Assembly (NCBI GenBank): GCA_938045805.1
Contig: CALIBL010000035.1
Location: 248,001 to 312,000, forward strand
Direction of reading: 5' to 3'
DNA: 64,000 nucleotides
From: an uncultured Rubripirellula sp.
Lineage (GTDB): Bacteria; Planctomycetota; Planctomycetia; Pirellulales; Pirellulaceae
Position numbers and translations under genes: made by a program. The notes beneath the pieces are model-generated. The model was not told the origin of the DNA, did no database searches, and was given only the letters and a program-made list of their open reading frames with translations. Shown piece by piece: positions 1 through 64,000 of this stretch (positions within the stretch are counted from its first letter, which is position 1; each line of letters begins with the position of its first letter).

Positions 1-197
1 GAAGCTTGATCCGCAATCGACAGTGCGAATGACTGTGTTGCTAAAGACTTGACCTGCGCGGCCAAGCCGAGCCCGCGGACATGAGTTCCGTCTACGTCGC
101 TGACGGGTTCAAGGCTGGCAAGCCCAAATGCTCTCAGCTCTTCCGCTGAGGCTTGTGTTCCAAGTGCGAGTGCTAACAGTAAGCAGAATAATCGCAT
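1..197 (-). CDS. Small secreted protein, 3' part beyond window edge
   Basis: This reading frame is absent from the ORF track because it runs off the left edge. It starts at an ATG at 197 (minus strand) and stays open to base 1, giving about 65 residues. The N-terminus is a clean signal peptide (MRLFCLLLALAL...ASA|EE). The mature part begins ELRAFGLASLEPVSDVDGT and continues HVRGLGLAAQ. This resembles the protein at 968-1390 (LLEMYGLEAVQPI ... SVRGEGGVAQ): a short [FY]GL-x-[SA]-[LV]-x-P element followed by VRG-x-G about a dozen residues later. I read the two as paralogues of a small exported planctomycete family of unknown function. The protein is probably periplasmic or extracellular. The C-terminus cannot be seen. 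Confidence 0.6.
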   Translation of the reverse strand, partial: MRLFCLLLALALGTQASAEELRAFGLASLEPVSDVDGTHVRGLGLAAQVKSLATQSFALSIADQA

Positions 198-967
198 CAA
201 ACTCTCCAATATGAAAAACAGGTGTGAATGATCGCTGCTCGTTCGAACCTTAGGAGCAAACAGCTGAATTAGTTACATGCCGAGTCCGTTCACGTGAGCT
301 AGCGTTTTGCTAGTTCATTTTTTTATGTTTCTTCCACCCAAATTGGAATTAATCCAGCTTTTCTCGCCCGCTAAAACCTTCCAAATCGCTCCTAGCGGCG
401 CAAGCCGACGTCTTGAGTTCGGATCGTGTTGGATACAACCTTTTTCATGTATTTGAAGCTGATTCGTCTTGTACTCTCTCTTCTAAATTTAGTGAAACGA
501 CTTTGCGGACATCGCCAAATGCGCTTGTTAGGCGACCAATCACGACTTCACCGACTTTGATGTCTGATGAAGGACTGGTGCGTGCTTTAACGCAAACTTA
601 GAAGGATCGGACCTGCACGACGTCAAACCAAACGCAGCAACCAAGCCAAAGCGATCCGCAACATTAGGCTGCGGATCTCACGCACACCCGCGATTGTCGT
701 CAGCCTCCCTCATTGCGTGGCCGATTCTCTTTGCCTGACCGGCACAATCGATAAAACTCGATAGGCATGTCGATACGGCTGCTCGTTCCCTAGCAAAGGG
801 TTCACCATTGATTACCGAGAAATCGATACACACAGATACACCGGAAGATGTGTGTGCCAATCCTCTATATCGCCGTACAGAATCGTCGCACAGAGTTGAT
901 CAAGTTCGCCATCTTGATACACGATTAAGTTTCTCCACCTATCAAAAGCTTCACAGCGAGAAAGAAA
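198..967. other. Intergenic region, no supported gene
   Basis: This is the divergent space between the two small secreted-protein genes. The short ORFs here (413-601, 678-860, 812-1045) have no recognisable motif or signal peptide, and some overlap on opposite strands. A weak inverted repeat CTAGC-GTTTT-GCTAG at 299-313 is followed by a T-run, but no plus-strand gene in the window ends upstream of it. Promoters for both flanking genes should lie here, though I could not pick a convincing pair of -35/-10 boxes. Confidence 0.5.
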
Positions 968-1390
968 ATGCGTCATCAAACCGTTTTGATTGTGGCACTC
1001 ATTTCTATCTTTGCCGTATCTCAATCCTTTGCGGACCAACCGCATCAGGTCGGTGCCGACACAGTTAACCTCTTAGAGATGTATGGACTAGAAGCTGTTC
1101 AGCCGATCAAAACTTCAACCGCATCGTCGGTTCGGGGTGAAGGTGGTGTCGCACAAACAAGCGGCTTCAGTTTTGTCAGCGGGATTCTGGTTGACCCCAA
1201 CACGACCAGTAATATTTTCGGACTCGATGCCAACTCGGCTTTTTCTCTACTCACGCTCGATGATCCAATTCGCCCTGCTGATCCCATCCACCAGCATCAG
1301 TCCCAACTGGAGCTTGAGTTGATCGTGGACAGCTATTTTTCCAACATTTTGGGCGGAGCCGGCGGAGCTGCTGCTGCCTATTTCAGGTAA
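968..1390 (+). CDS. Small secreted protein with VRG-x-G motif
   Basis: A 140-residue protein with a signal peptide (MRHQTVLIVALISIFAVSQSFA|DQ) and a good ribosome site (GAGAAAG just before the ATG). The mature part is acidic to neutral. It contains LLEMYGLEAVQPI and SVRGEGGVAQTSGFSF, and it ends in a Gly/Ala-rich tail (GGAGGAAAAYFR). The first half resembles the partial protein at 1-197, so I read both as one small exported family. There are no cysteines in the mature part and no enzyme motif. It appears to be transcribed alone, since the next gene is on the opposite strand. Function is unknown. A structural or surface role is possible but not shown. Confidence 0.65.
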   Translation: MRHQTVLIVALISIFAVSQSFADQPHQVGADTVNLLEMYGLEAVQPIKTSTASSVRGEGGVAQTSGFSFVSGILVDPNTTSNIFGLDANSAFSLLTLDDPIRPADPIHQHQSQLELELIVDSYFSNILGGAGGAAAAYFR

Positions 1391-1462
1391 TGCGATTGTG
1401 ATTCTTGACGGGTCATCGAGAGAATTCTCGTCGCCATGGAAGAAGCTAGAACAAGATGACCA

Positions 1463-3103
1463 TCAGCGAGCAGCTACTTCTGAGGTGAGAAGCGACCGAG
1501 AATCGACGGCTCGTGCGAAGACGACGCGACTTGGCTTGTAGCGAAAATCAAGAATGATTTCTCGGTGTGCATGATGCTTATTGGGGTGGCTGATCCCTGT
1601 GGACATAAAGTGGAAGGCGTTACCCACGTTTGTGAAGTAAGGGGCAAACAGCCTCATCTCTTTCAAATCCAGCGTTCCACTTCGTCGAAGCCAATCGATC
1701 GCCATGTACTGCTTCCCCGAAATCCGAGCTTCGCTAGAGTATCTATAGATCCCGAGTTGATCACGACTTGTCACGATCCGATTCACCACGTCAGGTAACA
1801 TGCCTGGGACGGCGAAAAGAACCTGCTCGGGTGATTGATTGACATTCACCTGAGCAAGAACTGGCGTGCCCAGAACAAAAGACAGCTGCTCGTTGATCTT
1901 CGGAAGTAGCTGATCGAAGGTATAGTCATTTTCAGGCCAAGGACTTTCGAGCAAAAGGGAGCCGTCCTCAGACTGATACTCGACCGAGACACCCACCAAG
2001 TCGTAGGCCGATCGAACGAGGAACCCACCATCGGTATCGATCATCAAAGGACCACGCTGCTCGACCCTTGTGAGCGCAGACGCGTCCTGCTCGCTTTCAA
2101 CATTCTCCCCACGCTGCTGTGCCGCCCTTTGCCGAGTTTGTTCCGCAGCATCCAAAGCGAATTCATCCTTAACGAGAATCGTCTTGTCCTTTGGACCAAC
2201 CATTCGATAAGCAACAACGTAGGTTGCGATGTCCTCACCCAACACACGCTCAAGATCATCGAACAGTTGCACCAAGTCGTCTTGATTGACGAGTACCTTC
2301 TTTTCGCCATCTGCCCGATACACCGACGGTCCGCCATTCACCGTCAGGAAAGCGGAGAATCCAAGGCGTTCACGACCTGATGAACTCGACATGGAGTCAA
2401 GACTCTTTAACGGGAAGTTAACAATTGGCTCTGAAGACCAGGGTGATGATGCACGCGACCCGTAGAGTAATTCAGGTGTCATACCTCGAACGCCGAGCAG
2501 GTCCTCCAACTGCTCTAAACGTTGATTCCTCGCTTTTGCACCTGCTGATTTTGATTGATAGTAAGAAGACTCCGCGCCGAATTCTCTCTGTTCCTCATCC
2601 TCGTCCATCCAATCCAAGATGGAATCGGCGATGGCGAGAGTCATCCTAGGAATACACATGAGCATGCGACGCGCTTCAGGTGCATAAAGCTTATCAAGCG
2701 GTAGATGATTCAAATTGAGCTTACAGGATTCATCGGCGACTCCCGGAATCCATGCGGATCTTTCATGATCCCAGCATGACACCTGAAACTCACCAAAGAG
2801 TTGATCTCTCTTGTCTTGCTGATCGCTGCGAGGGACCGTTGAACGGACTTCACCGGTCCACTGCTCCGGCCACTCAACCTTCCCTTGATCGGACTGAAAA
2901 GCCGACTGAATCTTCGCCCTGGTGTAAGCGATCCCCGATTCCGACAGGGAATTCGCCTGACGAGCCTGAAGTGCACCAGTGGACGCGACGTTAGAAATCA
3001 GCATCCGCTCAGAGAAGAGGTAGGCTGCTGAAATCAAGATCAAAAGCAGCACACAAACCACGAGCATTAAAAAGCCATCGCGTCCGTCAGTCTCACGTGT
3101 CAT
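1463..3103 (-). CDS. gspK: General secretion pathway protein K-like pseudopilin
   Basis: The protein has a class III (prepilin-type) leader: a short charged stretch ending in G10, then FLMLVVCVLLLILISAAYLF as the membrane helix. Family hallmarks follow. These are an Ala/Ser-rich helix (ARQANSLSESGIAYTRAKIQ), the GspK helix-hairpin region with ADSILDWMDEDEE and LEDLLGVRGMTPELLYG, and a second such element (VNVNQSPEQVLFAVPGM). At 546 residues it is longer than typical GspK proteins of about 330. In type II secretion GspK caps the pseudopilus tip. No other gsp gene is in the window, so it is an orphan here. The track's start at 3217 adds 38 residues that do not fit a prepilin leader, so I chose the internal ATG at 3103, although no strong ribosome site supports either. 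Confidence 0.8.
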   Translation of the reverse strand: MTRETDGRDGFLMLVVCVLLLILISAAYLFSERMLISNVASTGALQARQANSLSESGIAYTRAKIQSAFQSDQGKVEWPEQWTGEVRSTVPRSDQQDKRDQLFGEFQVSCWDHERSAWIPGVADESCKLNLNHLPLDKLYAPEARRMLMCIPRMTLAIADSILDWMDEDEEQREFGAESSYYQSKSAGAKARNQRLEQLEDLLGVRGMTPELLYGSRASSPWSSEPIVNFPLKSLDSMSSSSGRERLGFSAFLTVNGGPSVYRADGEKKVLVNQDDLVQLFDDLERVLGEDIATYVVAYRMVGPKDKTILVKDEFALDAAEQTRQRAAQQRGENVESEQDASALTRVEQRGPLMIDTDGGFLVRSAYDLVGVSVEYQSEDGSLLLESPWPENDYTFDQLLPKINEQLSFVLGTPVLAQVNVNQSPEQVLFAVPGMLPDVVNRIVTSRDQLGIYRYSSEARISGKQYMAIDWLRRSGTLDLKEMRLFAPYFTNVGNAFHFMSTGISHPNKHHAHREIILDFRYKPSRVVFARAVDSRSLLTSEVAAR

Positions 3104-3217
3104 GGGAACCGGCGCACATCTTCCCCGCTGAAAAATAGCTAAAGGAATTCTGTCCAACCGGTTACTCAATGACCTAGACCTAACGTCATTACATGAAGGA
3201 AGCGTTCCATCAATCAT

Positions 3218-3725
3218 TCGAAAAAATGGGCCCCCACGGCGTAAGCTGATGAGACTCTTGCACCGCGACGAGACTCTCGACTCAGTGCAACCCTAGGTCA
3301 TTCAAGATGCATTCGCGTGGAACCAAGTGATTGACTTTGTTGGCAACTTGCATCGGATTCAGGTTCGTAACGGTTATTACCGTTTTAACACTGCGAAAAA
3401 CGTGTTTGGCACGCACTGCTCAGATTGAATGCCGGTTGATTAGGGATTACTGGATCGCGGCGTACTCGAAAACTGATTCAATACCGCAGCTCTGTGGTGC
3501 GTCGGCAGCCCAAGCATTTTCCGAATTCAGCCATTTGGATCCGCCAATGCTTGACAAGGTAGCACGCGAGCATCATTTCAATTCAAGACCCGCAAAAAAC
3601 CCGCAAAAAACCCGCAAAATCCACAAAATCGGCAAAAGGCGTATTGTCTGCATAACCGTTACAACTAGAATTTTTGGTGCACGGGGTTATCGCTTCAATC
3701 CTCCACTTGGACAGGTAACCCAATC
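3218..3725. other. Intergenic region upstream of copper operon
   Basis: This is the divergent region between the GspK-like gene and the multicopper oxidase. The ORF at 3331-3729 shows no domain and runs through the A-tract repeats, so I treat it as chance. The only notable structure is the run of phased A-tracts at 3588-3637, annotated separately. The promoter of the oxidase operon is expected between about 3640 and 3720, but no strong consensus boxes stand out. Confidence 0.5.
3588..3637. promoter_or_regulatory. Phased A-tracts / 11-bp tandem repeat
   Basis: Three near-identical 11-bp units (ACCCGCAAAAA) are followed by two degenerate 9-bp units (CCACAAAAT, CGGCAAAA). The five A-tracts are centred at about 3596, 3607, 3617, 3626 and 3635, which is roughly one per helical turn. 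In-phase A-tracts curve DNA intrinsically. The array sits 90-140 bp before the multicopper oxidase start, where curved DNA or an UP-type element could assist transcription. The repeat is directly visible; the regulatory role is inference. Confidence 0.55.
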
Positions 3726-5492
3726 ATGAAGAAAACGATAAGTCGCCGTCAGGCGATAGGGTCGATAAGCGCTGCTGCAGCAGCGACGACCATTTCTGCG
3801 AGTCTAGGAGCCCGGCGCTCTAGATCTCGCGATCGGTCAGGCCGTGGTTCGTCATCACGGGGCGGCGACACTCGCAGTGAGCGACTCGAAGCTGAAACCG
3901 TTGTTGACGCTCGTGTCGGCACGCCGATTCAGTTTGAGAAATTCACCCAGGAAATGCCGATCCCCCCAATCAAGCAGCCTCTTGCCGTCGGCAAAGGTAA
4001 CGAACCGTGGGTAGTCGGTGATTGCTTCCACGGAGTGGCACCTGAGTATTTCACCAGAACCGTCTCCGAAGACCCAACTCTAAAATACCCAGAAAAGTAC
4101 CCTGAAAAGTACTACGAGATGCATCTGCGAGACGTCGTGGGTGAGGTCATCCCAGGGGTTCAAACTCCATGCTGCGGTTATGACGGTATCGTCCCTGGCC
4201 CCACGTTCAAGTCACGTGGACTCGAGCCAATCATTGTGCGTCTTTACAACCACACGCACTACGAAACCTCCATGCACCTCCACGGTGGCCACAACCCATC
4301 ACACTCTGACGGGTACCCGAACTTCTACGTTCTTCCCGGCCAAGCTCGTGACTACTACTACACCAACACGATCCCGTATCATCACGGTGTCCCAGATGTT
4401 GGCGAAGCACCTTCGACCATGTGGTATCACGATCACGGCATGGACGTGACAGCGCACACTTGCGTACTCGGCATGGCTGGATTCCATATTCAGATCGACG
4501 ATTTCGAGCAAGGCTTGATCGATCGCAATGTTCTTCCGAGTGATCCTTACGATATCCCCGTGATGATCGCCGATAAACGTTTCAACTCCGATGGGACGAT
4601 CTTCTTCGATCCACTCGATCACAATGGCTACCTAGGTGACGTCTACACGGTTAACGGGAAAGCACATCCCTACTTCCGAGTTCAACGACGCAAGTATCGA
4701 TTCCGTTTCTTGAACGCATCGAACGCGCGACACATTGAACTCCGGCTCAGCGACGGGCGGCCATTTGTTGGACTTGCTAATGATAGTTGGCTCTTCCCTC
4801 ATGCGATGGAACGTGATTCCATTCTCATGAGTCCTGCCAAGCGTGCAGACGTTGTAATCGACTTCAGCAAAGTCGACGCCAACGAACTGTATCTGGAAAA
4901 CATCCTCCTGCAAAGCGATGGACGTGGCCCAGACGGTAAACTTCTGGATCGCGACACGCAGATTCCAGGCGTTGGACTCGTCAAATTCATCATCGAAGGC
5001 GATCCTGTTCCTGGTGATTGCAGCGTTGATGTCGGGACCGAACTTCGTGAGCACATTCCAATTTTGGAAAGTGAAATCGAAGCGACACGAGTCTTCGAAT
5101 TCCACCGTCGTAAAGGTGCATGGCAGATCAACCAAGAGTTCTATGATGAATTCAAGTCGAATGCTTGCCCACGCGTTGGATCGGCGGAACGCTGGATCCT
5201 TCGCAACACCGCCGGTGGCTGGTGGCATCCGATCCACATTCACCTAGAATCTCACCAGATCCAGACGATCGATGGACAGGCACCGCCAGAAGAGTGGGCT
5301 TACAAGAGTGATGTCGCGATGCTCGGACCAAACACCGAGACCGAACTCTTCATGAAGTTCCGTACCTTTACCGGTCCGTTCGTGTTCCACTGTCACAACT
5401 TGGAGCATGAGGACATGAGAATGATGTTCGTCTTTGACCCAATCAAAGACGGTCCTAAATCGAACCAACCGCTTTCGGCTTATTATCCGTAA
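3726..5492 (+). CDS. Tat-exported multicopper oxidase (CotA/bilirubin oxidase-like)
   Basis: This 588-residue protein belongs to the three-domain laccase group, which couples substrate oxidation to reduction of O2 to water. All four copper-binding motifs are present: HLHGGH (H184 onward), WYHDHGMD, HPIHIHLESH and HCHNLEHEDMRMM. C556 is the type 1 copper ligand, with His at +5 and Met at +10, so the axial ligand is Met. The N-terminus has a twin-arginine signal (SRRQAIGSISAAAAATT), consistent with folding and copper loading before export. Just after it lies an unusual Arg/Ser/Gly-rich stretch (about residues 30-50) that looks disordered. It is followed 44 bp later by an SCO1-type gene, which suggests a copper-handling operon. 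Laccase, bilirubin oxidase and metal oxidase activities cannot be separated from sequence alone. Confidence 0.9.
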   Translation: MKKTISRRQAIGSISAAAAATTISASLGARRSRSRDRSGRGSSSRGGDTRSERLEAETVVDARVGTPIQFEKFTQEMPIPPIKQPLAVGKGNEPWVVGDCFHGVAPEYFTRTVSEDPTLKYPEKYPEKYYEMHLRDVVGEVIPGVQTPCCGYDGIVPGPTFKSRGLEPIIVRLYNHTHYETSMHLHGGHNPSHSDGYPNFYVLPGQARDYYYTNTIPYHHGVPDVGEAPSTMWYHDHGMDVTAHTCVLGMAGFHIQIDDFEQGLIDRNVLPSDPYDIPVMIADKRFNSDGTIFFDPLDHNGYLGDVYTVNGKAHPYFRVQRRKYRFRFLNASNARHIELRLSDGRPFVGLANDSWLFPHAMERDSILMSPAKRADVVIDFSKVDANELYLENILLQSDGRGPDGKLLDRDTQIPGVGLVKFIIEGDPVPGDCSVDVGTELREHIPILESEIEATRVFEFHRRKGAWQINQEFYDEFKSNACPRVGSAERWILRNTAGGWWHPIHIHLESHQIQTIDGQAPPEEWAYKSDVAMLGPNTETELFMKFRTFTGPFVFHCHNLEHEDMRMMFVFDPIKDGPKSNQPLSAYYP

Positions 5493-5536
5493 GCGAAAAT
5501 TGATTTAAACATTACCTCTCAAAAAGGTACTCCCCT

Positions 5537-6322
5537 ATGAAGTTAGCACTCCTAAAAAAAGCTAGCTACTGTGCCCTATCGCTGTCCATGCTTTGGACAG
5601 CGGGGTGTCAGCAGCAGCAGGCGGGACTGGGAAGCCAGGATTCCGCTATCCAAACAGAACTGGATAAGAAAAACGCAGCTCGAGTAGCTTCGCTCTCGAC
5701 TGACACTTATGAAACTGTCATGAACGCTCGCGTTTCAGACCGTTTTCCTGACATTGATTTGATCGACCACCGCGGTCGTGACTTGCAGTTTTACACCGAT
5801 CTCATCGAAGACCGGGCCGTCTGCATTGTGTACTTCTACACGCGATGCGTCGGTAGCTGCCCCATCACGACTCAGGTCGTCAAGAAACTGCGTAAAGACC
5901 TTGGCGAGGTATTTGGTGATGAACTTCTGTTCGTCTCCCTCACACTCGAGCCCGAAGTCGACTCGCCCGAAGAACTTCAGACCTACATGAAGATTCAAGG
6001 GATCGAGGATGATGAAAACCTGCCGGACTGGATCTATGCCACTGGTAATTTCGAAGAGTTAGACGCTCTAAGGAAAAACCTCGGAATTTACGATCTTGAT
6101 CCCATCATTGACGCCGACAAAACCGAGCACGCTGCGATCTTAACGTTTGGTAACGACCGAACAGATCGCTGGGCCGCTCTTCCCGTGGGCATGGATTACG
6201 AGCAACTGAAATCAGCAATGATTCGCATCATGGGTAACAACCCAAGACAGCGTTTTGCATCGCGAGTTCAGTATCGTGAGGAAATGATGAAACGCTTCCA
6301 AGAAAGCGTTGCGAAGAACTAG
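5537..6322 (+). CDS. SCO1/SenC-type copper-binding lipoprotein
   Basis: This 261-residue lipoprotein has a lipobox LWTAGC, with lipidated C24 followed by a Gln-rich spacer. The thioredoxin-like SCO fold is indicated by the hydrophobic strand VCIVYFYTRC, the metal/redox motif C104-VGS-C108 and the conserved histidine H198 in DKTEHAAIL. These Cys, Cys and His residues bind Cu(I)/Cu(II) in SCO proteins. Classical SCO delivers copper to the CuA site of cytochrome oxidase. No oxidase gene is nearby, and the multicopper oxidase lies directly upstream in the same operon, so here it may load or protect that enzyme. The likely site of action is the periplasmic face of a membrane. A terminator-like hairpin follows 14 bp after the stop codon. 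Confidence 0.88.
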   Translation: MKLALLKKASYCALSLSMLWTAGCQQQQAGLGSQDSAIQTELDKKNAARVASLSTDTYETVMNARVSDRFPDIDLIDHRGRDLQFYTDLIEDRAVCIVYFYTRCVGSCPITTQVVKKLRKDLGEVFGDELLFVSLTLEPEVDSPEELQTYMKIQGIEDDENLPDWIYATGNFEELDALRKNLGIYDLDPIIDADKTEHAAILTFGNDRTDRWAALPVGMDYEQLKSAMIRIMGNNPRQRFASRVQYREEMMKRFQESVAKN

Positions 6323-6336
6323 GGGTGCGAAGCGAC

Positions 6337-6368
6337 CGGTTCTCCCTGCTCTAGGGCGGGGAGAACCG
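6337..6368 (+). terminator. Terminator hairpin after copper operon
   Basis: A 10-bp perfect stem CGGTTCTCCC / GGGAGAACCG with a 12-nt loop lies 14 bp after the SCO gene stop. A pyrimidine-rich stretch (CGTCTTCTTTTCGG) starts several bases after the stem. The strong stem and its position between convergent genes fit a transcription terminator. The T-run is displaced, so termination may not be purely intrinsic. Confidence 0.6.
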
Positions 6369-6437
6369 TAGCGCTCGTCTTCTTTTCGGTCACCCGAATA
6401 AGGCAAGTTTCACACTGCCACGCCTTCTATCGACTGA

Positions 6438-8348
6438 TCACTTCAACGCTGTATTCACAGCATCTTGACCGCCCAACACCGGCAAACTCAGAACGGTTGC
6501 ATTTGGATCGACCAACAGTCTGGTGCCCGGTTCTGGATGCAATGTGAAATCCTTGTCGCTTGAAAAGATCATCAAGCCGATCTGCTGCCCAGCTGGTATG
6601 ACCTGATCATCGGGCTGAAGGTCAAATTCAAGGTCGTAAAACTGACCTTTGACCAGTGGTTCACTTTCTCGAATCGACCGGTGGTTCTGTGGGTCGGCCC
6701 AGCCTCGGGTAATGATGTTGTCGGTAATCTTCGCATCTCGACGACCATTCCATGGCAGTGAAACCACCCATACTGACAGATTCACCGCCGGTTGATCACT
6801 TCCAACTCGCACCTTGATCTTCGGGGTACCGGAGAGGTGCAATGGTTTCTTCAATGTTGGCGTCACATAAAGTAGTCGGTGCTTCGTCCACTCTGCCTGT
6901 GCGAGCATATCACCGGAGAACGAATAATTATCGATGACGGTTTCAATCCCCTGACCCTCAACCGCTGCTAAAGATAATTGCCCCGAAGCGGGAGACCCGG
7001 ACCGAGTAAAAAACTCGACCGGTGACGCATCAGGATGCGGGTACTCGGGGTAACTGGTGGGTTGATCCTGCGGCTTACCTTCTCGAACCACCCATGACTT
7101 TGGATCATCCTCAACACCATTTTCAACGCCGTGCAGGTAACGAGTGAACCAGCGATTCATCTGCTTCATTGGCGGAGGACCACCATGACCGCCTTGATGA
7201 AAGAAGGCTTGAAGTGGAATCCCTCTGCCTTTCAAAGCCTCGTAGATGCGAACGCTATGTTCGGGAACGACGTTCCAATCATTGAAGGCATGAGCCATTA
7301 ACACCGCAGCCTTAACCGGTTCAAGATCATTCAAGTAATCACGCCCGGCCCAGAAATCGTTGTAATCACCTGTAACACGATCAAAATTCTGCAGCATCTC
7401 CTTATCACGGATTTCACAGTTACAGTGCTCACGCATCGCCTCGGGTCCACTATGGACGTAGTCATAGAGGTAATCGATGTCTTCCCCAACGAAGCCGCCG
7501 GGATGACGGATCAAGCCGTTAGACCTGTAGTAGTGATAGTATGATGTATTAGGTGCAATTGGGATGATTGCCTCAAGGCCTTGAACACCCGTGGTTGCCG
7601 CTGACAAACACAAAGTTCCGTTGAACGACGTCCCAGTCATCCCCACTTTGCCGGTACACCAATCGGCAAAAACGGGATCGCCGCCCTGAGGCAGCGTGAA
7701 CCCTTTGGCTCGCCCACACAACCAGTCAACCACCGCCTTTGGAGCCAAGGATTCATTATCGCCTCCGATGGTCACGCAACCCTGGGAAAGCCCCGTTCCC
7801 GGTGATGAAGAATGGACAACCACGTAACCGCGAGGCACCCACTGTGCTTCATGTGATTTCGAAATGATCGGCCGCTTACCGGTACGTTGAATCGGAGGAA
7901 ACGCTTTTCTTGGAGTTGGCTCCTGACCCAATTCTTGGCGGGGATTCCAAAAGTATTCTTCGGAGTTGACTCCAGTTCCGGCAAAGTAGGGACTGGTGCA
8001 ATACACCACAGGTAGCCGCAGCCCATCGGTTTCGGTTTGCCTTGGTCGAGTCACACTGACATGCATTCGATCAAGCGACCCATCATCATCGGAATCAAAT
8101 TCCGTCTCCACCCAAAGATCTTCACGGATCCAGTAGGCAGAATCCTCAAATCCTTTAACCACTTGAGCTTCGCCATCACGAAACACAGGAATGTCTTTGG
8201 ATTGAGCAACCGCTTTGGAGAGTGAGCACAAACTGAGCGCAGCGAAGATACCACACAAGGAGAAGTATCGCCAAAGCCCATTCGCTCTAAATGGTTTCGA
8301 ACAAAACTTTGCTCCATCAAGAGTTCGAGATCGCACCTTGAAAAACAT
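6438..8348 (-). CDS. CocE/NonD family (X-Pro dipeptidyl-peptidase S15-like) hydrolase
   Basis: A secreted serine alpha/beta hydrolase of about 636 residues. The nucleophile is S241 in GTSFNGT. The acid is probably the Asp in AHAFNDWNVV and the base the His in FHQGGHGG. The last 200 residues form the beta-sandwich typical of the family, with the usual features FSGDMLAQAEW, VNLSVWVVSLPWNGRR and IPAGQQIGLMIFSSDKDF. Family members cleave acyl esters, amides or Xaa-Pro peptides, and the substrate here is unknown. The ORF track begins at a TTG at 8420. I prefer the ATG at 8348, preceded by GGGGTGG, although the signal peptide (YFSLCGIFAALSLCSLSKAVAQ) still starts about 25 residues in. It is convergent with the copper operon. 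Confidence 0.85.
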   Translation of the reverse strand: MFFKVRSRTLDGAKFCSKPFRANGLWRYFSLCGIFAALSLCSLSKAVAQSKDIPVFRDGEAQVVKGFEDSAYWIREDLWVETEFDSDDDGSLDRMHVSVTRPRQTETDGLRLPVVYCTSPYFAGTGVNSEEYFWNPRQELGQEPTPRKAFPPIQRTGKRPIISKSHEAQWVPRGYVVVHSSSPGTGLSQGCVTIGGDNESLAPKAVVDWLCGRAKGFTLPQGGDPVFADWCTGKVGMTGTSFNGTLCLSAATTGVQGLEAIIPIAPNTSYYHYYRSNGLIRHPGGFVGEDIDYLYDYVHSGPEAMREHCNCEIRDKEMLQNFDRVTGDYNDFWAGRDYLNDLEPVKAAVLMAHAFNDWNVVPEHSVRIYEALKGRGIPLQAFFHQGGHGGPPPMKQMNRWFTRYLHGVENGVEDDPKSWVVREGKPQDQPTSYPEYPHPDASPVEFFTRSGSPASGQLSLAAVEGQGIETVIDNYSFSGDMLAQAEWTKHRLLYVTPTLKKPLHLSGTPKIKVRVGSDQPAVNLSVWVVSLPWNGRRDAKITDNIITRGWADPQNHRSIRESEPLVKGQFYDLEFDLQPDDQVIPAGQQIGLMIFSSDKDFTLHPEPGTRLLVDPNATVLSLPVLGGQDAVNTALK

Positions 8349-8531
8349 CCACCCCACCCCATACGAAAAATGACGAGAATAAAAACAAGCTTTAAAAACA
8401 CACACCTGAAACCACCCCAATCGAAATCATGATCAAAACCATCCCGTGTCAGTTACTCTGACGAACGCGTTTCTTACTCATCGTTAACATCACGGCGTGA
8501 CTGATTCAAAGTTCCTTTCAGGCACAATACA

Positions 8532-10727
8532 TCACTGACCTGACTGATAGACCGGCGGTTTCCAATCTGCCGGCAAACGGCCTTGGGGACGAACGCCAAT
8601 TGATCCATCGGGTATCGGACAGTCTTCAGCTTTTAGCAAGGGTAAATCATCCGACAGATGTTTGATTTTGAAGTCCTTGTATTGGATTTTCATCGCCGGC
8701 CCAACATGAACTTGAACCGCCAGAACTCCCTCGAGTGATCGACCCTCAGGATCCAGATCAATCAGGTCTGCTGTCTGATGACCGTCGATCCAATGCTGGT
8801 GATGGTTACCTTGCACCAACACGCGATACTCGTGCCACTGATCAGGCTCGAATTCCTTTACGGGCATCTCATCAATGATCCACGATCGACCCTCTTCGTC
8901 AATGATCACCTTTTCTCCAGTGTGAGCCAGAATGCGTCGCCCACGTTCTTCGTAGAGCATCCCGTTGTAGTTTGGATTTTTAGCTACCACATCACATTGG
9001 TATCCGGTCACGATATCCAAACCTAGATCAGGACGACTGAGCCCACGATACTGAATCCCGCTATTACCCCCAGCGGTAACCTTCACTTTGACCTTCAGCT
9101 CAAAGTTCCGAACGGTTGAAAACTTCCAAGTCAAAAAGCGATTCATTTTAAGGGAACCATCGGTCGTCCCAGTCAACGCTCCATCCTCAACCGACCAATA
9201 CTTGGTATCGCCAGTCCAGCCTTGGAGATTCCTCCCGTTGAACACTGAGACAAATCCGTCCTCATCTGCTCGGGCTCCAACCATTGCTGATGCCTGTGGA
9301 TGAGGAGTGGTGGAAGCGTTGAAGGTGCCACTGAGAGGTTGTAGTGGACCACCTAACTCGGCGACGCGTTCATCGGTTCGCCGACGCATCTCAGCCAAGG
9401 TATCTACGTAGCGAGGATCAGCGACGAAGTTGATCAATTCATCAGGATCTGACTGAAGATCATGCAGGAATTCATGATTCTCGTTGTCCACATAACGCAC
9501 GTACTTGAAACGATCATTTCGGATTCCCTCAAAAGCAGGAATCCGATTTCGCACAGCAAAGTGCTCGTGAAAAGAGTCGGTCCTCCAGTCGGAAGGCACC
9601 CCTTTGGAAACGATCGGTTTTAAACTTCGCCCCTGATAGCGATCGGGGACTTCCACTCCCGCCCAGTCGAGGATGGTAGCTGGTAGATCGAGATTCAGAG
9701 CAATTGCATCGGTGACCTGTCCACGATGGTTTTGATCGACCCTTGGGTCATAGATAATCATTGGAACCCGCAACGCATCATCATAGTGGGACCACTTACC
9801 AGCAAGTCCACGATTACCCATGTAATACCCGTTATCAGCTGAGTAGACGATGATCGTATTCTGATCCATTCCCGCCTCGCGAAGAGCTTCCATCACTCGG
9901 CCAATCGACTGATCAATACCGGTCACCATTCGGTAGTAAGCGCGGACGTTGGTCTGATATTTTTCTTCGGTATTCCAACGCCAGAAGTAACGTTCGCGAT
10001 TGATTGTGGTTTTCAAGAAATCAGGTAACTCATCAAAAATTGCCTGATCTCCTAATCGCGGTGGCGGAATCGTGACATCCTCATACATGCCATCGGTTGT
10101 GCGAGGCCAGGGAAAATGCCCGATCCCTGGACGACGATCTCCATCCTCAGCATGACAAGCATTGAACCAGAGATTCAGTGCAAACGGCTTATCTTTTGGC
10201 TGCTTTTTGATGAACTCAATACCTCGGTCGACGATCAACTCTGTTTCGTGACGTAACGATCCGTCCGCCTGCTTCTTGTAAAACGGATTCCGACCAATCG
10301 CTTCAAACTCATCAAAGTGATCCTGCTGCCGATAGCCTTTTGGCATCTTTGCGTGCCACTTTCCAAAGAATCCCGTCCGGTAACCACTCTCACGGAGAAG
10401 ATCGGTATAGAGTGTCGCAACTGCATCCGCCTGCGCAACATCATGATTTCCCGGGGTACCGTAAGTCCGTCCCGTTAAGCCACTGAGGACTGTGGTTCGA
10501 CTGACCCAGCAAATGGAGTGGCTGACGAAGGCGTTTTGAAATCGAGTCCCCTCGCGTGCCAGCAGATCGATATTGGGGGTTTGCACGATCTCATTTCCGT
10601 AACAACCAATCGTGCTTGTTGTTTGATCGTCAGTGAAAAAGAAAATCACATTGGGCGGCTGATCGGCACTCGCAGCATCGCAAACGAGAAACCCCAACAC
10701 GAGAAACGTCACGCGAAACAGATTCAT
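8532..10727 (-). CDS. Secreted sulfatase fused to DUF1080 domain
   Basis: This 731-residue protein has two parts. Residues of about 23-470 are a type I sulfatase: NVIFFFTDDQ and TPNIDLLAREG near the start, FFGKWH, and YSADNGYYMGNRGLAGKW. Residues of about 490-730 are a DUF1080 (3-keto-disaccharide hydrolase) jelly roll (FVSVFNGRNLQGWTGDTKYWSVEDGALTG). The catalytic motif reads C73-W-V-S-R in place of the usual C-x-P-x-R recognised by formylglycine-generating enzyme. The start at ATG 10727 gives a clear signal peptide (MNLFRVTFLVLGFLVCDAASA); the track's TTG at 10769 does not. Joining a sulfate-ester hydrolase to a sugar-binding or sugar-cleaving domain suggests action on sulfated polysaccharide outside the cytoplasm. 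Confidence 0.9.
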   Translation of the reverse strand: MNLFRVTFLVLGFLVCDAASADQPPNVIFFFTDDQTTSTIGCYGNEIVQTPNIDLLAREGTRFQNAFVSHSICWVSRTTVLSGLTGRTYGTPGNHDVAQADAVATLYTDLLRESGYRTGFFGKWHAKMPKGYRQQDHFDEFEAIGRNPFYKKQADGSLRHETELIVDRGIEFIKKQPKDKPFALNLWFNACHAEDGDRRPGIGHFPWPRTTDGMYEDVTIPPPRLGDQAIFDELPDFLKTTINRERYFWRWNTEEKYQTNVRAYYRMVTGIDQSIGRVMEALREAGMDQNTIIVYSADNGYYMGNRGLAGKWSHYDDALRVPMIIYDPRVDQNHRGQVTDAIALNLDLPATILDWAGVEVPDRYQGRSLKPIVSKGVPSDWRTDSFHEHFAVRNRIPAFEGIRNDRFKYVRYVDNENHEFLHDLQSDPDELINFVADPRYVDTLAEMRRRTDERVAELGGPLQPLSGTFNASTTPHPQASAMVGARADEDGFVSVFNGRNLQGWTGDTKYWSVEDGALTGTTDGSLKMNRFLTWKFSTVRNFELKVKVKVTAGGNSGIQYRGLSRPDLGLDIVTGYQCDVVAKNPNYNGMLYEERGRRILAHTGEKVIIDEEGRSWIIDEMPVKEFEPDQWHEYRVLVQGNHHQHWIDGHQTADLIDLDPEGRSLEGVLAVQVHVGPAMKIQYKDFKIKHLSDDLPLLKAEDCPIPDGSIGVRPQGRLPADWKPPVYQSGQ

Positions 10728-10950
10728 CCAAATTCTCTTATGTAACCGACTATCAAACCACAGAGCCAAGGACTCAGTTGCCTAGACGCTTTTAGGAGCT
10801 TCTTTAAAAAGTTCTCACCCCAGCGCCCTGACTGAAAAGGTAAAACATATCACAAACAGACTGAGGTCGCCGAGGCGTTGCGACCAGAGAACATCGTCCG
10901 TTTCCCTAGCAGTCCGTATTCGGCAGATCCCATCATCAGTAGGTTGTGGC

Positions 10951-11976
10951 ATGAAATCAGATCAGGATCACTCTCAAATGCTCAGTCGCAGGAAATTCCA
11001 CTTACAACTGGCTGCGATCACAGGCAGCTGCAGCTTTTCCGGCAATTCGAGTAACGCGGAGGAAACGCACACCAATGGGGAAACTCGTGACACGGAAGCT
11101 TCACCTGAATCAGCGGATGCGGCGAAGCACCGACTCCTAAAACTGGGGCTCAATGCATTGGCTCGTTCACCATCGATGAGCTATTTTGCAGATGGCCATC
11201 GTGGTGCGGCATTAATTTCCGCTCACTACCTCTGTTCAGATTATGTGCATGACCCCGCCGCTCAAGCACGGATTGCTGAATTGCTCGACCTCAACTATAG
11301 CTCGACAAAGCTCTGCAGGGACTTTCCAAAAGAGAAGACCGATCCCGATGCGATTCAACGCATTGGAGAAGCCCTTGCCGCCCGCGGGGATACCTTGTTG
11401 CAGGTTGGCCATAATGCCATCTTTGCGATGCTCGCGATCAAAGCGTTTCGACTGGATCCCGAATCGGCGACTCATCAGAGGGTTGATGGAGTGTGTGAAC
11501 TGATCAACAAGTTCACTCCTTGGCGAGACATCGCTCCCGACCCTGAGATTGATCCACCTTCGTTCTCTGATGAAGCGGCGATCTCACAATTCATCTTGAC
11601 CGAGGCCAGTGAAGCAATCGACCGATTTGTCGGATTTGGGCAAGGTTTTTCGGGTCACATGATGACTTTTGGGCATGCCCTTGTGGAATTGGCGTCGATG
11701 GGAGATGAGCACTGGGCGGAGAGTTGCCGAACCGCTTTTTGTAAGTACGTTACGGTCACCCGACAGGGTCCGAGCAAGGAGGATCGGCGAATCAAAGACC
11801 ATCTCGCGACGAAACTGCGTCCTGTAGATGCGAGTTACTGGCAGAAGCGACCAGATCGATCCGTCGGAATTGGACACGTCTTCAAATATCCATACGCTTA
11901 TTACGACCTAGCGAAACGTGCGGGCGATTGCGAAATCGTTAAAACCATGGAAGCCAAAGCGTGGCATGTTTTCTAA
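10951..11976 (+). CDS. Unrecognised exported protein with Tat-like leader
   Basis: I do not recognise this 341-residue protein. The N-terminus carries a twin-arginine-like signal (LSRRKFHLQLAAITGS), so folded export is possible. The mature part is predicted mostly helical and carries several His-containing helices (ALISAHYLCSDYVHD, LLQVGHNAIFAMLAIKAF, FSGHMMTFGHALVELA, GIGHVFKYPYAYYDLA), a spacing reminiscent of alpha/alpha-barrel enzymes or metal sites. It lies between two sulfatase genes and leads a same-strand run (sulfatase, nucleoside hydrolase-like, sugar dehydrogenase-like). A role in processing a sulfated or glycosidic substrate is conceivable, but nothing in the sequence names a reaction. 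Confidence 0.55.
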   Translation: MKSDQDHSQMLSRRKFHLQLAAITGSCSFSGNSSNAEETHTNGETRDTEASPESADAAKHRLLKLGLNALARSPSMSYFADGHRGAALISAHYLCSDYVHDPAAQARIAELLDLNYSSTKLCRDFPKEKTDPDAIQRIGEALAARGDTLLQVGHNAIFAMLAIKAFRLDPESATHQRVDGVCELINKFTPWRDIAPDPEIDPPSFSDEAAISQFILTEASEAIDRFVGFGQGFSGHMMTFGHALVELASMGDEHWAESCRTAFCKYVTVTRQGPSKEDRRIKDHLATKLRPVDASYWQKRPDRSVGIGHVFKYPYAYYDLAKRAGDCEIVKTMEAKAWHVF

Positions 11977-12052
11977 ACACCCACACTGACCACATGGATT
12001 TCAGCAACCCGTGATCGAAACGTCTTTCATTTCATCTTCATCTCTTTGCTTG

Positions 12053-13537
12053 ATGCGAACTCAAATGCTGCGCGTAGCTTACCTCGCTTTTGCTGTCGGA
12101 TCATTAATCCAACTCGCTGCCGCTCAAGCGAATCATCACCCACCTCATGTCGTTTTGATCCTCGCTGATGACTTAGCATGGTCCGACTTGGGCTGCTACG
12201 ACCACCCCTGGCACGAGACTCCAAATCTTGATCGCTTGGCTAATTCGGGTATGCGATTCACCAACGCATACGCTTCAGCGCCGATCTGCTCGGCTTCGCG
12301 AGCGAGTTTACTAACCGGCAAGACAACTGCCCGATTGGGTTTTGAATTCGTTACCAAAAATGCTGCAGGATTTCAGTCGATCGATCAACCAACGCCACTG
12401 CTTGCTCCGCCGTTTCAACTCAACCTACAACTGAAACACCGAACCGTGGCAGAAGCACTCCATCCATGTGGATACAAATCTACCTTCGCTGGCAAATGGC
12501 ACCTCAACGCCCACCATGGTGGGTATCTGGGATGGAGCCCAACACACGGCCCATCACGTCAAGGCTTCGAAGACACAATTGACGATTTTGGCTCGCACCC
12601 CTATGCATGGAAAAAAAACAAGCCGAGCACCAAGCATCAACCAGGGGAATTCCCCACAGACTCATTGATCCAAAAAATCTGCGAATCGATCGCTGCCACC
12701 ACAGACGATTCCATGCGTTTCCATCTGGCCTCGCTCTACCATGTCCACACCCCCGTCAAAACGACTTGTGAGTGGCTGATTAAAAAATACGAAACGAAGA
12801 TCCCGATTGGATCACCCGCGAGGGAAAGCCGCATCCGCTACGCGGCTTTCGTTGAAACACTCGATCACCATGTCGGGGAAATCCTTGCAGCCATTGATCG
12901 ACGCCGTGGTAACAAAGAAACGCTAGTCCTGTTCACTTCAGATAATGGCGGGCACCCCGAATACACCGCAAACGGGCCCCTTCGCGGTTCAAAATGGAAC
13001 CTCTACGAAGGCGGAATTCGCGTGCCGCTCATCGTGCGATGGCCCGAGCAAACTCGAAACGGGTCGATTTGCCACCAACCTGTTGTCGGTTACGACATCC
13101 TACCAACACTGATGGAAGTTTGCGGCCAACGCTCATCCACGGCCAAGATGGATTCAACCGTCGACGGGCAAAGCTTCGCTAGCTTTCTTCTTGGCACAAA
13201 GACGGAACATGAACGGAAAGACTCCGAACGAGAAATCATCTGGCATTTCCCGTACTACCACCCTGAAACGGGCTACGCCTCCTCAATCGATCAGATCGGG
13301 GTGAATGATTTCAAAGTCAGTAAAACACACCCCCACTCGGCAATTCGAGTCGGACGTTACAAATTACTCTGGTTCCCTGAGACGGATCGCGTTGAACTTT
13401 ATGATCTGGAAGTTGACTCCTCTGAATCCACTGACCTCTCTGAACACCATCCTGAAGTGACCACTAGACTCGCAACTCGTTTGCATCAGTACCTCAGTGC
13501 CGTCGACGCACGAATGGCAACACCGAGCCGTCCGTAA
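12053..13537 (+). CDS. Secreted sulfatase with CSASR active site
   Basis: A 494-residue type I sulfatase hydrolysing sulfate esters, with metal-binding HVVLILADDLAWSDLGCYD at the start. The catalytic motif is C79-S-A-S-R-ASLLTG, with Ala where Pro is usual. Further family residues are FAGKWHL, LFTSDNGGH and LRGSKWNLYEGGIRVPLIVRWP. The C-terminal part (YKLLWFPETDRVELYDLEVD) is typical of the family. The track starts at a GTG at 12011. The ATG at 12053 gives a better signal peptide (MLRVAYLAFAVGSLIQLAAAQA), and the ATG at 12065 is also possible. It probably shares a transcript with the unrecognised gene upstream, 76 bp away, and with the genes downstream. Confidence 0.9.
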   Translation: MRTQMLRVAYLAFAVGSLIQLAAAQANHHPPHVVLILADDLAWSDLGCYDHPWHETPNLDRLANSGMRFTNAYASAPICSASRASLLTGKTTARLGFEFVTKNAAGFQSIDQPTPLLAPPFQLNLQLKHRTVAEALHPCGYKSTFAGKWHLNAHHGGYLGWSPTHGPSRQGFEDTIDDFGSHPYAWKKNKPSTKHQPGEFPTDSLIQKICESIAATTDDSMRFHLASLYHVHTPVKTTCEWLIKKYETKIPIGSPARESRIRYAAFVETLDHHVGEILAAIDRRRGNKETLVLFTSDNGGHPEYTANGPLRGSKWNLYEGGIRVPLIVRWPEQTRNGSICHQPVVGYDILPTLMEVCGQRSSTAKMDSTVDGQSFASFLLGTKTEHERKDSEREIIWHFPYYHPETGYASSIDQIGVNDFKVSKTHPHSAIRVGRYKLLWFPETDRVELYDLEVDSSESTDLSEHHPEVTTRLATRLHQYLSAVDARMATPSRP

Positions 13538-13597
13538 GCATTAATTCGAAACCCACCGAAACCATTCCTTCGCGCTCACTTTGTCTTGTAACTTACA

Positions 13598-14686
13598 GTG
13601 TCTCGCTCGGCTCGCATCAACTCAAAAAAAGACAATCCCTTGACCCATCGATTCCTGATTACGTTTGCCATTTTCGTCGCAGTCTTGCAGTTCTGCCGAA
13701 ACCCGCGCGTCTCTGCTGCGGAACCAGTCAATGTCATTTTCGATACGGACATTTCAGGGGATGTTGATGATGTCTTAGCGTTAGCAATGCTTCACACCTT
13801 AGCGGACCGTGGTGAGTGCATCATTCAGGCGATCACCATCTCAAAAATCAACCCGCTAACTGCTCCGTTTACCGATGCGGTCAACACCTTTTACGGGCGT
13901 CCCGACATTCCGATCGGCGTGACCAGGAATGCTCAAAGACGGGACAGCAAGTACCTACACCTGTGCAAGGAAGAAAGTCAAAACCGACTCACCTACCCTC
14001 ACGACTTGATCAGTAGCGAAAGGGCACCGGATGCCGTCTCGATACTCAGGCGAACTCTTGCAGACGCGGCAGATCAATCGATGGTCATCATCCAAGTGGG
14101 ACTCGCCTCCAACCTAGCCGATCTAGTTGAATCGCCTGAAGATTCGATTAGCCCACTAACCGGCAAACAACTAATTCGCCAAAAGGTGCGTCATGTGTCG
14201 GTGATGGCAGGCGCTTTTGAAGCGGTCAACGGAAACGACCATTACTTGGAAGCAAACGTCAAAAATGGCATCGATGCGATGCGGCGATTCTGTGACCAAT
14301 GGCCGAATACCTGCCCTGTTGTTTGGAGCGACTTCAATATTGGTATTCGTGTTGCCTACCCACGCGAGAGCATTGCCAGAGATTTTGAATATGCAACCAA
14401 CCACATTGTAAAAGAAGCGTACTTACTTCACAGCGGCCCGAATCACGACCGTCCATCATGGGATCTAACCAGCGTTCTCTATGCTGTTCGACCTGACGAC
14501 CAATACTTTTCACTCAGCGACCGTGGAACGGTCCGCACTGAAAATGACGGATACACCCACTTCACTTCCAACGCCGATGGACGCGATCGGTTCCTCGTCA
14601 TGAGTGATCAACAGGCGATTCGCGTTACCGAAGCTCTAAGGCAACTTGTCAGCCAACCGCCACAGGCGAGACAAGGACGTGACTAG
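13598..14686 (+). CDS. Inosine/uridine-preferring nucleoside hydrolase-like protein
   Basis: A 362-residue exported member of the nucleoside hydrolase fold. The calcium-binding N-terminal signature is NVIFDTDISGDVDDVLAL, with the Asp cluster D-T-D-x3-D-x-D-D. A conserved late element RPSWDLTSVLYAV supplies another probable metal-binding Asp. Nucleoside hydrolases cleave the N-glycosidic bond of ribonucleosides. Exported members are common in planctomycetes and Bacteroidetes, and their true substrate is usually untested. The start is a GTG at 13598. A hydrophobic leader (LITFAIFVAVLQFC...VSAAEP) follows a basic stretch of about 20 residues. It sits 60 bp after the sulfatase on the same strand. 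Confidence 0.8.
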   Translation: MSRSARINSKKDNPLTHRFLITFAIFVAVLQFCRNPRVSAAEPVNVIFDTDISGDVDDVLALAMLHTLADRGECIIQAITISKINPLTAPFTDAVNTFYGRPDIPIGVTRNAQRRDSKYLHLCKEESQNRLTYPHDLISSERAPDAVSILRRTLADAADQSMVIIQVGLASNLADLVESPEDSISPLTGKQLIRQKVRHVSVMAGAFEAVNGNDHYLEANVKNGIDAMRRFCDQWPNTCPVVWSDFNIGIRVAYPRESIARDFEYATNHIVKEAYLLHSGPNHDRPSWDLTSVLYAVRPDDQYFSLSDRGTVRTENDGYTHFTSNADGRDRFLVMSDQQAIRVTEALRQLVSQPPQARQGRD

Positions 14687-14812
14687 AACGATGAAGAAAT
14701 AAACGCTGGATGAAATCGTTCTCAACTTGATGTACCCTAATCCGGTTCGGTTGAGTATTTTCTGACGTTCACCACCGGCGTGACTCGCTTTTAACTTATG
14801 GAATCCTAAGAC

Positions 14813-17527
14813 ATGCTCCACACGTTGCTTACTGCAGCTCCTTTATCGAGAATTTGCTCCAAAGTGACTCATGCCATTGCGGCAGCTGCGGTAATAAGCA
14901 GCACAGGGCTCCACTGCTTTGCTGAGACGTTCAATCCTCAACGATTTGAAAAACACATTGTCGCAACGGATCTAGTTCAACCGATGGAACTCGCCATTGC
15001 GCCCGACCGAACCATTTTCTTGATCGAAATTAATGGCACCATCAAACACCTGAATCCTGAAACAGGTGAAAGCCAAACCATTGGCAAACTGGAAGTCACC
15101 ACCGAGCAAGAGAACGGCTTAATCGGCCTAGCCCTGGATCCAAAATTTGAAAAGAACGGCTGGATTTACCTTCAATATTCACCACCTGATTTCTCGGGAC
15201 AATACGTTAGTCGTTTCGACTTCAAGAACGGTAAGCTGGAACTTGAAAGTGAGAAGATTCTGTTCAAGTATGAGGAGCAACGACGCGAATGTTGCCACCA
15301 TGCTGGTTCCTTGGAATTCGGCCCCGATGGAAACCTTTACATCGGAACGGGTGACAACACCAACCCGTTCAATGACTCTCAAGGCTATGCGCCGATCGAC
15401 CAACGTGATAACCGTGGCCCATGGGACGCCCAAAGAACCTCAGCTAACACAAAAAACTACAACGGAAAAATCCTCAGAATTCACCCCGAAGCAGATGGCA
15501 CCTACTCCATTCCCGATGGCAACCTGTTTCCCAAGGACGGGTCGATCGGTCACCCGGAAATCTATGTCATGGGCTGCAGGAACCCGTGGCGTATCAATGT
15601 CGATCCGAAAACCGGCTTTCTCTATTGGGGTGACGTCGGACCGGATGCTGGTCAGGACGGCCCACGTGGCTCACGTGGTTACGATGAAATCAATCAAGCG
15701 AGATCAGCCGGCAACTTTGGCTGGCCCTATTTTATCGGCAACAACTTCGCCTACCACATGGTGAATTTCACAACTGGTGAAATTGGATCGCAGCAAGACC
15801 CGCTGCACCCCGAGAACCTCTCAATCAACAATTCCGGCTCCAAAAATCTTCCACCGGCACAACCTGCGATGATCTACTACCCCGGTTCTTCTACCGAACT
15901 TTTCCCAGCGATTGGATCAGGTGGCAGAACTGCTTGCGCAGGCCCCGTCTACTACTTTGATGCAGAACGAAAAGCGGAGAATCAATTCCCAGAGTTCTAC
16001 GATTCCACTCTTTTTGCTTTTGAGTGGTCAAGAAACATGATCTATGCGGTTCATCTAAATGATCAAGGTGATCTGGAAAGCGTCGAACGTTTCTTACCCG
16101 AGATGTCATTTATCCGCCCCATCGACCTTCAATTTGATACATCGGGCTCTCTCTACGTGATTGAGTATGGGGAGACATGGGGCGTCAATCCGGATGCCAA
16201 GTTGGTCCGCATCGACTACGTTCGCGGCAATCGATCCCCCAAAGCAGTTGCCAGCGCCGACCACAATGTGGGTCGTGAACCACTCACGGTTCAGCTGTCC
16301 GCAAAAGATTCATTTGATCGTGATGGAGACCAATTGGTTCACCACTGGACGGCAACTCGAAATGACATCGAAAACTCGCAACCCTTTGAACTGGGATCGG
16401 GAGATGTGGCGAACTACACATTCAGCGAACCGGGCGTCTATACCGTCAAGTTAGTCAGCATCGACAGCAATGGGGGTGAGGATTCAACCTCACTGCCAAT
16501 CGTCGTGGGTAACGCTCGCCCCAAAATTGAATTTCTTACCCCACGGGACGGCGACTTCTTTGATCCCTCGAAACCAATCACCTACCGCATGACGGTAACG
16601 GACTTCGAAGATGGAACCAATGACCCCGCTCTTGCCGAGGAACAAGAACTTCAATTCATCGACAGCGCCGCAAGCTCTCGAATTAGCGTGGAAGCGATGC
16701 AGGCCAGCAACGAGTCCACAGAAAATGCGACGAGTGACCCAGGACTCGAGTTGATCCGAAAAAGTGATTGTCTGAATTGTCACGCGATCAACCGCCCGAG
16801 AGTTGGCCCGAGCTTCTTGCAAGTTGCCGACAAATACCGCAATGAACCGCATCAAATTGAGAAATCCGTGCAGCGGGTACTCAATGGATCAACCGGCGTT
16901 TGGGGAAAAGTCGGAATGCTACCCCACCTACAGCACACCCCCGCAGAGGTTTTAAGGATGGTTGAGTTTGTCTACTCCGTCACCGCGGATTCATCAAATC
17001 CAACGGCCGTAGGTTTCCGTAACGAGCTTGATGTCTCCAAGCTAAAAGGGGCAATTGAAATCGAAGCGACCTACGTTGACCTGGGACGAGACAATCTCCC
17101 CAAACTTGCAGGATCAACAAAAATCCTGCTACGGAATCGCCACATGCAAGCCGAAGCAGCTGATCAATTCCAAGGCACCCAACGTTTGGGCTCCGACAAA
17201 GCCGAAGGCAAGACATTCATGGGAGGAATCGAGCATGATGGCTACTTGAGATTCAATCGAATCTCACTGGACGACATCTCAAGCATTGATTTCAGTGTCA
17301 CCAGTGCCGGAGCAGGCGGCACGATTGAAATAAGGCGAGACGCAGCGGACGGACCCATCCTTGGTTCGGCGAAAGTCGAAGTGAACGGATCGTGGGATGC
17401 TTTCCACACCATCAGTGCACCCCTTATAGCCTCCGACGGAAACACCGATCTCTACCTTGTCTTCAAGAACGAGAAAAACCGTGGGGGCCTGATGAATGTC
17501 GATTGGATTGAATTCCGGACCGAATAA
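14813..17527 (+). CDS. Sugar dehydrogenase-like propeller with PKD, cytochrome c and CBM6-like domains
   Basis: A 904-residue multidomain exported protein. Residues of about 40-475 form a glucose/sorbosone dehydrogenase-type beta-propeller (MELAIAPDRTIFLIE, ENGLIGLALDPKF, GNLYIGTGDNTNPF, GNFGWPYFIGNN). Residues of about 480-570 form a PKD domain (AVASADHNVGREPLTVQLSA, DSFDRDGDQLVHHW). Residues of about 640-725 form a class I cytochrome c with C653-LNCH and a later Met in KVGMLPHL as the probable sixth ligand. The last 150 residues resemble a CBM6-type carbohydrate-binding jelly roll (AEAADQFQGTQRLG). The layout suggests oxidation of a sugar-like substrate with electrons passed to the attached heme. 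The PQQ requirement cannot be read. Its stop codon is 2 bp from that of the convergent gene. Confidence 0.87.
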   Translation: MLHTLLTAAPLSRICSKVTHAIAAAAVISSTGLHCFAETFNPQRFEKHIVATDLVQPMELAIAPDRTIFLIEINGTIKHLNPETGESQTIGKLEVTTEQENGLIGLALDPKFEKNGWIYLQYSPPDFSGQYVSRFDFKNGKLELESEKILFKYEEQRRECCHHAGSLEFGPDGNLYIGTGDNTNPFNDSQGYAPIDQRDNRGPWDAQRTSANTKNYNGKILRIHPEADGTYSIPDGNLFPKDGSIGHPEIYVMGCRNPWRINVDPKTGFLYWGDVGPDAGQDGPRGSRGYDEINQARSAGNFGWPYFIGNNFAYHMVNFTTGEIGSQQDPLHPENLSINNSGSKNLPPAQPAMIYYPGSSTELFPAIGSGGRTACAGPVYYFDAERKAENQFPEFYDSTLFAFEWSRNMIYAVHLNDQGDLESVERFLPEMSFIRPIDLQFDTSGSLYVIEYGETWGVNPDAKLVRIDYVRGNRSPKAVASADHNVGREPLTVQLSAKDSFDRDGDQLVHHWTATRNDIENSQPFELGSGDVANYTFSEPGVYTVKLVSIDSNGGEDSTSLPIVVGNARPKIEFLTPRDGDFFDPSKPITYRMTVTDFEDGTNDPALAEEQELQFIDSAASSRISVEAMQASNESTENATSDPGLELIRKSDCLNCHAINRPRVGPSFLQVADKYRNEPHQIEKSVQRVLNGSTGVWGKVGMLPHLQHTPAEVLRMVEFVYSVTADSSNPTAVGFRNELDVSKLKGAIEIEATYVDLGRDNLPKLAGSTKILLRNRHMQAEAADQFQGTQRLGSDKAEGKTFMGGIEHDGYLRFNRISLDDISSIDFSVTSAGAGGTIEIRRDAADGPILGSAKVEVNGSWDAFHTISAPLIASDGNTDLYLVFKNEKNRGGLMNVDWIEFRTE

Positions 17528-17529
17528 GT

Positions 17530-19002
17530 TCACTCAGTCGGGAGGTAGTTGAGCGTGTAGTAGGCTTCGCTGTGTAGCAATGGCAAGCCTGTCTGGCTTC
17601 GCACACCCTCACTGTGCAGTTCATGCACATGGCCTTCCTGCAGTCCGTCGACAAACAATCTCACACTCTTTCCATCATCACCAGCAACCGCCTTGGTGAT
17701 CGTGGGTTCAGTGTGATCAACCTCGGGACTACCGTACGCCGATTGATAAATATAGGTGTAGGTAGTGATGGCGTAGGAAGCAGTGTCTTCGACAGTGATC
17801 GGATCAACGGCCTCAGTGAAGGTGAGTTCAAAGCCGTCAGGCTTAGCGCGCATCTCATGTATCTCGAATGGCACCTTCCCTGTCCAGTCCACGCGATCAA
17901 TCGCAAAAGGTTTGCGACCTCGCGAACCCCAACCACGATTTGTACCACCCACAAACAGTTTTCCATTAGGCGTCAATTCAAGCCCAAGCGAACCACTGTT
18001 GAATCCCTCGAGGAAAGGAAAACACGCCCCTTGGTAATGACCTTGCACCTTCTCGAGGTAGCATCGCATCACCGTGCTGTACGACTGGTCCGTTACAAAC
18101 ATTTGGTTCTTGAACGGCCCAAACTCACCATTTGTGGTGTCACAAGCGATCCCCGCGGCAGACTTTCCCATTTTGTTGTAGGGAAAAAGAATGGCGGGCG
18201 GTTCATAGTGAGGCAATCTTTTAGCCTCAGTCATAAAACGGCTACCACTGGTGGGTTCCTCCGGTCGCGGACCAAGAAACGGTTCTGCCAACTTGTACCA
18301 TTCAAAGCCACCTGGGTGCCCGACAAACTTCCCTTCGGGTAGGTGCTTCAATGCACAGGTACCATTCCAAGGACCCTGATTGTCCGTATAGAACATGTCA
18401 CCGAGATGATTTGCACGAATCCCACCCGGTGATCGAACCCCACTACATGTGGGAATCATCTCACCTTCAGAGTTGATCCGCACGCACCATCCGCGATAAG
18501 GAACTGAACTACTGAAGGAACCAGTCAGACAAAGAACGACCCAGATGTCACCGTTCTTATCAAACTTCGATCCAAATGCATACTCGTGGTAATCTCCACT
18601 AATTCCCCAACCGTCATTGACCACTTCGAACTCATCTGCCAGGCCATCCCCATCGCTATCTCGCATTCGTGTCACGTCTGATCTCTGCGTGGTGTAAAGC
18701 CACCCATCCCGATATGCCAAGGTCAGCGTTTCATGCAAGCCGTGCGCAAACCGCTGAAACTGTGAAGCGGCAACCGTCGGTGAAAACGGATCATTGATCA
18801 TCCATACCTCACCGCGTCGTGAACAGACAGCCATCTTACCATCGGGCATCATCTGAAATCCCGACGCTTCCAAAACCACACCCTCAGGAATCTCAAATGG
18901 AGTGATTGGGTAATAGTCGGCTTCGGTCGGTGCATCCTGTGAATGCACGAGTAACGATCCGGTGAAAACCATCAACGATAGGATCAAAGCAAAACGAAGC
19001 AT
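17530..19002 (-). CDS. Exported six-bladed propeller protein with Ig-like tail
   Basis: A 490-residue exported protein with signal peptide [21 protein letters not shown]. The body is a beta-propeller of the kind found in planctomycete membrane-bound dehydrogenase-like proteins: [69 protein letters not shown] calcium-binding-like [12 protein letters not shown] loop sits in the first blades. The last 110 residues ([28 protein letters not shown]) look like the SbsA/Ig-like domain often attached to these proteins. It follows the pentaheme DUF1080 gene by 130 bp on the same strand. In other planctomycetes such propeller and cytochrome parts occur together, so the two may form one complex. No heme motif is present in this protein. 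Confidence 0.8.
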
Positions 19003-19132
19003 GAGAATTGTCGTTTTAATTAGGAAATTGATTGAGAATTAGGAATTAATCGATAGCGATTCACGACGTTGCCACGGGTGAACCAATTAGTGAATTCGAA
19101 CCCTTAATGGACTTCGAATTTAAAACAATTGA

Positions 19133-22100
19133 CTACCAAACGATCTGCTGTTCAATGGTGGTCACTCCGTCCACAGGCACCAACAACTCGGACTGTCCGG
19201 CTGATTGGCGAATGAACGCCTCTGCACCGCTGGACTTCACCTCAATCAGCATCGAATCATTCAGACGATAGCGTCCCTCCGATTCAAGTTGCAGGTTACC
19301 CGCCGCGGCTCGATAAAACAGTTTTTCTCCTGCTGGAAGGTCCTTCGGCGTGATCTTCATTTCACGAGTGATTGACGAAGTGATTCTCCCCGCCACCGGA
19401 ACAAATTTATCTTCGACTGAGGCTCCCGGCAGTTGATAACGGAACGTGGGACGCCCCAATTCATCGAGTCGATAGCCGAGGAATCGATAACCTCGCTCAC
19501 GAGGTCCATCTGTGGGCCACGCTTGTTCGGCACTGGCGAGCGTCGCAACGGGTGAAACTTTCTCGAGTCCAACGGGGTTCCCACCAAGCGGCGTCTGATT
19601 GCCGGGTCCTCGACCAACCCAATGCTTACTCGCATCGATGAATCGATCCTGCCAAATCAACGCCAAAGAAAATTGATTCGCGTCCCAACAAAGATTCACT
19701 TTTTCAGGATATCCCACGGCGATACCTCGTGGCGAAACTCCCTCGATGAAGTTGCGATAAATGACAGGTCGTTCATCGGGCCTTAGCTCGATCATGCCGC
19801 CCGTGATTCCCTCCGGCACGCCGCCCTTATCGCCTTTGGACAAGAATGCCCACATCGCGGCGATCTGCTTGTGCTGATCACCACCATAAACATCCGTCAC
19901 GGTACTTTTGCCTTCGGGATATCCGCTGGGCATCCTCGTGCCGGGTCGATAGATCGGTGGATTGGGAAGATAACGATGGAACCAATCTTCGCGAATGCGT
20001 TTGGTCATCGTATCGAGAGCAATGGCCTGAATCCCGGTCGCCTTGAAATTGCCGTAGGTATGACAGGCGACACAGCCAAGGCCTTTGGCTCCCACCATCT
20101 TACGTCCAAGAGTGACCTGTTGATTAGCCGGCTCATCCGTATCGACCAAGTCGGCGTCCGTTTTCATATCCAATTCTTTGAAGGCTGCAGCCAAACGCTT
20201 GGCCGATTCGGCGCCAAATCCCGGCATATGCGTCCTCATGTAGGGACGACTCTTGTTACCGCTGGAAATCACCTGCTCGATCCAATCTTCTCGCAACTTA
20301 TCGCCAACTCCATCCAGCGGAGGCGGAAGCCTACCTTCGTCGCCCATTTCAGGGATCACACTGATGAAGAAGGGATTGCGCCCCGCTTCCACGCCGCCCC
20401 GCTCATCCCGCGCGTGACATGCGTAACAGTTTAGCGACGTCATTTCGTGAACCAGCGTTTGCTCTACGGATCGATCCGCGACCAACTCTTTTTCCTCTGA
20501 GACGGAGACAAACTGAGCGATCGCGCCAGACTGAACTGGATTCAAATCAAACACTGGGTTTGACGTACTCTCACCTCCACTGAGACACCCCTTACCGGAC
20601 TCGCATTGATCCAGTGGAGGGGCCTTGAGAGTCGAAGCCACCAACTGACCCTGTTCGGTTCTCTGATGACATGCTGCACATCCGAGTGTCGAAAATAGCT
20701 CGCGTCCAATCGGAACAAGCTCCGGATTGAAAACAAACTGTTCGGGATCGGCCGGCTCATCATTAACAATTACCGCGGGCTCGATGGAAGCGTCACGGTT
20801 CATCACAAGTGCCTTATCGATCCCACCAGCTTTGATTCCCGGCCCAGCCCAATCAAGAGACAACTCTTGTTCGCCACCTTTCTCAAAGTAGTCGACTCGA
20901 AATTCGTGAACCCCAACACCCAGATTCAAACTGGCTTCTTTACCTGTATTGGGATGCACGCCATCGTTATCGATAACTTGCTTACCATCGAGGTAAAGAC
21001 GGCTACCGTCATCGGATGAAAGCCGGAACGTGTAACGTCCCGCAGTTGTAATTGGAAGAAAACCATCAAACCTCAGAACAACCGACTCATCGCGTTTTCC
21101 GACACGAATATCCAAACCTTTAGACACACCGGTATCATCGGGCTCGCGGTCATCCAAATCTGGCAATTGATCGACATTCAAGTGGTAAGACTTAAAGCGC
21201 AGATTTGGCTCCTTTGGGAAATCTCGAGGTGATGTCACGACGACCGACTCATCGCCCGTAAGATACTGTGCGACGTGGCGCCAATTGTCGCCACCAAGAT
21301 CCAAACGAGGCATTCGTCCCGATGCGCGAACGGCGAGGGGATCTTTTAGAAAAGCCTCCAAGCTACCCCGCGAATACTTCTCACCAAGATTAACCAATGG
21401 TACCGCACCCGGTGATTGATGTTCGCGTCCGTCCTGTGGTGCATGGCAAGCGAGACAACCGGACTCGTGAAACAGACGTTCTCCGGCTCGGAAGTCCGCT
21501 CGATTGGCAGAAGATGCAACCACATCCGTTCCAACCAAATAATTGGTTAGAGCGAGTGCCGCCGCGGTTCGCTCTTCCTCCGGCAAAGCACTCAACAGAC
21601 TTGGCATTGTCGTTCCAGGCTTGACCGCATGCGGGTTAGCAATGAACTTCATCATCCATTCCGGCTTCACTCGCGTTCCAACACGGTCCAAACGTGGTGC
21701 CTGCTTCACCGAGATCAAGCGAGAAACAGACTCCGAAGCATCATGGCAGGCGACACAATTCAGATCACCCGCAAGCAGTCGACCGCCCTCAATGGGATTC
21801 TGCCCACTGGCGTGAAATCTCTCAAACGATGGAACAATGGGCCGCCTCGCTTCGGCTGCTAGGTCACGCGGCAACACCCAGATATTTCGAAATCGAACCG
21901 GATTACCGTGGTCTTGCAGGTAAATAGGGCCGTCCTCCGGACCTTCACCCACCGGCGCCGCGGTAGTTGACTTTGGTAGTTCGACATCTTGATGCACCAC
22001 CACACCATTGAGTCGCACGGTGAGTTTTCCGTTCTGTACCTTCTTACCCTGATCGTCATATCGAGCAGCGGTAAAATCAACGTCGTAGGTCTGCCAAGTC

Positions 22101-22753
22101 AACGGGGGAAAACACATGTTTAAATCGGGATCACGAATCGAATAGATCCCACCTGCCTCGTTGTTTTTCCCTTCGAGACCAAAGGAATCAAGAATCTGCG
22201 TTTCGTAACGTCCCTGATGATAAAGCCCACTGTTGCCACGACCTTGGCCCCGTGCTTCAGGCATGTATGGAAGTCGAAACTCGAGGTGCATTGAGTAGTC
22301 GCCAAAAGTATCAAGACTCGTGCATCCTTGAATCAACAATCCGTCATCTGTGATCTTTGCACCTGGCTTCCAATGTTCCGCCAAAGATTCCTTGGAACCG
22401 TCAAACAAAACAACCGCGCCCGCCGGTGGCTTAGCATTGAGCGTCGAACTTTCGCGTTCCACTTTTTCAAATTGGTCAATCAAGGACTCGAGACCATCGG
22501 TGTCTACCTCGAAGACCTGTTTGTCTTTTCCGTTCCAGCCAGCTCCGGGCAACCCCCCCGTGTAAACCACGACACTGAAGTCACCGTCACCTAAAGCAAT
22601 TGCCTGAAGCCCTCGAGTGGCATCACGATATTCACCTTGGAGCTGAAAGTCAGGATCAGAAGCCGCTTGTTCCGGTGTCACGAACACCTCGGCCTGTACC
22701 AATCGGACGACGAGCAAAACGGCAATTAGAGACGAAGTGACAAAGCGTTGCAT
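19133..22753 (-). CDS. Pentaheme cytochrome c protein with DUF1080 and PA14 domains
   Basis: A 1206-residue exported protein (signal peptide MQRFVTSSLIAVLLVVRLVQA). Domains in order: an N-terminal region, then DUF1080 (AVVLFDGSKESLAEHW ... RGNSGLYHQGRYETQILDSFG), two cytochrome modules (CVACH, CLACH), a PA14-like domain (GRYTFRLSSDDGSRLYLDGK), and three more hemes (CAACH, CYACH, CVACH). Five CxxCH motifs lie at roughly residues 330, 430, 690, 775 and 895. DUF1080 and PA14 both suggest sugar binding, so this may be a surface protein oxidising or sensing carbohydrate with a multiheme electron path. The track's start (22786) adds 11 residues before the signal peptide, so ATG 22753 is preferred. 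It lies upstream of the propeller gene at 17530-19002. Confidence 0.87.
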   Translation of the reverse strand: MQRFVTSSLIAVLLVVRLVQAEVFVTPEQAASDPDFQLQGEYRDATRGLQAIALGDGDFSVVVYTGGLPGAGWNGKDKQVFEVDTDGLESLIDQFEKVERESSTLNAKPPAGAVVLFDGSKESLAEHWKPGAKITDDGLLIQGCTSLDTFGDYSMHLEFRLPYMPEARGQGRGNSGLYHQGRYETQILDSFGLEGKNNEAGGIYSIRDPDLNMCFPPLTWQTYDVDFTAARYDDQGKKVQNGKLTVRLNGVVVHQDVELPKSTTAAPVGEGPEDGPIYLQDHGNPVRFRNIWVLPRDLAAEARRPIVPSFERFHASGQNPIEGGRLLAGDLNCVACHDASESVSRLISVKQAPRLDRVGTRVKPEWMMKFIANPHAVKPGTTMPSLLSALPEEERTAAALALTNYLVGTDVVASSANRADFRAGERLFHESGCLACHAPQDGREHQSPGAVPLVNLGEKYSRGSLEAFLKDPLAVRASGRMPRLDLGGDNWRHVAQYLTGDESVVVTSPRDFPKEPNLRFKSYHLNVDQLPDLDDREPDDTGVSKGLDIRVGKRDESVVLRFDGFLPITTAGRYTFRLSSDDGSRLYLDGKQVIDNDGVHPNTGKEASLNLGVGVHEFRVDYFEKGGEQELSLDWAGPGIKAGGIDKALVMNRDASIEPAVIVNDEPADPEQFVFNPELVPIGRELFSTLGCAACHQRTEQGQLVASTLKAPPLDQCESGKGCLSGGESTSNPVFDLNPVQSGAIAQFVSVSEEKELVADRSVEQTLVHEMTSLNCYACHARDERGGVEAGRNPFFISVIPEMGDEGRLPPPLDGVGDKLREDWIEQVISSGNKSRPYMRTHMPGFGAESAKRLAAAFKELDMKTDADLVDTDEPANQQVTLGRKMVGAKGLGCVACHTYGNFKATGIQAIALDTMTKRIREDWFHRYLPNPPIYRPGTRMPSGYPEGKSTVTDVYGGDQHKQIAAMWAFLSKGDKGGVPEGITGGMIELRPDERPVIYRNFIEGVSPRGIAVGYPEKVNLCWDANQFSLALIWQDRFIDASKHWVGRGPGNQTPLGGNPVGLEKVSPVATLASAEQAWPTDGPRERGYRFLGYRLDELGRPTFRYQLPGASVEDKFVPVAGRITSSITREMKITPKDLPAGEKLFYRAAAGNLQLESEGRYRLNDSMLIEVKSSGAEAFIRQSAGQSELLVPVDGVTTIEQQIVW

Positions 22754-22966
22754 ATTGAAAGTAGGGATACGAGATAACGTTAGCAAAAAGAAACAAGAAC
22801 AAAGGCGATGAAGCGGTTCACAAAATCATTGCGGCGTCGCTCACATTAACAAGGATCCATCTAACCATGACCGATTCACTGCCAATGATTGGTTGATGCT
22901 TCGCAATTTCACGACAAAGCATGCCACCGTGAAGTTGCAAAGTTTAACGCAGTGGAGGACCCAGCA

Positions 22967-24796
22967 TTACAGATGACCTTCAAAAAAAAGGTGCATTTCG
23001 TCCACCATTTGATCAATCCAAGGCAGTCGGTTCCAGCAACCGTGCTTTCCGTCGGCAAATACCTTAACCTCGGTTTCGATCCCCAACGCGGTTAACTTAT
23101 CTCGAGACGGCTGGTTTCGCTGCGGTAAATCGTGCTCCCCCACCAGAAACTGAATGGGGCAGGTGTCCGCATCAATCTGCTTGAATGCATCCGCATCTCC
23201 GTAGAGATTTGGAGCCTGATCAACCGTGGCTCTCAACCACCGATTCGCGTTGGATTGCTCTGGAGCGTTGCGGGAACGATCCGCAACGGAACCCGTTAGC
23301 ATCTCCATCGGCCCGGCCATCACCACCGCCGCTTGCAAACGCGAACTTTCCTGCAAATCTCCAGCGCCGCCGAGGATTCGTGGATTCTTGCTACCCGATG
23401 CCATCAGGCCCACCAAATGACCGCCGGCAGACCCACCCACGGCACCAATCCTCGAGGGATCAAGTTGCAAGTCCTCAGCATTGGACCTCAGGTAACGGAC
23501 CGCGGCAAAACAATCATGAATCGCCGCAGGGAAGGCCGCTTCATCCGCCAAGCGATACTCAATGGCCGCAACGACATAGCCTTTCTGAGCTAGACGAATT
23601 GAGAGTGCCTGGAATTTCGTTTTATCTCCCGAATGCCAACCGCCACCGTGAACCACAACCAAAGCCGGCCTAAGTTCTTGGGAAGCATTGACGAGAGGTG
23701 AGTAGATGTCTGCGAGTAGCTTGCGATTGCCTTCCTTCGCGTACACCACATTCCAATTTGCGAGCACCTCATCAGGTACTGAGGTGCTCGGAACTCCTTG
23801 AGGTACCTGCTTCGGCACACTAGAGACTGGTTCTAGATTGAGATTAGCGGGTCGAGGTGAACAGCCGCTCACTTTCATGCGTTGACGATAAAGCCCCCCC
23901 ATACATGTCACATACAAAGAACGCATATCCGCGTCACCAAACGCACAGTTGATCGGCTTATTGGGACAAATGATTTTGTCAATCAATTCACCAGCAGGAT
24001 TCCAGATCCAAATTGCATCGGGGCCCGCACAATAAACGTTTCCAGCTCGGTCAATGGCCATCCCGTCGGCACCACGCGCCGGACCCGAATCCATCTTCGC
24101 AAACAACTCACCGCTCTCAAGTTGCCCGGGTAATGAAACCTCGAAAGAAATGATCTCCTTGGGAACGAATGAAGCCACGTACAAACTAGTCCCATCAGGA
24201 GATAACGTGATGCCGTTCGGAGTATCAATATCAGATGCCGCAACGCTAACCTTTCCGGAAGGATCAACGTACAGCACTTCACCTCGAGCCGTCATGGTGA
24301 TGAAAACACCACCCTCGTCGTCCACAACCAGATCATTGGGGCGATATGGCTTTGTATCAGCAGGAAGCTTTTCTGAAACGGTTCCAAAATGACAAGCGGT
24401 CTCTTTTCTCGCGCCATCAACATAAGCCAAGGATTGCTCGCCGTTATCCGATAGAAAAATGCGTCCGTGGTTGAAGAAACTGGCACTGATCCGACCAGCT
24501 CCCTCGATCAACACCTTCCACTGATCTGTTTTTGGCTGATAGCGAAAGACACGGTCTCCTTTGACATCCGGAACAATGAGTCCACTTCCATCCCAAGACG
24601 GGCCATCGGCAAGGCCAAAGTCGTCGCGAATCAGCTCCAGTTCACTTGACCGATCGACAGTGGTCTCTGAGGCGATACTCATCCCCGCGGCGGCGATCCA
24701 TAGAATCATGGACGCAAATACTGGCAACGTAATTTTGTTGAGTCGCACCGTGTGAAGCCTAACAATGGATTCATTTCTGTGAGAGTAAAAAAACAT
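22967..24796 (-). CDS. SMP-30/gluconolactonase-like propeller fused to BD-FAE-type esterase
   Basis: Two enzymes in one exported chain of about 609 residues. The first 330 residues form an SMP-30/gluconolactonase-type propeller (GLADGPSWDGSGLIVPDV, YRPNDLVVDDEGGVFITM, TPNGITLSPDGTSLYVASF, ADGMAIDRAGNVYC). The last 260 form an alpha/beta hydrolase of the BD-FAE/esterase group: oxyanion-hole HGGGWHSGDK, nucleophile in GGSAGGHL, acid in VGEHDLP and base His in DGKHGCW. This could open sugar lactones and remove acyl esters from the same substrate. The track's GTG start at 24913 lengthens an already long leader. ATG 24796 is my choice, with the hydrophobic segment ITLPVFASMILWIAAAGMSIAS acting as the signal. 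Confidence 0.82.
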   Translation of the reverse strand: MFFYSHRNESIVRLHTVRLNKITLPVFASMILWIAAAGMSIASETTVDRSSELELIRDDFGLADGPSWDGSGLIVPDVKGDRVFRYQPKTDQWKVLIEGAGRISASFFNHGRIFLSDNGEQSLAYVDGARKETACHFGTVSEKLPADTKPYRPNDLVVDDEGGVFITMTARGEVLYVDPSGKVSVAASDIDTPNGITLSPDGTSLYVASFVPKEIISFEVSLPGQLESGELFAKMDSGPARGADGMAIDRAGNVYCAGPDAIWIWNPAGELIDKIICPNKPINCAFGDADMRSLYVTCMGGLYRQRMKVSGCSPRPANLNLEPVSSVPKQVPQGVPSTSVPDEVLANWNVVYAKEGNRKLLADIYSPLVNASQELRPALVVVHGGGWHSGDKTKFQALSIRLAQKGYVVAAIEYRLADEAAFPAAIHDCFAAVRYLRSNAEDLQLDPSRIGAVGGSAGGHLVGLMASGSKNPRILGGAGDLQESSRLQAAVVMAGPMEMLTGSVADRSRNAPEQSNANRWLRATVDQAPNLYGDADAFKQIDADTCPIQFLVGEHDLPQRNQPSRDKLTALGIETEVKVFADGKHGCWNRLPWIDQMVDEMHLFFEGHL

Positions 24797-25004
24797 CTGT
24801 CGCTCTGGTTTTCGAAAAAGCTTAAGCAAGTGAGTGGCCTTGAAAGTTGACGCCTTCACCTTGATACCTGCTGCCAACGTGCGACAAAGTCCGGTGAAGT
24901 CATTCTCTGGCACACAGACTAGCCGATTGGGAAACTGCGATTTGGCGGGTCAGGCTACCGATCAGGGTCATCCGAAAAAAAAGAAAAGTGACCAAAATAA
25001 CTAA

Positions 25005-25032
25005 TTGACATATCGTGACCTTACGATATATT
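25005..25032 (+). promoter_or_regulatory. Promoter overlapping operator dyad of persulfide operon
   Basis: TTGACA (25005-25010) and TATATT (25027-25032) are separated by 16 bp and match sigma-70-type boxes. The interval is almost exactly filled by the dyad ATATCGT-GACCTT-ACGATAT at 25010-25029. A bound protein would block the polymerase, the usual geometry for a repressor. The start codon of the TauE/SafE gene is about 110 bp downstream. Confidence 0.65.
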
Positions 25033-25058
25033 GAGCATGTAGTCGTTGGGACAAAACA

Positions 25059-25080
25059 ATCGAAGCAATCCTGCTTCGAT
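25059..25080 (+). repeat. Perfect inverted repeat in operon leader
   Basis: ATCGAAGCA-ATCC-TGCTTCGAT forms perfect 9-bp arms with a 4-nt loop, placed between the two operator dyads in the presumed 5' leader. No T-run follows, so it is not a standard terminator. It could be an mRNA-stabilising hairpin or another protein site. Confidence 0.55.
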
Positions 25081-25096
25081 TCTCCTTCGGCCTAAC

Positions 25097-25116
25097 ATAT
25101 CGTCACTTCTCGATAT
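25097..25116 (+). promoter_or_regulatory. Second operator-like dyad
   Basis: ATATCG-TCACTTCT-CGATAT is 20 bp long, like the upstream dyad ATATCGTGACCTTACGATAT. The two agree at most positions (ATATCGT-x-AC-x-T-x3-CGATAT). It lies 24 bp before the start codon, just ahead of the AGGAGG ribosome site. Two similar dyads suggest cooperative repression by one regulator. ArsR-family persulfide sensors (BigR/SqrR type) control similar genes elsewhere, but no such regulator gene is in this window. Confidence 0.6.
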
Positions 25117-25140
25117 TTCGACCCTTAGCAGGAGGCATGA

Positions 25141-26040
25141 ATGGACACGCTTAGCTTTTTGGTTGGCGCGAGCCTAATCGGCCTGACCCTAGGACTAATC
25201 GGCTCCGGCGGCTCCGCGATCACCGTCCCTGTACTGGTCTATTTGGTTGGGCACGGGGGGAAGGTTTCGATTGCCGAGTCGATGGCGATTGTGGGGATCA
25301 TTTCACTCGTTGCAGCGGTTCCCTACGGTCGCAAACATCAGATTGACTGGCACAGCGTGGTCTATTTTGGTGTTCCTGGCATGCTGGGAACCTACATCGG
25401 TTCTTGGCTCGGCGGCCTAGCTAACGAGTTGATTCAGCTCATGCTCTTCGGCTTCATCTTGCTGATTGCCGCCGCATCGATGTTGCGTCGGACACAAACT
25501 GTCGGAGATACGCAAAGCGAACAACCAACATTCCATGCACCGAGTCAATCAACCGAAAAAGAGGCGGCAAGCGCGATCGCTGAAAGCACTCCCACAGCAC
25601 TGATACTTCTCGAGGGAATGGTTGTCGGATTGATCACAGGTTTTGTCGGAGTTGGTGGCGGATTTCTGATTGTGCCCGCACTGGTGATCCTTGGAAAACT
25701 CCCAATGCGGTTAGCCATCGGTACGAGTCTAGTAATCATTGCAGCAAAATCAGCCATTGGTTTTTGGAAGTACCAACATGACCTCATTCAGATCAATCTG
25801 TCGGTGGACCCCAATACGATCGCAATCTTTGCGTCGATTGGCATCTTGGGAAGCGTGGTCGGTCGCTTGATCAACACGCAGCTTAATCAAGCCAAACTCC
25901 AAACCCTCTTTGCCATCTTCCTGATTGCGATTGGCAGCCTTGTTATTGCAAAAGAAGGCCACAAACTCGTCAATCAAGTTAACAGTTCAACATTGACCGT
26001 AAACACTGTCCACAACAACATCAACAGCAAGGGAATCTAA
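25141..26040 (+). CDS. TauE/SafE family sulfite/sulfur-compound exporter
   Basis: A 299-residue integral inner-membrane protein with about eight hydrophobic helices in two repeated halves. Each half carries the glycine-rich family motif: GLTLGLIGSGGSAITVPVLVYL near the start and GLITGFVGVGGGFLIVPALVIL in the middle. Family members export sulfite, sulfoacetate or related sulfur anions. The start is supported by AGGAGG five bases before the ATG. The gene overlaps no neighbour but is only 2 bp from the persulfide dioxygenase gene downstream, so the two are surely cotranscribed. The pair would oxidise persulfide to sulfite or thiosulfate and expel the product. Expression is probably governed by the two dyads in the leader. 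Confidence 0.88.
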   Translation: MDTLSFLVGASLIGLTLGLIGSGGSAITVPVLVYLVGHGGKVSIAESMAIVGIISLVAAVPYGRKHQIDWHSVVYFGVPGMLGTYIGSWLGGLANELIQLMLFGFILLIAAASMLRRTQTVGDTQSEQPTFHAPSQSTEKEAASAIAESTPTALILLEGMVVGLITGFVGVGGGFLIVPALVILGKLPMRLAIGTSLVIIAAKSAIGFWKYQHDLIQINLSVDPNTIAIFASIGILGSVVGRLINTQLNQAKLQTLFAIFLIAIGSLVIAKEGHKLVNQVNSSTLTVNTVHNNINSKGI

Positions 26041-26042
26041 TC

Positions 26043-27476
26043 ATGTTACTTAAATACTTTTATGACATATCGCTTGCTCATGCTTCCTACCTGGTTGGAT
26101 GCCAACGATCCAAAACAGCAATCATTGTCGACCCAGGACGCGATGTTAAAACCTACCTTGACTACGCAAAAGGCGAAGGCCTTGTGATCTCGGCTGTCGC
26201 AGAAACACACATCCACGCCGACTATGTTTCAGGCGCAAGAGAATTAGCTGATCGTACCGGCGCTAAACTCTATGTCTCCGACGAAGGACCGACTGCCTGG
26301 AAGTACGAATACCTTGAAAACTACGATCATCAACGAGTTTTAGATGGCGATGAATTCAAAATCGGAAACCTCTTGTTTCAGGTGATTCACACACCAGGAC
26401 ACACACCTGAAAGCATCTCATTTCTATTGACCGATCAAGGTGGTGGTGCAGATGCACCGATGGGAATCTTCACTGGTGACTTCATTTTCGTCGGTTCCAT
26501 TGGTCGCCCTGACCTACTCGAGGAAGCAGCGGGCTTGGCTGGAACGGCCGATTCCGGAGCTCGCGAACTCTATCGATCGGTGGAGAGATTCGCTGCTTTG
26601 CCCGACTACCTTCAGGTCTGGCCTGCACACGGCGCGGGCAGCGCGTGCGGAAAAGGACTCGGCGCGATCCCCTCTTCCACTGTTGGCTACGAGAAGAAAT
26701 TCAATCCTGCCTTACATTTCACCGAAGAAGAATCTTTCGTCAATTACATCCTCGCGGACCAACCTGAAGCGCCCAAATACTTTGCCAATATGAAGCGGGT
26801 GAACAAGAAAGGACCAGAACTGCTGAAAAACTTACCACTACCTCAAAAGGCTCATCGCGAACAAATGATCGAATCGACTGACAAAGCATTCACGATCGAC
26901 CTTTCAGCAGCCAGCGACTACCAGAAATCTCACTTACCCGGGTCGATCAACATCCCCCTTGAGATGCTTGCAGCGTGGGCAGGATGGATCCTGGATGAAA
27001 ACACTCCTGTCTACTTACTCGGCGACGAATCACAATTCACGGAAGCGACAAGAATCCTGCATAAAATTGGAATTGATAACATCCAAGGCTACTTGTCGAA
27101 AAATGATCGGTCTCTAGCAAGCAACCTCCTACCGGCTTACAAGTCCATCACTCCGGAAACCCTTCAAGAGAAGCTGCATACTCAATCGGTTCAGCTCATC
27201 GATGTTCGATCAGATGCAGAGTGGAAAGAGGGAATCATCAGTGGTGCAGTGCATGACTTCCTGGGCCGACTCAATGAACACATTGATCAGTACGACATCG
27301 AGCAACCCATCGTCACTCAATGCCTTGGTGGTCCTCGCGCCGCGATCGCGGCAAGCCTTTTCCAACGTGCAGGATTTGAAACCTTTCACCTAACGGGCGG
27401 CTACAGCGCATGGAAATCGTTAAGCTATGAAACGGCAAAGCCTGAACAACCCGTCACAACCACCACTGCCGCGTAA
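26043..27476 (+). CDS. Persulfide dioxygenase-rhodanese fusion (CstB-like)
   Basis: A 477-residue cytoplasmic enzyme. Residues of about 1-250 are a metallo-beta-lactamase-fold persulfide dioxygenase of the ETHE1 group. The motif is T-H56-I-H58-A-D60-Y61, followed by the ligand His in HTPGHTPESISF and Asp in FTGDFIFVGSIGRPDLL. These residues hold the single iron that oxidises persulfide sulfur to sulfite. Two rhodanese domains follow. The first (about 275-365) lacks a catalytic Cys. The second (about 370-460) has C427 in TQCLGGPRAA. This arrangement matches CstB-type enzymes that convert persulfide to thiosulfate. It is cotranscribed with the TauE/SafE exporter. Tyr at the last position of the HxHxDH motif fits this subgroup, where Phe/Tyr is common, and is not a defect. 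Confidence 0.9.
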   Translation: MLLKYFYDISLAHASYLVGCQRSKTAIIVDPGRDVKTYLDYAKGEGLVISAVAETHIHADYVSGARELADRTGAKLYVSDEGPTAWKYEYLENYDHQRVLDGDEFKIGNLLFQVIHTPGHTPESISFLLTDQGGGADAPMGIFTGDFIFVGSIGRPDLLEEAAGLAGTADSGARELYRSVERFAALPDYLQVWPAHGAGSACGKGLGAIPSSTVGYEKKFNPALHFTEEESFVNYILADQPEAPKYFANMKRVNKKGPELLKNLPLPQKAHREQMIESTDKAFTIDLSAASDYQKSHLPGSINIPLEMLAAWAGWILDENTPVYLLGDESQFTEATRILHKIGIDNIQGYLSKNDRSLASNLLPAYKSITPETLQEKLHTQSVQLIDVRSDAEWKEGIISGAVHDFLGRLNEHIDQYDIEQPIVTQCLGGPRAAIAASLFQRAGFETFHLTGGYSAWKSLSYETAKPEQPVTTTTAA

Positions 27477-27627
27477 ACAAGTGATTTTTGAAAAAGAGCA
27501 CAACCGGAGCGATTGCAAAGTGGGTAAGATTCGATGAAGACATCGGATCCTCGATTACACTAATATCCACCGGCATCGCCTCAGCAAAGACATCGTGTTC
27601 AGCCGTTAGACATTCTCCCTCTGCAGC

Positions 27628-30033
27628 ATGCTCAACTCAATCTTCACTACACGAACGTTGGCGATTCTATTTGTATTGATTTGCACTCGTACGCTTGTTG
27701 CCCAACAACGAGATGAATCTCTCGCTGTTCTCGATCGTGACACTCCAAAAAATTTCGTCAATCATCACTGCGTCGCCTGCCATGATGATTCCAGTTCGAA
27801 CCACGGAGTGGATTTACTCCACATCTCCAACCCGTCCAATGCTGCGTCTCGAGCGACGTGGGAGAAAGTGATTCGAAAAATCAGTGCGGGCCAAATGCCT
27901 CCCCCCGATGCAGACCAACCACCACCGGGGGTTTTAAAATCTGCGATCGATCAAATCACGACGATGATCGACCAGACCGCATCGGAACATCTTGAAGTAG
28001 GTCGAACCTCCACCTTCCGCCGGCTAACGCGGTATGAATATCAGAACGTGATTCGTGATTTGTTCGGAATCCAAGTGGATACGAATCGGTTTCTGCCCGC
28101 CGATGAAATTAGCCACGGATTTGATAATGTCACGGTGGGTGAACTCTCTCCCTCTCTCGTTCAACGTTATGTCGCCGCAGCGCAGCGGATCAGCCGCATG
28201 GTAATGCAAAGCAACGCTGGCGGAATCGATGCCAAAACCATCCGCACACCGCCTGACCAAACACAAGAGGAGCACGTTGATGGATTACCACTTGGGACAC
28301 GGGGTGGTATCAACGTGCAGCATCACTTCTCAAGACCGGGAAAATATCAGTTCACGATACGGCTCACCCGGGACCGAAATGAGCATGTTGAGGGACTGCG
28401 AAAACCGCACGACATCGAACTATTAATCGATGGTTCCCTCGCAAAATCTTTCCGAGTTTACCCACCTCGAGGAGGCGGCGGTGACGAGGATGACTACACC
28501 AAACCATCTCACGAGAATGTTGACCAACATCTTGAAGCCACCCTCGCGATAGACGCCGGGACACATCGGGTCGGAGTCACCTTCATTAAATCGCCCTCCG
28601 CCCTCCTAGAAACCAAGCGTCAGCCTCTCGACGTCCACTACAACATGTATCGGCATCCGCGACTTGGCCCAGCAATCTTTGAAGTATCGATCACGGGACC
28701 ACTAAGGGAGAAAGACTCAGAAACTGCCACCGACACAACCTCACGAAACCGGGTTCTCAACCCATGGCCCAAACAGCCATCCGAAGAGACAGCCTGCGCT
28801 GAGAAGATCCTTACGGATCTAATGGAGAAAGCACTAAGACGTCGTGTAACCGATGAAGATCGTAAAAAGGTCATGCTGAAATACCATACGGCTGCATCCG
28901 CAGGCGGCTTCGAAGCCGGAATCGAATTTGCAATCAGCTACCTGCTTATCCACCCTGATTTCCTTTTCCGCATCGAAAGGGATCCCGCAGAACTCGGCCC
29001 AGATCAAGCCTACACAATCAGCGATACAGAACTTGCGTCTAGACTTTCATTTTTTCTTTGGAGCAGTATTCCAGACACCACGCTGCTCCGACTAGCAGAA
29101 GAAAAGCAACTTCATCGAGCATCCGTTCTTAGAGCGCAGGTTCGCAGGATGCTCAGCGATCCAAAGTCCTCGGCGATTAGTGAGAACTTTGCAGATCAAT
29201 GGCTCTACCTGCGAAACATCGACTCCCTGACTCCAGACGCGAGGCGATATCCTAATTTTGACAATAACCTTCGCGAGGCCTTTAAAAAAGAGACGCAGCT
29301 GTTCATTGCAGATCTGATTGAAAAGAACCTTCCACTGAACCAGCTCATCGATGCGGACTACACCTTTCTCAACGAAAGACTCGCCAAGCATTACGGGATC
29401 ACCGGTGTTTTTGGAAGTCATTTTCGACAGGTTGAGTTGGCAGAGGCTGCTCGGCGAGGCGGCCTACTTCGTCACGGCAGTATCCTGAGTGTCACTTCGT
29501 ATGCAAACAGAACCTCTCCGGTGCTCAGGGGCAAATGGGTACTTGAAAACCTGATTGGCACACCACCTCCCCCACCCCCGCCCGATGTCCCTGTTCTGGA
29601 CGAAAATAGCTTGGTGAAAACCGCGAGCATCCGCGAGCAACTAACACAACACCGAGAATCTGAAGCTTGCGCGATTTGTCATCGATTGATTGACCCGATC
29701 GGCTTCGCGATGCAAAACTATGATGCACTTGGTCGATGGAGAGAACTCGACTCTGAAATACCTGTCGACTCCAGTGGCTCATTACCTGACGGAACCTTGG
29801 TGACCAATATTGAAGAATTAGAACGTGGGCTGCTTAGACACACCGACGTACTTGCAAGAACCCTCGCCGAAAAACTCACCACCTACGCGTTGGGACGTGG
29901 CATTCAAGCGACGGACGCCACGTACTTTCGAAAAATGATCGCCAACACCGAAAAAGATGGCTACCGAATCAGTTCGCTCATCGAAGAGATCGTCCTGAGT
30001 CCGCTATTCCGAATGAGAATGACAGAATCATGA
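27628..30033 (+). CDS. DUF1587/1595/1592/1588/1585 cytochrome-like exported protein
   Basis: An 801-residue planctomycete-type exported protein with signal peptide TLAILFVLICTRTLVAQ. A heme-binding motif C48-VACH starts the mature part. Then come DUF1587 (RRLTRYEYQNVIRDLFGI), DUF1595, DUF1592 (LASRLSFFLWSSIPDTTLLRLA), DUF1588 (RRGGLLRHGSILSVTSYANRTSPVLRG with a second motif CAICH) and DUF1585 (LAEKLTTYALGRGIQATD). A seven-proline run separates parts of DUF1588. Biochemical function is not established for the family. The two CxxCH motifs suggest a c-type cytochrome. The gene overlaps the DUF1552 gene by ATGA, so the products are probably made together and act together in the periplasm. Confidence 0.9.
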   Translation: MLNSIFTTRTLAILFVLICTRTLVAQQRDESLAVLDRDTPKNFVNHHCVACHDDSSSNHGVDLLHISNPSNAASRATWEKVIRKISAGQMPPPDADQPPPGVLKSAIDQITTMIDQTASEHLEVGRTSTFRRLTRYEYQNVIRDLFGIQVDTNRFLPADEISHGFDNVTVGELSPSLVQRYVAAAQRISRMVMQSNAGGIDAKTIRTPPDQTQEEHVDGLPLGTRGGINVQHHFSRPGKYQFTIRLTRDRNEHVEGLRKPHDIELLIDGSLAKSFRVYPPRGGGGDEDDYTKPSHENVDQHLEATLAIDAGTHRVGVTFIKSPSALLETKRQPLDVHYNMYRHPRLGPAIFEVSITGPLREKDSETATDTTSRNRVLNPWPKQPSEETACAEKILTDLMEKALRRRVTDEDRKKVMLKYHTAASAGGFEAGIEFAISYLLIHPDFLFRIERDPAELGPDQAYTISDTELASRLSFFLWSSIPDTTLLRLAEEKQLHRASVLRAQVRRMLSDPKSSAISENFADQWLYLRNIDSLTPDARRYPNFDNNLREAFKKETQLFIADLIEKNLPLNQLIDADYTFLNERLAKHYGITGVFGSHFRQVELAEAARRGGLLRHGSILSVTSYANRTSPVLRGKWVLENLIGTPPPPPPPDVPVLDENSLVKTASIREQLTQHRESEACAICHRLIDPIGFAMQNYDALGRWRELDSEIPVDSSGSLPDGTLVTNIEELERGLLRHTDVLARTLAEKLTTYALGRGIQATDATYFRKMIANTEKDGYRISSLIEEIVLSPLFRMRMTES

Positions 30034-31370
30034 TGCGACGTAAATCAATCCCTCGGCGAACCTTCCTCCGAAGCGCCGGCGCCACCTTGGCTCTTCCTCT
30101 GCTCGATGCGATGGTACCGGCAATGACCGCTACTGCGGCAACCGCTGCCGCGCCACAACACCTCAGACGCATCGGCTATGTCTACATGCCAATGGGGTGT
30201 GACATCTCGCGTTGGACGCCACCAAACGCCAACGATCTCAAAGAGCTTTCTCCAATCCTAAAACCACTGCAATCAGTTAAGGATCAAGTGACTGCGATCA
30301 GCAATCTCGAATTAAAAAATGCCTACCCGGGAACACACGCGACATCCAATTCCTCTTTCCTAAGCGCGGCGGAAGCGAAACGAACCGAGAGCACCGACTA
30401 CTTCCTCGGGACCACCGCTGACCAAATCGCCGCCCAGTCGATTGGAACAAAAACGCGTCTACCATCGCTCGAATTATCAATGGACCTGCTTCAGGTAGTG
30501 GGGCAGTGCGACAACGGTTACGCCTGCGTCTATCAAAACAACCTTTCTTGGTCATCTCCGACCACACCGCTTCCCTCCGAAGCTCACCCGCGACTTGTGT
30601 TTGAATCACTGTTCGGGGAAGGCGGGACGGCGCAACAGCGACGGCAGTCCCTTCTGCAGCGTGCCAGCCTTCTCGATGCGTTGAACGAGGAGATCCAATC
30701 GTTGAAACGATCTCTCGGACCACAGGACCGGCGCACAATCGACCAATACACTTCTTCTATTCGAGAAGTAGAGAGACAAATCCAGAAAGCAGAATCAGAA
30801 ACACGGGAAACCACGGGAATCGATCTCGATCGCCCCAACGGCGTACCAGCCAGTTATCGTGAGCACGCAAGGTTGATGTTTGAACTTCAACGCTTAGCAC
30901 TGCAAGGTGATATCACGCGTGTCATTACCTTTCAGCTTGCCCGAGAAACAAGCAACAGAAGCTACACTGAAATCGGAATCAACGAACCACACCACCCATT
31001 GACTCACCACGGTAACAACCCCGAAAAAATTGCCAAGGTTGCGAAAATCAACGAGTTCCATGTGTCACTCTTTGCGGAGTTCTTGGAAAAGCTAAAAGCA
31101 ACTCCGGAGGGCGAAGGCAATCTGCTGGATCATTCGCTTTATCTCTACGGAAGTGGTATGGGTAATCCAAATGTACACGACCACACCAATCTACCTATCT
31201 TGGTCGCAGGTGGAGCGGCTGGGCGGATGCGTGGTGGACAGCACATTCAATTCGAAAACCCAACTCCACTGGCGAACCTTCATTTAACGCTCCTGAATAA
31301 AGTCGGTGCACGGTGCGAATCATTCGCTGATAGCCAAGGCCAAATCGATGATCTTTTTGAAGCAAGCTAG
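30030..31370 (+). CDS. DUF1552 Tat-exported protein
   Basis: A 446-residue member of DUF1552, related to the DUF1501/alkaline phosphatase-like group. The twin-arginine leader is IPRRTFLRSAGATLALPLLDAM. Family features visible are RIGYVYMPMGCD, LPSLELSMDL, LLDHSLYLYGSGMGNPNVHDHTNLPILVAGGA and ITRVITFQLARE. Start and stop overlap with the DUF1592-family gene (ATGA), and the ankyrin gene starts inside this gene's last codons, so the three form one translationally coupled unit. The reaction is unknown. Tat export implies the protein folds, perhaps with a metal, before reaching the periplasm. Confidence 0.9.
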   Translation: MMRRKSIPRRTFLRSAGATLALPLLDAMVPAMTATAATAAAPQHLRRIGYVYMPMGCDISRWTPPNANDLKELSPILKPLQSVKDQVTAISNLELKNAYPGTHATSNSSFLSAAEAKRTESTDYFLGTTADQIAAQSIGTKTRLPSLELSMDLLQVVGQCDNGYACVYQNNLSWSSPTTPLPSEAHPRLVFESLFGEGGTAQQRRQSLLQRASLLDALNEEIQSLKRSLGPQDRRTIDQYTSSIREVERQIQKAESETRETTGIDLDRPNGVPASYREHARLMFELQRLALQGDITRVITFQLARETSNRSYTEIGINEPHHPLTHHGNNPEKIAKVAKINEFHVSLFAEFLEKLKATPEGEGNLLDHSLYLYGSGMGNPNVHDHTNLPILVAGGAAGRMRGGQHIQFENPTPLANLHLTLLNKVGARCESFADSQGQIDDLFEAS

Positions 31371-32811
31371 TGCGATCTCTTTTGCCTTTTTGATTGCGGC
31401 GTTTTCTCAATCCAGCACCCGAGAACTCGCGGCACAGCAACGATCTCAACTTGCTGATCTGATTCAAAAAGAGCAATACAGTCAGGCGGCTGCAGCACTC
31501 AAAGATGGTGCTGATGTTCATGCTGCGCAGGCAGATGGGATGACACCGTTACACTGGGCGGTTCAAAATCGAAATTCGCATTGGATCGAATCCCTTTTAT
31601 CTGCGGGAGCCAACCCCAACGCAACAAACCGATACGAGGTTCCCGCTTTGTGGATTGCCTGCTGCGCCGGTGATGTTGACGCAGCACGCCAGCTTTTGCG
31701 AGCCGGCGCTAATCCCAAGCTCGGCTTGCGTGGCGGTGAAACCATGCTGATGACGGCAGCTCGCACCGGATCTCCAGAACTCCTTTCTGTCCTGATTGAG
31801 CACGGCGCCGAGGTCAATGCGACGGAAGTTTCCGGTCAGACCGCAATCATGTGGGCAGCCGCCGAAGGAAATACAGCAGCGGTGCACAAACTCCTTGAAC
31901 TCAACGCGGACCCTCGTATTACGCTACCTTCCGGATTCAACGCATTCTTTTTTGCGGCACGCCAAGGAAAGATCGAAACCGTACTCAGGCTTCTCGAAGA
32001 AGGATTCGATATCAATGAATCCATGCGAGTGAAGCGCAAAGCCTCCAAGGGACCCGCACAGGGAACCACTGCACTGCTACTTGCAATCGAAAACGGACAC
32101 TTTGAATTGGCGATCGAACTACTTGATCAAGGTGCTGACCCGAATGTAATTTCAACCGGCTACGCGCCGTTGCACGCCATCACGTGGGTTCGCAAACCCA
32201 TTCGGGGTGATGGTGACCCGCCACCGGATATTACGGGGAAAGTTAGCAGTCTCGCGCTGGTGCGTGAACTTCTCAAACGTGGCGCAGACGTCAATATCCG
32301 ACATAAAAAACAGTCGACTCGCCACAGCGGCTTGAGTCGCACCGATGCCACCCCCTGCATTTTGGCAGCCGAAAGTGGAGACTTACCCTTGTTAAAACTT
32401 CTGGTTGAATTTGGAGCAGACATACATCTGGTAAATCAAGATCACGTCACCCCGCTACTTGCCGCTACGGGAATCGGAGTCCTAAGCGACGGAGATGAGT
32501 CAGCTGGCACCGAAGAGGATGCAATTCAAACTGTCGAATACCTACTAAGCCTTGGTGCTCAGATCAATGACATCGATGATCAAGGCAAAACGGTGATGCA
32601 CGGGGCGGCGTTCAAAAGCTGGCCGAGTCTAATCAGAAAACTCCACCATTGGGGCGCATCCAAAAACGTCTGGAATCAAGCAAACGAAGACGGTTGGACG
32701 CCATTGATGATCGCCCAAGGGAATCGCCCCGGAAACTTCCGGCCGTCACAAGTCACGATTGAGGCAATCGAAAAGATTTTGATGGTGGACCAAGTTCCAC
32801 CCGAACTTTGA
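31348..32811 (+). CDS. Exported ankyrin-repeat protein
   Basis: About 487 residues with signal peptide MIFLKQASAISFAFLIAAFSQ...LAAQQ, followed by eight or nine ankyrin repeats through almost the whole chain. Examples are ADGMTPLHWAVQNRNSHWIESLLSAGANPN, GGETMLMTAARTGSPELLSVLIEHGAEVN and GQTAIMWAAAEGNTAAVHKLLELNADP. Ankyrin stacks bind proteins, so this may scaffold the DUF1592 and DUF1552 products encoded just before it. The preferred ATG at 31348 lies within the last 23 bases of the DUF1552 gene, with AAGG upstream. The track's start at 31306 would only add a poor leader. Confidence 0.88.
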   Translation: MIFLKQASAISFAFLIAAFSQSSTRELAAQQRSQLADLIQKEQYSQAAAALKDGADVHAAQADGMTPLHWAVQNRNSHWIESLLSAGANPNATNRYEVPALWIACCAGDVDAARQLLRAGANPKLGLRGGETMLMTAARTGSPELLSVLIEHGAEVNATEVSGQTAIMWAAAEGNTAAVHKLLELNADPRITLPSGFNAFFFAARQGKIETVLRLLEEGFDINESMRVKRKASKGPAQGTTALLLAIENGHFELAIELLDQGADPNVISTGYAPLHAITWVRKPIRGDGDPPPDITGKVSSLALVRELLKRGADVNIRHKKQSTRHSGLSRTDATPCILAAESGDLPLLKLLVEFGADIHLVNQDHVTPLLAATGIGVLSDGDESAGTEEDAIQTVEYLLSLGAQINDIDDQGKTVMHGAAFKSWPSLIRKLHHWGASKNVWNQANEDGWTPLMIAQGNRPGNFRPSQVTIEAIEKILMVDQVPPEL

Positions 32812-32889
32812 TCTAATGAAACGGTGGGTTCGATTGAGTCTCGAGTCGACCCTCCTGATTTTTGCTTCCGTCTAACAAACTTAGATTCA

Positions 32890-33834
32890 ATGCCAAACAT
32901 GAACTCGGCGACGATCGCCTGCATCCTGATACTGTCCTCACTCTTGATCCTTGAAGGTCGCGACTGCATCGCCCAAGAGAAATCGCCCAACGCCATTGAG
33001 CCATCGTTGAATCTTCCACTTTGGGACCAATATGCGCCGGGAGAGAACACCAGAGACGCAGGTACCGCACTCGCAACTCGCAAAACTGACAATCCACTTA
33101 TCACGCGAGTTGAGAAAATTACTTTCCCGACTCTCGACGTCTTTCCTGCTGAACAACCCAACGGGAAAGCAGTGTTGATCCTTCCGGGCGGTGGATTTCG
33201 TTACGTGGTAACCGACCTTGAAGGTTCGGAAGCGGCGAAATGGCTAAACGATCTCGGAATCACAGCTTTTGTCCTTCGTTATCGCACTAGCGAGTCGCGC
33301 GAAGAAGCGTGGAAACGTCCCCTACAGGATAGCCAACGAGCCATAAGGTTAATTCGAGCAAACGCGGATCGTTGGAAGATCAACCCTGAGCAGATTGGCC
33401 TGCTTGGGTTCTCTGCAGGTGGACAAGTCGCATCAATCCATCTGACGGCCAAGGATGCCTCATACCCCTCAGCGGACGCTATCGACCAACAATCTCATCG
33501 TCCAAATATCGGCATCCTGATTTATCCTTGGCGCATTTACGACGACGCCAAACAGCTTTTGATCTCGCCGATCGGGGTGGATTCAAACACACCTCCCACG
33601 TTCCTCGTTCACACACATGATGATGCCTCAACATCGCTCGGCGCCGTGATGTTCTATGCAGCCTTGAAGCAAAACAATATTCCGGCAGAACTACATGTCT
33701 ACCAAAACGGTGGCCACGGTTACGGCACTCGCTCACGCCCAAATTCAGCGATCGGATCGTGGAAAGACCGGGGTACGGATTGGCTTCGAGTCAACGGATG
33801 GATTTCAACGCCCGTAACAACGGGTGTTGAATAA
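32890..33834 (+). CDS. Secreted BD-FAE-type esterase (alpha/beta hydrolase)
   Basis: A 314-residue exported serine hydrolase. Features: leader MNSATIACILILSSLLILEG, oxyanion-hole strand AVLILPGGGFRYVV, nucleophile in GLLGFSAGGQVA, acid in VHTHDDAS and base His in NGGHGYG. This matches BD-FAE/acetyl-xylan-esterase-like enzymes that remove acyl groups from plant or algal polysaccharide. The track's start at 32824 precedes the leader by 22 residues, so I place the start at ATG 32890, 78 bp after the ankyrin gene. It may be on the same transcript or a separate one. The true substrate is unknown. Confidence 0.85.
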   Translation: MPNMNSATIACILILSSLLILEGRDCIAQEKSPNAIEPSLNLPLWDQYAPGENTRDAGTALATRKTDNPLITRVEKITFPTLDVFPAEQPNGKAVLILPGGGFRYVVTDLEGSEAAKWLNDLGITAFVLRYRTSESREEAWKRPLQDSQRAIRLIRANADRWKINPEQIGLLGFSAGGQVASIHLTAKDASYPSADAIDQQSHRPNIGILIYPWRIYDDAKQLLISPIGVDSNTPPTFLVHTHDDASTSLGAVMFYAALKQNNIPAELHVYQNGGHGYGTRSRPNSAIGSWKDRGTDWLRVNGWISTPVTTGVE

Positions 33835-33874
33835 AGACCGCGTTTAGAAAAGGTTGCTCGCCATCAAACAATGA

Positions 33875-35959
33875 TCAATTCCCTGACTGCGTCTCGATGC
33901 GAGCCGCTTCAGCTCCCGTTATTTCGATCAGATCGGGCCAATCGTAATGGCGAAGTACTCCGTGTACGGCGGAGTTTAAAACGCCTGTCGGAGCATGCAG
34001 GCCAACCACGTCAGACCATGATGCGGGCAACTCACTGAGCGTGATCTCGTCTACATGCCCCCCCGCTATGACTCCTGCATGCAACGCAACCAAAGTGGAT
34101 AAGTTCGACGCCGAGATCGCGACGGAAACCTCTTGATCAGCCACCGCCTCGGAAAGAGCCCCCCTTTCGGTTAGCAACTTGATCACTGCCAAAACATCGC
34201 GAGTTTGCAGACCCACCATCGAATCACCGAGAAGATACGCTAAGTAATAAGTTTTCCAATCAGTGAGTATCGGGTCGGCTGGTGTCTCAACGGTTTTTCC
34301 TTGCCCCGCCAGATCCAAAAGAACAACATTCTTACCTTTGTCTAACAAATCCTGAACTTCGTCGGTAAGACTGGCAGCGGCGTTCATCCCTTTGTCGTGA
34401 AGTACAATTGTCCAATTCGATGTGGGTTTTTCACATCGGAGAATCGCAGTTGGAACCTGTCGGGTGCCACAAACCACCAGACCACATTCGACTTGATGCT
34501 TTCGCCAATTAACAGCGCCCCGCGAAAGCCACTTTGGGGAAGCAACTTGGCTCCAATTCACACCTAAAACATCACTCACCAGCTTGCGTTTTTCTTCTGA
34601 GTCCATCGCCGACCACTTCACCGATCGCTGCTCAGAGAGTACTTCACTGATCTCTCGATTCATGTCAATCACGGATCGTTCACGAGGCAGACTCGTCAAG
34701 ACCTGACCGCTGGCGGTACAAAGGAGCGAAGCGGCATCCTGCAACTCGAGTTCAATCGGATCAACCGGTTCGTCAACACCAAGTAACCAACGCTTCATCC
34801 AATGTGTGATTGTCGCGAGTCCTTCTGGCTGAACCCCATGCGGTCCTTCGATCTCCACCAGATCCACCCGCTCCGAAAAACCAAGCCGACCATAGAATTG
34901 TTTTGCTTGACGAAAATTCAACCAGCTTCCGTCGATATCAAAGAAGTCTTGGGTGGTCGAACTGATTAACGTCGGTTTGGGTGCACGCATCAAGACATAA
35001 TCTGGTTGGTCTAAGCCAACTTTTAGCTGACCGAATAGATTTTGTTCGGCATCCTGCGGCCCGATGGTTTCTATCAGCTTTTTGAAAGTGGTTAAGTAGC
35101 ATGCCGGTGCAGCGCATGCGACACGTGAATCGAGAGCCATGACGTAACTGGTTAAAGTCCCACCCCCCGAGCACCCGGTGTAACCGATTTTCTCTGCATC
35201 AATTTCAGGTCGAGATACCAGATAATCAATCGCTCGCATGCCATCCCAAACTCGATAGGTTGCTGTACTTTTACCAACTAAGGTGGAGCCAATCCCCAGT
35301 AACAAATGCTCGGTAGTTGTTCCCCCATAGGCAACTTCTCCGTCGTCTTCGAGGATCTGTGATCGCTCACCCTGCCCGATCGGATCGAACACTAATGCAG
35401 CCATTCCATGAATCGCAAACATGGCACCGAAACGCTGGTTGTAATCTGCGGTTTTCGCGGTCCTACTATGTCCGCTTGAAACTGCAATTCCCGGCACCCT
35501 TGATTTACTACTCGCGTGCTGAGGCAAATAAAAATTTGCAGTGATGCGATGATTAGGGAGACTATCAAAAATCACTTTCTCGATTCTGTATTGCCTCGTC
35601 TCGATCATGCCGACCACACGTGAATTCAGCGGTCCGGCTTCTGGTAAACCGCCAAGACTTTCCATCATCCGGTGTTGCTGAAGTTCTTGGTAAGACTTGA
35701 TCGCCTGAGGTTCTTTGATTTTGGATAACGCATGGTCGCGTGCATCGAGTGCTTGAAAAGCACGTGCTTGCAATTCGGCATACAGATTTGCGGCTTGCAA
35801 ATCGTCAGCGGACAAAAACGAGTTGATGCTTTGAGCGTGAAGAGTCGAAAAGCCTGTTAGAAGTTGAATAAAAAGAAGCAACCGTATCACGGAGTAGATT
35901 CCTGTCCTTCGGCGAGAGTGTCTGACTGTAATGGATTCAACGTTTAGTGGTTTTTTCAT
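33875..35959 (-). CDS. Large acetyl-xylan-esterase-like alpha/beta hydrolase
   Basis: A protein of about 694 residues with a hydrophobic leader (SVIRLLLFIQLLTGFSTLHAQS). The central region is an alpha/beta hydrolase: GIAVSSGHSRTAKTADYNQRFG, FDPIGQGERSQ, nucleophile in IGYTGCSGGGTLTSYVMALD, and a downstream probable acid/base region around SSTTQDFFDIDGS and EGPHGVQPEG. The last 280 residues form a second, less clear region of alpha/beta hydrolase type (WTIVLHDKGMNA, NVVLLDLAGQGKT). This family is widespread in planctomycetes and usually called acetyl xylan esterase or dienelactone-hydrolase-like. Starts at 36013 and 35959 are both weak. It lies just downstream of the aldolase-like gene on the same strand. 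Confidence 0.78.
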   Translation of the reverse strand: MKKPLNVESITVRHSRRRTGIYSVIRLLLFIQLLTGFSTLHAQSINSFLSADDLQAANLYAELQARAFQALDARDHALSKIKEPQAIKSYQELQQHRMMESLGGLPEAGPLNSRVVGMIETRQYRIEKVIFDSLPNHRITANFYLPQHASSKSRVPGIAVSSGHSRTAKTADYNQRFGAMFAIHGMAALVFDPIGQGERSQILEDDGEVAYGGTTTEHLLLGIGSTLVGKSTATYRVWDGMRAIDYLVSRPEIDAEKIGYTGCSGGGTLTSYVMALDSRVACAAPACYLTTFKKLIETIGPQDAEQNLFGQLKVGLDQPDYVLMRAPKPTLISSTTQDFFDIDGSWLNFRQAKQFYGRLGFSERVDLVEIEGPHGVQPEGLATITHWMKRWLLGVDEPVDPIELELQDAASLLCTASGQVLTSLPRERSVIDMNREISEVLSEQRSVKWSAMDSEEKRKLVSDVLGVNWSQVASPKWLSRGAVNWRKHQVECGLVVCGTRQVPTAILRCEKPTSNWTIVLHDKGMNAAASLTDEVQDLLDKGKNVVLLDLAGQGKTVETPADPILTDWKTYYLAYLLGDSMVGLQTRDVLAVIKLLTERGALSEAVADQEVSVAISASNLSTLVALHAGVIAGGHVDEITLSELPASWSDVVGLHAPTGVLNSAVHGVLRHYDWPDLIEITGAEAARIETQSGN

Positions 35960-36029
35960 CACAAAACTTCTTTTTGTAGCGTTGCGTAGGATGCTTTTCG
36001 CGACGCGTATCATGAATCTTAGACGTTCT

Positions 36030-36821
36030 TTATTGAACCTTTTTAAACCATGACCGCATCATCTCTCCTTCACGGCAATACCAGTCAAAAAGAGTGCGGA
36101 CATCAAAACCAAGATTGAAATGCTTAACTCCCATATCAATGTAGGTTTTGGCGTCGGAAGAGTCGATTAATTCGACGCGTGCGGCAACTTCGTACTGCTG
36201 TGCCTTCTCAAGTAGCAATCTCTCCGCCGCCTGCACATCAGGATGATTAAACTGCCCCGTCAAACCGATGCTATTGGCGTAATCTGCTGGTCCAAATTGC
36301 ACCATATCGACTCCAGGAACGGAAAGGATCTGATCAAGCTGCTCGAAAGCTTCACGCTTCTCGATCATCAAAACGATCACGATTTGATCCAATGCGTTCG
36401 CCCAATCCTCAGTGCCAGCATCCAAAAGATTGGCTCGCTGCAGATTCACTCCGTGCAACCCACCTGATATGGGACGCTCACTTCGCACGGCCTGGATACA
36501 TTCATTGACATCCTCAACGCTTCGAATATCAGCGAATAAAACACTCTGAAAACCGGAACCGATGGCACGCACTGCCGCGTGAGTCCGCGACTCCTGCTCG
36601 ACTTTGATCATGCCGGTCAAATGATCGAACAGCTCAATCGCTCTCCCCATTTCTTCCAAGGCTCGATGGTCGTAAGGTGCATACTCAGCGCTGAACTCCA
36701 CGTAGTCAAACATGCCGCTACGTCCAATCAATTCAATTACCGTCGGCCACGAGGATAAAATCCGAGTACCGAGAGTAGGTCGCCCCGCAGAAAGCAGGTG
36801 ACGAAGCTGGTTCTCTCTCAC
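36030..36821 (-). CDS. HpcH/HpaI aldolase-family protein with altered active site
   Basis: A cytoplasmic 263-residue TIM-barrel protein of the HpcH/HpaI group, whose members cleave 2-keto-3-deoxy or 4-hydroxy-2-oxo acids by metal-dependent retro-aldol chemistry. Conserved metal ligands are visible: Glu in VLMIEKREAFEQL and Asp in QFGPADYANSIG. The catalytic histidine of the GEHAP motif is Tyr here (SAEYAPYD), and the substrate-carboxylate Arg after the second strand appears as Lys (GMIKVEQES). The start is GTG at 36821 with GGAG nine bases upstream. It precedes the large esterase on the same strand, so a link to sugar-acid breakdown is plausible but the enzyme may do different chemistry. Confidence 0.8.
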   Translation of the reverse strand: MRENQLRHLLSAGRPTLGTRILSSWPTVIELIGRSGMFDYVEFSAEYAPYDHRALEEMGRAIELFDHLTGMIKVEQESRTHAAVRAIGSGFQSVLFADIRSVEDVNECIQAVRSERPISGGLHGVNLQRANLLDAGTEDWANALDQIVIVLMIEKREAFEQLDQILSVPGVDMVQFGPADYANSIGLTGQFNHPDVQAAERLLLEKAQQYEVAARVELIDSSDAKTYIDMGVKHFNLGFDVRTLFDWYCREGEMMRSWFKKVQ

Positions 36822-36964
36822 TTCGTTTAACTCCAGAAAAGAAAAACCGATTGCAGCAGGTGGTTTCGGCGATAAACTCCCATCACTCTCACACTCTTAC
36901 ATTACAGATCAACAAAACGCCGCTTATCATACGGCACACCCGAGCCGATTGAGCCGGCTAACCG

Positions 36965-39900
36965 GTGTGTATTCTAGGAATAATTACTGTGAATCCTTTT
37001 CGGCGGGGAAATACCCTTTCGACTAGAATGTCCATAACAAGAGTGATGCTTTTTCGTACGTCCTGCGCACCGTTGCATCGACGCAAACCTGATATCGCCA
37101 CATTATTTGTAGCCACGGCAGAACGCGTGAACCGATCGATAATATCCTGTCTCCCTATTTGCCTGTTGATTCCAACTTTCCTCAGCCCCGCAAGTTGCAA
37201 TGCGGATGACGGCGAGACGAGTCTCTATCTCGAGCAAGTGCAGCCACTCTTTGCGGAACATTGTCTCCAATGTCATGGCCAGGATGAAAACACCCGCGAA
37301 GGCGGTCTCCGCCTAGATCGGCGGCAAGCGGCCTTAGAAGGGGGAGATTCTGGAATCCCAACCATCGTCCCGAATGAACCGGACCGTAGTGAATTGATCC
37401 GCCGACTAACGACGGATGATGAATCTGAGCGGATGCCTCCGAGCCCAGAACATCCAAGGTTATCGGGCGAAGAGATCAACCTACTGAGCACATGGATTGA
37501 AGACGGCGCGAAGTATGAAACCCATTGGTCGTTTGTCCCCCCTGAAAAAGTCTCTGTTGCTGAAAATGATCACGACGGATCGCCGGCACATCCCATCGAT
37601 CAATTGGTCGGCAAAGTTCAAGAACTTGCCGGCTTTGGTCATGCGCCCGCGGCAAACGACCACACGCTTTGCCGACGCCTTTACCTTGACACCATCGGAC
37701 TTCCACCAACGCCGGAGCAACTCACTCGCTTCAAAGAAGTTGGCATTGATGAAACCTTGAACGAGCTGCTGAGCAGTCCTCGCTACGGCGAAAAATGGGC
37801 CCGTCACTGGATGGACGCTGCTCGCTATTCCGATACCAATGGATACGAAAAAGACCTGAAGCGGGAGCAATGGATCTGGAGGGAATGGTTGATCAATGCG
37901 ATTAACGACGATCTGCCTTTTGATGAATTCATCATTCAGCAGATTGCGGGTGACTTGCTACCCGATGGCGATCAAGACACCCTCGTTGCAACTGGATTCC
38001 TTCGCAATAGCATGATCAATGAAGAAGGAGCAATCATTCCGGAACAATTCCGAATGGTGGAGATGTTTGATCGAATTGATTGCATCGGAAAAGCAGTACT
38101 CGGCATGACCACTCAGTGCGCGCAATGCCACAGTCACAAGTATGACCCGATCAGCATGACCGAATACTATGGCTTATTCGCTTTTCTGAATAACAGCTAC
38201 GAAGCTCAAAGCTGGATCTACACGGACCAACAGCTGGCGACCATCGACCAAATCAAGAGTGAAACTCAGGAACAGGAAAACCAGATCAAATCCCGAATCA
38301 CTGATTGGCAGCAACAAGTCAAATCTTTCGAGACTCAAACCAAAACGCAACTAGCGAATTGGAGGCCCGTTCGTTTTCATGACATGAACAGCGTTAGCGG
38401 CCTGAACCATCCAGTCCATGAAGCGGACGACCTTTCAATCCTGATGCTTGGTCACACAAGTGCGGATGTGTACCTCATCGGAAAACCATCCATCAACACC
38501 GAAATCACTGGGGTTCAACTTGAGATCCTGACACATTCGGACCTTCCCTTCACTGGTCCTGGTAGAAACTCCATCGGCTCATGGGCGATCAGAGAGATCG
38601 AAGTCCTCCATCGTGACACACCAACGGGCGAATGGAAAAAACTGAAGTTGACCAATGCAACTGCTGATTACTCTTCGGAAGATGAGCAACAGGAAGATGG
38701 AAAGAAAGCCGTTGGTCCGGTGAAATACTTGATCGATGGCAATGACCAAACACAGTGGAAATCTGACCGAGGCGTTGGGCAGCGCAACGCCTCCTCGGTA
38801 GCTGTGGTTCAGCTTGAAGAACCAATCAAACTACCGGAGCAGGGTGAAATCAAAGTGGTGATGCGAATGAGCGACATGGTCGGCTGCTGCCGCATCAGCC
38901 TCACTTCGGATCCCGCTCCAAAGGCTCCCGCAGTCGGTCATGACGCGGTGCTAGCCATGAACAAAGATCCTGGCGAACGTACTCTCAACGAAGTATCAGA
39001 TGTCTTTTCAGCATGGCGTCTACAGAGCCCTCTGGCAGAAAAAGAAAACGGCAAAATCCTTGAAGCGTTAAAAACATTCCCAAACGCGAGAACCTCCGTA
39101 CTCCATCTCCAAGAACGATCCGAATCCAAACAACGAATCACTCATCGCCTTGACCGAGGCAATTGGGACTCGCCAAGAGAAGCCATCGAGCCTCACGTTC
39201 CAAGTTTCCTACACCCGATGGAGCAAAACGAAGCTGAACCGGATCGCCTACGATTTGCTCGATGGCTAACCCATTCACGATCGCCGCTTACCGCTCGCGT
39301 GATGGTGAATCGAATCTGGCAACAGATCTTTGGTAATGGCCTAGTTGAGACCAGCGAAGACCTGGGAATGAGAACCAGACCGCCGCTGCAGCAAGCATTG
39401 CTTGACTGGCTCGCTGTCGATTTAATGGAACACAATTGGAGTCGCAAACATCTGCTGAAAAGAATCCTAACGAGCAAGACCTATCAGCAAGAATCAAAAA
39501 TTAGCACCGAAGCCTACGAGAAAGATCCCACAAATACCTACTTGGCGCGTGGTCCTCGATTTCGCGCGGATGCTGAGGTGATTCGCGACATTGCACTGAG
39601 CGTATCAGGCTTAATTCATCATCAAACCGGAGGCCCGTCGGTCATCCCACCCGTCCCCCAAAACGTCCTCGACTACAACTACGTCTATCCGAGTTACTGG
39701 AAACCAGCAACCGGACCCGACCGATATCGCCGCGCCGTCTACAGCTTTCGGAAGCGATCGATGCCTGACCCCTCCATGTCGAGTTTAGATGCGCCCAATG
39801 CAGACACGGCCTGCGTGCGTCGAGTTCGATCCAATACGCCGCTCGCTGCACTCACAACACTGAACGAGACCATCTTCATCGAAGCTTCCCGCGCTCTGGC

Positions 39901-40192
39901 ACTTCGCATTTTACGAGAATCTCCCGCTAACGACGAAGACCGCATTCGACACGCCTACCTGCTTTGTGTCTCGCGTCGGCCAACCGAACAAGAAGAGCAA
40001 AGCGTCATGCGATTACTGAGTGCTCAGCGGACGCGAGTCGCTGAGGGCTGGCTCAATCCTCGCATGATCACCACCGGAAACGCGGACCAACTTCCCGAGC
40101 TGCCAAAAGATGCAACACCCCAAGATGCGGCAGCTTGGACCTTCGCCGCACGGGTACTGCTCAACCTTGATGAGACCATTTCAAAAAACTAA
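36965..40192 (+). CDS. PSCyt1/PSCyt2 (DUF1549) and PSD1 (DUF1553) exported protein, copy A
   Basis: A planctomycete-type giant exported protein of about 1020-1075 residues. Near the start of the mature part is a heme site C-L-Q-C-H (PSCyt1). It is followed by DUF1549 (RRLYLDTIGLPPTPEQL, WARHWMDAARYSDTNGYEKD, QQIAGDLLPDGDQDTLVATGF), a second CAQCHSHKYDP motif, a Gln/Glu-rich coiled-coil-like insert (residues about 420-460), a jelly-roll-like region, and C-terminal DUF1553 (RVMVNRIWQQIFGNGLVETSEDLG). The start is uncertain: the signal peptide (IISCLPICLLIPTFLSPASC) lies 55 residues inside the track's ORF, and a GTG at 37127 just before it is as likely. The DUF1501 gene follows 9 bp later. Confidence 0.88.
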   Translation: MCILGIITVNPFRRGNTLSTRMSITRVMLFRTSCAPLHRRKPDIATLFVATAERVNRSIISCLPICLLIPTFLSPASCNADDGETSLYLEQVQPLFAEHCLQCHGQDENTREGGLRLDRRQAALEGGDSGIPTIVPNEPDRSELIRRLTTDDESERMPPSPEHPRLSGEEINLLSTWIEDGAKYETHWSFVPPEKVSVAENDHDGSPAHPIDQLVGKVQELAGFGHAPAANDHTLCRRLYLDTIGLPPTPEQLTRFKEVGIDETLNELLSSPRYGEKWARHWMDAARYSDTNGYEKDLKREQWIWREWLINAINDDLPFDEFIIQQIAGDLLPDGDQDTLVATGFLRNSMINEEGAIIPEQFRMVEMFDRIDCIGKAVLGMTTQCAQCHSHKYDPISMTEYYGLFAFLNNSYEAQSWIYTDQQLATIDQIKSETQEQENQIKSRITDWQQQVKSFETQTKTQLANWRPVRFHDMNSVSGLNHPVHEADDLSILMLGHTSADVYLIGKPSINTEITGVQLEILTHSDLPFTGPGRNSIGSWAIREIEVLHRDTPTGEWKKLKLTNATADYSSEDEQQEDGKKAVGPVKYLIDGNDQTQWKSDRGVGQRNASSVAVVQLEEPIKLPEQGEIKVVMRMSDMVGCCRISLTSDPAPKAPAVGHDAVLAMNKDPGERTLNEVSDVFSAWRLQSPLAEKENGKILEALKTFPNARTSVLHLQERSESKQRITHRLDRGNWDSPREAIEPHVPSFLHPMEQNEAEPDRLRFARWLTHSRSPLTARVMVNRIWQQIFGNGLVETSEDLGMRTRPPLQQALLDWLAVDLMEHNWSRKHLLKRILTSKTYQQESKISTEAYEKDPTNTYLARGPRFRADAEVIRDIALSVSGLIHHQTGGPSVIPPVPQNVLDYNYVYPSYWKPATGPDRYRRAVYSFRKRSMPDPSMSSLDAPNADTACVRRVRSNTPLAALTTLNETIFIEASRALALRILRESPANDEDRIRHAYLLCVSRRPTEQEEQSVMRLLSAQRTRVAEGWLNPRMITTGNADQLPELPKDATPQDAAAWTFAARVLLNLDETISKN

Positions 40193-40201
40193 TCGATAGA
40201 T

Positions 40202-41656
40202 ATGCATTCAGATCATCAAAATCAAGCCGCTCTCAACACGAAGCGCCGATGCTTTTTCCAGCAATGCGGGCTTGGTGTTGCAGGCATTGCTGCTGGCTCG
40301 TTGCTGCATCATGACGGATTCAAGTTGCCAACCTCATACGCGGATGCAGCAACCCAGCGGGACGACTCTAGGCCGTTGGCTCCCAAGAAGCCTCATTTCA
40401 CTCCAAAAGCGAAGCGTGTCATCTATCTCTTTCACGCCGGGGCACCAAGCCAGCTTGAATTGTTCGACTATAAACCGGAACTTGCAAAACGTGACGGCCA
40501 ATTACCGCCAGCTGAGTTGCTAGAGAACTATCGTGCCGCTTTCATCGATCCCCGATCAGCATTACTGGGACCCAAGTACAATTTTGCTCCGCAAGGTGAA
40601 TGCGGCATGGTTCTTAGTGAACTATTGCCTCACACCTCAAAGATCGCAGACGACATCTGCCTGATTCGCTCCATGCACACCGAAGCGGTAAACCATGCTC
40701 CGGGGCAAATCATGATGAATACCGGATCGCAACAATTCGGTCGTCCTAGTTTTGGTTCTTGGACTCTTTACGGGTTAGGCAACGAAGCTGAAAACCTTCC
40801 TGGTTTTGTTGTCCTCACATCGGCAAAAGGAACCAGTGGTGGAGCAAGTAACTACGGTTGCGGATTTCTACCGACCATGTATGGCGGTACACCTTTTCGT
40901 AGTGTTGGCGATCCCGTCCTCTACCTGTCGAATCCCCCGGGAATGGATCGAACCTCTCAGCGGCAAAGCTTGGATGCACTGCGTGAACTCAACGCATCAT
41001 CGGCCAATTTTTTCGGGGATCCGGAGATCTCATCCAGAATCCAGAGCTACGAACTTGCATACCAATTACAAGCGAGTGCACCGGAACTGATGGATTTAAG
41101 CCAAGAACCAAAAGAAGTTTTGGATCAATACGGCATCAAGGATCCTAACGAAGCTAGTTATGCAAAGAACTGCCTCTTAGCAAGGCGTCTCATTGAACGA
41201 GACGTGCGTTTCGTTCAACTATTCCATGAAGCGTGGGATCAACACGGGAACCTTAAAGCAGCCATCAAGAAAAACACCGAGGAAACAGACAAAGCCAGCG
41301 CAGCACTCGTCACTGACCTGAAGCGACGGGGTCTTCTAGACGACACACTCGTGGTTTGGGGCGGCGAGTTCGGCAGAACCCCAATGGTGCAAGGAGGAAA
41401 TGATGGGCGAGATCATCACAATCGATCCTACAGCATATGGATCGCGGGAGGTGGAATTCGCTCAGGCCACGTCCATGGCGAAACCGATGAACTCGGTTTC
41501 AACGTCTCGAAGGATCCAGTCCACGTACACGACCTCAATGCGACACTTCTTCATCTACTCGGGATGGATCATGAAAAACTGACCTACCGGTTTCAGGGTC
41601 GTGATTTTCGACTGACGGATGTCCATGGTGAAGTGGTACAAGCAATCCTAGCTTGA
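40202..41656 (+). CDS. DUF1501 Tat-exported protein, copy A
   Basis: A 484-residue DUF1501 protein, part of the alkaline-phosphatase-like superfamily. The leader is twin-arginine-like (TKRRCFFQQCGLGVAGIAAGS). Conserved features are AKRVIYLFHAGAPSQLELFDYKP, DICLIRSMHTEAVNH, RPSFGSWTLYGLG, LVVWGGEFGRTPMVQ, GRDHHNRSYSIWIAGGG, and the end FQGRDFRLTDVHGEVV. It is encoded 9 bp after its PSCyt/PSD1 partner, the usual planctomycete arrangement, suggesting a two-component periplasmic system. The reaction is unknown. The second copy of this cassette is at 53532-58337. Confidence 0.92.
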   Translation: MHSDHQNQAALNTKRRCFFQQCGLGVAGIAAGSLLHHDGFKLPTSYADAATQRDDSRPLAPKKPHFTPKAKRVIYLFHAGAPSQLELFDYKPELAKRDGQLPPAELLENYRAAFIDPRSALLGPKYNFAPQGECGMVLSELLPHTSKIADDICLIRSMHTEAVNHAPGQIMMNTGSQQFGRPSFGSWTLYGLGNEAENLPGFVVLTSAKGTSGGASNYGCGFLPTMYGGTPFRSVGDPVLYLSNPPGMDRTSQRQSLDALRELNASSANFFGDPEISSRIQSYELAYQLQASAPELMDLSQEPKEVLDQYGIKDPNEASYAKNCLLARRLIERDVRFVQLFHEAWDQHGNLKAAIKKNTEETDKASAALVTDLKRRGLLDDTLVVWGGEFGRTPMVQGGNDGRDHHNRSYSIWIAGGGIRSGHVHGETDELGFNVSKDPVHVHDLNATLLHLLGMDHEKLTYRFQGRDFRLTDVHGEVVQAILA

Positions 41657-41695
41657 TAAAAAAACCGCGACAACAAATCGAGATTGTCGCCGCGG
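41657..41695 (-). terminator. Intrinsic terminator of minus-strand gene
   Basis: Read on the minus strand this is GCGACAA-N10-TTGTCGC-GG followed by seven T residues. The stem has 7 perfect pairs, extendable with a bulge through the neighbouring CCGCG/CGCGG. It ends transcription of the secreted-protein gene at 41725-42810. It may also serve the convergent DUF1501 gene, since a shorter A-T symmetry exists. Confidence 0.75.
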
Positions 41696-41724
41696 CCTTC
41701 TGAATGAATTACCTTTAGGAGGGA

Positions 41725-42810
41725 CTACCGCTTCGATGTTGTAGCTGCTTCGGCTTTACGCATTTCGTACTGAACTTTCCGTTCAACGATCTGATCGATG
41801 CGTGCTGAGTCGACCACAAAGAACTGAGGGTCGTCAATCACGAAGGGTGTGGACCAAGTTCGGCCATCATTACGATTGCATATGTTAAAGAAAAAAGAGG
41901 TCACGCGTTCGGCTTCATAACCGTACGGGAATTGACTGACCATTAGGTCTTTTGACGTCAGATCTTCCACGCCTTGTCGGGCGAAATAATGGATTTTGCC
42001 ATCAGCGCTCACCGACATTCCAAAGGTCCACCAACCGAACTGCTCGGCCGGTATTTCCTTGACGGGAAAGTCATGTCCAAGCGAGTTTGCCCGCACCTTC
42101 AGCAGAACCGAATCCTTATCAATCCCACGGGAGGTCTTACTGCGAAAATGCACCCATATCCCAGGCCAGTAAGGCTCATTCTGCATCGAGGTTCCAATTG
42201 AGAAGAGCCCCTGACGCGGCTTTTCAGCTGTCGTTCGCACACCCAGTCGCATACCGAAATGTGGCCCGGTTCGGTCTTCCCAAACATCGGGATGGGGAAG
42301 ATAAAGTCGCACGACGCAGTTCGGCATCTCGCTCGCTCGGATTGATGACCCAATGCGAGTGGAAACATTAAGAATCAGGTCATCTTGCTGCACATCAAAC
42401 GACTGTTCACCGGGAACACCGGAGTGCATCGTGGTGATCTGAAGTGCGTGCTCGCTACCGGCTAAACCTCCGGGTGGCGTGGGAATGATCATCAGAGAAT
42501 CTGGCTGCCCTCGTTCGGGACCCTCAGACCATCGGCGATTGGTCGAATAGGCCATCGGTCCATAGGTGCGTTCATTTTGCTCCCGAGAACTCTTTGGCAT
42601 GTTATGCACAAATTTCCACTCAGGATCTTCGAACGTGTCACCGACGTACACAATCTGCGTCCCCGAACCCGGAATTGGAATTGGGGCGGGAGCAGTTACC
42701 TGACTTCGCAAATAAGGACTTGTCTGTGCACGAACCGAGGCGACGGGAATCATCGCCAGAGCGGTGACGATAAGTAAACACACCTTGAATCGAAAACGTG
42801 GCAGAAACAT
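41725..42810 (-). CDS. Secreted protein of unknown function
   Basis: A 361-residue protein with signal peptide MFLPRFRFKVCLLIVTALAMIPVASVRAQ. The mature part has a Pro-rich linker (TAPAPIPIPGSG), then VGDTFEDPEWKFVHNMPKSS and NRRWSEGPERGQPDSL. Alternating beta strands follow, with a hydrophobic Trp-rich core (PYWPGIWVHFRS, QFGWWTFGMSVSADGKIHYFA). It ends in a charged helix (IDQIVERKVQYEMRKAEAA). I read it as a concanavalin- or jelly-roll-type beta sandwich that might bind carbohydrate. No catalytic motif can be named. It is transcribed alone and ends in the terminator at 41657-41695. Confidence 0.7.
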   Translation of the reverse strand: MFLPRFRFKVCLLIVTALAMIPVASVRAQTSPYLRSQVTAPAPIPIPGSGTQIVYVGDTFEDPEWKFVHNMPKSSREQNERTYGPMAYSTNRRWSEGPERGQPDSLMIIPTPPGGLAGSEHALQITTMHSGVPGEQSFDVQQDDLILNVSTRIGSSIRASEMPNCVVRLYLPHPDVWEDRTGPHFGMRLGVRTTAEKPRQGLFSIGTSMQNEPYWPGIWVHFRSKTSRGIDKDSVLLKVRANSLGHDFPVKEIPAEQFGWWTFGMSVSADGKIHYFARQGVEDLTSKDLMVSQFPYGYEAERVTSFFFNICNRNDGRTWSTPFVIDDPQFFVVDSARIDQIVERKVQYEMRKAEAATTSKR

Positions 42811-43247
42811 TGGATCAAATATCTTTAGAGGGAGGGGCGGTCACCATCAAACCGGCACGTTTTAGAGATCGGATAAAAGAAGGATCCAATTCACCCGTGG
42901 TGAACACTCACCCAACTGATTCCGTTGGCGGCAAAACTACACTCGACCCATCCGTCAAAACCGGCACTCCACAATCTTGTCAATCACCCCACACCGCAAA
43001 GCTGGAATAATCGTGCGGCCAATGATGAATTGACTCTTCCGAGAAATCACGATTCAACGAAATCTGCTCCACAGCAATACGCTAGATTGCGAGGCTTACC
43101 CCGCACCGTGCAGCTATCGGCCTATAATGAGGCGTCAGAGACTTGAAAGAAACTGCTCTGACTCTCGATACGTGATCTAGACCATGGCGGAGCTTGCGTG
43201 TCATCGCAGCCCTCTTTAAGCGACGATCAACACAACGGAATGAACCG
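42811..43247. other. Intergenic region, no gene seen
   Basis: This is the divergent region between the secreted protein and the propeller gene. Short ORFs at 42798-43010 and 42925-43146 lack any motif and overlap each other. I see no tRNA-like cloverleaf and no strong hairpin. The promoters for both flanking genes are expected here. Confidence 0.45.
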
Positions 43248-44567
43248 ATGAGAAATCACAACTGCCAAAACTTCCTTAAATTGCTCGTTTTGGTCGGTAT
43301 CGTGTTGGCGTTTTCTTCACCATCAACGGCTGAAGATTGGCCAGCCTGGAGAGGGCCACGTGGAGATGGCACAATCCATGACCAAGTACCAACCAAATGG
43401 AATGGCATCACGGGTGAAAACGTTCAATGGAAATCCGCGATTCCCGGTAACGGACACTCAAGTCCTATCGTCTGGAAAGATTCAATCTTGGTTACCGCCT
43501 GCTTGGATGGATCAGCCCAGCGACAACTGATTCGCCTCGATCGAAAGGATGGTCACATTGTCTGGCAAAACACTGTCATTGAATCGCGACTTGAAGCCAA
43601 ACATGCATTGAACAGCTTCGCCTCAGGAACTCCCGCAACGGATGGCGAATACATCTACGTGAGCTTCTTAGAAGTCGGTGACGAGCAAGTGCTCGCTCCG
43701 AATGTTGGGAGTGAGCGTTGGATCTATCCAGGCAAGATGGTGGTGGCAGCGTATGACTTCGATGGCAATCAGATCTGGATTAAACGGGTTGGCCCTTTTG
43801 TCTCGGCTCATGGATTCTGCAGCAATCCTGTCCTTTACAAAGATTTAGTCATTTTGAACGGTGATCATGACGGTGACTCCTACCTTATCGCTCTTGATCG
43901 TCGAGACGGGAGTACCGTTTGGCAGCAACCGCGGCGGCACCGAACTCGCTCCTACTGCACGCCAATCATTCGGACGATCGAGGGTCAGGACCAATTGGTT
44001 CTATCGGGGAGTTTGTGCTTAGCCGCCTTTGACCCGTCCAACGGTTCACCGCTCTGGAATGTGGAAGGCCCAACGGAACAATTCGTCGCATCCATGGTTG
44101 ATGATGGGAAGGATTTTTTTGTGGTCGGAGGATTTCCGACCTATCATGTCATGGCAGTGAACCCGAAAGGCCGCGGTGACGTGACTGACACGCATATTCG
44201 ATGGCACGAAACTAACGTTCGTTGTTATGTTCCTTCCCCAGTCGTGGTCAAAAACTTCTTGGTCGTCGCTGACGATCGTGGCACGGCCAACTGCTTCGAC
44301 ACTCAGAGCGGAGAACGCTATTGGCAAACTCGAATGGGTCGACATTACAGCGGATCTCTCGTTTGCAACAGCACTCTCGCTTTTCTTACCGACGATGACG
44401 GAGTAACCAAAGTGATTCGCGTTGCGAAAGAAGCCGAGGTTGTTCAAGAGAACGAGTTAGGAGAAAGGATCTTTTCGTCGCCCGCAGCCAGCGATGGCCA
44501 GCTATTTTTGAGAGGTGAAAAGCATCTCTATTGCATCGGTTCAATGACAGTAGAGACAAAACAATAG
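43248..44567 (+). CDS. Exported PQQ-like (BamB-type) beta-propeller protein
   Basis: A protein of about 439 residues with a leader LKLLVLVGIVLAFSSPSTAED. The body is a beta-propeller of the PQQ-repeat type: WPAWRGPRGDGTIHD, GHSSPIVWKDSILVTACLD, LIRLDRKDGHIVWQ, LIALDRRDGSTVWQQPRRH, YWQTRMGRHYSGSLVCN. Each blade carries the G-x-x-x-W tryptophan-docking pattern. Such proteins act as dehydrogenase-like or scaffold (BamB) components in the periplasm; no PQQ-ligand set can be confirmed. ATG 43248 is chosen because the longer ORF (43194) adds only a basic stretch. It converges with the DUF1559 gene 19 bp away. Confidence 0.8.
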   Translation: MRNHNCQNFLKLLVLVGIVLAFSSPSTAEDWPAWRGPRGDGTIHDQVPTKWNGITGENVQWKSAIPGNGHSSPIVWKDSILVTACLDGSAQRQLIRLDRKDGHIVWQNTVIESRLEAKHALNSFASGTPATDGEYIYVSFLEVGDEQVLAPNVGSERWIYPGKMVVAAYDFDGNQIWIKRVGPFVSAHGFCSNPVLYKDLVILNGDHDGDSYLIALDRRDGSTVWQQPRRHRTRSYCTPIIRTIEGQDQLVLSGSLCLAAFDPSNGSPLWNVEGPTEQFVASMVDDGKDFFVVGGFPTYHVMAVNPKGRGDVTDTHIRWHETNVRCYVPSPVVVKNFLVVADDRGTANCFDTQSGERYWQTRMGRHYSGSLVCNSTLAFLTDDDGVTKVIRVAKEAEVVQENELGERIFSSPAASDGQLFLRGEKHLYCIGSMTVETKQ

Positions 44568-44586
44568 ATCACCCGCAGCCCAAAGA

Positions 44587-45660
44587 TTAGAACTTCTCAT
44601 TGTCGATCACCTCGCGCCCGCTACGAGTCCCAAGTGCATGCCACACCGTCCGGTCGATCGAGTCAGTAATCGCACGAACGGATCCGTCAACTAAAGCCGA
44701 CTGCACCATGCCGACATGATGGCTCCGAGATGTGATCATGGCGTAAGTGGGTCGGCCAGCAATCCCATTTTTACCTTCCTGCCAAGAGTTGTAATCCATC
44801 TCCTCGTAAACTACGCCATTGCGTTCGTAACGAACCTTTTGATTCGGAGTGAGAGTGACGGTGATCCCCGTATGATGCACTCTTCCATCTGGCCATTCGG
44901 TGTGCCCCGTCTCTTTGAATTGCGATCCACTAGCAACGATCGCCTCGGCCTCTTCAATCGTCTGTGGCATCACCGTAGTGACTGGTCCACCGTTACGGGT
45001 GTACGGCGTCCAGGCTTTCACCTCACTTACCAATAGCGTATTGGCAGCACCATCTAAACAGTCTCGGAAGCTCAAAAAAGCATTTGGATGGAACATCCCA
45101 TCTCCGCCCTTTCGACGCTGCGGATCATAAACGAACCAGGTCCCAAAATTGAAACCGTAATTGGTTGGATAGAGAGAAGGACGCTGGTCATCAAACACAC
45201 GAATCATCCCGCTGCCTGGATCACTTGGGCACGCATAGGTCTCAATCTGCACACCATCAATGGCAGCTTGACCGTCCCAAGCTAGAGACAGATCAACTCG
45301 ACTGTACAGGTTCCCCTGTTCTAATTGAGGAAGAATTCGGCCATGCACACCCCATGATCCGTTATTCCCGGTTGACTGCACACTCAGATCTAACGTGGCA
45401 GAAGCGGGGAATTTTCTGAAAGCACTCTGGTAGTTGTGACAAGCTAACGCAATCTGCTTTAGATGGTTGACGCAAGAAGTTCGGCGTGCCGCCTCACGCG
45501 CCTGTTGCACCGCAGGCAGCAACAAGCCAACCATGATCCCGATGATTGCCATCACGACCAGTAACTCAACAAGTGTAAAGCCATGCCGAACGACACGATC
45601 AGCAAAGGGTGACCATCGAGTGCGTTGTTCTATTTTCGGTGCTGTAGAGAAGGCGACCAA
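44587..45660 (-). CDS. DUF1559 prepilin-like protein
   Basis: A 357-residue planctomycete-type pseudopilin. The prepilin leader ends at G27, followed by FTLVELLVVMAIIGIMVGLLLPAVQQAREAARRTSC. The globular part carries HLKQIALACHNYQSAFRKFPAS, LPQLEQGNLYS and the C-terminal VDGSVRAITDSIDRTVWHALGTRSG, all typical of the large DUF1559 family. These proteins are presumably processed by prepilin peptidase and held on or in the membrane; their job is unknown. The start is a TTG at 45660 with weak ribosome site. A sigma-54-type -24/-12 sequence lies 123-138 bp upstream on the same strand. It is divergent from a histidine kinase and NtrC-type regulator, which may control it. Confidence 0.85.
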   Translation of the reverse strand: MVAFSTAPKIEQRTRWSPFADRVVRHGFTLVELLVVMAIIGIMVGLLLPAVQQAREAARRTSCVNHLKQIALACHNYQSAFRKFPASATLDLSVQSTGNNGSWGVHGRILPQLEQGNLYSRVDLSLAWDGQAAIDGVQIETYACPSDPGSGMIRVFDDQRPSLYPTNYGFNFGTWFVYDPQRRKGGDGMFHPNAFLSFRDCLDGAANTLLVSEVKAWTPYTRNGGPVTTVMPQTIEEAEAIVASGSQFKETGHTEWPDGRVHHTGITVTLTPNQKVRYERNGVVYEEMDYNSWQEGKNGIAGRPTYAMITSRSHHVGMVQSALVDGSVRAITDSIDRTVWHALGTRSGREVIDNEKF

Positions 45661-45782
45661 TAATTCATCTTTCGCGTCGTAATTGACAATTCATCTGTGA
45701 ACCACACGATAGTGGTGGTTGCTTTTAAGACTGACCCTGTATCAAATCTGGTTCACCCCACACATCGAGAGTGTCCCACAAC

Positions 45783-45798
45783 AGCATATTCAATGCCA
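45783..45798 (-). promoter_or_regulatory. Sigma-54 (-24/-12) promoter candidate for DUF1559 gene
   Basis: On the minus strand the sequence reads TTGGCATTGAATATGCTG. It has GG and GC separated by exactly 10 nt and matches TGGCAY-N5-TTGCW except for A in place of the first T of TTGC. A T-run (TTTTTTT) precedes it, as is common. The expected start site would be near 45772, about 110 nt before the TTG start of the DUF1559 gene. The neighbouring operon encodes a sigma-54 activator. Confidence 0.6.
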
Positions 45799-45839
45799 AA
45801 AAAACATAAGTGAAGATCTCGCTGATTCAATGGCTTTAT

Positions 45840-45900
45840 TGGCAAAGGAAACACCGCGAGTGGCGAAAAATCCGCCACGAGTGCGAAAGATCCGCCAAAA
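45840..45900. repeat. Degenerate ~21-bp repeat array with GTGGCG dyad
   Basis: Three imperfect units follow one another: TTGGCAAAGGAAACACCGCGAG, TGGCGAAAAATCCGCCACGAG, and TGCGAAAGATCCGCCAAAA. The second contains the 19-bp dyad GTGGCG-AAAAATC-CGCCAC. The array is centred about 95 bp upstream of the predicted sigma-54 start site of the DUF1559 gene and 80-140 bp upstream of the kinase gene start. That is typical for an enhancer site of an NtrC-type regulator. The binding assignment is inference. Confidence 0.55.
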
Positions 45901-45978
45901 TAAACTCTAGCGCACCGTAAACGGCAACATTCCTCCGGAGCGTTCTTCTGTACCAGCTCCCAACAATCAGAATCTTTT

Positions 45979-47397
45979 GTGAACGTTTTCGCGAAATCCA
46001 ATCTACGATTTCAGATCATTTCTCCGATCATCGCGGTGGCGGCGATCGCGAGTCTAGCGGTCGCGTTCTCCTCATGGAAAATCGGGCAGACCCGTAGTCA
46101 AAACGAACTTTTGCAACGATTTTCTGCCATTGAACGAACTGTCAATGCAGCAAACTACCCGCTTACCAAGTCGGTCTTGGCTAGTTTGGCAGAACTGACC
46201 GAAACTCAATGGATTCTGCTTGGCAATAATGGAGAACTTGTCTCCAGTACGATTGAATTACCTCCAAACCTGTGGAGACAAAAGCAGTGGAGACAAGATT
46301 TTAATGAACTAATGTCTCAACTCGTTGACACCAAAACTGTCGGTCGAGAAGAACGGTTCATCCGTACTCCGCTATTAGAGAAGCAGACGTGGCTCGCGGC
46401 GAGTTTCAAACGGCAACCGAATGCTCCTGGGGTTGATGCCGACTATTGGGTTGTCATTCTGTTTAGTCACCAAAAATTTAGTGCGTCGAGCTGGAGAGCC
46501 GCTTTACTTCCGCTTCTTACAGGACTCTCGACCATCGCCGCGGTCACCGTTGTCATGCTCATTGCATCAACTCGAATCATCAATCGAATTCGTAAATTAC
46601 AACTTCAGGTCGAAGTGATTGCGAGTGGAAATTTTGAAGCTCGGCTCGTCAATCACTCCAGTGATGAGCTAGGAAAACTCTCGCTTTCCATTAATCGGAT
46701 GGCCGAGCAACTACGACAACTCTGGAACCAGATCCATCAACAGCAGCGTTCACAATTGCTACACCAAATGGCCAGCGGAATTTCCCATCAACTAAGAAAT
46801 ACACTCACTGGTGCGAGAATGGCAATGGAATTACACGCTAAGTCGTGCGAGAGTGGTCGAATCGATGAGGTACATGTTGCGTTAGGCCAACTGGAAATTG
46901 CAGAGAATTACGTGAGAAGAATCACGCTGGTGGGATCCGGCGAACAGCAACCTGCCGAGCCGAAAAGCATCGCCGAATGCCTTCGAGAAATTGAAGCCAC
47001 GCACCGTGGCGTGGCCGAGCATCTTCAAGTGGAGCTATCTTGGGCAGTCGAACCAATCCCCTCTGATCAATGCGTGGATAATGGGGGCCTCTTCATTGCG
47101 GCAATCTCGAATCTCATTCTCAATGCAATCCAAGCGAGCTCCAAGGTTTCCATCCGAGGTCTACTTTTAGAGAACCAAATGATCGAAATTGAAGTCGTCG
47201 ATCGGGGTAGCGGTATCCCAACCGAACTACGCGATGAGGTTTTTCAGCCTTTCTACACCACGAAACCGGAAGGCATGGGACTCGGTCTGGCGTTAGTTAA
47301 ACAGATTGCTGAGCAACTAGGTGGTAGCGTTACCCATGATCGACTGGACGATCAAACCATTTTTCGGTTCAGCTGCAAAACGCGCCAAGCAACATAA
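45979..47397 (+). CDS. Membrane sensor histidine kinase
   Basis: A 472-residue kinase. A first membrane helix (ISPIIAVAAIASLAVAFSSW) starts near residue 13. A roughly 150-residue extracytoplasmic sensor region and a second helix (ALLPLLTGLSTIAAVTVVMLIAS) follow. HAMP comes next (IASGNFEARLVNHSSDELGKL), then a dimerisation helix with H270 in MASGISHQLRNTLTGARMA, and a catalytic domain with N-box (NLILNAIQAS), G1 (VVDRGSGIP) and G2 (GMGLGLALVKQIAEQLGG). The H-box resembles NtrB/AtoS kinases that partner NtrC-type regulators. The start is GTG 45979. Its gene is followed 16 bp later by the regulator gene, so they form one two-component operon. The signal sensed is unknown. Confidence 0.9.
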   Translation: MNVFAKSNLRFQIISPIIAVAAIASLAVAFSSWKIGQTRSQNELLQRFSAIERTVNAANYPLTKSVLASLAELTETQWILLGNNGELVSSTIELPPNLWRQKQWRQDFNELMSQLVDTKTVGREERFIRTPLLEKQTWLAASFKRQPNAPGVDADYWVVILFSHQKFSASSWRAALLPLLTGLSTIAAVTVVMLIASTRIINRIRKLQLQVEVIASGNFEARLVNHSSDELGKLSLSINRMAEQLRQLWNQIHQQQRSQLLHQMASGISHQLRNTLTGARMAMELHAKSCESGRIDEVHVALGQLEIAENYVRRITLVGSGEQQPAEPKSIAECLREIEATHRGVAEHLQVELSWAVEPIPSDQCVDNGGLFIAAISNLILNAIQASSKVSIRGLLLENQMIEIEVVDRGSGIPTELRDEVFQPFYTTKPEGMGLGLALVKQIAEQLGGSVTHDRLDDQTIFRFSCKTRQAT

Positions 47398-47413
47398 CGT
47401 ATGACAAGCGATC

Positions 47414-48856
47414 ATGAGCAAGCCATCGACATCAACTACACAAACTTCGAAAAACATTCTGGTTGTGGATGACGAACCAGCGATTTGCTGGGCATTTGAA
47501 AGAATGCTTAAGTCCAAAGGCCATGAAGTCGTCACAGCATCATCAGCTGAAGAAGGCCTCGAACGATCAAGAGAGACACGACCTGACCTAATTTTCCTTG
47601 ATGTTCGGTTGCCTAAACGAAGCGGGATCGAATCCTTGCCCGATTTCGTTTCAATCCATCCAAACCAACCTATTGTTGTGATGACTGCCTTCGGTGATTT
47701 GGACACCGCTGTTTCCGCCGTCAAAAATGGAGCGAGTGAATACCTGATCAAACCCTTCTCGCTAGAAGATGTCGAATCCATCACGAATCGGCTGCTTTCC
47801 ACTCACGCTGTCTCTCGAGAAAACTCAGGAATCAAACGAAACAGGGAACAACCTGCTACGCTGGTTGGAACTTCACTCGCGATGCAGCAAATCTTCAAGC
47901 AAATCGCATTAGTTGCAAATAGTGACCTATCGGTACTTATCACCGGTGAAACAGGCACAGGAAAGGAATTGGTTTCTGAAGCCATTCATCGTTACAGCGA
48001 AAGATCGTCAAAACCCTACCTTCCAATTGCACCAGTTGCATTCAACGAAGAATTGATTGAAAGCGAACTATTCGGACACACCCGAGGTGCGTTCACCGGT
48101 GCAGTGGAAGATCGAACAGGACTGTTCGAAAGGGCTGAAGGCGGCACCATCCTATTGGACGAGATTGGCGACCTTCCGATTCGCATTCAAATCAAATTAC
48201 TTCGAGTATTGGAACAGGGTCAGTTCACCAGAGTAGGCGACATTACCCCTCGGAAATGCAACGTGCGAATCATCGCAGCAACGCACCGAGACTTAAATGA
48301 AGAAGTCAGGCAAGAGCGATTTCGGCGCGACCTCTTCTACAGGCTTAACGGAATCCACCTTCAACTGCCGCCACTTAGAGAGAGGTCTGAAGACATACGC
48401 CCCCTATGCGAATATTTCCTCAAGTGCATCGACCGTGAACACCAGAGCGAAAAATTAACACCTGAATTGATACACGCACTAACCCAACGTGAGTGGCCGG
48501 GAAATATTCGAGAGTTGAGAAACGCTATCGAACATGCCGCAGTGATCGCTGGCACAAGAGCTTTAATGATTGATGATTTTCCAGAATCCGCTCCACCACC
48601 AACGCAGCATTCACCCCATGCATCTCCCTCACTTGATGCAATGGTCACCGAATGGACTCATCAACAGCTAGCTGACCCAAATGCAAATGAGCTTCAAACG
48701 CAGCTTTTTTCAATGCTGGAGCCAGCTTTGATCAGGACCATCATGCAATTCGTGAAAAACAATCGCATGAGAGCAGCCGAATTGCTAGGGATACACCGCA
48801 GCACACTGCGAGAAAAAATGCGCAGCTATAAGATTAACCAAAACGATGGCGACTAA
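47414..48856 (+). CDS. NtrC-family sigma-54-dependent response regulator
   Basis: A 480-residue regulator. The receiver domain comprises residues of about 14-125 with acidic pocket VVDDEP, phosphoacceptor D63 (LIFLDVRLP) and Lys in YLIKPFS. The AAA+ domain (about 155-385) has Walker A GETGTGKE, the sigma-54 contact loop GAFTGA intact, Walker [14 protein letters not shown], and an arginine-finger region [10 protein letters not shown]. The Fis-type helix-turn-helix at the end is [18 protein letters not shown]. It therefore should activate sigma-54 promoters when phosphorylated by the adjacent kinase. The best local target is the DUF1559 gene, with the repeat array as the likely binding site. 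The next gene on the other strand ends 46 bp away. Confidence 0.93.
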
Positions 48857-48902
48857 ATGATTTACAAGCCGTGACCAAAGAGAAAGTCGCCAGACGCTGG
48901 AC

Positions 48903-49748
48903 TCAGAACAGGAGCATCGAAAGCTTCCTGCGATACTCGCTTACCAACTCGGACTCTGGGGGTAGTGACTTGAACACCTCTACCATGAGTGCCCTCGCCT
49001 CTTCACCCGTGTTGAGCCGATCCCGTTCTACCAAGTCGAGACACAAATCAAACGCCTCGGCGTACTCGCTCCCACCCACCAATGCTTTAGCGAGCGATAA
49101 CCTTAAACTAAGGTCATCTGGCGCGGCGGAAACTTTTGCTCGGATCTCATCAGCATCGCCACCAGAATGACTTTCAAGAGCTAACATGGATTTAAGCTGC
49201 TCGGCTTCCTGCTCCAAAAAACCTCGAGCCTCAAGGCGACCCAAAATCGCTTGAACTTCCTCCCTACAACCATTGTCCCAGAAGACTTTGGCAAGCCGGA
49301 TCAAAACATCATCTCGCTCGACCTCACTCACAAGCGATCGCAACTGCTCTAAACCTGCGTTGGGATCTGACTCCACCAGTGCAATCGCTCTTAGCAGTTG
49401 ACTCTGCCCCTCAAGGCCGGAGAGCCATTCGCGAATCGCAGATTCGGGAAGCGCGCCTTCAAAGCGATCGATCACTTCTCCTTGGTACACGGCAAATACG
49501 GCGGGGATACCGCCTACAGCAAACTGCGTCGCCGCATTCGGATTATGATCCGTCTCAGCCTTCACCAGTGTAAATTCGCCGTTCGCCTCCGTGGCAATCT
49601 GCTCTAGTACCGGGCCCAGCATTCGACAGGGGGCACACCACTGTGCCCAAAAATCAACCACCACCAGACCGAGACGTGATCGCTCAATCACATCAACGTC
49701 GAACGTTTGATCAGTGGTGTTGATTACGTACGGGCTATCATCTGCCAT
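48903..49748 (-). CDS. Thioredoxin with TPR-like tail (CnoX/YbbN-type)
   Basis: A 281-residue cytoplasmic protein. Residues of about 15-110 are a thioredoxin fold with WCAPC active site and cis-Pro loop GGIPAV. The remainder consists of helical repeats of tetratricopeptide type (DVLIRLAKVFWDNGCREEVQAIL, LSLRLSLAKALVGGSEYAEAFDLCLDLV). This is the layout of the co-chaperone and holdase CnoX (YbbN). Unlike the E. coli protein, whose motif lacks the first cysteine, a full CxxC is present here, so it could also reduce disulfides. ATG 49748 follows directly from the ORF. It lies next to, and on the same strand as, the coiled-coil lipoprotein gene. Confidence 0.87.
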   Translation of the reverse strand: MADDSPYVINTTDQTFDVDVIERSRLGLVVVDFWAQWCAPCRMLGPVLEQIATEANGEFTLVKAETDHNPNAATQFAVGGIPAVFAVYQGEVIDRFEGALPESAIREWLSGLEGQSQLLRAIALVESDPNAGLEQLRSLVSEVERDDVLIRLAKVFWDNGCREEVQAILGRLEARGFLEQEAEQLKSMLALESHSGGDADEIRAKVSAAPDDLSLRLSLAKALVGGSEYAEAFDLCLDLVERDRLNTGEEARALMVEVFKSLPPESELVSEYRRKLSMLLF

Positions 49749-49807
49749 GCTTCACTCATTGAGAAACAAAGATTTGGATTGAATTCAATTCCTACGGAGA
49801 TTGTCAA

Positions 49808-51250
49808 CTATCGCTCCGAACGCAACTCCACGGTCATTCTCTCAAACTCGCGTCTGATCGAATCATTACTAAACTCACGCAGCGGCGGGATTTGCAGTTT
49901 CATCAGTGCGTCAAAGTCTCGCCGTCCAGTTTTCATCAGAGAAGCCACATCGCTCGATAACTTCACTGTGTTGTAAGTATTCATCGCCGTCGCCAAATTC
50001 TTTTGAGCGCGTCGATTCTCGGCTTCAATCAATGCAGCGTTCCGCTGCAAGTAGTCGATGTATAAAACCGCAGTTTCCTGAGTTAGCTTGTTGGATTCAA
50101 TGTTGGCAGCGAGCAACACGGGATCGCCCCCCTTGAGTTCGATAATCGAACGAGCTTGGGCAATGTTCTCATCCGCTTGCTTCGAAAACTGCTTCAACTT
50201 GGGTATATGCTTTTCTCGGACATCGCGAACAAAAGATTTTTGAATACGGTCCATGACATGCACCATGACGACATACATACCGTAGTAGCGTTTAGAAACA
50301 TCCAAGGCCTCACCGCTTTCCTGTGTCAAATTCTGCAATTGTGCAGTCACGTTCTTGATGTTCTCAAAAACAACCGCCATCGAAACGATGTCATCACCGG
50401 AGACTGACGACAACAAAGACTCAACAGCTTCCTCATCAACGACCACGCCTATTTTTGATAATTCTTTAGCGAATTGCTTTTTCAAAGAAACCAATTTCTT
50501 CTTCTGCTGCTCAATTTCATTCTGTTCGTTCTCGATCTGCTCATCGATAGCTTCTTTGGACAACTCAAAAGGGTTCACTCTATCAATCTGGCTTTGATCT
50601 TTAGCCCATCGAGCGGAGACACGTTGGCGCCGATAGTCCGCAATATTCTCATGACTTTGATTGATGGCATCGTTCGCGTCTCGAATCTGCTGCCTGTAAT
50701 CCGAAACCTCAGAGTTGCCTAAGATCACAATCGCCGCATCGAGTAATTCGTTGATCGCCGCGGAATTGGATTGCTTGTCCTCCGTAAAGGGCAATCGAGA
50801 CCTATCGGGCAGATCAGCGTGTTGATCAACAAGATCCCGAGTCTCCTCCAAGATAGGAATTACCTCTTCGAATAGGTCACCAAACCGCTCATCACCCACA
50901 AATTCCTCAAGCTGAATTGAATCACCCTCATCTGAGGCCGGATCATTGAGTGTAATTAAGTCGTTCGGTGCGATTTTACCAATTGGTTCACCCGTCAAAG
51001 GCACCGTGTCATTCGTTCGCGAATCGCTTTCAACGATCGGATTGCGTGCCTCACCTGATTCGATGCCCCCACCAGTAGACTGAAGATCATTCGGACTGGC
51101 TTTGCTACTCTGCTGCGCGGTCGCATCAGCTTCGGACGTCTCTCGTGGTGTACATCCGAGACACAGTACAAAAAGCACCAGTTGAAGAATTGCACTGCTG
51201 ACAGCTTTTTCGAGGCTTATTTGTTTCGCAAATGGTTTCCGTTCGCTCAT
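49808..51250 (-). CDS. Coiled-coil lipoprotein, unknown function
   Basis: A 480-residue protein with lipobox LFVLCLGC (C33) and a Ser/Thr/Asp-rich spacer of about 90 residues that is probably disordered. Beyond it are long charged helices with heptad character (EAIDEQIENEQNEIEQQKKKLVSLKKQFAKEL, ADENIAQARSIIELK, AALIEAENRRAQKNLATAM). No enzyme motif is seen. The leader has a long n-region of about 15 residues. It is divergently placed 344 bp from two SPFH membrane genes. Such scaffold proteins often work with coiled-coil partners at the membrane, so a joint role in membrane organisation is possible but only suggested by context. Confidence 0.7.
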   Translation of the reverse strand: MSERKPFAKQISLEKAVSSAILQLVLFVLCLGCTPRETSEADATAQQSSKASPNDLQSTGGGIESGEARNPIVESDSRTNDTVPLTGEPIGKIAPNDLITLNDPASDEGDSIQLEEFVGDERFGDLFEEVIPILEETRDLVDQHADLPDRSRLPFTEDKQSNSAAINELLDAAIVILGNSEVSDYRQQIRDANDAINQSHENIADYRRQRVSARWAKDQSQIDRVNPFELSKEAIDEQIENEQNEIEQQKKKLVSLKKQFAKELSKIGVVVDEEAVESLLSSVSGDDIVSMAVVFENIKNVTAQLQNLTQESGEALDVSKRYYGMYVVMVHVMDRIQKSFVRDVREKHIPKLKQFSKQADENIAQARSIIELKGGDPVLLAANIESNKLTQETAVLYIDYLQRNAALIEAENRRAQKNLATAMNTYNTVKLSSDVASLMKTGRRDFDALMKLQIPPLREFSNDSIRREFERMTVELRSER

Positions 51251-51593
51251 GAAATTAAAACCTCGGTGATCTTATCTATAAATTTCTGACCATCGGCGAT
51301 CAGCCAACGTGAGGCCCACAATCTGGAACAAACCCCCAGAGCACGGTTGTCTTAGTTTACGGGCAAGCCGAGATGGGCGTCCATCTATTCACCACGGATA
51401 CTACCATTCTGCACCGCATCACGCGAGTTCAGCGGCGCTTACGCAAAACCGGTATACTACGTAGACTGCAGAAGCAGGTTCAGATGAGCGGACTCTTTTT
51501 TGAGTCTTGCAGCAAGCATCCACCCAAGACGCTTATCCACGATCGTTCCCGAGGATGAGACACACGTTTAGTTCGGTATTTAGGGAGGAATCA
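51251..51593. other. Intergenic region between lipoprotein and SPFH genes
   Basis: The divergent promoter region. A short ORF at 51373-51558 overlaps the track's false upstream start of the SPFH gene and has no motif. No hairpin or repeat stands out. The ribosome site AGGGAGGA at its end decides the start of the following gene. Confidence 0.45.
51582..51589 (+). promoter_or_regulatory. Strong ribosome binding site for SPFH gene 1
   Basis: AGGGAGGA lies four bases before the GTG at 51594. It fixes the start there, 29 codons inside the track's ORF. The earlier ATG at 51555 and the track start at 51507 have no comparable site. Confidence 0.75.
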
Positions 51594-52598
51594 GTGGCTT
51601 TTTTCACATTCATTGCAGGAATCGTGGCCTTCACATTCGTGCGAATTCTCATTGGATGCCTTTATACGGTGCGTCCGGATCAGCGAGCGGTTGTTACCAG
51701 CTTTGGTGCCGCGGAAAAATTGCCGACCTCGCAAACCCCAGAGAGTGACGAGGTAACGGATGAGGCGAAACGCTACCAGTATCCCCAACTGCGAGTGATC
51801 GGTCCGGGCGGACCGTATTTCAAGATGCCTTGGCAGCAAGTCCATAAGGTGAGCGTCGCAACGCAGGCAGTCAACTTATCATGGGACCCGTCCAAGAAGC
51901 AGACAACCATCGAAGCTGTCACGAAAGACAACTTAACAACGGGGGTCAATGGCCAACTACGATACCGCGTCAGCGAGACGAATCTTTACCCCTATCTTTT
52001 CGGAGTCGCGAGTCCACTGGAACATGTCATGGGGTACTTCATCTCCGTGTTAAGAGAGCGAATCGCCAATTTCACCGACCCCAAAGGTCAAGGCTTGATC
52101 GCCGATAATGAGATTGACGGGGGAGAAGGCGAAAAAGCTTCGGTTGAACTCTCCGAAGGCGTCTCCATCAACGACCTCCGAAAGAACCTTCCTCTGCTCA
52201 ATCAGTACATGGAAGAGCAGTGCCGAAACACCGTCGCGCGTTACGGTATCGAACTCGATGCTGCACTGATCACCGAGATCGACCCTCCCAGCGAAGTTGA
52301 CCGAGCTCTCTCCGCGATCAATAGCACACGAAACCAAGTTGCAGCGGACATCAGTACTGCACGGGCAGATTCGGAACAACAAATCACAATGAGCGCGAGA
52401 GCGGTTGAGATCGCATCCAACAACGCTCAGGCAGAAGTAGCTCCGTTACGCGAATTGGCAAAAACATTATCTGGAATTAAATCAGAAGGAGGATCCAAGT
52501 GCTTGCAAGCCTACATCCGCAACCTACGCGTCCCTCTATTCAAGCGAGCTAATCGCATCGTTCAGACAACACCCGCAAACCAGCAGATCGGAGGTTAG
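51594..52598 (+). CDS. SPFH/Band 7 membrane protein 1 (HflK/prohibitin-like)
   Basis: About 334 residues from the GTG at 51594. The N-terminal membrane helix is FFTFIAGIVAFTFVRILIGCLYTV. The SPFH domain begins VRPDQRAVVTSFGAAEK, with GGPYFKMPWQQVHKV, LTTGVNGQLRYRVSETNLYPYLFGV and the following helix region. The C-terminal half has long amphipathic helices (AINSTRNQVAADISTARADSEQQI) typical of oligomerising HflK or prohibitin cages. SPFH proteins form ring-like membrane assemblies that limit protease access or organise lipid domains. The second SPFH gene begins at its stop codon, as hflK and hflC usually pair, but no FtsH gene is near. Confidence 0.85.
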   Translation: MAFFTFIAGIVAFTFVRILIGCLYTVRPDQRAVVTSFGAAEKLPTSQTPESDEVTDEAKRYQYPQLRVIGPGGPYFKMPWQQVHKVSVATQAVNLSWDPSKKQTTIEAVTKDNLTTGVNGQLRYRVSETNLYPYLFGVASPLEHVMGYFISVLRERIANFTDPKGQGLIADNEIDGGEGEKASVELSEGVSINDLRKNLPLLNQYMEEQCRNTVARYGIELDAALITEIDPPSEVDRALSAINSTRNQVAADISTARADSEQQITMSARAVEIASNNAQAEVAPLRELAKTLSGIKSEGGSKCLQAYIRNLRVPLFKRANRIVQTTPANQQIGG

Positions 52599-52603
52599 TG
52601 GTC

Positions 52604-53500
52604 ATGGAAGTTTTTACTTTTTTATTGGGTCTGCTATTCATCCCATTGTTGATGCAAATTGCAAAGGTATTTGGGCTGTTCATTTGCGTTCGTGAATGTG
52701 AAGCTCATGTTTACACGCTATTTGGTAAAGTGATTGGAACCATTGACACCGCCGGACTCTCCTTCCCGGTCTCTCATTTTGGCCCCCGCGCCATGCTGGT
52801 TCCTTTCTTCGGAAAACGATACACCGTCAACACCTCAATCCGTCAGCATTACCTGCGCAGTCAGATGATCAACTCGGAGGAAGGTACTCCAATGGGTGTT
52901 GGCATCTGGTACGAGATGCAGGTGAAAGACCCTGAGGCCTATCTTTTCACCAATGCGAATCCAGATGGATCTTTGCGGGCTAATGTCACCAGCTCCACCA
53001 TCTCCGTGCTCAGCAACCTTGAAATGGAAACGATGCTAGAAGATCGGCACATCCTAAGCCGAACCGTGCGACAGACGGTTTCACCACTCTCTGAGCAATG
53101 GGGGTATCAGCTCGGCTCAGTTTATATCCGAAAGGTCGAATTCACTGACCAACAAATGGTCCACAACATCACAGATAAGGTGGTCAAGAGATTGGTGCAA
53201 GTTACCAGTGCAATGAAGCAAGATGGTGAAAACCGTGTGGGGCTCATTAAGAGTGAAACAGCTTACAGGGTATCGCAAAAGATGGCAGAAGCTGCTGCCG
53301 CACGCCCTGATATTGTGGGCAAAGAGCTTAATGACATCGCGAAAAGCGATCCCGAGATCCTCGACTCAGTGCTGCAAGTGATGGAGGTCAATAACCTGCT
53401 GGAATCTTACGCCGGCGTCGATTTTTTACCTGACAATGGTCAATGTTTGATTCAACTCAGTGATAAATCCCGAGCTCCGCTCACGGCCGAACTGGCCTAG
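52604..53500 (+). CDS. SPFH/Band 7 membrane protein 2 (HflC-like partner)
   Basis: A protein of about 298 residues with an N-terminal membrane helix (VFTFLLGLLFIPLLMQIAKVFGLFI) and SPFH features (VRECEAHVYTLFGKVIGTIDTAGLSFP, NTSIRQHYLRSQMINSEEGTPMGVGIWYEMQVKDPEAYLF). The tail is less charged than in protein 1 (QVMEVNNLLESYAGVDFLP). The ATG at 52604 has GGAGG nine bases upstream; the GTG at 52598 overlapping the previous stop codon is the alternative. Immediate coupling to the first SPFH gene suggests the two proteins form a hetero-oligomer like HflKC. Confidence 0.83.
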   Translation: MEVFTFLLGLLFIPLLMQIAKVFGLFICVRECEAHVYTLFGKVIGTIDTAGLSFPVSHFGPRAMLVPFFGKRYTVNTSIRQHYLRSQMINSEEGTPMGVGIWYEMQVKDPEAYLFTNANPDGSLRANVTSSTISVLSNLEMETMLEDRHILSRTVRQTVSPLSEQWGYQLGSVYIRKVEFTDQQMVHNITDKVVKRLVQVTSAMKQDGENRVGLIKSETAYRVSQKMAEAAAARPDIVGKELNDIAKSDPEILDSVLQVMEVNNLLESYAGVDFLPDNGQCLIQLSDKSRAPLTAELA

Positions 53501-53531
53501 AGGTCTGAACAGTGCAGGTCGTTGCAGGTAA

Positions 53532-54956
53532 TCACGCGACGATTGGCATAATCACATCGCCATGTACATCGGTAAGACGAAAATCTCTTCCTGCATAACG
53601 GTAGGTTAACTGCTCGTGATCGAATCCGAGCAGATGCAGGATTGTTGCGTGCAAGTCATGCACGCTAGTCGGATTCTCGGATGCCTTGAAACCTAATTCA
53701 TCGGTGGCGCCGTGAACCGTTCCCCCTTTTACTCCACCACCTGCCATCCACACCGAGAATCCATAGTGATTGTGATCCCTTCCTAATTTCGATTTACCTT
53801 GAGGGTTCAACTCCACCGTTGGAGTTCTTCCAAATTCGCCGCCCCAAATCACCAATGTTTCTTCTAGCATGCCGCTTTGCTTGAGGTCCTCTAGCAGAGC
53901 GGCAATTGGCTGATCGATCTCATTCGCTAATTGTCGATGATTCGCTTGGATATTGTCATGGTTATCCCAAGGCTGACCGGCACCATGCCAGAGCTGGATG
54001 TATCGAACCCCACGCTCTGCGAGCCGACGCGCAATCAATGTTTGGCGGCCATGAACATGATTGCCGTATCGCTCTCGAGTCTCTTGAGTCTCACGGCTTA
54101 GATCAAAGGCATCCATCGCTTCACCCTGCATCCTGAACGCCAATTCAAATGATTCAATTCTCGCTTCCAATCTGTGATCGGATCGATCAATCGAATGCGA
54201 TCGATTCAATCGACCGAGCAATTCCAACTGACGTCGTTGCAACGGATCACTGACGTGTGAATGCTTAATATTTTCAATGAGGCGATCAACTTGGGTTTCT
54301 TTGGTATCAATGAACGTGCCCTGATATGCACCTGGAAGGAATGCAGACTGCCAGTTCTCAGCATCTTTGATGGGATAACCACCGGGACACATCGCTATGA
54401 ATCCTGGCAAGTTTTGATTTTCCGTCCCGAGACCATAGAGAGTCCAAGAACCGAGGCTTGGCCTTGCACGAATCGAATCTCCGCAATTCATCAACATTAA
54501 TGAGGGCTCATGATTGGGAACCTGTGCATACATGGATCGGATGACGGCAATGTCGTCAGCGAATGCAGCGGTCTTTGAGAACAACTCACTGATTTCCAGA
54601 CCAGACTCACCGTAACGCTTAAAAGAGAAGGGAGAAGGGAAAGCGACCCCTGTTTTTCTCTCGGTTGGCAAAAGATTGGGTACCGTCCGATCTTGGTACT
54701 TCACCAAAGCAGGCTTCGGGTCAAAAGTATCCACATGTGATGGTCCGCCATTGAGAAAAAAATGAATGACTCGCTTGGCTTTCGCTGGATAATGAGGCTC
54801 CTTAACGGTCATGGGTCCAGTTACGACCGAGTCCTGTGTTGAGCCATTTGTCTGAAAAAGGCTCGATAGACCGAGGGCACCCAACCCTAATCCTGATCGA
54901 CTCAGGAGTGAGCGTCTTGAAAAGCTTCGATGGGGATTTGATTCTGGGACAATCAT
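53532..54956 (-). CDS. DUF1501 Tat-exported protein, copy B
   Basis: A 474-residue DUF1501 protein, the second of its kind in the window. The leader is twin-arginine-like (FSRRSLLSRSGLGLGALGLSS). It shares with copy A AKRVIHFFLNGGPSHVDTFDPKP, IRSMYAQVPNHEP, RPSLGSWTLYGLG, LVIWGGEFGRTPTVEL, HYGFSVWMAGGGVKGG, and AGRDFRLTDVHGDVIMP at its end. Here it follows its PSCyt/PSD1 partner with a 9-bp gap. The low identity in variable parts compared with copy A points to an old duplication or separate acquisition. Confidence 0.92.
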   Translation of the reverse strand: MIVPESNPHRSFSRRSLLSRSGLGLGALGLSSLFQTNGSTQDSVVTGPMTVKEPHYPAKAKRVIHFFLNGGPSHVDTFDPKPALVKYQDRTVPNLLPTERKTGVAFPSPFSFKRYGESGLEISELFSKTAAFADDIAVIRSMYAQVPNHEPSLMLMNCGDSIRARPSLGSWTLYGLGTENQNLPGFIAMCPGGYPIKDAENWQSAFLPGAYQGTFIDTKETQVDRLIENIKHSHVSDPLQRRQLELLGRLNRSHSIDRSDHRLEARIESFELAFRMQGEAMDAFDLSRETQETRERYGNHVHGRQTLIARRLAERGVRYIQLWHGAGQPWDNHDNIQANHRQLANEIDQPIAALLEDLKQSGMLEETLVIWGGEFGRTPTVELNPQGKSKLGRDHNHYGFSVWMAGGGVKGGTVHGATDELGFKASENPTSVHDLHATILHLLGFDHEQLTYRYAGRDFRLTDVHGDVIMPIVA

Positions 54957-54965
54957 CCACGCGCC

Positions 54966-57900
54966 TCAATCGATAAAGATAAATTCGTTACTTGAAATCA
55001 AAACCTGAGCGAACGCGACCCAAGGATCCAATTCTCTGAAAGGTGTTCCCCTAAAGTGCTCCGTCGCATTCCAGGACGAACCTCCACTCTCAACCTTCTC
55101 ATCGATCTCAATAATTTTTGGAGCCCAGAGGTATTGATCACTATTCAATCCTTTTCCGATATCAACCAGAAAATCAACGGTCTCTCCCTTTTCCACCTGC
55201 AGTCTATCAACGCTCATCCCGACCGTCTTATTAAAAACATCCGCTTGCTTCACCAAGCCTTGCCGACTTGAAATGATCGCAGCATGTACCCCATCGCCAA
55301 CGTTCGGTTCGTGAACCAATTCGGACACAATGCTGACCGTCATCGACTTCGGGGCCGTCCACCTACGAATCGATGCGTGCGAGTTAACATTCCCAGGATG
55401 TCCCCCGTGAGCTGTTAACTGAACCCATCCAAGAGATGAGTCAGGGTACGCTGCACCTCCCTGCCAAGCATCCCCTGAGAAATGAGGTAAGTCTTGGTAA
55501 TCCGTCACCCGGTTGGTGGTCGAATCAAAAGCTCCCATCCCATAGGACCAAGCATCCTCTGGCCCCGACTTGCCGCCTTCGGAATCAAGCTTGGTTTTAA
55601 TGGATGCTTGATGGATGAACTCTCGCGACAACAATCGTTCGTCCGCCGATGGATTCCTGGCAAGTAGACGGCGGTAAAGTTGATCAATTCGATCGTCAAC
55701 AAGCTCGCTCTCTAAATCGTTTACCAATTCCCCCACCTGCTCCAGCACAAATGGATGATTCAGGAAGAAGAGAGCCTGCTGAGGCACCGTGGTTTCAGCT
55801 CGCCGAGAAATAGAGAGATCAGGACTAGCCACATCAAAGGTGCGTTGTGTACTGGAAAAAAACTGCCGATCCGTTTGACAGTAGATCGTTCGACTCCGAC
55901 TGGTGAACAGTTCGTTTGATTTACCTCCAGGTTGAAAAATATCTCCCTGCGTCACGAAGAGTATAGAGTCACGCATCGCTTCAAAATCGAGACGTCGCCG
56001 TGGAAATTGCCAGATAAGTCGATTGGCCGGATCCACTGTCTCGGCCCGAGAAAGATTACCCGCTAGGGAATCGAGCGAGGATTGCTGGTAAGCGGTCGAC
56101 ATCATAATCAGGCGGTGAATCCGCTTCTGTTTCCAATCACCTTCAATGAATTGACGACTTAGCCAATCCAACAATTCCGGGTGAGACGGGGCATCGGACC
56201 GATTACCAAAGTCACTCAGCGTCTGCACCAAACCGGCCTCAAAATGATTCGCCCAAATCCGATTAACGGCGACTCGGGGTGTTAATGGGTTCATTGAGGA
56301 GGTGATCGACCTTGCTAAGGTTAACCGACCACTGCCCTTGATTCGGTTTAAACGTGAAACCGTTGGAGTAGAGTCAAATGAACGAAAAGCTTCGGGAAAT
56401 CCGCGTTGCACGCGACTCCCTAGACGCCTCGGATCTCCTCGATGCATCACATGCGAATTGATTAATTCACCTTTTCGGTCGTTCAGTGCAATCGTGAAAA
56501 TCGGAGATGAATCAGCATGCAAAATCCAACGATCAACTTCTGCCTGAAGTTTCCATAGTTCCTCGGTTTGACTTGTCGGAAAAAAGCGTTCAATGTGGGT
56601 AATCGCCTCATCAGGCACTTCGCACGGTCCTTGGTTCCCAAAAAGGAAATCCGTGACTTCACTCATCGTCGACTGCCCATTGGTAGCATCCCTAGGGTTG
56701 CTATCGGAACTGACTACCTGGTTAAAAAAATCCGCGTAGCGAGTGATGACTTCGCCGATGTCTCTCGGAGGCTGTGTAAATCGCAGAACGATCTCAGGAT
56801 GATATTCGCCTAGACTAGATTCTTGTATCTGTTCGCAGATCTCAGCCGCTCTCTCCTGAAACGTCTGCGCCGGCGTCTCCGTGAACTGTCGCCATGCCTT
56901 AAATAGACGATCGTTTTTATCTCCCTGCAAATCGAGGTAATCCCTAAAACGTCTCACGAACTCAGGTATCAGATCCGTCTCAACGTAAATCTGATCAAAC
57001 CCCGCCTCGGGGAAATCTTCCAGGTGCAGTTGAGCTTCGAGGTAATCGGCGATTCGACCCCGAACACGATCAGATGCCTCTTTGCGATAACGACTCAGCG
57101 ACTCCGATAGCTTCACCTCCCGCTGCTTCAATCCCTCAATAAACTCATGATCCATCTCTGATCTTTCAGAAATGGCAATCAATCGTTCTTCGCAATTTCG
57201 AAACACGCCATACAACGCGTAATAATCTTCGATTGTGATTGGGTCATACTTGTGGTCATGACATCGTGCACATGCCATGGTGATGCCCATCGTTGCTCGG
57301 GAAAGAACGTCGATTCGATCGTCAATGATGTCGTGTGGAACTCCGAGAAAGCGGCGCCCAAGTGTCAAAAAGCCCATTGCAGCCAAATCTGCTGGCTCCG
57401 AATCCAATAGATCCGCGGAAATTTGCAATTGAAGGAACCGATCATAAGGCATGTCTTGATTGAAAGCGTTGATCACCCAATCACGATACACCCAGGCGTG
57501 CACCCAAAAACGTTCCTCCCTTGCGTAAACGTAACCTTTCGTGTCTGAATATCTCGCCAAGTCCAACCAGTGCTTTGCCCACTTCTCACCATACCTTGGC
57601 GATTCGAGCAATCGGTTGATCACCTTCTCCCATGCGTTGGGTGCTTCATCTTGAATGAACGCGTTGATCTCCGATTCACTCGGTGGAAGACCGTGCAAAT
57701 CGTAGGTAGCTCGGCGAATCAAGGTTCGACGATCCGCGGATCTTGAATAGGTAAGACTATGCTCAGCAAGTTTCTTCAGAAGGAAGTGGTCAATTTCGTT
57801 GTAACCATTGACCTCGCGATTTTTCTCGAGAACAGGAACCTCGATATGCGAAATTGGCTGATAGGCCCAATGGTCTCCAAGCGTATTGTTTGCGGCGAGT

Positions 57901-58337
57901 GTGGCACCATGAGTTTCTCCAGCCAAGCGAGTCACTCCCTCCGGCCAATTCGCACCATGCTCGACCCAACTCTTGATTGACTCCACCTGTAATGGACTCA
58001 ACTCGCCATCCGGCGGCATCTTGAGATCACCATCACCTGAAATCACCTGCAGTAATAGACTTTGGGTCCACTGCTTTTGATCGACAAGGGATCCGTGATC
58101 TCCGCCTTTCCGGAACTGGCTGAGCGTCTCCATCGACAAACCGCCCGAGTCCTGCTCCTCATGGTGACACTCAAGGCAATTCTCTATTAGAGTCGGGCGA
58201 ATATGCTGCTCAAAGAGTTCAGCATCACCTAACTCCTTAACCACTTGCGCAACGAGACAATCTTGTGACAGACCGATGGCAAGTATCACACAAAGGACGA
58301 ATCGATCAATGAAAAAAAGCACAGCGTTTAGACGCAT
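54966..58337 (-). CDS. PSCyt1/PSCyt2 (DUF1549) and PSD1 (DUF1553) exported protein, copy B
   Basis: A 1123-residue exported protein. The leader is FVLCVILAIGLSQDCLVAQ. PSCyt1 carries C54-LECH58 (LIENCLECHHEEQDSGGLSM). DUF1549 has RRATYDLHGLPPSESEINAF, WAKHWLDLARYSDTKGYVYA and CARCHDHKYDPITIEDYYALYG, which supplies a second heme-type motif. DUF1553 starts around RVAVNRIWANHFEAGLVQTLSDFGNRS. About 190 extra C-terminal residues carry a jelly-roll-like segment (LPHFSGDAWQGGAAYPDSSLGWVQL). Function is not established. The partner DUF1501 gene lies 9 bp downstream. The arrangement repeats the cassette at 36965-41656. Confidence 0.9.
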   Translation of the reverse strand: MRLNAVLFFIDRFVLCVILAIGLSQDCLVAQVVKELGDAELFEQHIRPTLIENCLECHHEEQDSGGLSMETLSQFRKGGDHGSLVDQKQWTQSLLLQVISGDGDLKMPPDGELSPLQVESIKSWVEHGANWPEGVTRLAGETHGATLAANNTLGDHWAYQPISHIEVPVLEKNREVNGYNEIDHFLLKKLAEHSLTYSRSADRRTLIRRATYDLHGLPPSESEINAFIQDEAPNAWEKVINRLLESPRYGEKWAKHWLDLARYSDTKGYVYAREERFWVHAWVYRDWVINAFNQDMPYDRFLQLQISADLLDSEPADLAAMGFLTLGRRFLGVPHDIIDDRIDVLSRATMGITMACARCHDHKYDPITIEDYYALYGVFRNCEERLIAISERSEMDHEFIEGLKQREVKLSESLSRYRKEASDRVRGRIADYLEAQLHLEDFPEAGFDQIYVETDLIPEFVRRFRDYLDLQGDKNDRLFKAWRQFTETPAQTFQERAAEICEQIQESSLGEYHPEIVLRFTQPPRDIGEVITRYADFFNQVVSSDSNPRDATNGQSTMSEVTDFLFGNQGPCEVPDEAITHIERFFPTSQTEELWKLQAEVDRWILHADSSPIFTIALNDRKGELINSHVMHRGDPRRLGSRVQRGFPEAFRSFDSTPTVSRLNRIKGSGRLTLARSITSSMNPLTPRVAVNRIWANHFEAGLVQTLSDFGNRSDAPSHPELLDWLSRQFIEGDWKQKRIHRLIMMSTAYQQSSLDSLAGNLSRAETVDPANRLIWQFPRRRLDFEAMRDSILFVTQGDIFQPGGKSNELFTSRSRTIYCQTDRQFFSSTQRTFDVASPDLSISRRAETTVPQQALFFLNHPFVLEQVGELVNDLESELVDDRIDQLYRRLLARNPSADERLLSREFIHQASIKTKLDSEGGKSGPEDAWSYGMGAFDSTTNRVTDYQDLPHFSGDAWQGGAAYPDSSLGWVQLTAHGGHPGNVNSHASIRRWTAPKSMTVSIVSELVHEPNVGDGVHAAIISSRQGLVKQADVFNKTVGMSVDRLQVEKGETVDFLVDIGKGLNSDQYLWAPKIIEIDEKVESGGSSWNATEHFRGTPFRELDPWVAFAQVLISSNEFIFID

Positions 58338-58462
58338 GATAGGATCCCGCTAAAACCGGTCGAACCAAGACGTTAGTTTAGCGAACCTTGAAAACACCGT
58401 GCTGACCAAGCAAGCCTGATTCCTCACAATCGTTCAATCCGAGGTCGATCCAGTTACGAATC

Positions 58463-59416
58463 CTAGAACGGACGATGGCGTGAATCCACGTAAAGCCAAT
58501 ACAAGAGTTCTTGGATCAATTCCATTGCTGACTGAATTCGATGCTCAGGATTTTTTTCCAAACACCGCAGGCAAACCGTCTCGAGCGAACTCGGTATGGT
58601 CCGATCCGTCACGATCACGCTGGGAGAGGGTGGCCTAGAATGCAGCGTGTGGTTCATTATCTCCTCGAGCGAGTCGCCCCACGCAAGAGTCTCGAGTGTC
58701 AGAATCTCAAACAAAATTGCACCGAGACTGTACAGGTCTGTTCTTTCATCGACCTCAAGATTGGTGACCTGCTCAGGGGACATATAGAGCGGGGAAGCCT
58801 GAGTGGGTCGTCGCGAGTGGAGGCTGTTTGCGTCCTCACCTTCTTCCTCCGGCTCATCGAGAACCTTTGCGATCCCCCAATCGAGAAGGAAGATTTCGCC
58901 GAAATCCCCCAAAACGATATTCTCTGGTTTCACGTCGCAATGTGCGACTCGATGGGTATGGGCGTAATTGAGCACCTCCGCCACCTCTATCACGACATCA
59001 ATGAGCTTTTGTAGATCCCACTTGTTTGCGCCAGATTTTATGGCGTCAAGCGTCTCGCGGAGTGTCGTCCCGGAGACCAACTTCATTGTGAAGTAATAGT
59101 GACCTCGAGTGTCATAACCGACCTCATAGACCGGTGGGGTGTTTGGATGCTGTAACGACCCCGTAATCCTTGCCTCTCGAAGAAATAATTCATTCTCATA
59201 GGGATCATCAACAAACTCAGGTCGCAAAGTCTTGTAACAGACGATCCTCCCCAAGTTGAGATCCTTACACGTCTGGATTACACACTTTCCACCGAGAGCG
59301 ATCTGCTTGAAGTAGATGTAGCGAGTGTTGTTGGTGATCTTTGCATCTTTTGACAGCGGCGAATTCAAATCCGCCGGACGCAAAAGCTGCTCACTACGCG
59401 AGGTACTTCGGTACAT
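58463..59416 (-). CDS. Ser/Thr protein kinase with atypical motifs
   Basis: A kinase of about 317 residues with no membrane helix or extracellular domain. Subdomains visible: a degenerate glycine loop (IALGGKCVIQT), the ATP-binding Lys (VCYKTLRP), the alpha-C Glu (REARITGSLQHPNTPPVYEVG), the catalytic loop HCDVKPEN (Cys replaces the Arg of HRD), DWG in place of DFG (LLDWGIAK), and the later APE-like MSPEQ and DLYSLGAILFEIL. The DWG form is frequent in planctomycete kinases. Catalytic Asp and Asn are present, so activity is likely, though regulation may differ because the RD pair is missing. The track's start is a TTG with a hydrophobic run; I chose ATG 59416. Confidence 0.83.
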   Translation of the reverse strand: MYRSTSRSEQLLRPADLNSPLSKDAKITNNTRYIYFKQIALGGKCVIQTCKDLNLGRIVCYKTLRPEFVDDPYENELFLREARITGSLQHPNTPPVYEVGYDTRGHYYFTMKLVSGTTLRETLDAIKSGANKWDLQKLIDVVIEVAEVLNYAHTHRVAHCDVKPENIVLGDFGEIFLLDWGIAKVLDEPEEEGEDANSLHSRRPTQASPLYMSPEQVTNLEVDERTDLYSLGAILFEILTLETLAWGDSLEEIMNHTLHSRPPSPSVIVTDRTIPSSLETVCLRCLEKNPEHRIQSAMELIQELLYWLYVDSRHRPF

Positions 59417-59744
59417 AAAATGGCTCGAAACAATCCAAACAACCATCAAAGATGCAATTTCGGTTGGAAGCAGACTCGCTCTAATCGAACGAAGATATCG
59501 CGAAACCTCGCCTCCCCAAAACCACCACTCGATCCGTCGACTCAGACTAACCTAACGGGCCGATTGCTCGCTACCTCGGATCGACTGACAAACTTTGCAT
59601 TCTGAGCGTGGCCTACTTTCAATCGCCACCAAATAGAATTAAATCGGGTAATATATCGACTCGAAGTGAACAGCATCAGTGAACAAATTCACGCGGCGTT
59701 CCGTCGTCTCCTCCTTCCATTTCTTCATCAGGATCACCAGCAAG

Positions 59745-60467
59745 ATGTATCGATTTGCTGCACTACTGCTTTTGTCTTTACTCACGGTCACAAATTCACC
59801 CACGATCGCCTCAGCGCAGGATGACGCAGCAAAGCATGATGCGATTCGTCCCGTACCGCGTGAAGGTGGCTGGATGAAGCGGCACCAGTCGATGAACGAA
59901 CGAGTCGCGAAGGGAAACGTTGATGTGGTTTTTATCGGCGACTCAATCACTCAAGGATGGGAGGGACGAGGTAAGGGCGTGTGGGCAAAGTTTTATGGAG
60001 AACGGAATGCCGTCAACTTAGGTATCGGCGGTGATCGCACTCAACATGTGATCTGGAGGTTACAGAATGGGAATCTGGAAGGTATCTCGCCAAAAGCTGC
60101 CGTGATCATGATCGGCACCAACAACTCTGGCAGCAATTCCCCCGAGCAGATCGCAGAGGGAGTAACGGAAATTGTCAAAATCCTTCGTCATCAAACCTCG
60201 AATACAAAAATCTTACTTCTTGGGACGTTTCCGCGAGGTGCGACCAAGGATGATGCGAGACGCATCGTCAACGAGAAGAGCAACGAGATCGTCTCGAAAT
60301 TAGCCGATGGCTCGAATATCCATTACCTCGATATTGGCCATCGCTTTTTAAACGATGATCAAACCCTGTCAAAAGAGATCATGCCGGACCTACTGCATCT
60401 GAGTGAACGGGGATATCAGATATGGGCTGAATCAATTGAATCAGCGTTGGCCGATCTTCTTCGCTAG
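59745..60467 (+). CDS. Secreted SGNH/GDSL-type esterase (PAF acetylhydrolase-like)
   Basis: A 240-residue exported hydrolase with signal peptide MYRFAALLLLSLLTVTNSPTIASAQ. The SGNH blocks are complete: block I VVFIGDSITQGWEG (catalytic Ser), block II LGIGGDRTQHV, block III MIGTNNSGSN (Asn) and block V DLLHLSERGYQIWAE (Asp and His). This group removes acetyl groups from sugars or lipids. The track's start at 59679 adds 22 residues before the signal peptide, so ATG 59745 is preferred. It is a single-gene unit between a minus-strand kinase and a downstream VCBS gene on the same strand. Confidence 0.88.
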   Translation: MYRFAALLLLSLLTVTNSPTIASAQDDAAKHDAIRPVPREGGWMKRHQSMNERVAKGNVDVVFIGDSITQGWEGRGKGVWAKFYGERNAVNLGIGGDRTQHVIWRLQNGNLEGISPKAAVIMIGTNNSGSNSPEQIAEGVTEIVKILRHQTSNTKILLLGTFPRGATKDDARRIVNEKSNEIVSKLADGSNIHYLDIGHRFLNDDQTLSKEIMPDLLHLSERGYQIWAESIESALADLLR

Positions 60468-60566
60468 CATCAAGCAGAATCCGCTTCAATCACATCAATA
60501 CCCCACCTTCCCTCGCTCTCACTAATGCGGATCGTCATCATGAGAATATGCACAAAGTACTCAGCA

Positions 60567-61772
60567 ATGCAGCTCTTCAATAAGCATGTCGTGTACCTGT
60601 TCATCGTCGCATGCGTCACAGCTGATGCGATTCTCGCACAGGAACCGTTGCCAAAAGATGTCTGGGAAACGTTAACGATCGATACGATTGAAATTGGGTA
60701 CGGCCTGCAAATTGAGGATGTCAACGGTGATGGCAGACCTGACATTATCTTGGCTGACAAAAGTACCGTTCAATGGTACGAAAACCCTTCATGGAAAAAA
60801 CATGTCATCGCTCGCGACCTGACGGAGCGAGATAACGTGTGCATCGCTGCGAAAGATATTGATGGAGACGGAAAATGTGAAATCGCAGTGGGAGGACAAT
60901 GGAACTATCGCGAAAGCGTAAAGGACGGTGCGGTCCACTACCTCATTCCAACCAAGGATCGTTCGGGGCTATGGAAACCACAAAAGCTTTACAATGAACC
61001 GAGTACACACCGGATGCATTGGATTACCGGTCCCGAAAACAGTAAGCGTTTGGTGGTCAAGCCACTTCGCGGTCGCGGAAGTGTCAACGGGGATGGAGCC
61101 GGATTGAAGTTGCTTGAATACTTCCCCCCCGAGAACCCACAAGATCCTTGGCGACGTGAAGTCATCTGTGACTTCCTACATCTGTCGCATAACTTTCATG
61201 TCGTTAACTGGGATGATGACCCAGAGGACGAGCTCATCATCGCCGCAAAAGAGGGTGTTTGGCACCTTGATCGAATCACGGAAGATGAGAAATCTACCAA
61301 TTGGCAGGCAACTCAACTTACTGATCAATTCGCGGGCGAAATCAGAGACGGGCGACTTCCCGGTGGTGATCGTTTCATCGTTGCAATCCAACCCATGCAC
61401 GGGTCAATTGCGGCAACGTACCGCCAATCTGCAGAGCAAGGCAAGCTCTGGGAATTGTGCAAGGTACTCAGCGAATCGCTCAAAGACGGACATGCATTGG
61501 CTTGTGCTGATTTCCTTGGCGTCGGCTCCGATCAAATCATCGTGGGCTGGCGAGCCATGAATGACCCCGGCATTCCCGGCATCAAGCTCTTCGCCCCACT
61601 GGATTCACAAGGTAAGCAATGGAGAGAGAGTGTCTTATCCGCTGAACAAATCGCGGTCGAAGACATCAAGATTGGTGACTTGGACCAAGATGGTCGTGTT
61701 GACGTCATTGCGGCCGCACGTCAAACCAAGAACCTTGTGATCTTCTTCAATCGCACTGAAGGAAGACCCTAA
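60567..61772 (+). CDS. Exported FG-GAP/VCBS-repeat protein
   Basis: About 401 residues with leader LFNKHVVYLFIVACVTADAILAQ. The chain is built from FG-GAP/VCBS-like repeats forming a beta-propeller with calcium-binding Asp loops: DVNGDGRPDIILADK, DIDGDGKCEIAVGG, DLDQDGRVDVIAAAR, and a more degenerate DDDPEDELIIAA. Such repeats occur in extracellular adhesion or enzyme-linked proteins; no catalytic motif is visible. The start at 60525 or 60567 cannot be decided, and the latter is closer to the signal peptide. The gene ends 34 bp from the convergent BNR-type gene. Confidence 0.8.
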   Translation: MQLFNKHVVYLFIVACVTADAILAQEPLPKDVWETLTIDTIEIGYGLQIEDVNGDGRPDIILADKSTVQWYENPSWKKHVIARDLTERDNVCIAAKDIDGDGKCEIAVGGQWNYRESVKDGAVHYLIPTKDRSGLWKPQKLYNEPSTHRMHWITGPENSKRLVVKPLRGRGSVNGDGAGLKLLEYFPPENPQDPWRREVICDFLHLSHNFHVVNWDDDPEDELIIAAKEGVWHLDRITEDEKSTNWQATQLTDQFAGEIRDGRLPGGDRFIVAIQPMHGSIAATYRQSAEQGKLWELCKVLSESLKDGHALACADFLGVGSDQIIVGWRAMNDPGIPGIKLFAPLDSQGKQWRESVLSAEQIAVEDIKIGDLDQDGRVDVIAAARQTKNLVIFFNRTEGRP

Positions 61773-61806
61773 CACGCTCGAAGGATTGGCGCTTCGAAAC
61801 GCAGAG

Positions 61807-62856
61807 CTATTGAGCACTCAACGTTAGATCGGCAAGATAGATTGCAGTTACCACCTTACCATTTTCATCTCGTTCATGACTTGAGTACCAGGAAACCATT
61901 GCCTGACCTTCACCTAGGTCAATCAACCCCGGGTAGGAGTTATCACCGCCGCTCGGTAATTCTGCGAACTCATGTAGTTGATTGTCTTGCAGCCAACACA
62001 AGGAGGTTCGTGGCCCATCGGAGGTCACCCTTCGACCACCGACCACCCATCGGTCGCCCCAGCGGGCCAGCAGGGGTCCGCCGATGTAGCGATCTAAATC
62101 CGTTCGTTCCCAAGAATCATACGGAGGGTCGGAACGCACAATCTCTGCGGCGTCACCACCACGCCGGGCAATCCCAACCACGCTTCCGTTTTGCAAGAAT
62201 TGAAAAGCGGTTTCGTCACCTCGAGTCTCCTGAAACAATCCCGTTTTGCGCCATGTGAGACCATCTTCACTTTCTAGCATTGCGGATTCTACATCTGGCC
62301 CCTCACCCCGCGGTCGCACGTCAAAGAGATGCTTACGTCTCCCACAGAGATAAGCCTTGCCGCCAAATTCATTCGCTTTCCAAATGTAATGCCCGAAGGT
62401 ACCTTCGAGCATCTGTGGATCTGACCAATGGTCGCCGTCTTGGGTAAACACCGCATATCCCAAATGCAAATTCAAGTCATAATCCTTGACTGCAATCGTC
62501 GATTCACCGCTGTACCAAGTTCCGGTGTAAACAAAAAGCTTGTCCTTGAAAACTAGAAAATGAGGATCCCGAGTATCACGCAGAGGAACAGAAAACTGAT
62601 GCACTTTCTCCCAGTTCAAGCGATCATCGCTCCTAAGAACAATGATTGAGGCAGTGGGATGCACCATGTGACCGTCAGGGCAACTTCGGAAAGCCAGGTA
62701 ATACTGCCCCCGAAACTTAACGAGATCGGTAAACGCATTGTGTTCACCGTTATCGAAAACTTTTCTTAGGTGACTTACGTTGACTTGCGGTAGGTCCTCA
62801 GCAACTGCCAGATACCCCACAAACACAATCGACAACAAGAAGAAAGATCGCAACAT
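61807..62856 (-). CDS. Exported BNR/sialidase-like glycoside hydrolase-type propeller
   Basis: A 349-residue protein from ATG 62856, with signal peptide MLRSFFLLSIVFVGYLAVAE. The fold looks like a five- or six-bladed sialidase propeller: FRGQYYLAFRSCPDG, ASIIVLRSDDRLNWEKV, ESEDGLTWRKTG (an Asp-box-like turn), GRRKHLFDVRPRG, IVRSDPPYDSWERT. The track's ORF extends 80 codons further upstream into the DUF389 gene, without a reason to start there. The family includes exo-sialidases and other secreted glycosidases; the catalytic set cannot be verified. Confidence 0.78.
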   Translation of the reverse strand: MLRSFFLLSIVFVGYLAVAEDLPQVNVSHLRKVFDNGEHNAFTDLVKFRGQYYLAFRSCPDGHMVHPTASIIVLRSDDRLNWEKVHQFSVPLRDTRDPHFLVFKDKLFVYTGTWYSGESTIAVKDYDLNLHLGYAVFTQDGDHWSDPQMLEGTFGHYIWKANEFGGKAYLCGRRKHLFDVRPRGEGPDVESAMLESEDGLTWRKTGLFQETRGDETAFQFLQNGSVVGIARRGGDAAEIVRSDPPYDSWERTDLDRYIGGPLLARWGDRWVVGGRRVTSDGPRTSLCWLQDNQLHEFAELPSGGDNSYPGLIDLGEGQAMVSWYSSHERDENGKVVTAIYLADLTLSAQ

Positions 62857-62873
62857 CACAATACCTATAATCT

Positions 62874-64000
62874 TTATGCAAAAACGACCGGCTGCAGCAT
62901 CCAAATTAGAATCATGATCACCAACAGCGCCAGCGAGGCGAGCGACCTCAATACCCATGGATGATTCGAAGTGGCCTCCTGCCGCATACCACGAATCCAC
63001 AGCACGAAAGATGATCCAATCATGATTGTCAGCACATTCACCGAAACCAACAACAGAGGACCAAGTACCGGTGTTCCCCTGAGCGAAACTGACCACTCCA
63101 TGAATACAATTTGCAACCCTGCAGTCGCAATAGGCGGAACCAACGCGGCTGCAATCGCAGCGCCCGCTAGAGCCGAAGATAGATGCCTACGGGTTCGGGA
63201 GTACGATGCTGCGATACCTCCAACCAGACCAACACATAGATCAAGTGGCGATGGAGCACAACGCGCCCACATTTCATCCGTGATCACCGGCTCACGAAAG
63301 ACCGTGAACAAGAGCCCAAAGATCATGCTGGAAATCAACGCACTCAAAAAACCAAGTACGATGGTAAAAAGTGAAGATCGAAATAGCGGACGATTGCCCT
63401 GAGTCAATGCCATCCCCGCTCCAAGTATTGGTGTCATCAGCGGGGCGATCAGCATCGCACCGATAATCACTGAAGCGGAATTCTGCAATAAACCAAATGA
63501 CGCAAGCATTGAAGCGGCTGCCATCAATCCGATGAACTCAAGATTCAACTCAGATCCCATTTGCAAATCATTGGCCAAATCGATTCGCTCCTGTCGCTCC
63601 ATCGATGGTGCAACACGATTAGCAGCTTTCTGAATGGCCGTTGACAACACCTCTGCATAAGACGTTCCGTCTCGGGCAATGACAACGAAATGACGTGTCT
63701 GGTCAAGAATCAATGACCGAGAAATCTCGTAATGGGAATGGCGGGCGTCGAGAGCCCCCAGGTCTGATAAAACAACTTGATGACTGACCGGAGAGTCACT
63801 CTGAGCAGCAATCTCATCAATCTTCACGCTAAGCTGCTGGGAAGAAAAATCATCATCAGGCCAAGTAACGGGATCACGAAACGTCCAACCCCGAATCTCA
63901 AAAAATGATTTGACAGTACTGCTAGGTGATCGCATGACGGGAATCAGAGAAGCACCACCATCATGAATCTCTGCCTCCTGCTTGATCCATAACGTCAGTA
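62874..64000 (-). CDS. DUF389 membrane protein, 5' end beyond window
   Basis: The ORF track starts at ATG 63935, but the frame stays open on the minus strand to base 64000, so the gene probably begins outside. The visible part has a soluble region of about 165 residues, then a DUF389 membrane domain with eight or so helices (FIGLMAAASMLASFGLLQNSASVIIGAMLIAPLMTPILGAGMAL, VGLVGGIAASYSR, LAGAAIAAALVPPIATAGLQIV). The soluble part ends LILDQTRHFVVIARDGTSYAEVL, which resembles a universal-stress-like strand. Transport is presumed for this family but unproven. It is followed 17 bp later by the sialidase-like gene. Confidence 0.83.
   Translation of the reverse strand, partial: LTLWIKQEAEIHDGGASLIPVMRSPSSTVKSFFEIRGWTFRDPVTWPDDDFSSQQLSVKIDEIAAQSDSPVSHQVVLSDLGALDARHSHYEISRSLILDQTRHFVVIARDGTSYAEVLSTAIQKAANRVAPSMERQERIDLANDLQMGSELNLEFIGLMAAASMLASFGLLQNSASVIIGAMLIAPLMTPILGAGMALTQGNRPLFRSSLFTIVLGFLSALISSMIFGLLFTVFREPVITDEMWARCAPSPLDLCVGLVGGIAASYSRTRRHLSSALAGAAIAAALVPPIATAGLQIVFMEWSVSLRGTPVLGPLLLVSVNVLTIMIGSSFVLWIRGMRQEATSNHPWVLRSLASLALLVIMILIWMLQPVVFA

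Follow-up and report, generated by a model that had tools for sequence, protein, structure and literature searches.

Two putative ArsR operators in the leader of a planctomycete persulfide dioxygenase operon, the second of them positioned behind a T-tract in relatives

The operon and its leader

The locus studied here lies within a stretch of 64,000 nucleotides, referred to below as the window, from contig CALIBL010000035.1 of an uncultured Rubripirellula sp. It consists of an operon of two genes—an exporter of the TauE/SafE family followed by a CstB-like persulfide dioxygenase—and of a leader that carries a core promoter (P1), two dyads designated O1 and O2, and, between the dyads, a hairpin and a pyrimidine tract (Table 1). 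Concerning the dioxygenase, its nearest solved structures are 3tp9 (2e-135) and 3r2u (3e-109), both full length. The dyad O1 occupies the spacer of P1, and O2 is positioned downstream of the transcription start, the latter being a predicted position; in the window, O2 lies 65 bp past the end of the −10 element, ends 13 bp 5′ of the ribosome site and is followed after 24 bp by the start codon of TauE. The re-reading of the sequence thus bore out the places given to the two dyads in the original prediction, one between TTGACA and TATATT and the other just before the ribosome site. Divergently from the operon, the minus strand carries a gene (22967–24913) for a fusion of a gluconolactonase-like domain with a BD-FAE esterase domain, which could also be influenced by O1.

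Table 1 Features of the operon, its leader and the candidate regulator gene (window positions, except for the last line, which refers to contig C52 of the same genome)
Feature	Position	Strand	Details
Core promoter P1	25005–25032	+	TTGACA 25005–25010, spacer 16 bp, TATATT 25027–25032; 11/12 to consensus
Putative operator O1	25010–25029	+	ATATCGTGACCTTACGATAT, i.e. ATATCG-TGACCTTA-CGATAT, inside the P1 spacer; 27.3 bits, relatives-only matrix
Leader hairpin	25058–25081	+	AATCGAAGCA-ATCC-TGCTTCGATT; MFE −12.7 to −13.0 kcal/mol, z −4.8
Pyrimidine tract	25080–25088	+	TTCTCCTTC, in the place of the T-tract of relatives; from −17 to −9 with respect to O2, degenerate
Putative operator O2	25097–25116	+	ATATCGTCACTTCTCGATAT, i.e. 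ATATCG-TCACTTCT-CGATAT, then TTCGA 25117–25121; 24.1 bits, O1 matrix
Ribosome site	25130–25135	+	AGGAGG, from sequence
TauE/SafE family sulfite/sulfur-compound exporter	25141–26040	+	PF01925, E 1.5e-44
CstB-like persulfide dioxygenase	26043–27476	+	two rhodanese domains; PF00753 and PF00581
ArsR-family gene	C52:142–474	−	111 residues; PF01022 and PF12840 above cut-off

Rarity and conservation of the site

It should be pointed out that a search allowing up to three mismatches found two matches in the window against 2.0 expected, i.e. the chance level, and therefore proves nothing by itself. The exact pattern ATATCG-N8-CGATAT is present in only three copies in the genome of 4.8 Mb (none for the reversed control), two of them being O1 and O2 and the third residing in the promoter of an arsR gene on contig C52; a search for further members of the regulon, using the core-extended pattern at one mismatch, found none in the same genome. 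Both window dyads were also scored with an operator matrix trained exclusively on the sites of relatives, the window having been left out; out of 3 million random 20-mers, none reached either value (Table 1). Elsewhere in the window, AGATCGCAACATCACAATAC at positions 62845–62864 matches the operator matrix less well, with 16.0 bits, which is in the low range of the training sites; it is found near the 3′ end of a minus-strand gene, overlaps the listed start of another one and is possibly due to chance.

The loci of relatives were collected with the dioxygenase sequence as the query. The site O1, with at most two mismatches, precedes arsR in 48 of the 53 loci (0.9% in shuffled sequence) and was found in all 23 held-out loci of the class. 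The layout TTGAC-[site]-ATTGA is kept in 50 O1 sites of relatives as well as in the organism's own arsR promoter, and besides these two flanks the inner A..T of the site is also conserved; exact sites in relatives that lack this inner A..T look like chance matches and were set aside. It may be added that O1 of relatives is preceded by an A-rich stretch (positions −17 to −13), which could represent either an UP-like element or a part of the operator context.

Both sites are present together in several leaders without arsR, i.e. those of the window, G010, R. rubra (L009), L022, G030 and G012. The last of these genomes has, on its contig C4 (L162), a second dioxygenase locus with no TauE directly upstream, the leader of which contains both sites and a T-tract. 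The presence of the dyad upstream of the orthologous operons, the absence of which had been named as grounds for giving up the original prediction, speaks in favour of the latter.

The candidate regulator

An ArsR-family gene has the third exact copy (C52:513–532) in its promoter, where it is embedded in the same layout as in the window, TTGACA-[site]-TATATTGA, i.e. TTGACATATCG...CGATATATTGA. No other short ArsR gene was found in the genome, the other match to PF01022 being partial and contained in a frame of 276 codons. A gene for a YgaP-like rhodanese begins 108 bp past arsR, after which the contig ends; G007 and G010, which are near relatives, have the pair of arsR and rhodanese genes complete. 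Among the loci collected with the dioxygenase sequence, the arsR orthologues either directly precede the genes for the YgaP-like rhodanese, TauE and the persulfide dioxygenase or share an operon with them. Orthologues of this ArsR are present in 151 of the 298 genomes sampled from the class. Since in the present clade arsR lies apart from the TauE and dioxygenase genes, the operon has to be controlled in trans.

Taken together, both dyads are very probably the docking sites of this small repressor encoded elsewhere in the genome, as judged from the sequences compared. The original prediction had read the dyads as a repressor signature, had considered an ArsR-type regulator and, seeing none encoded nearby, had left room for a trans-encoded sensor; it had also proposed to search the genome for the dyad and for a regulator gene bearing it. 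All this agrees well with conserved putative operators tied to one ArsR, whose gene on another contig carries the very same site and is thus a suitable candidate. That the dyads are bound by a different regulator, the link to the ArsR from C52 being a coincidence, appears very improbable, given that the site follows arsR across the class even where the neighbouring genes differ.

With regard to its classification, the ArsR from C52 scored 78.6 bits with the NCBIfam model of the ArsR/SmtB metalloregulator subfamily, above the cut-off of 55, and 56.7 bits with the BigR equivalog model, below the cut-off of 155. The predicted structural model of the orthologue from L018 (pLDDT 89.7) matches the structures of SmtB, HlyU, BigR and SqrR, i.e. 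the ArsR/SmtB winged-helix fold, with 3pqj, the 6o8 series of SqrR and YgaV (3cuo) being among the matches. In the alignment with BigR (3pqj), the cysteine of its helix α2 falls on Gln40, a residue invariant in 29 orthologues, and the second sensing position of BigR, in α5, corresponds to Ile106 when the alignment is extended. The ArsR from C52 has its invariant cysteines in α1 (C26), behind the recognition helix (C73) and in α5 (C100), which suggests a sensing chemistry other than that of BigR/SqrR.

The comparison with the operators points in the same direction. The SqrR/YgaV operator ATTC-N8-GAAT (PMC9774250) has, like the present one, two half-sites with a spacer of 8 bp and overlaps the promoter; the half-site here is, however, ATATCG, in keeping with the difference from BigR/SqrR sites already suspected in the original prediction. 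The ArsR was therefore—based on its cysteines, score and operator—not filed as a member of the BigR/SqrR group. The features in common with BigR, SqrR, YgaV and sHdrR are the ArsR fold and the target genes, these being rhodanese, YgaP, TauE or dioxygenase, and by such gene context the ArsR may work in a similar way.

It is the context of the target genes, too, that points to persulfide as the probable inducer. An ArsR sensing a metal or a general oxidant instead seems unlikely, even though the positions of the BigR/SqrR cysteines are not preserved, C73 occupies the position of a ligand in CmtR-type sensors and the ArsR sensors are diverse in general; the targets, namely the persulfide dioxygenase, rhodaneses and TauE, include no metal transporter. 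A related gene set is known from the cst operon of Staphylococcus aureus, consisting of CstR, CstB and TauE. The CstB-like fusion of a persulfide dioxygenase with two rhodaneses is accompanied by TauE in both cases, whereas the linked regulator here belongs to the ArsR family and CstR is a CsoR-family protein.

The second putative operator and the T-tract

In relatives, O2 is found downstream of arsR or, where arsR is absent, in the leader. It has a consensus of its own, with TCA after the left half-site and NWCGA after the right one; the window O2, whose core is of the O2 type (TCAC) and whose flank conforms to NWCGA, reached 32.0 in the leave-one-out scoring with the O2 matrix, i.e. one of the top scores. 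Judging from these sequence features, O2 is a conserved element in its own right, not a mere second copy of O1. The flank NWCGA was also considered as a further half-site or a sigma-factor element, both of which were dropped; it is better read as the outer arm of a wider putative operator, comparable to TTGAC...ATTGA at O1.

The order of arsR, T-tract, O2 and enzyme genes would suit two transcription units: the enzyme genes would have a second promoter at O2, controlled by ArsR, which the T-tract would insulate from the transcription of arsR; moreover, a TTGAC-like flank is retained at some O2 sites (L030). The logo of O2 gives no support to this possibility: there is no conserved −35 element, and position 23, the last base of the −10 element, is C in 78% of the O2 sites against T in 88% at O1, so that O2 is not seen as a second promoter. 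The window itself leaves just 24 bp up to the start codon, with no promoter called there, and a promoter at O2 is thus considered quite unlikely.

A further property of O2 in relatives is its position behind a T-tract. At least six of the seven bases at −15 to −9 relative to O2 are T in 30 of the 42 loci of relatives, compared with 1.1% at random positions. Among the held-out loci, the T-tract precedes O2 in 16 of 22, the spacing being exactly 8 bp in 13 of the 16 measurable cases. A search of 392 genomes from the phylum for the strict pattern T4-N8-O2 gave matches in 6 of them, and its reversed control gave no match. The sequence of the 8 bases separating the T-tract from O2 is not conserved, which speaks against mere recent ancestry as the cause of the phasing. 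The two copies of one dyad in the original prediction stand as matching sites, yet only O1 is a putative promoter operator and O2 is a separate leader element with its own sequence; its fixed position with respect to the T-tract of relatives had been overlooked.

A simpler possibility is that both sites are ArsR operators, O2 merely strengthening the repression in a cooperative or looped arrangement with O1, and that the T-tract is the terminator of arsR. Paired operators are common, and in the leaders without arsR the two sites are only 87–198 bp apart; these distances, however, are not all in one helical phase. Furthermore, the distance between the T-tract and O2 stays at 8 bp in the arsR-containing loci while that between O1 and O2 varies widely, as does the distance from the stop codon of arsR to the T-tract (10 to 113 in the held-out loci), and the sequence type of O2 is distinct from that of O1. 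This possibility is therefore held to be unlikely.

As far as termination is concerned, hairpins before the T-tract of relatives reach a ΔG of −10 or lower in 50% of cases against 23% for control T-runs (p = 0.03), an enrichment that is only moderate. Conservation is higher for the T-tract than for the hairpin, which weakens a purely terminator-based reading. The hairpin in the window is strong, but it is followed by TTCTCCTTC and the strict terminator scan of the leader was negative on the plus strand, so no working terminator is claimed in the window. The same scan called the hairpin on the minus strand only, where it is terminator-like (AATCGAAGCAGGATTGCTTCGATT GTTTTGTCCC) and may stop antisense transcription. 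No known RNA family was recognized in the leader, the best E-value of 0.19 being far below the gathering score.

Proposed mechanism and related systems

The explanation that we prefer, and which as a whole seems probable rather than secure, assumes one trans-encoded ArsR that would block initiation at O1 and form an elongation roadblock at O2, persulfide releasing both. The sequences themselves supply the conserved sites with their geometry as well as the ArsR linked to them, and from these we infer the binding, the roadblock and the inducer. The ArsR from C52, bound at O1 in the spacer of P1, would exclude RNA polymerase; since the promoter of arsR contains this site too, we propose that arsR is autoregulated. 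Within the transcribed leader, the ArsR on O2 would act as a roadblock for those polymerases that have escaped from O1. The front of RNA polymerase is about 14–18 bp ahead of the active site. In relatives, the T-tract would be positioned so that this front meets O2 during the synthesis of the U-tract, which would weaken the RNA–DNA hybrid at the moment of stalling and thus favour release. Finally, sulfane sulfur (persulfide) would modify the invariant cysteines, both sites would be freed, and TauE and the dioxygenase would be switched on.

This explanation is preferred also because an engineered second ArsR site 3′ of arsR reduces the background in E. coli (PMC3918153) and ArsR is named among roadblock proteins (PMC10310618); in general, a stalled polymerase is largely removed by Mfd (PMC4132739). 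Several observations were counted against it: the degenerate tract of the window together with the negative plus-strand terminator scan, the moderate hairpin enrichment mentioned above, the T-run of the nearest relative, G010, which is 13 bp from O2, and the absence of O2 from the organism's own arsR–rhodanese operon on C52. A further-reaching version, possible but rather doubtful, would be a repressor-gated terminator in Planctomycetes, at which release at the U-tract would occur only with ArsR on O2, persulfide opening both gates.

Repressor roadblocks have been described for LacI, PurR, GalR, CcpA and CodY as well as for the engineered arsR-ABS reporter of E. coli (PMC10310618, PMC3918153), all sharing with the present case a repressor site within the transcribed region. 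The arsR-ABS reporter has, in addition, the same order of promoter, arsR, second ArsR site and output gene; in contrast to that construct, the arrangement described here is natural, conserved across the class and phased to a T-tract. A literature search, with most subscription journals outside its range, returned no report of a natural conserved roadblock site phased to a T-tract, no paper on a planctomycete persulfide sensor of the ArsR family and nothing relevant on ATATCG-N8-CGATAT as a published ArsR site.

Persulfide detoxification in Planctomycetes thus gains a candidate regulator, a putative operator and a possible regulon of two promoters, and the ArsR family a subfamily whose cysteines differ from those of the persulfide sensors known so far and which roughly half of the genomes sampled from the class contain. 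The phasing of T-tract and operator offers a natural and directly testable case of one repressor possibly acting at both initiation and elongation, a layout similar to that which synthetic biologists have built deliberately. The elements also occur with another gene: in L183 (positions 905–1480; G103, related at the level of the phylum only), one of the loci that matched the strict T4-N8-O2 pattern, arsR, the T-tract and O2 are followed by a DSP-PTPase-like gene, not by that for a YgaP-like rhodanese.
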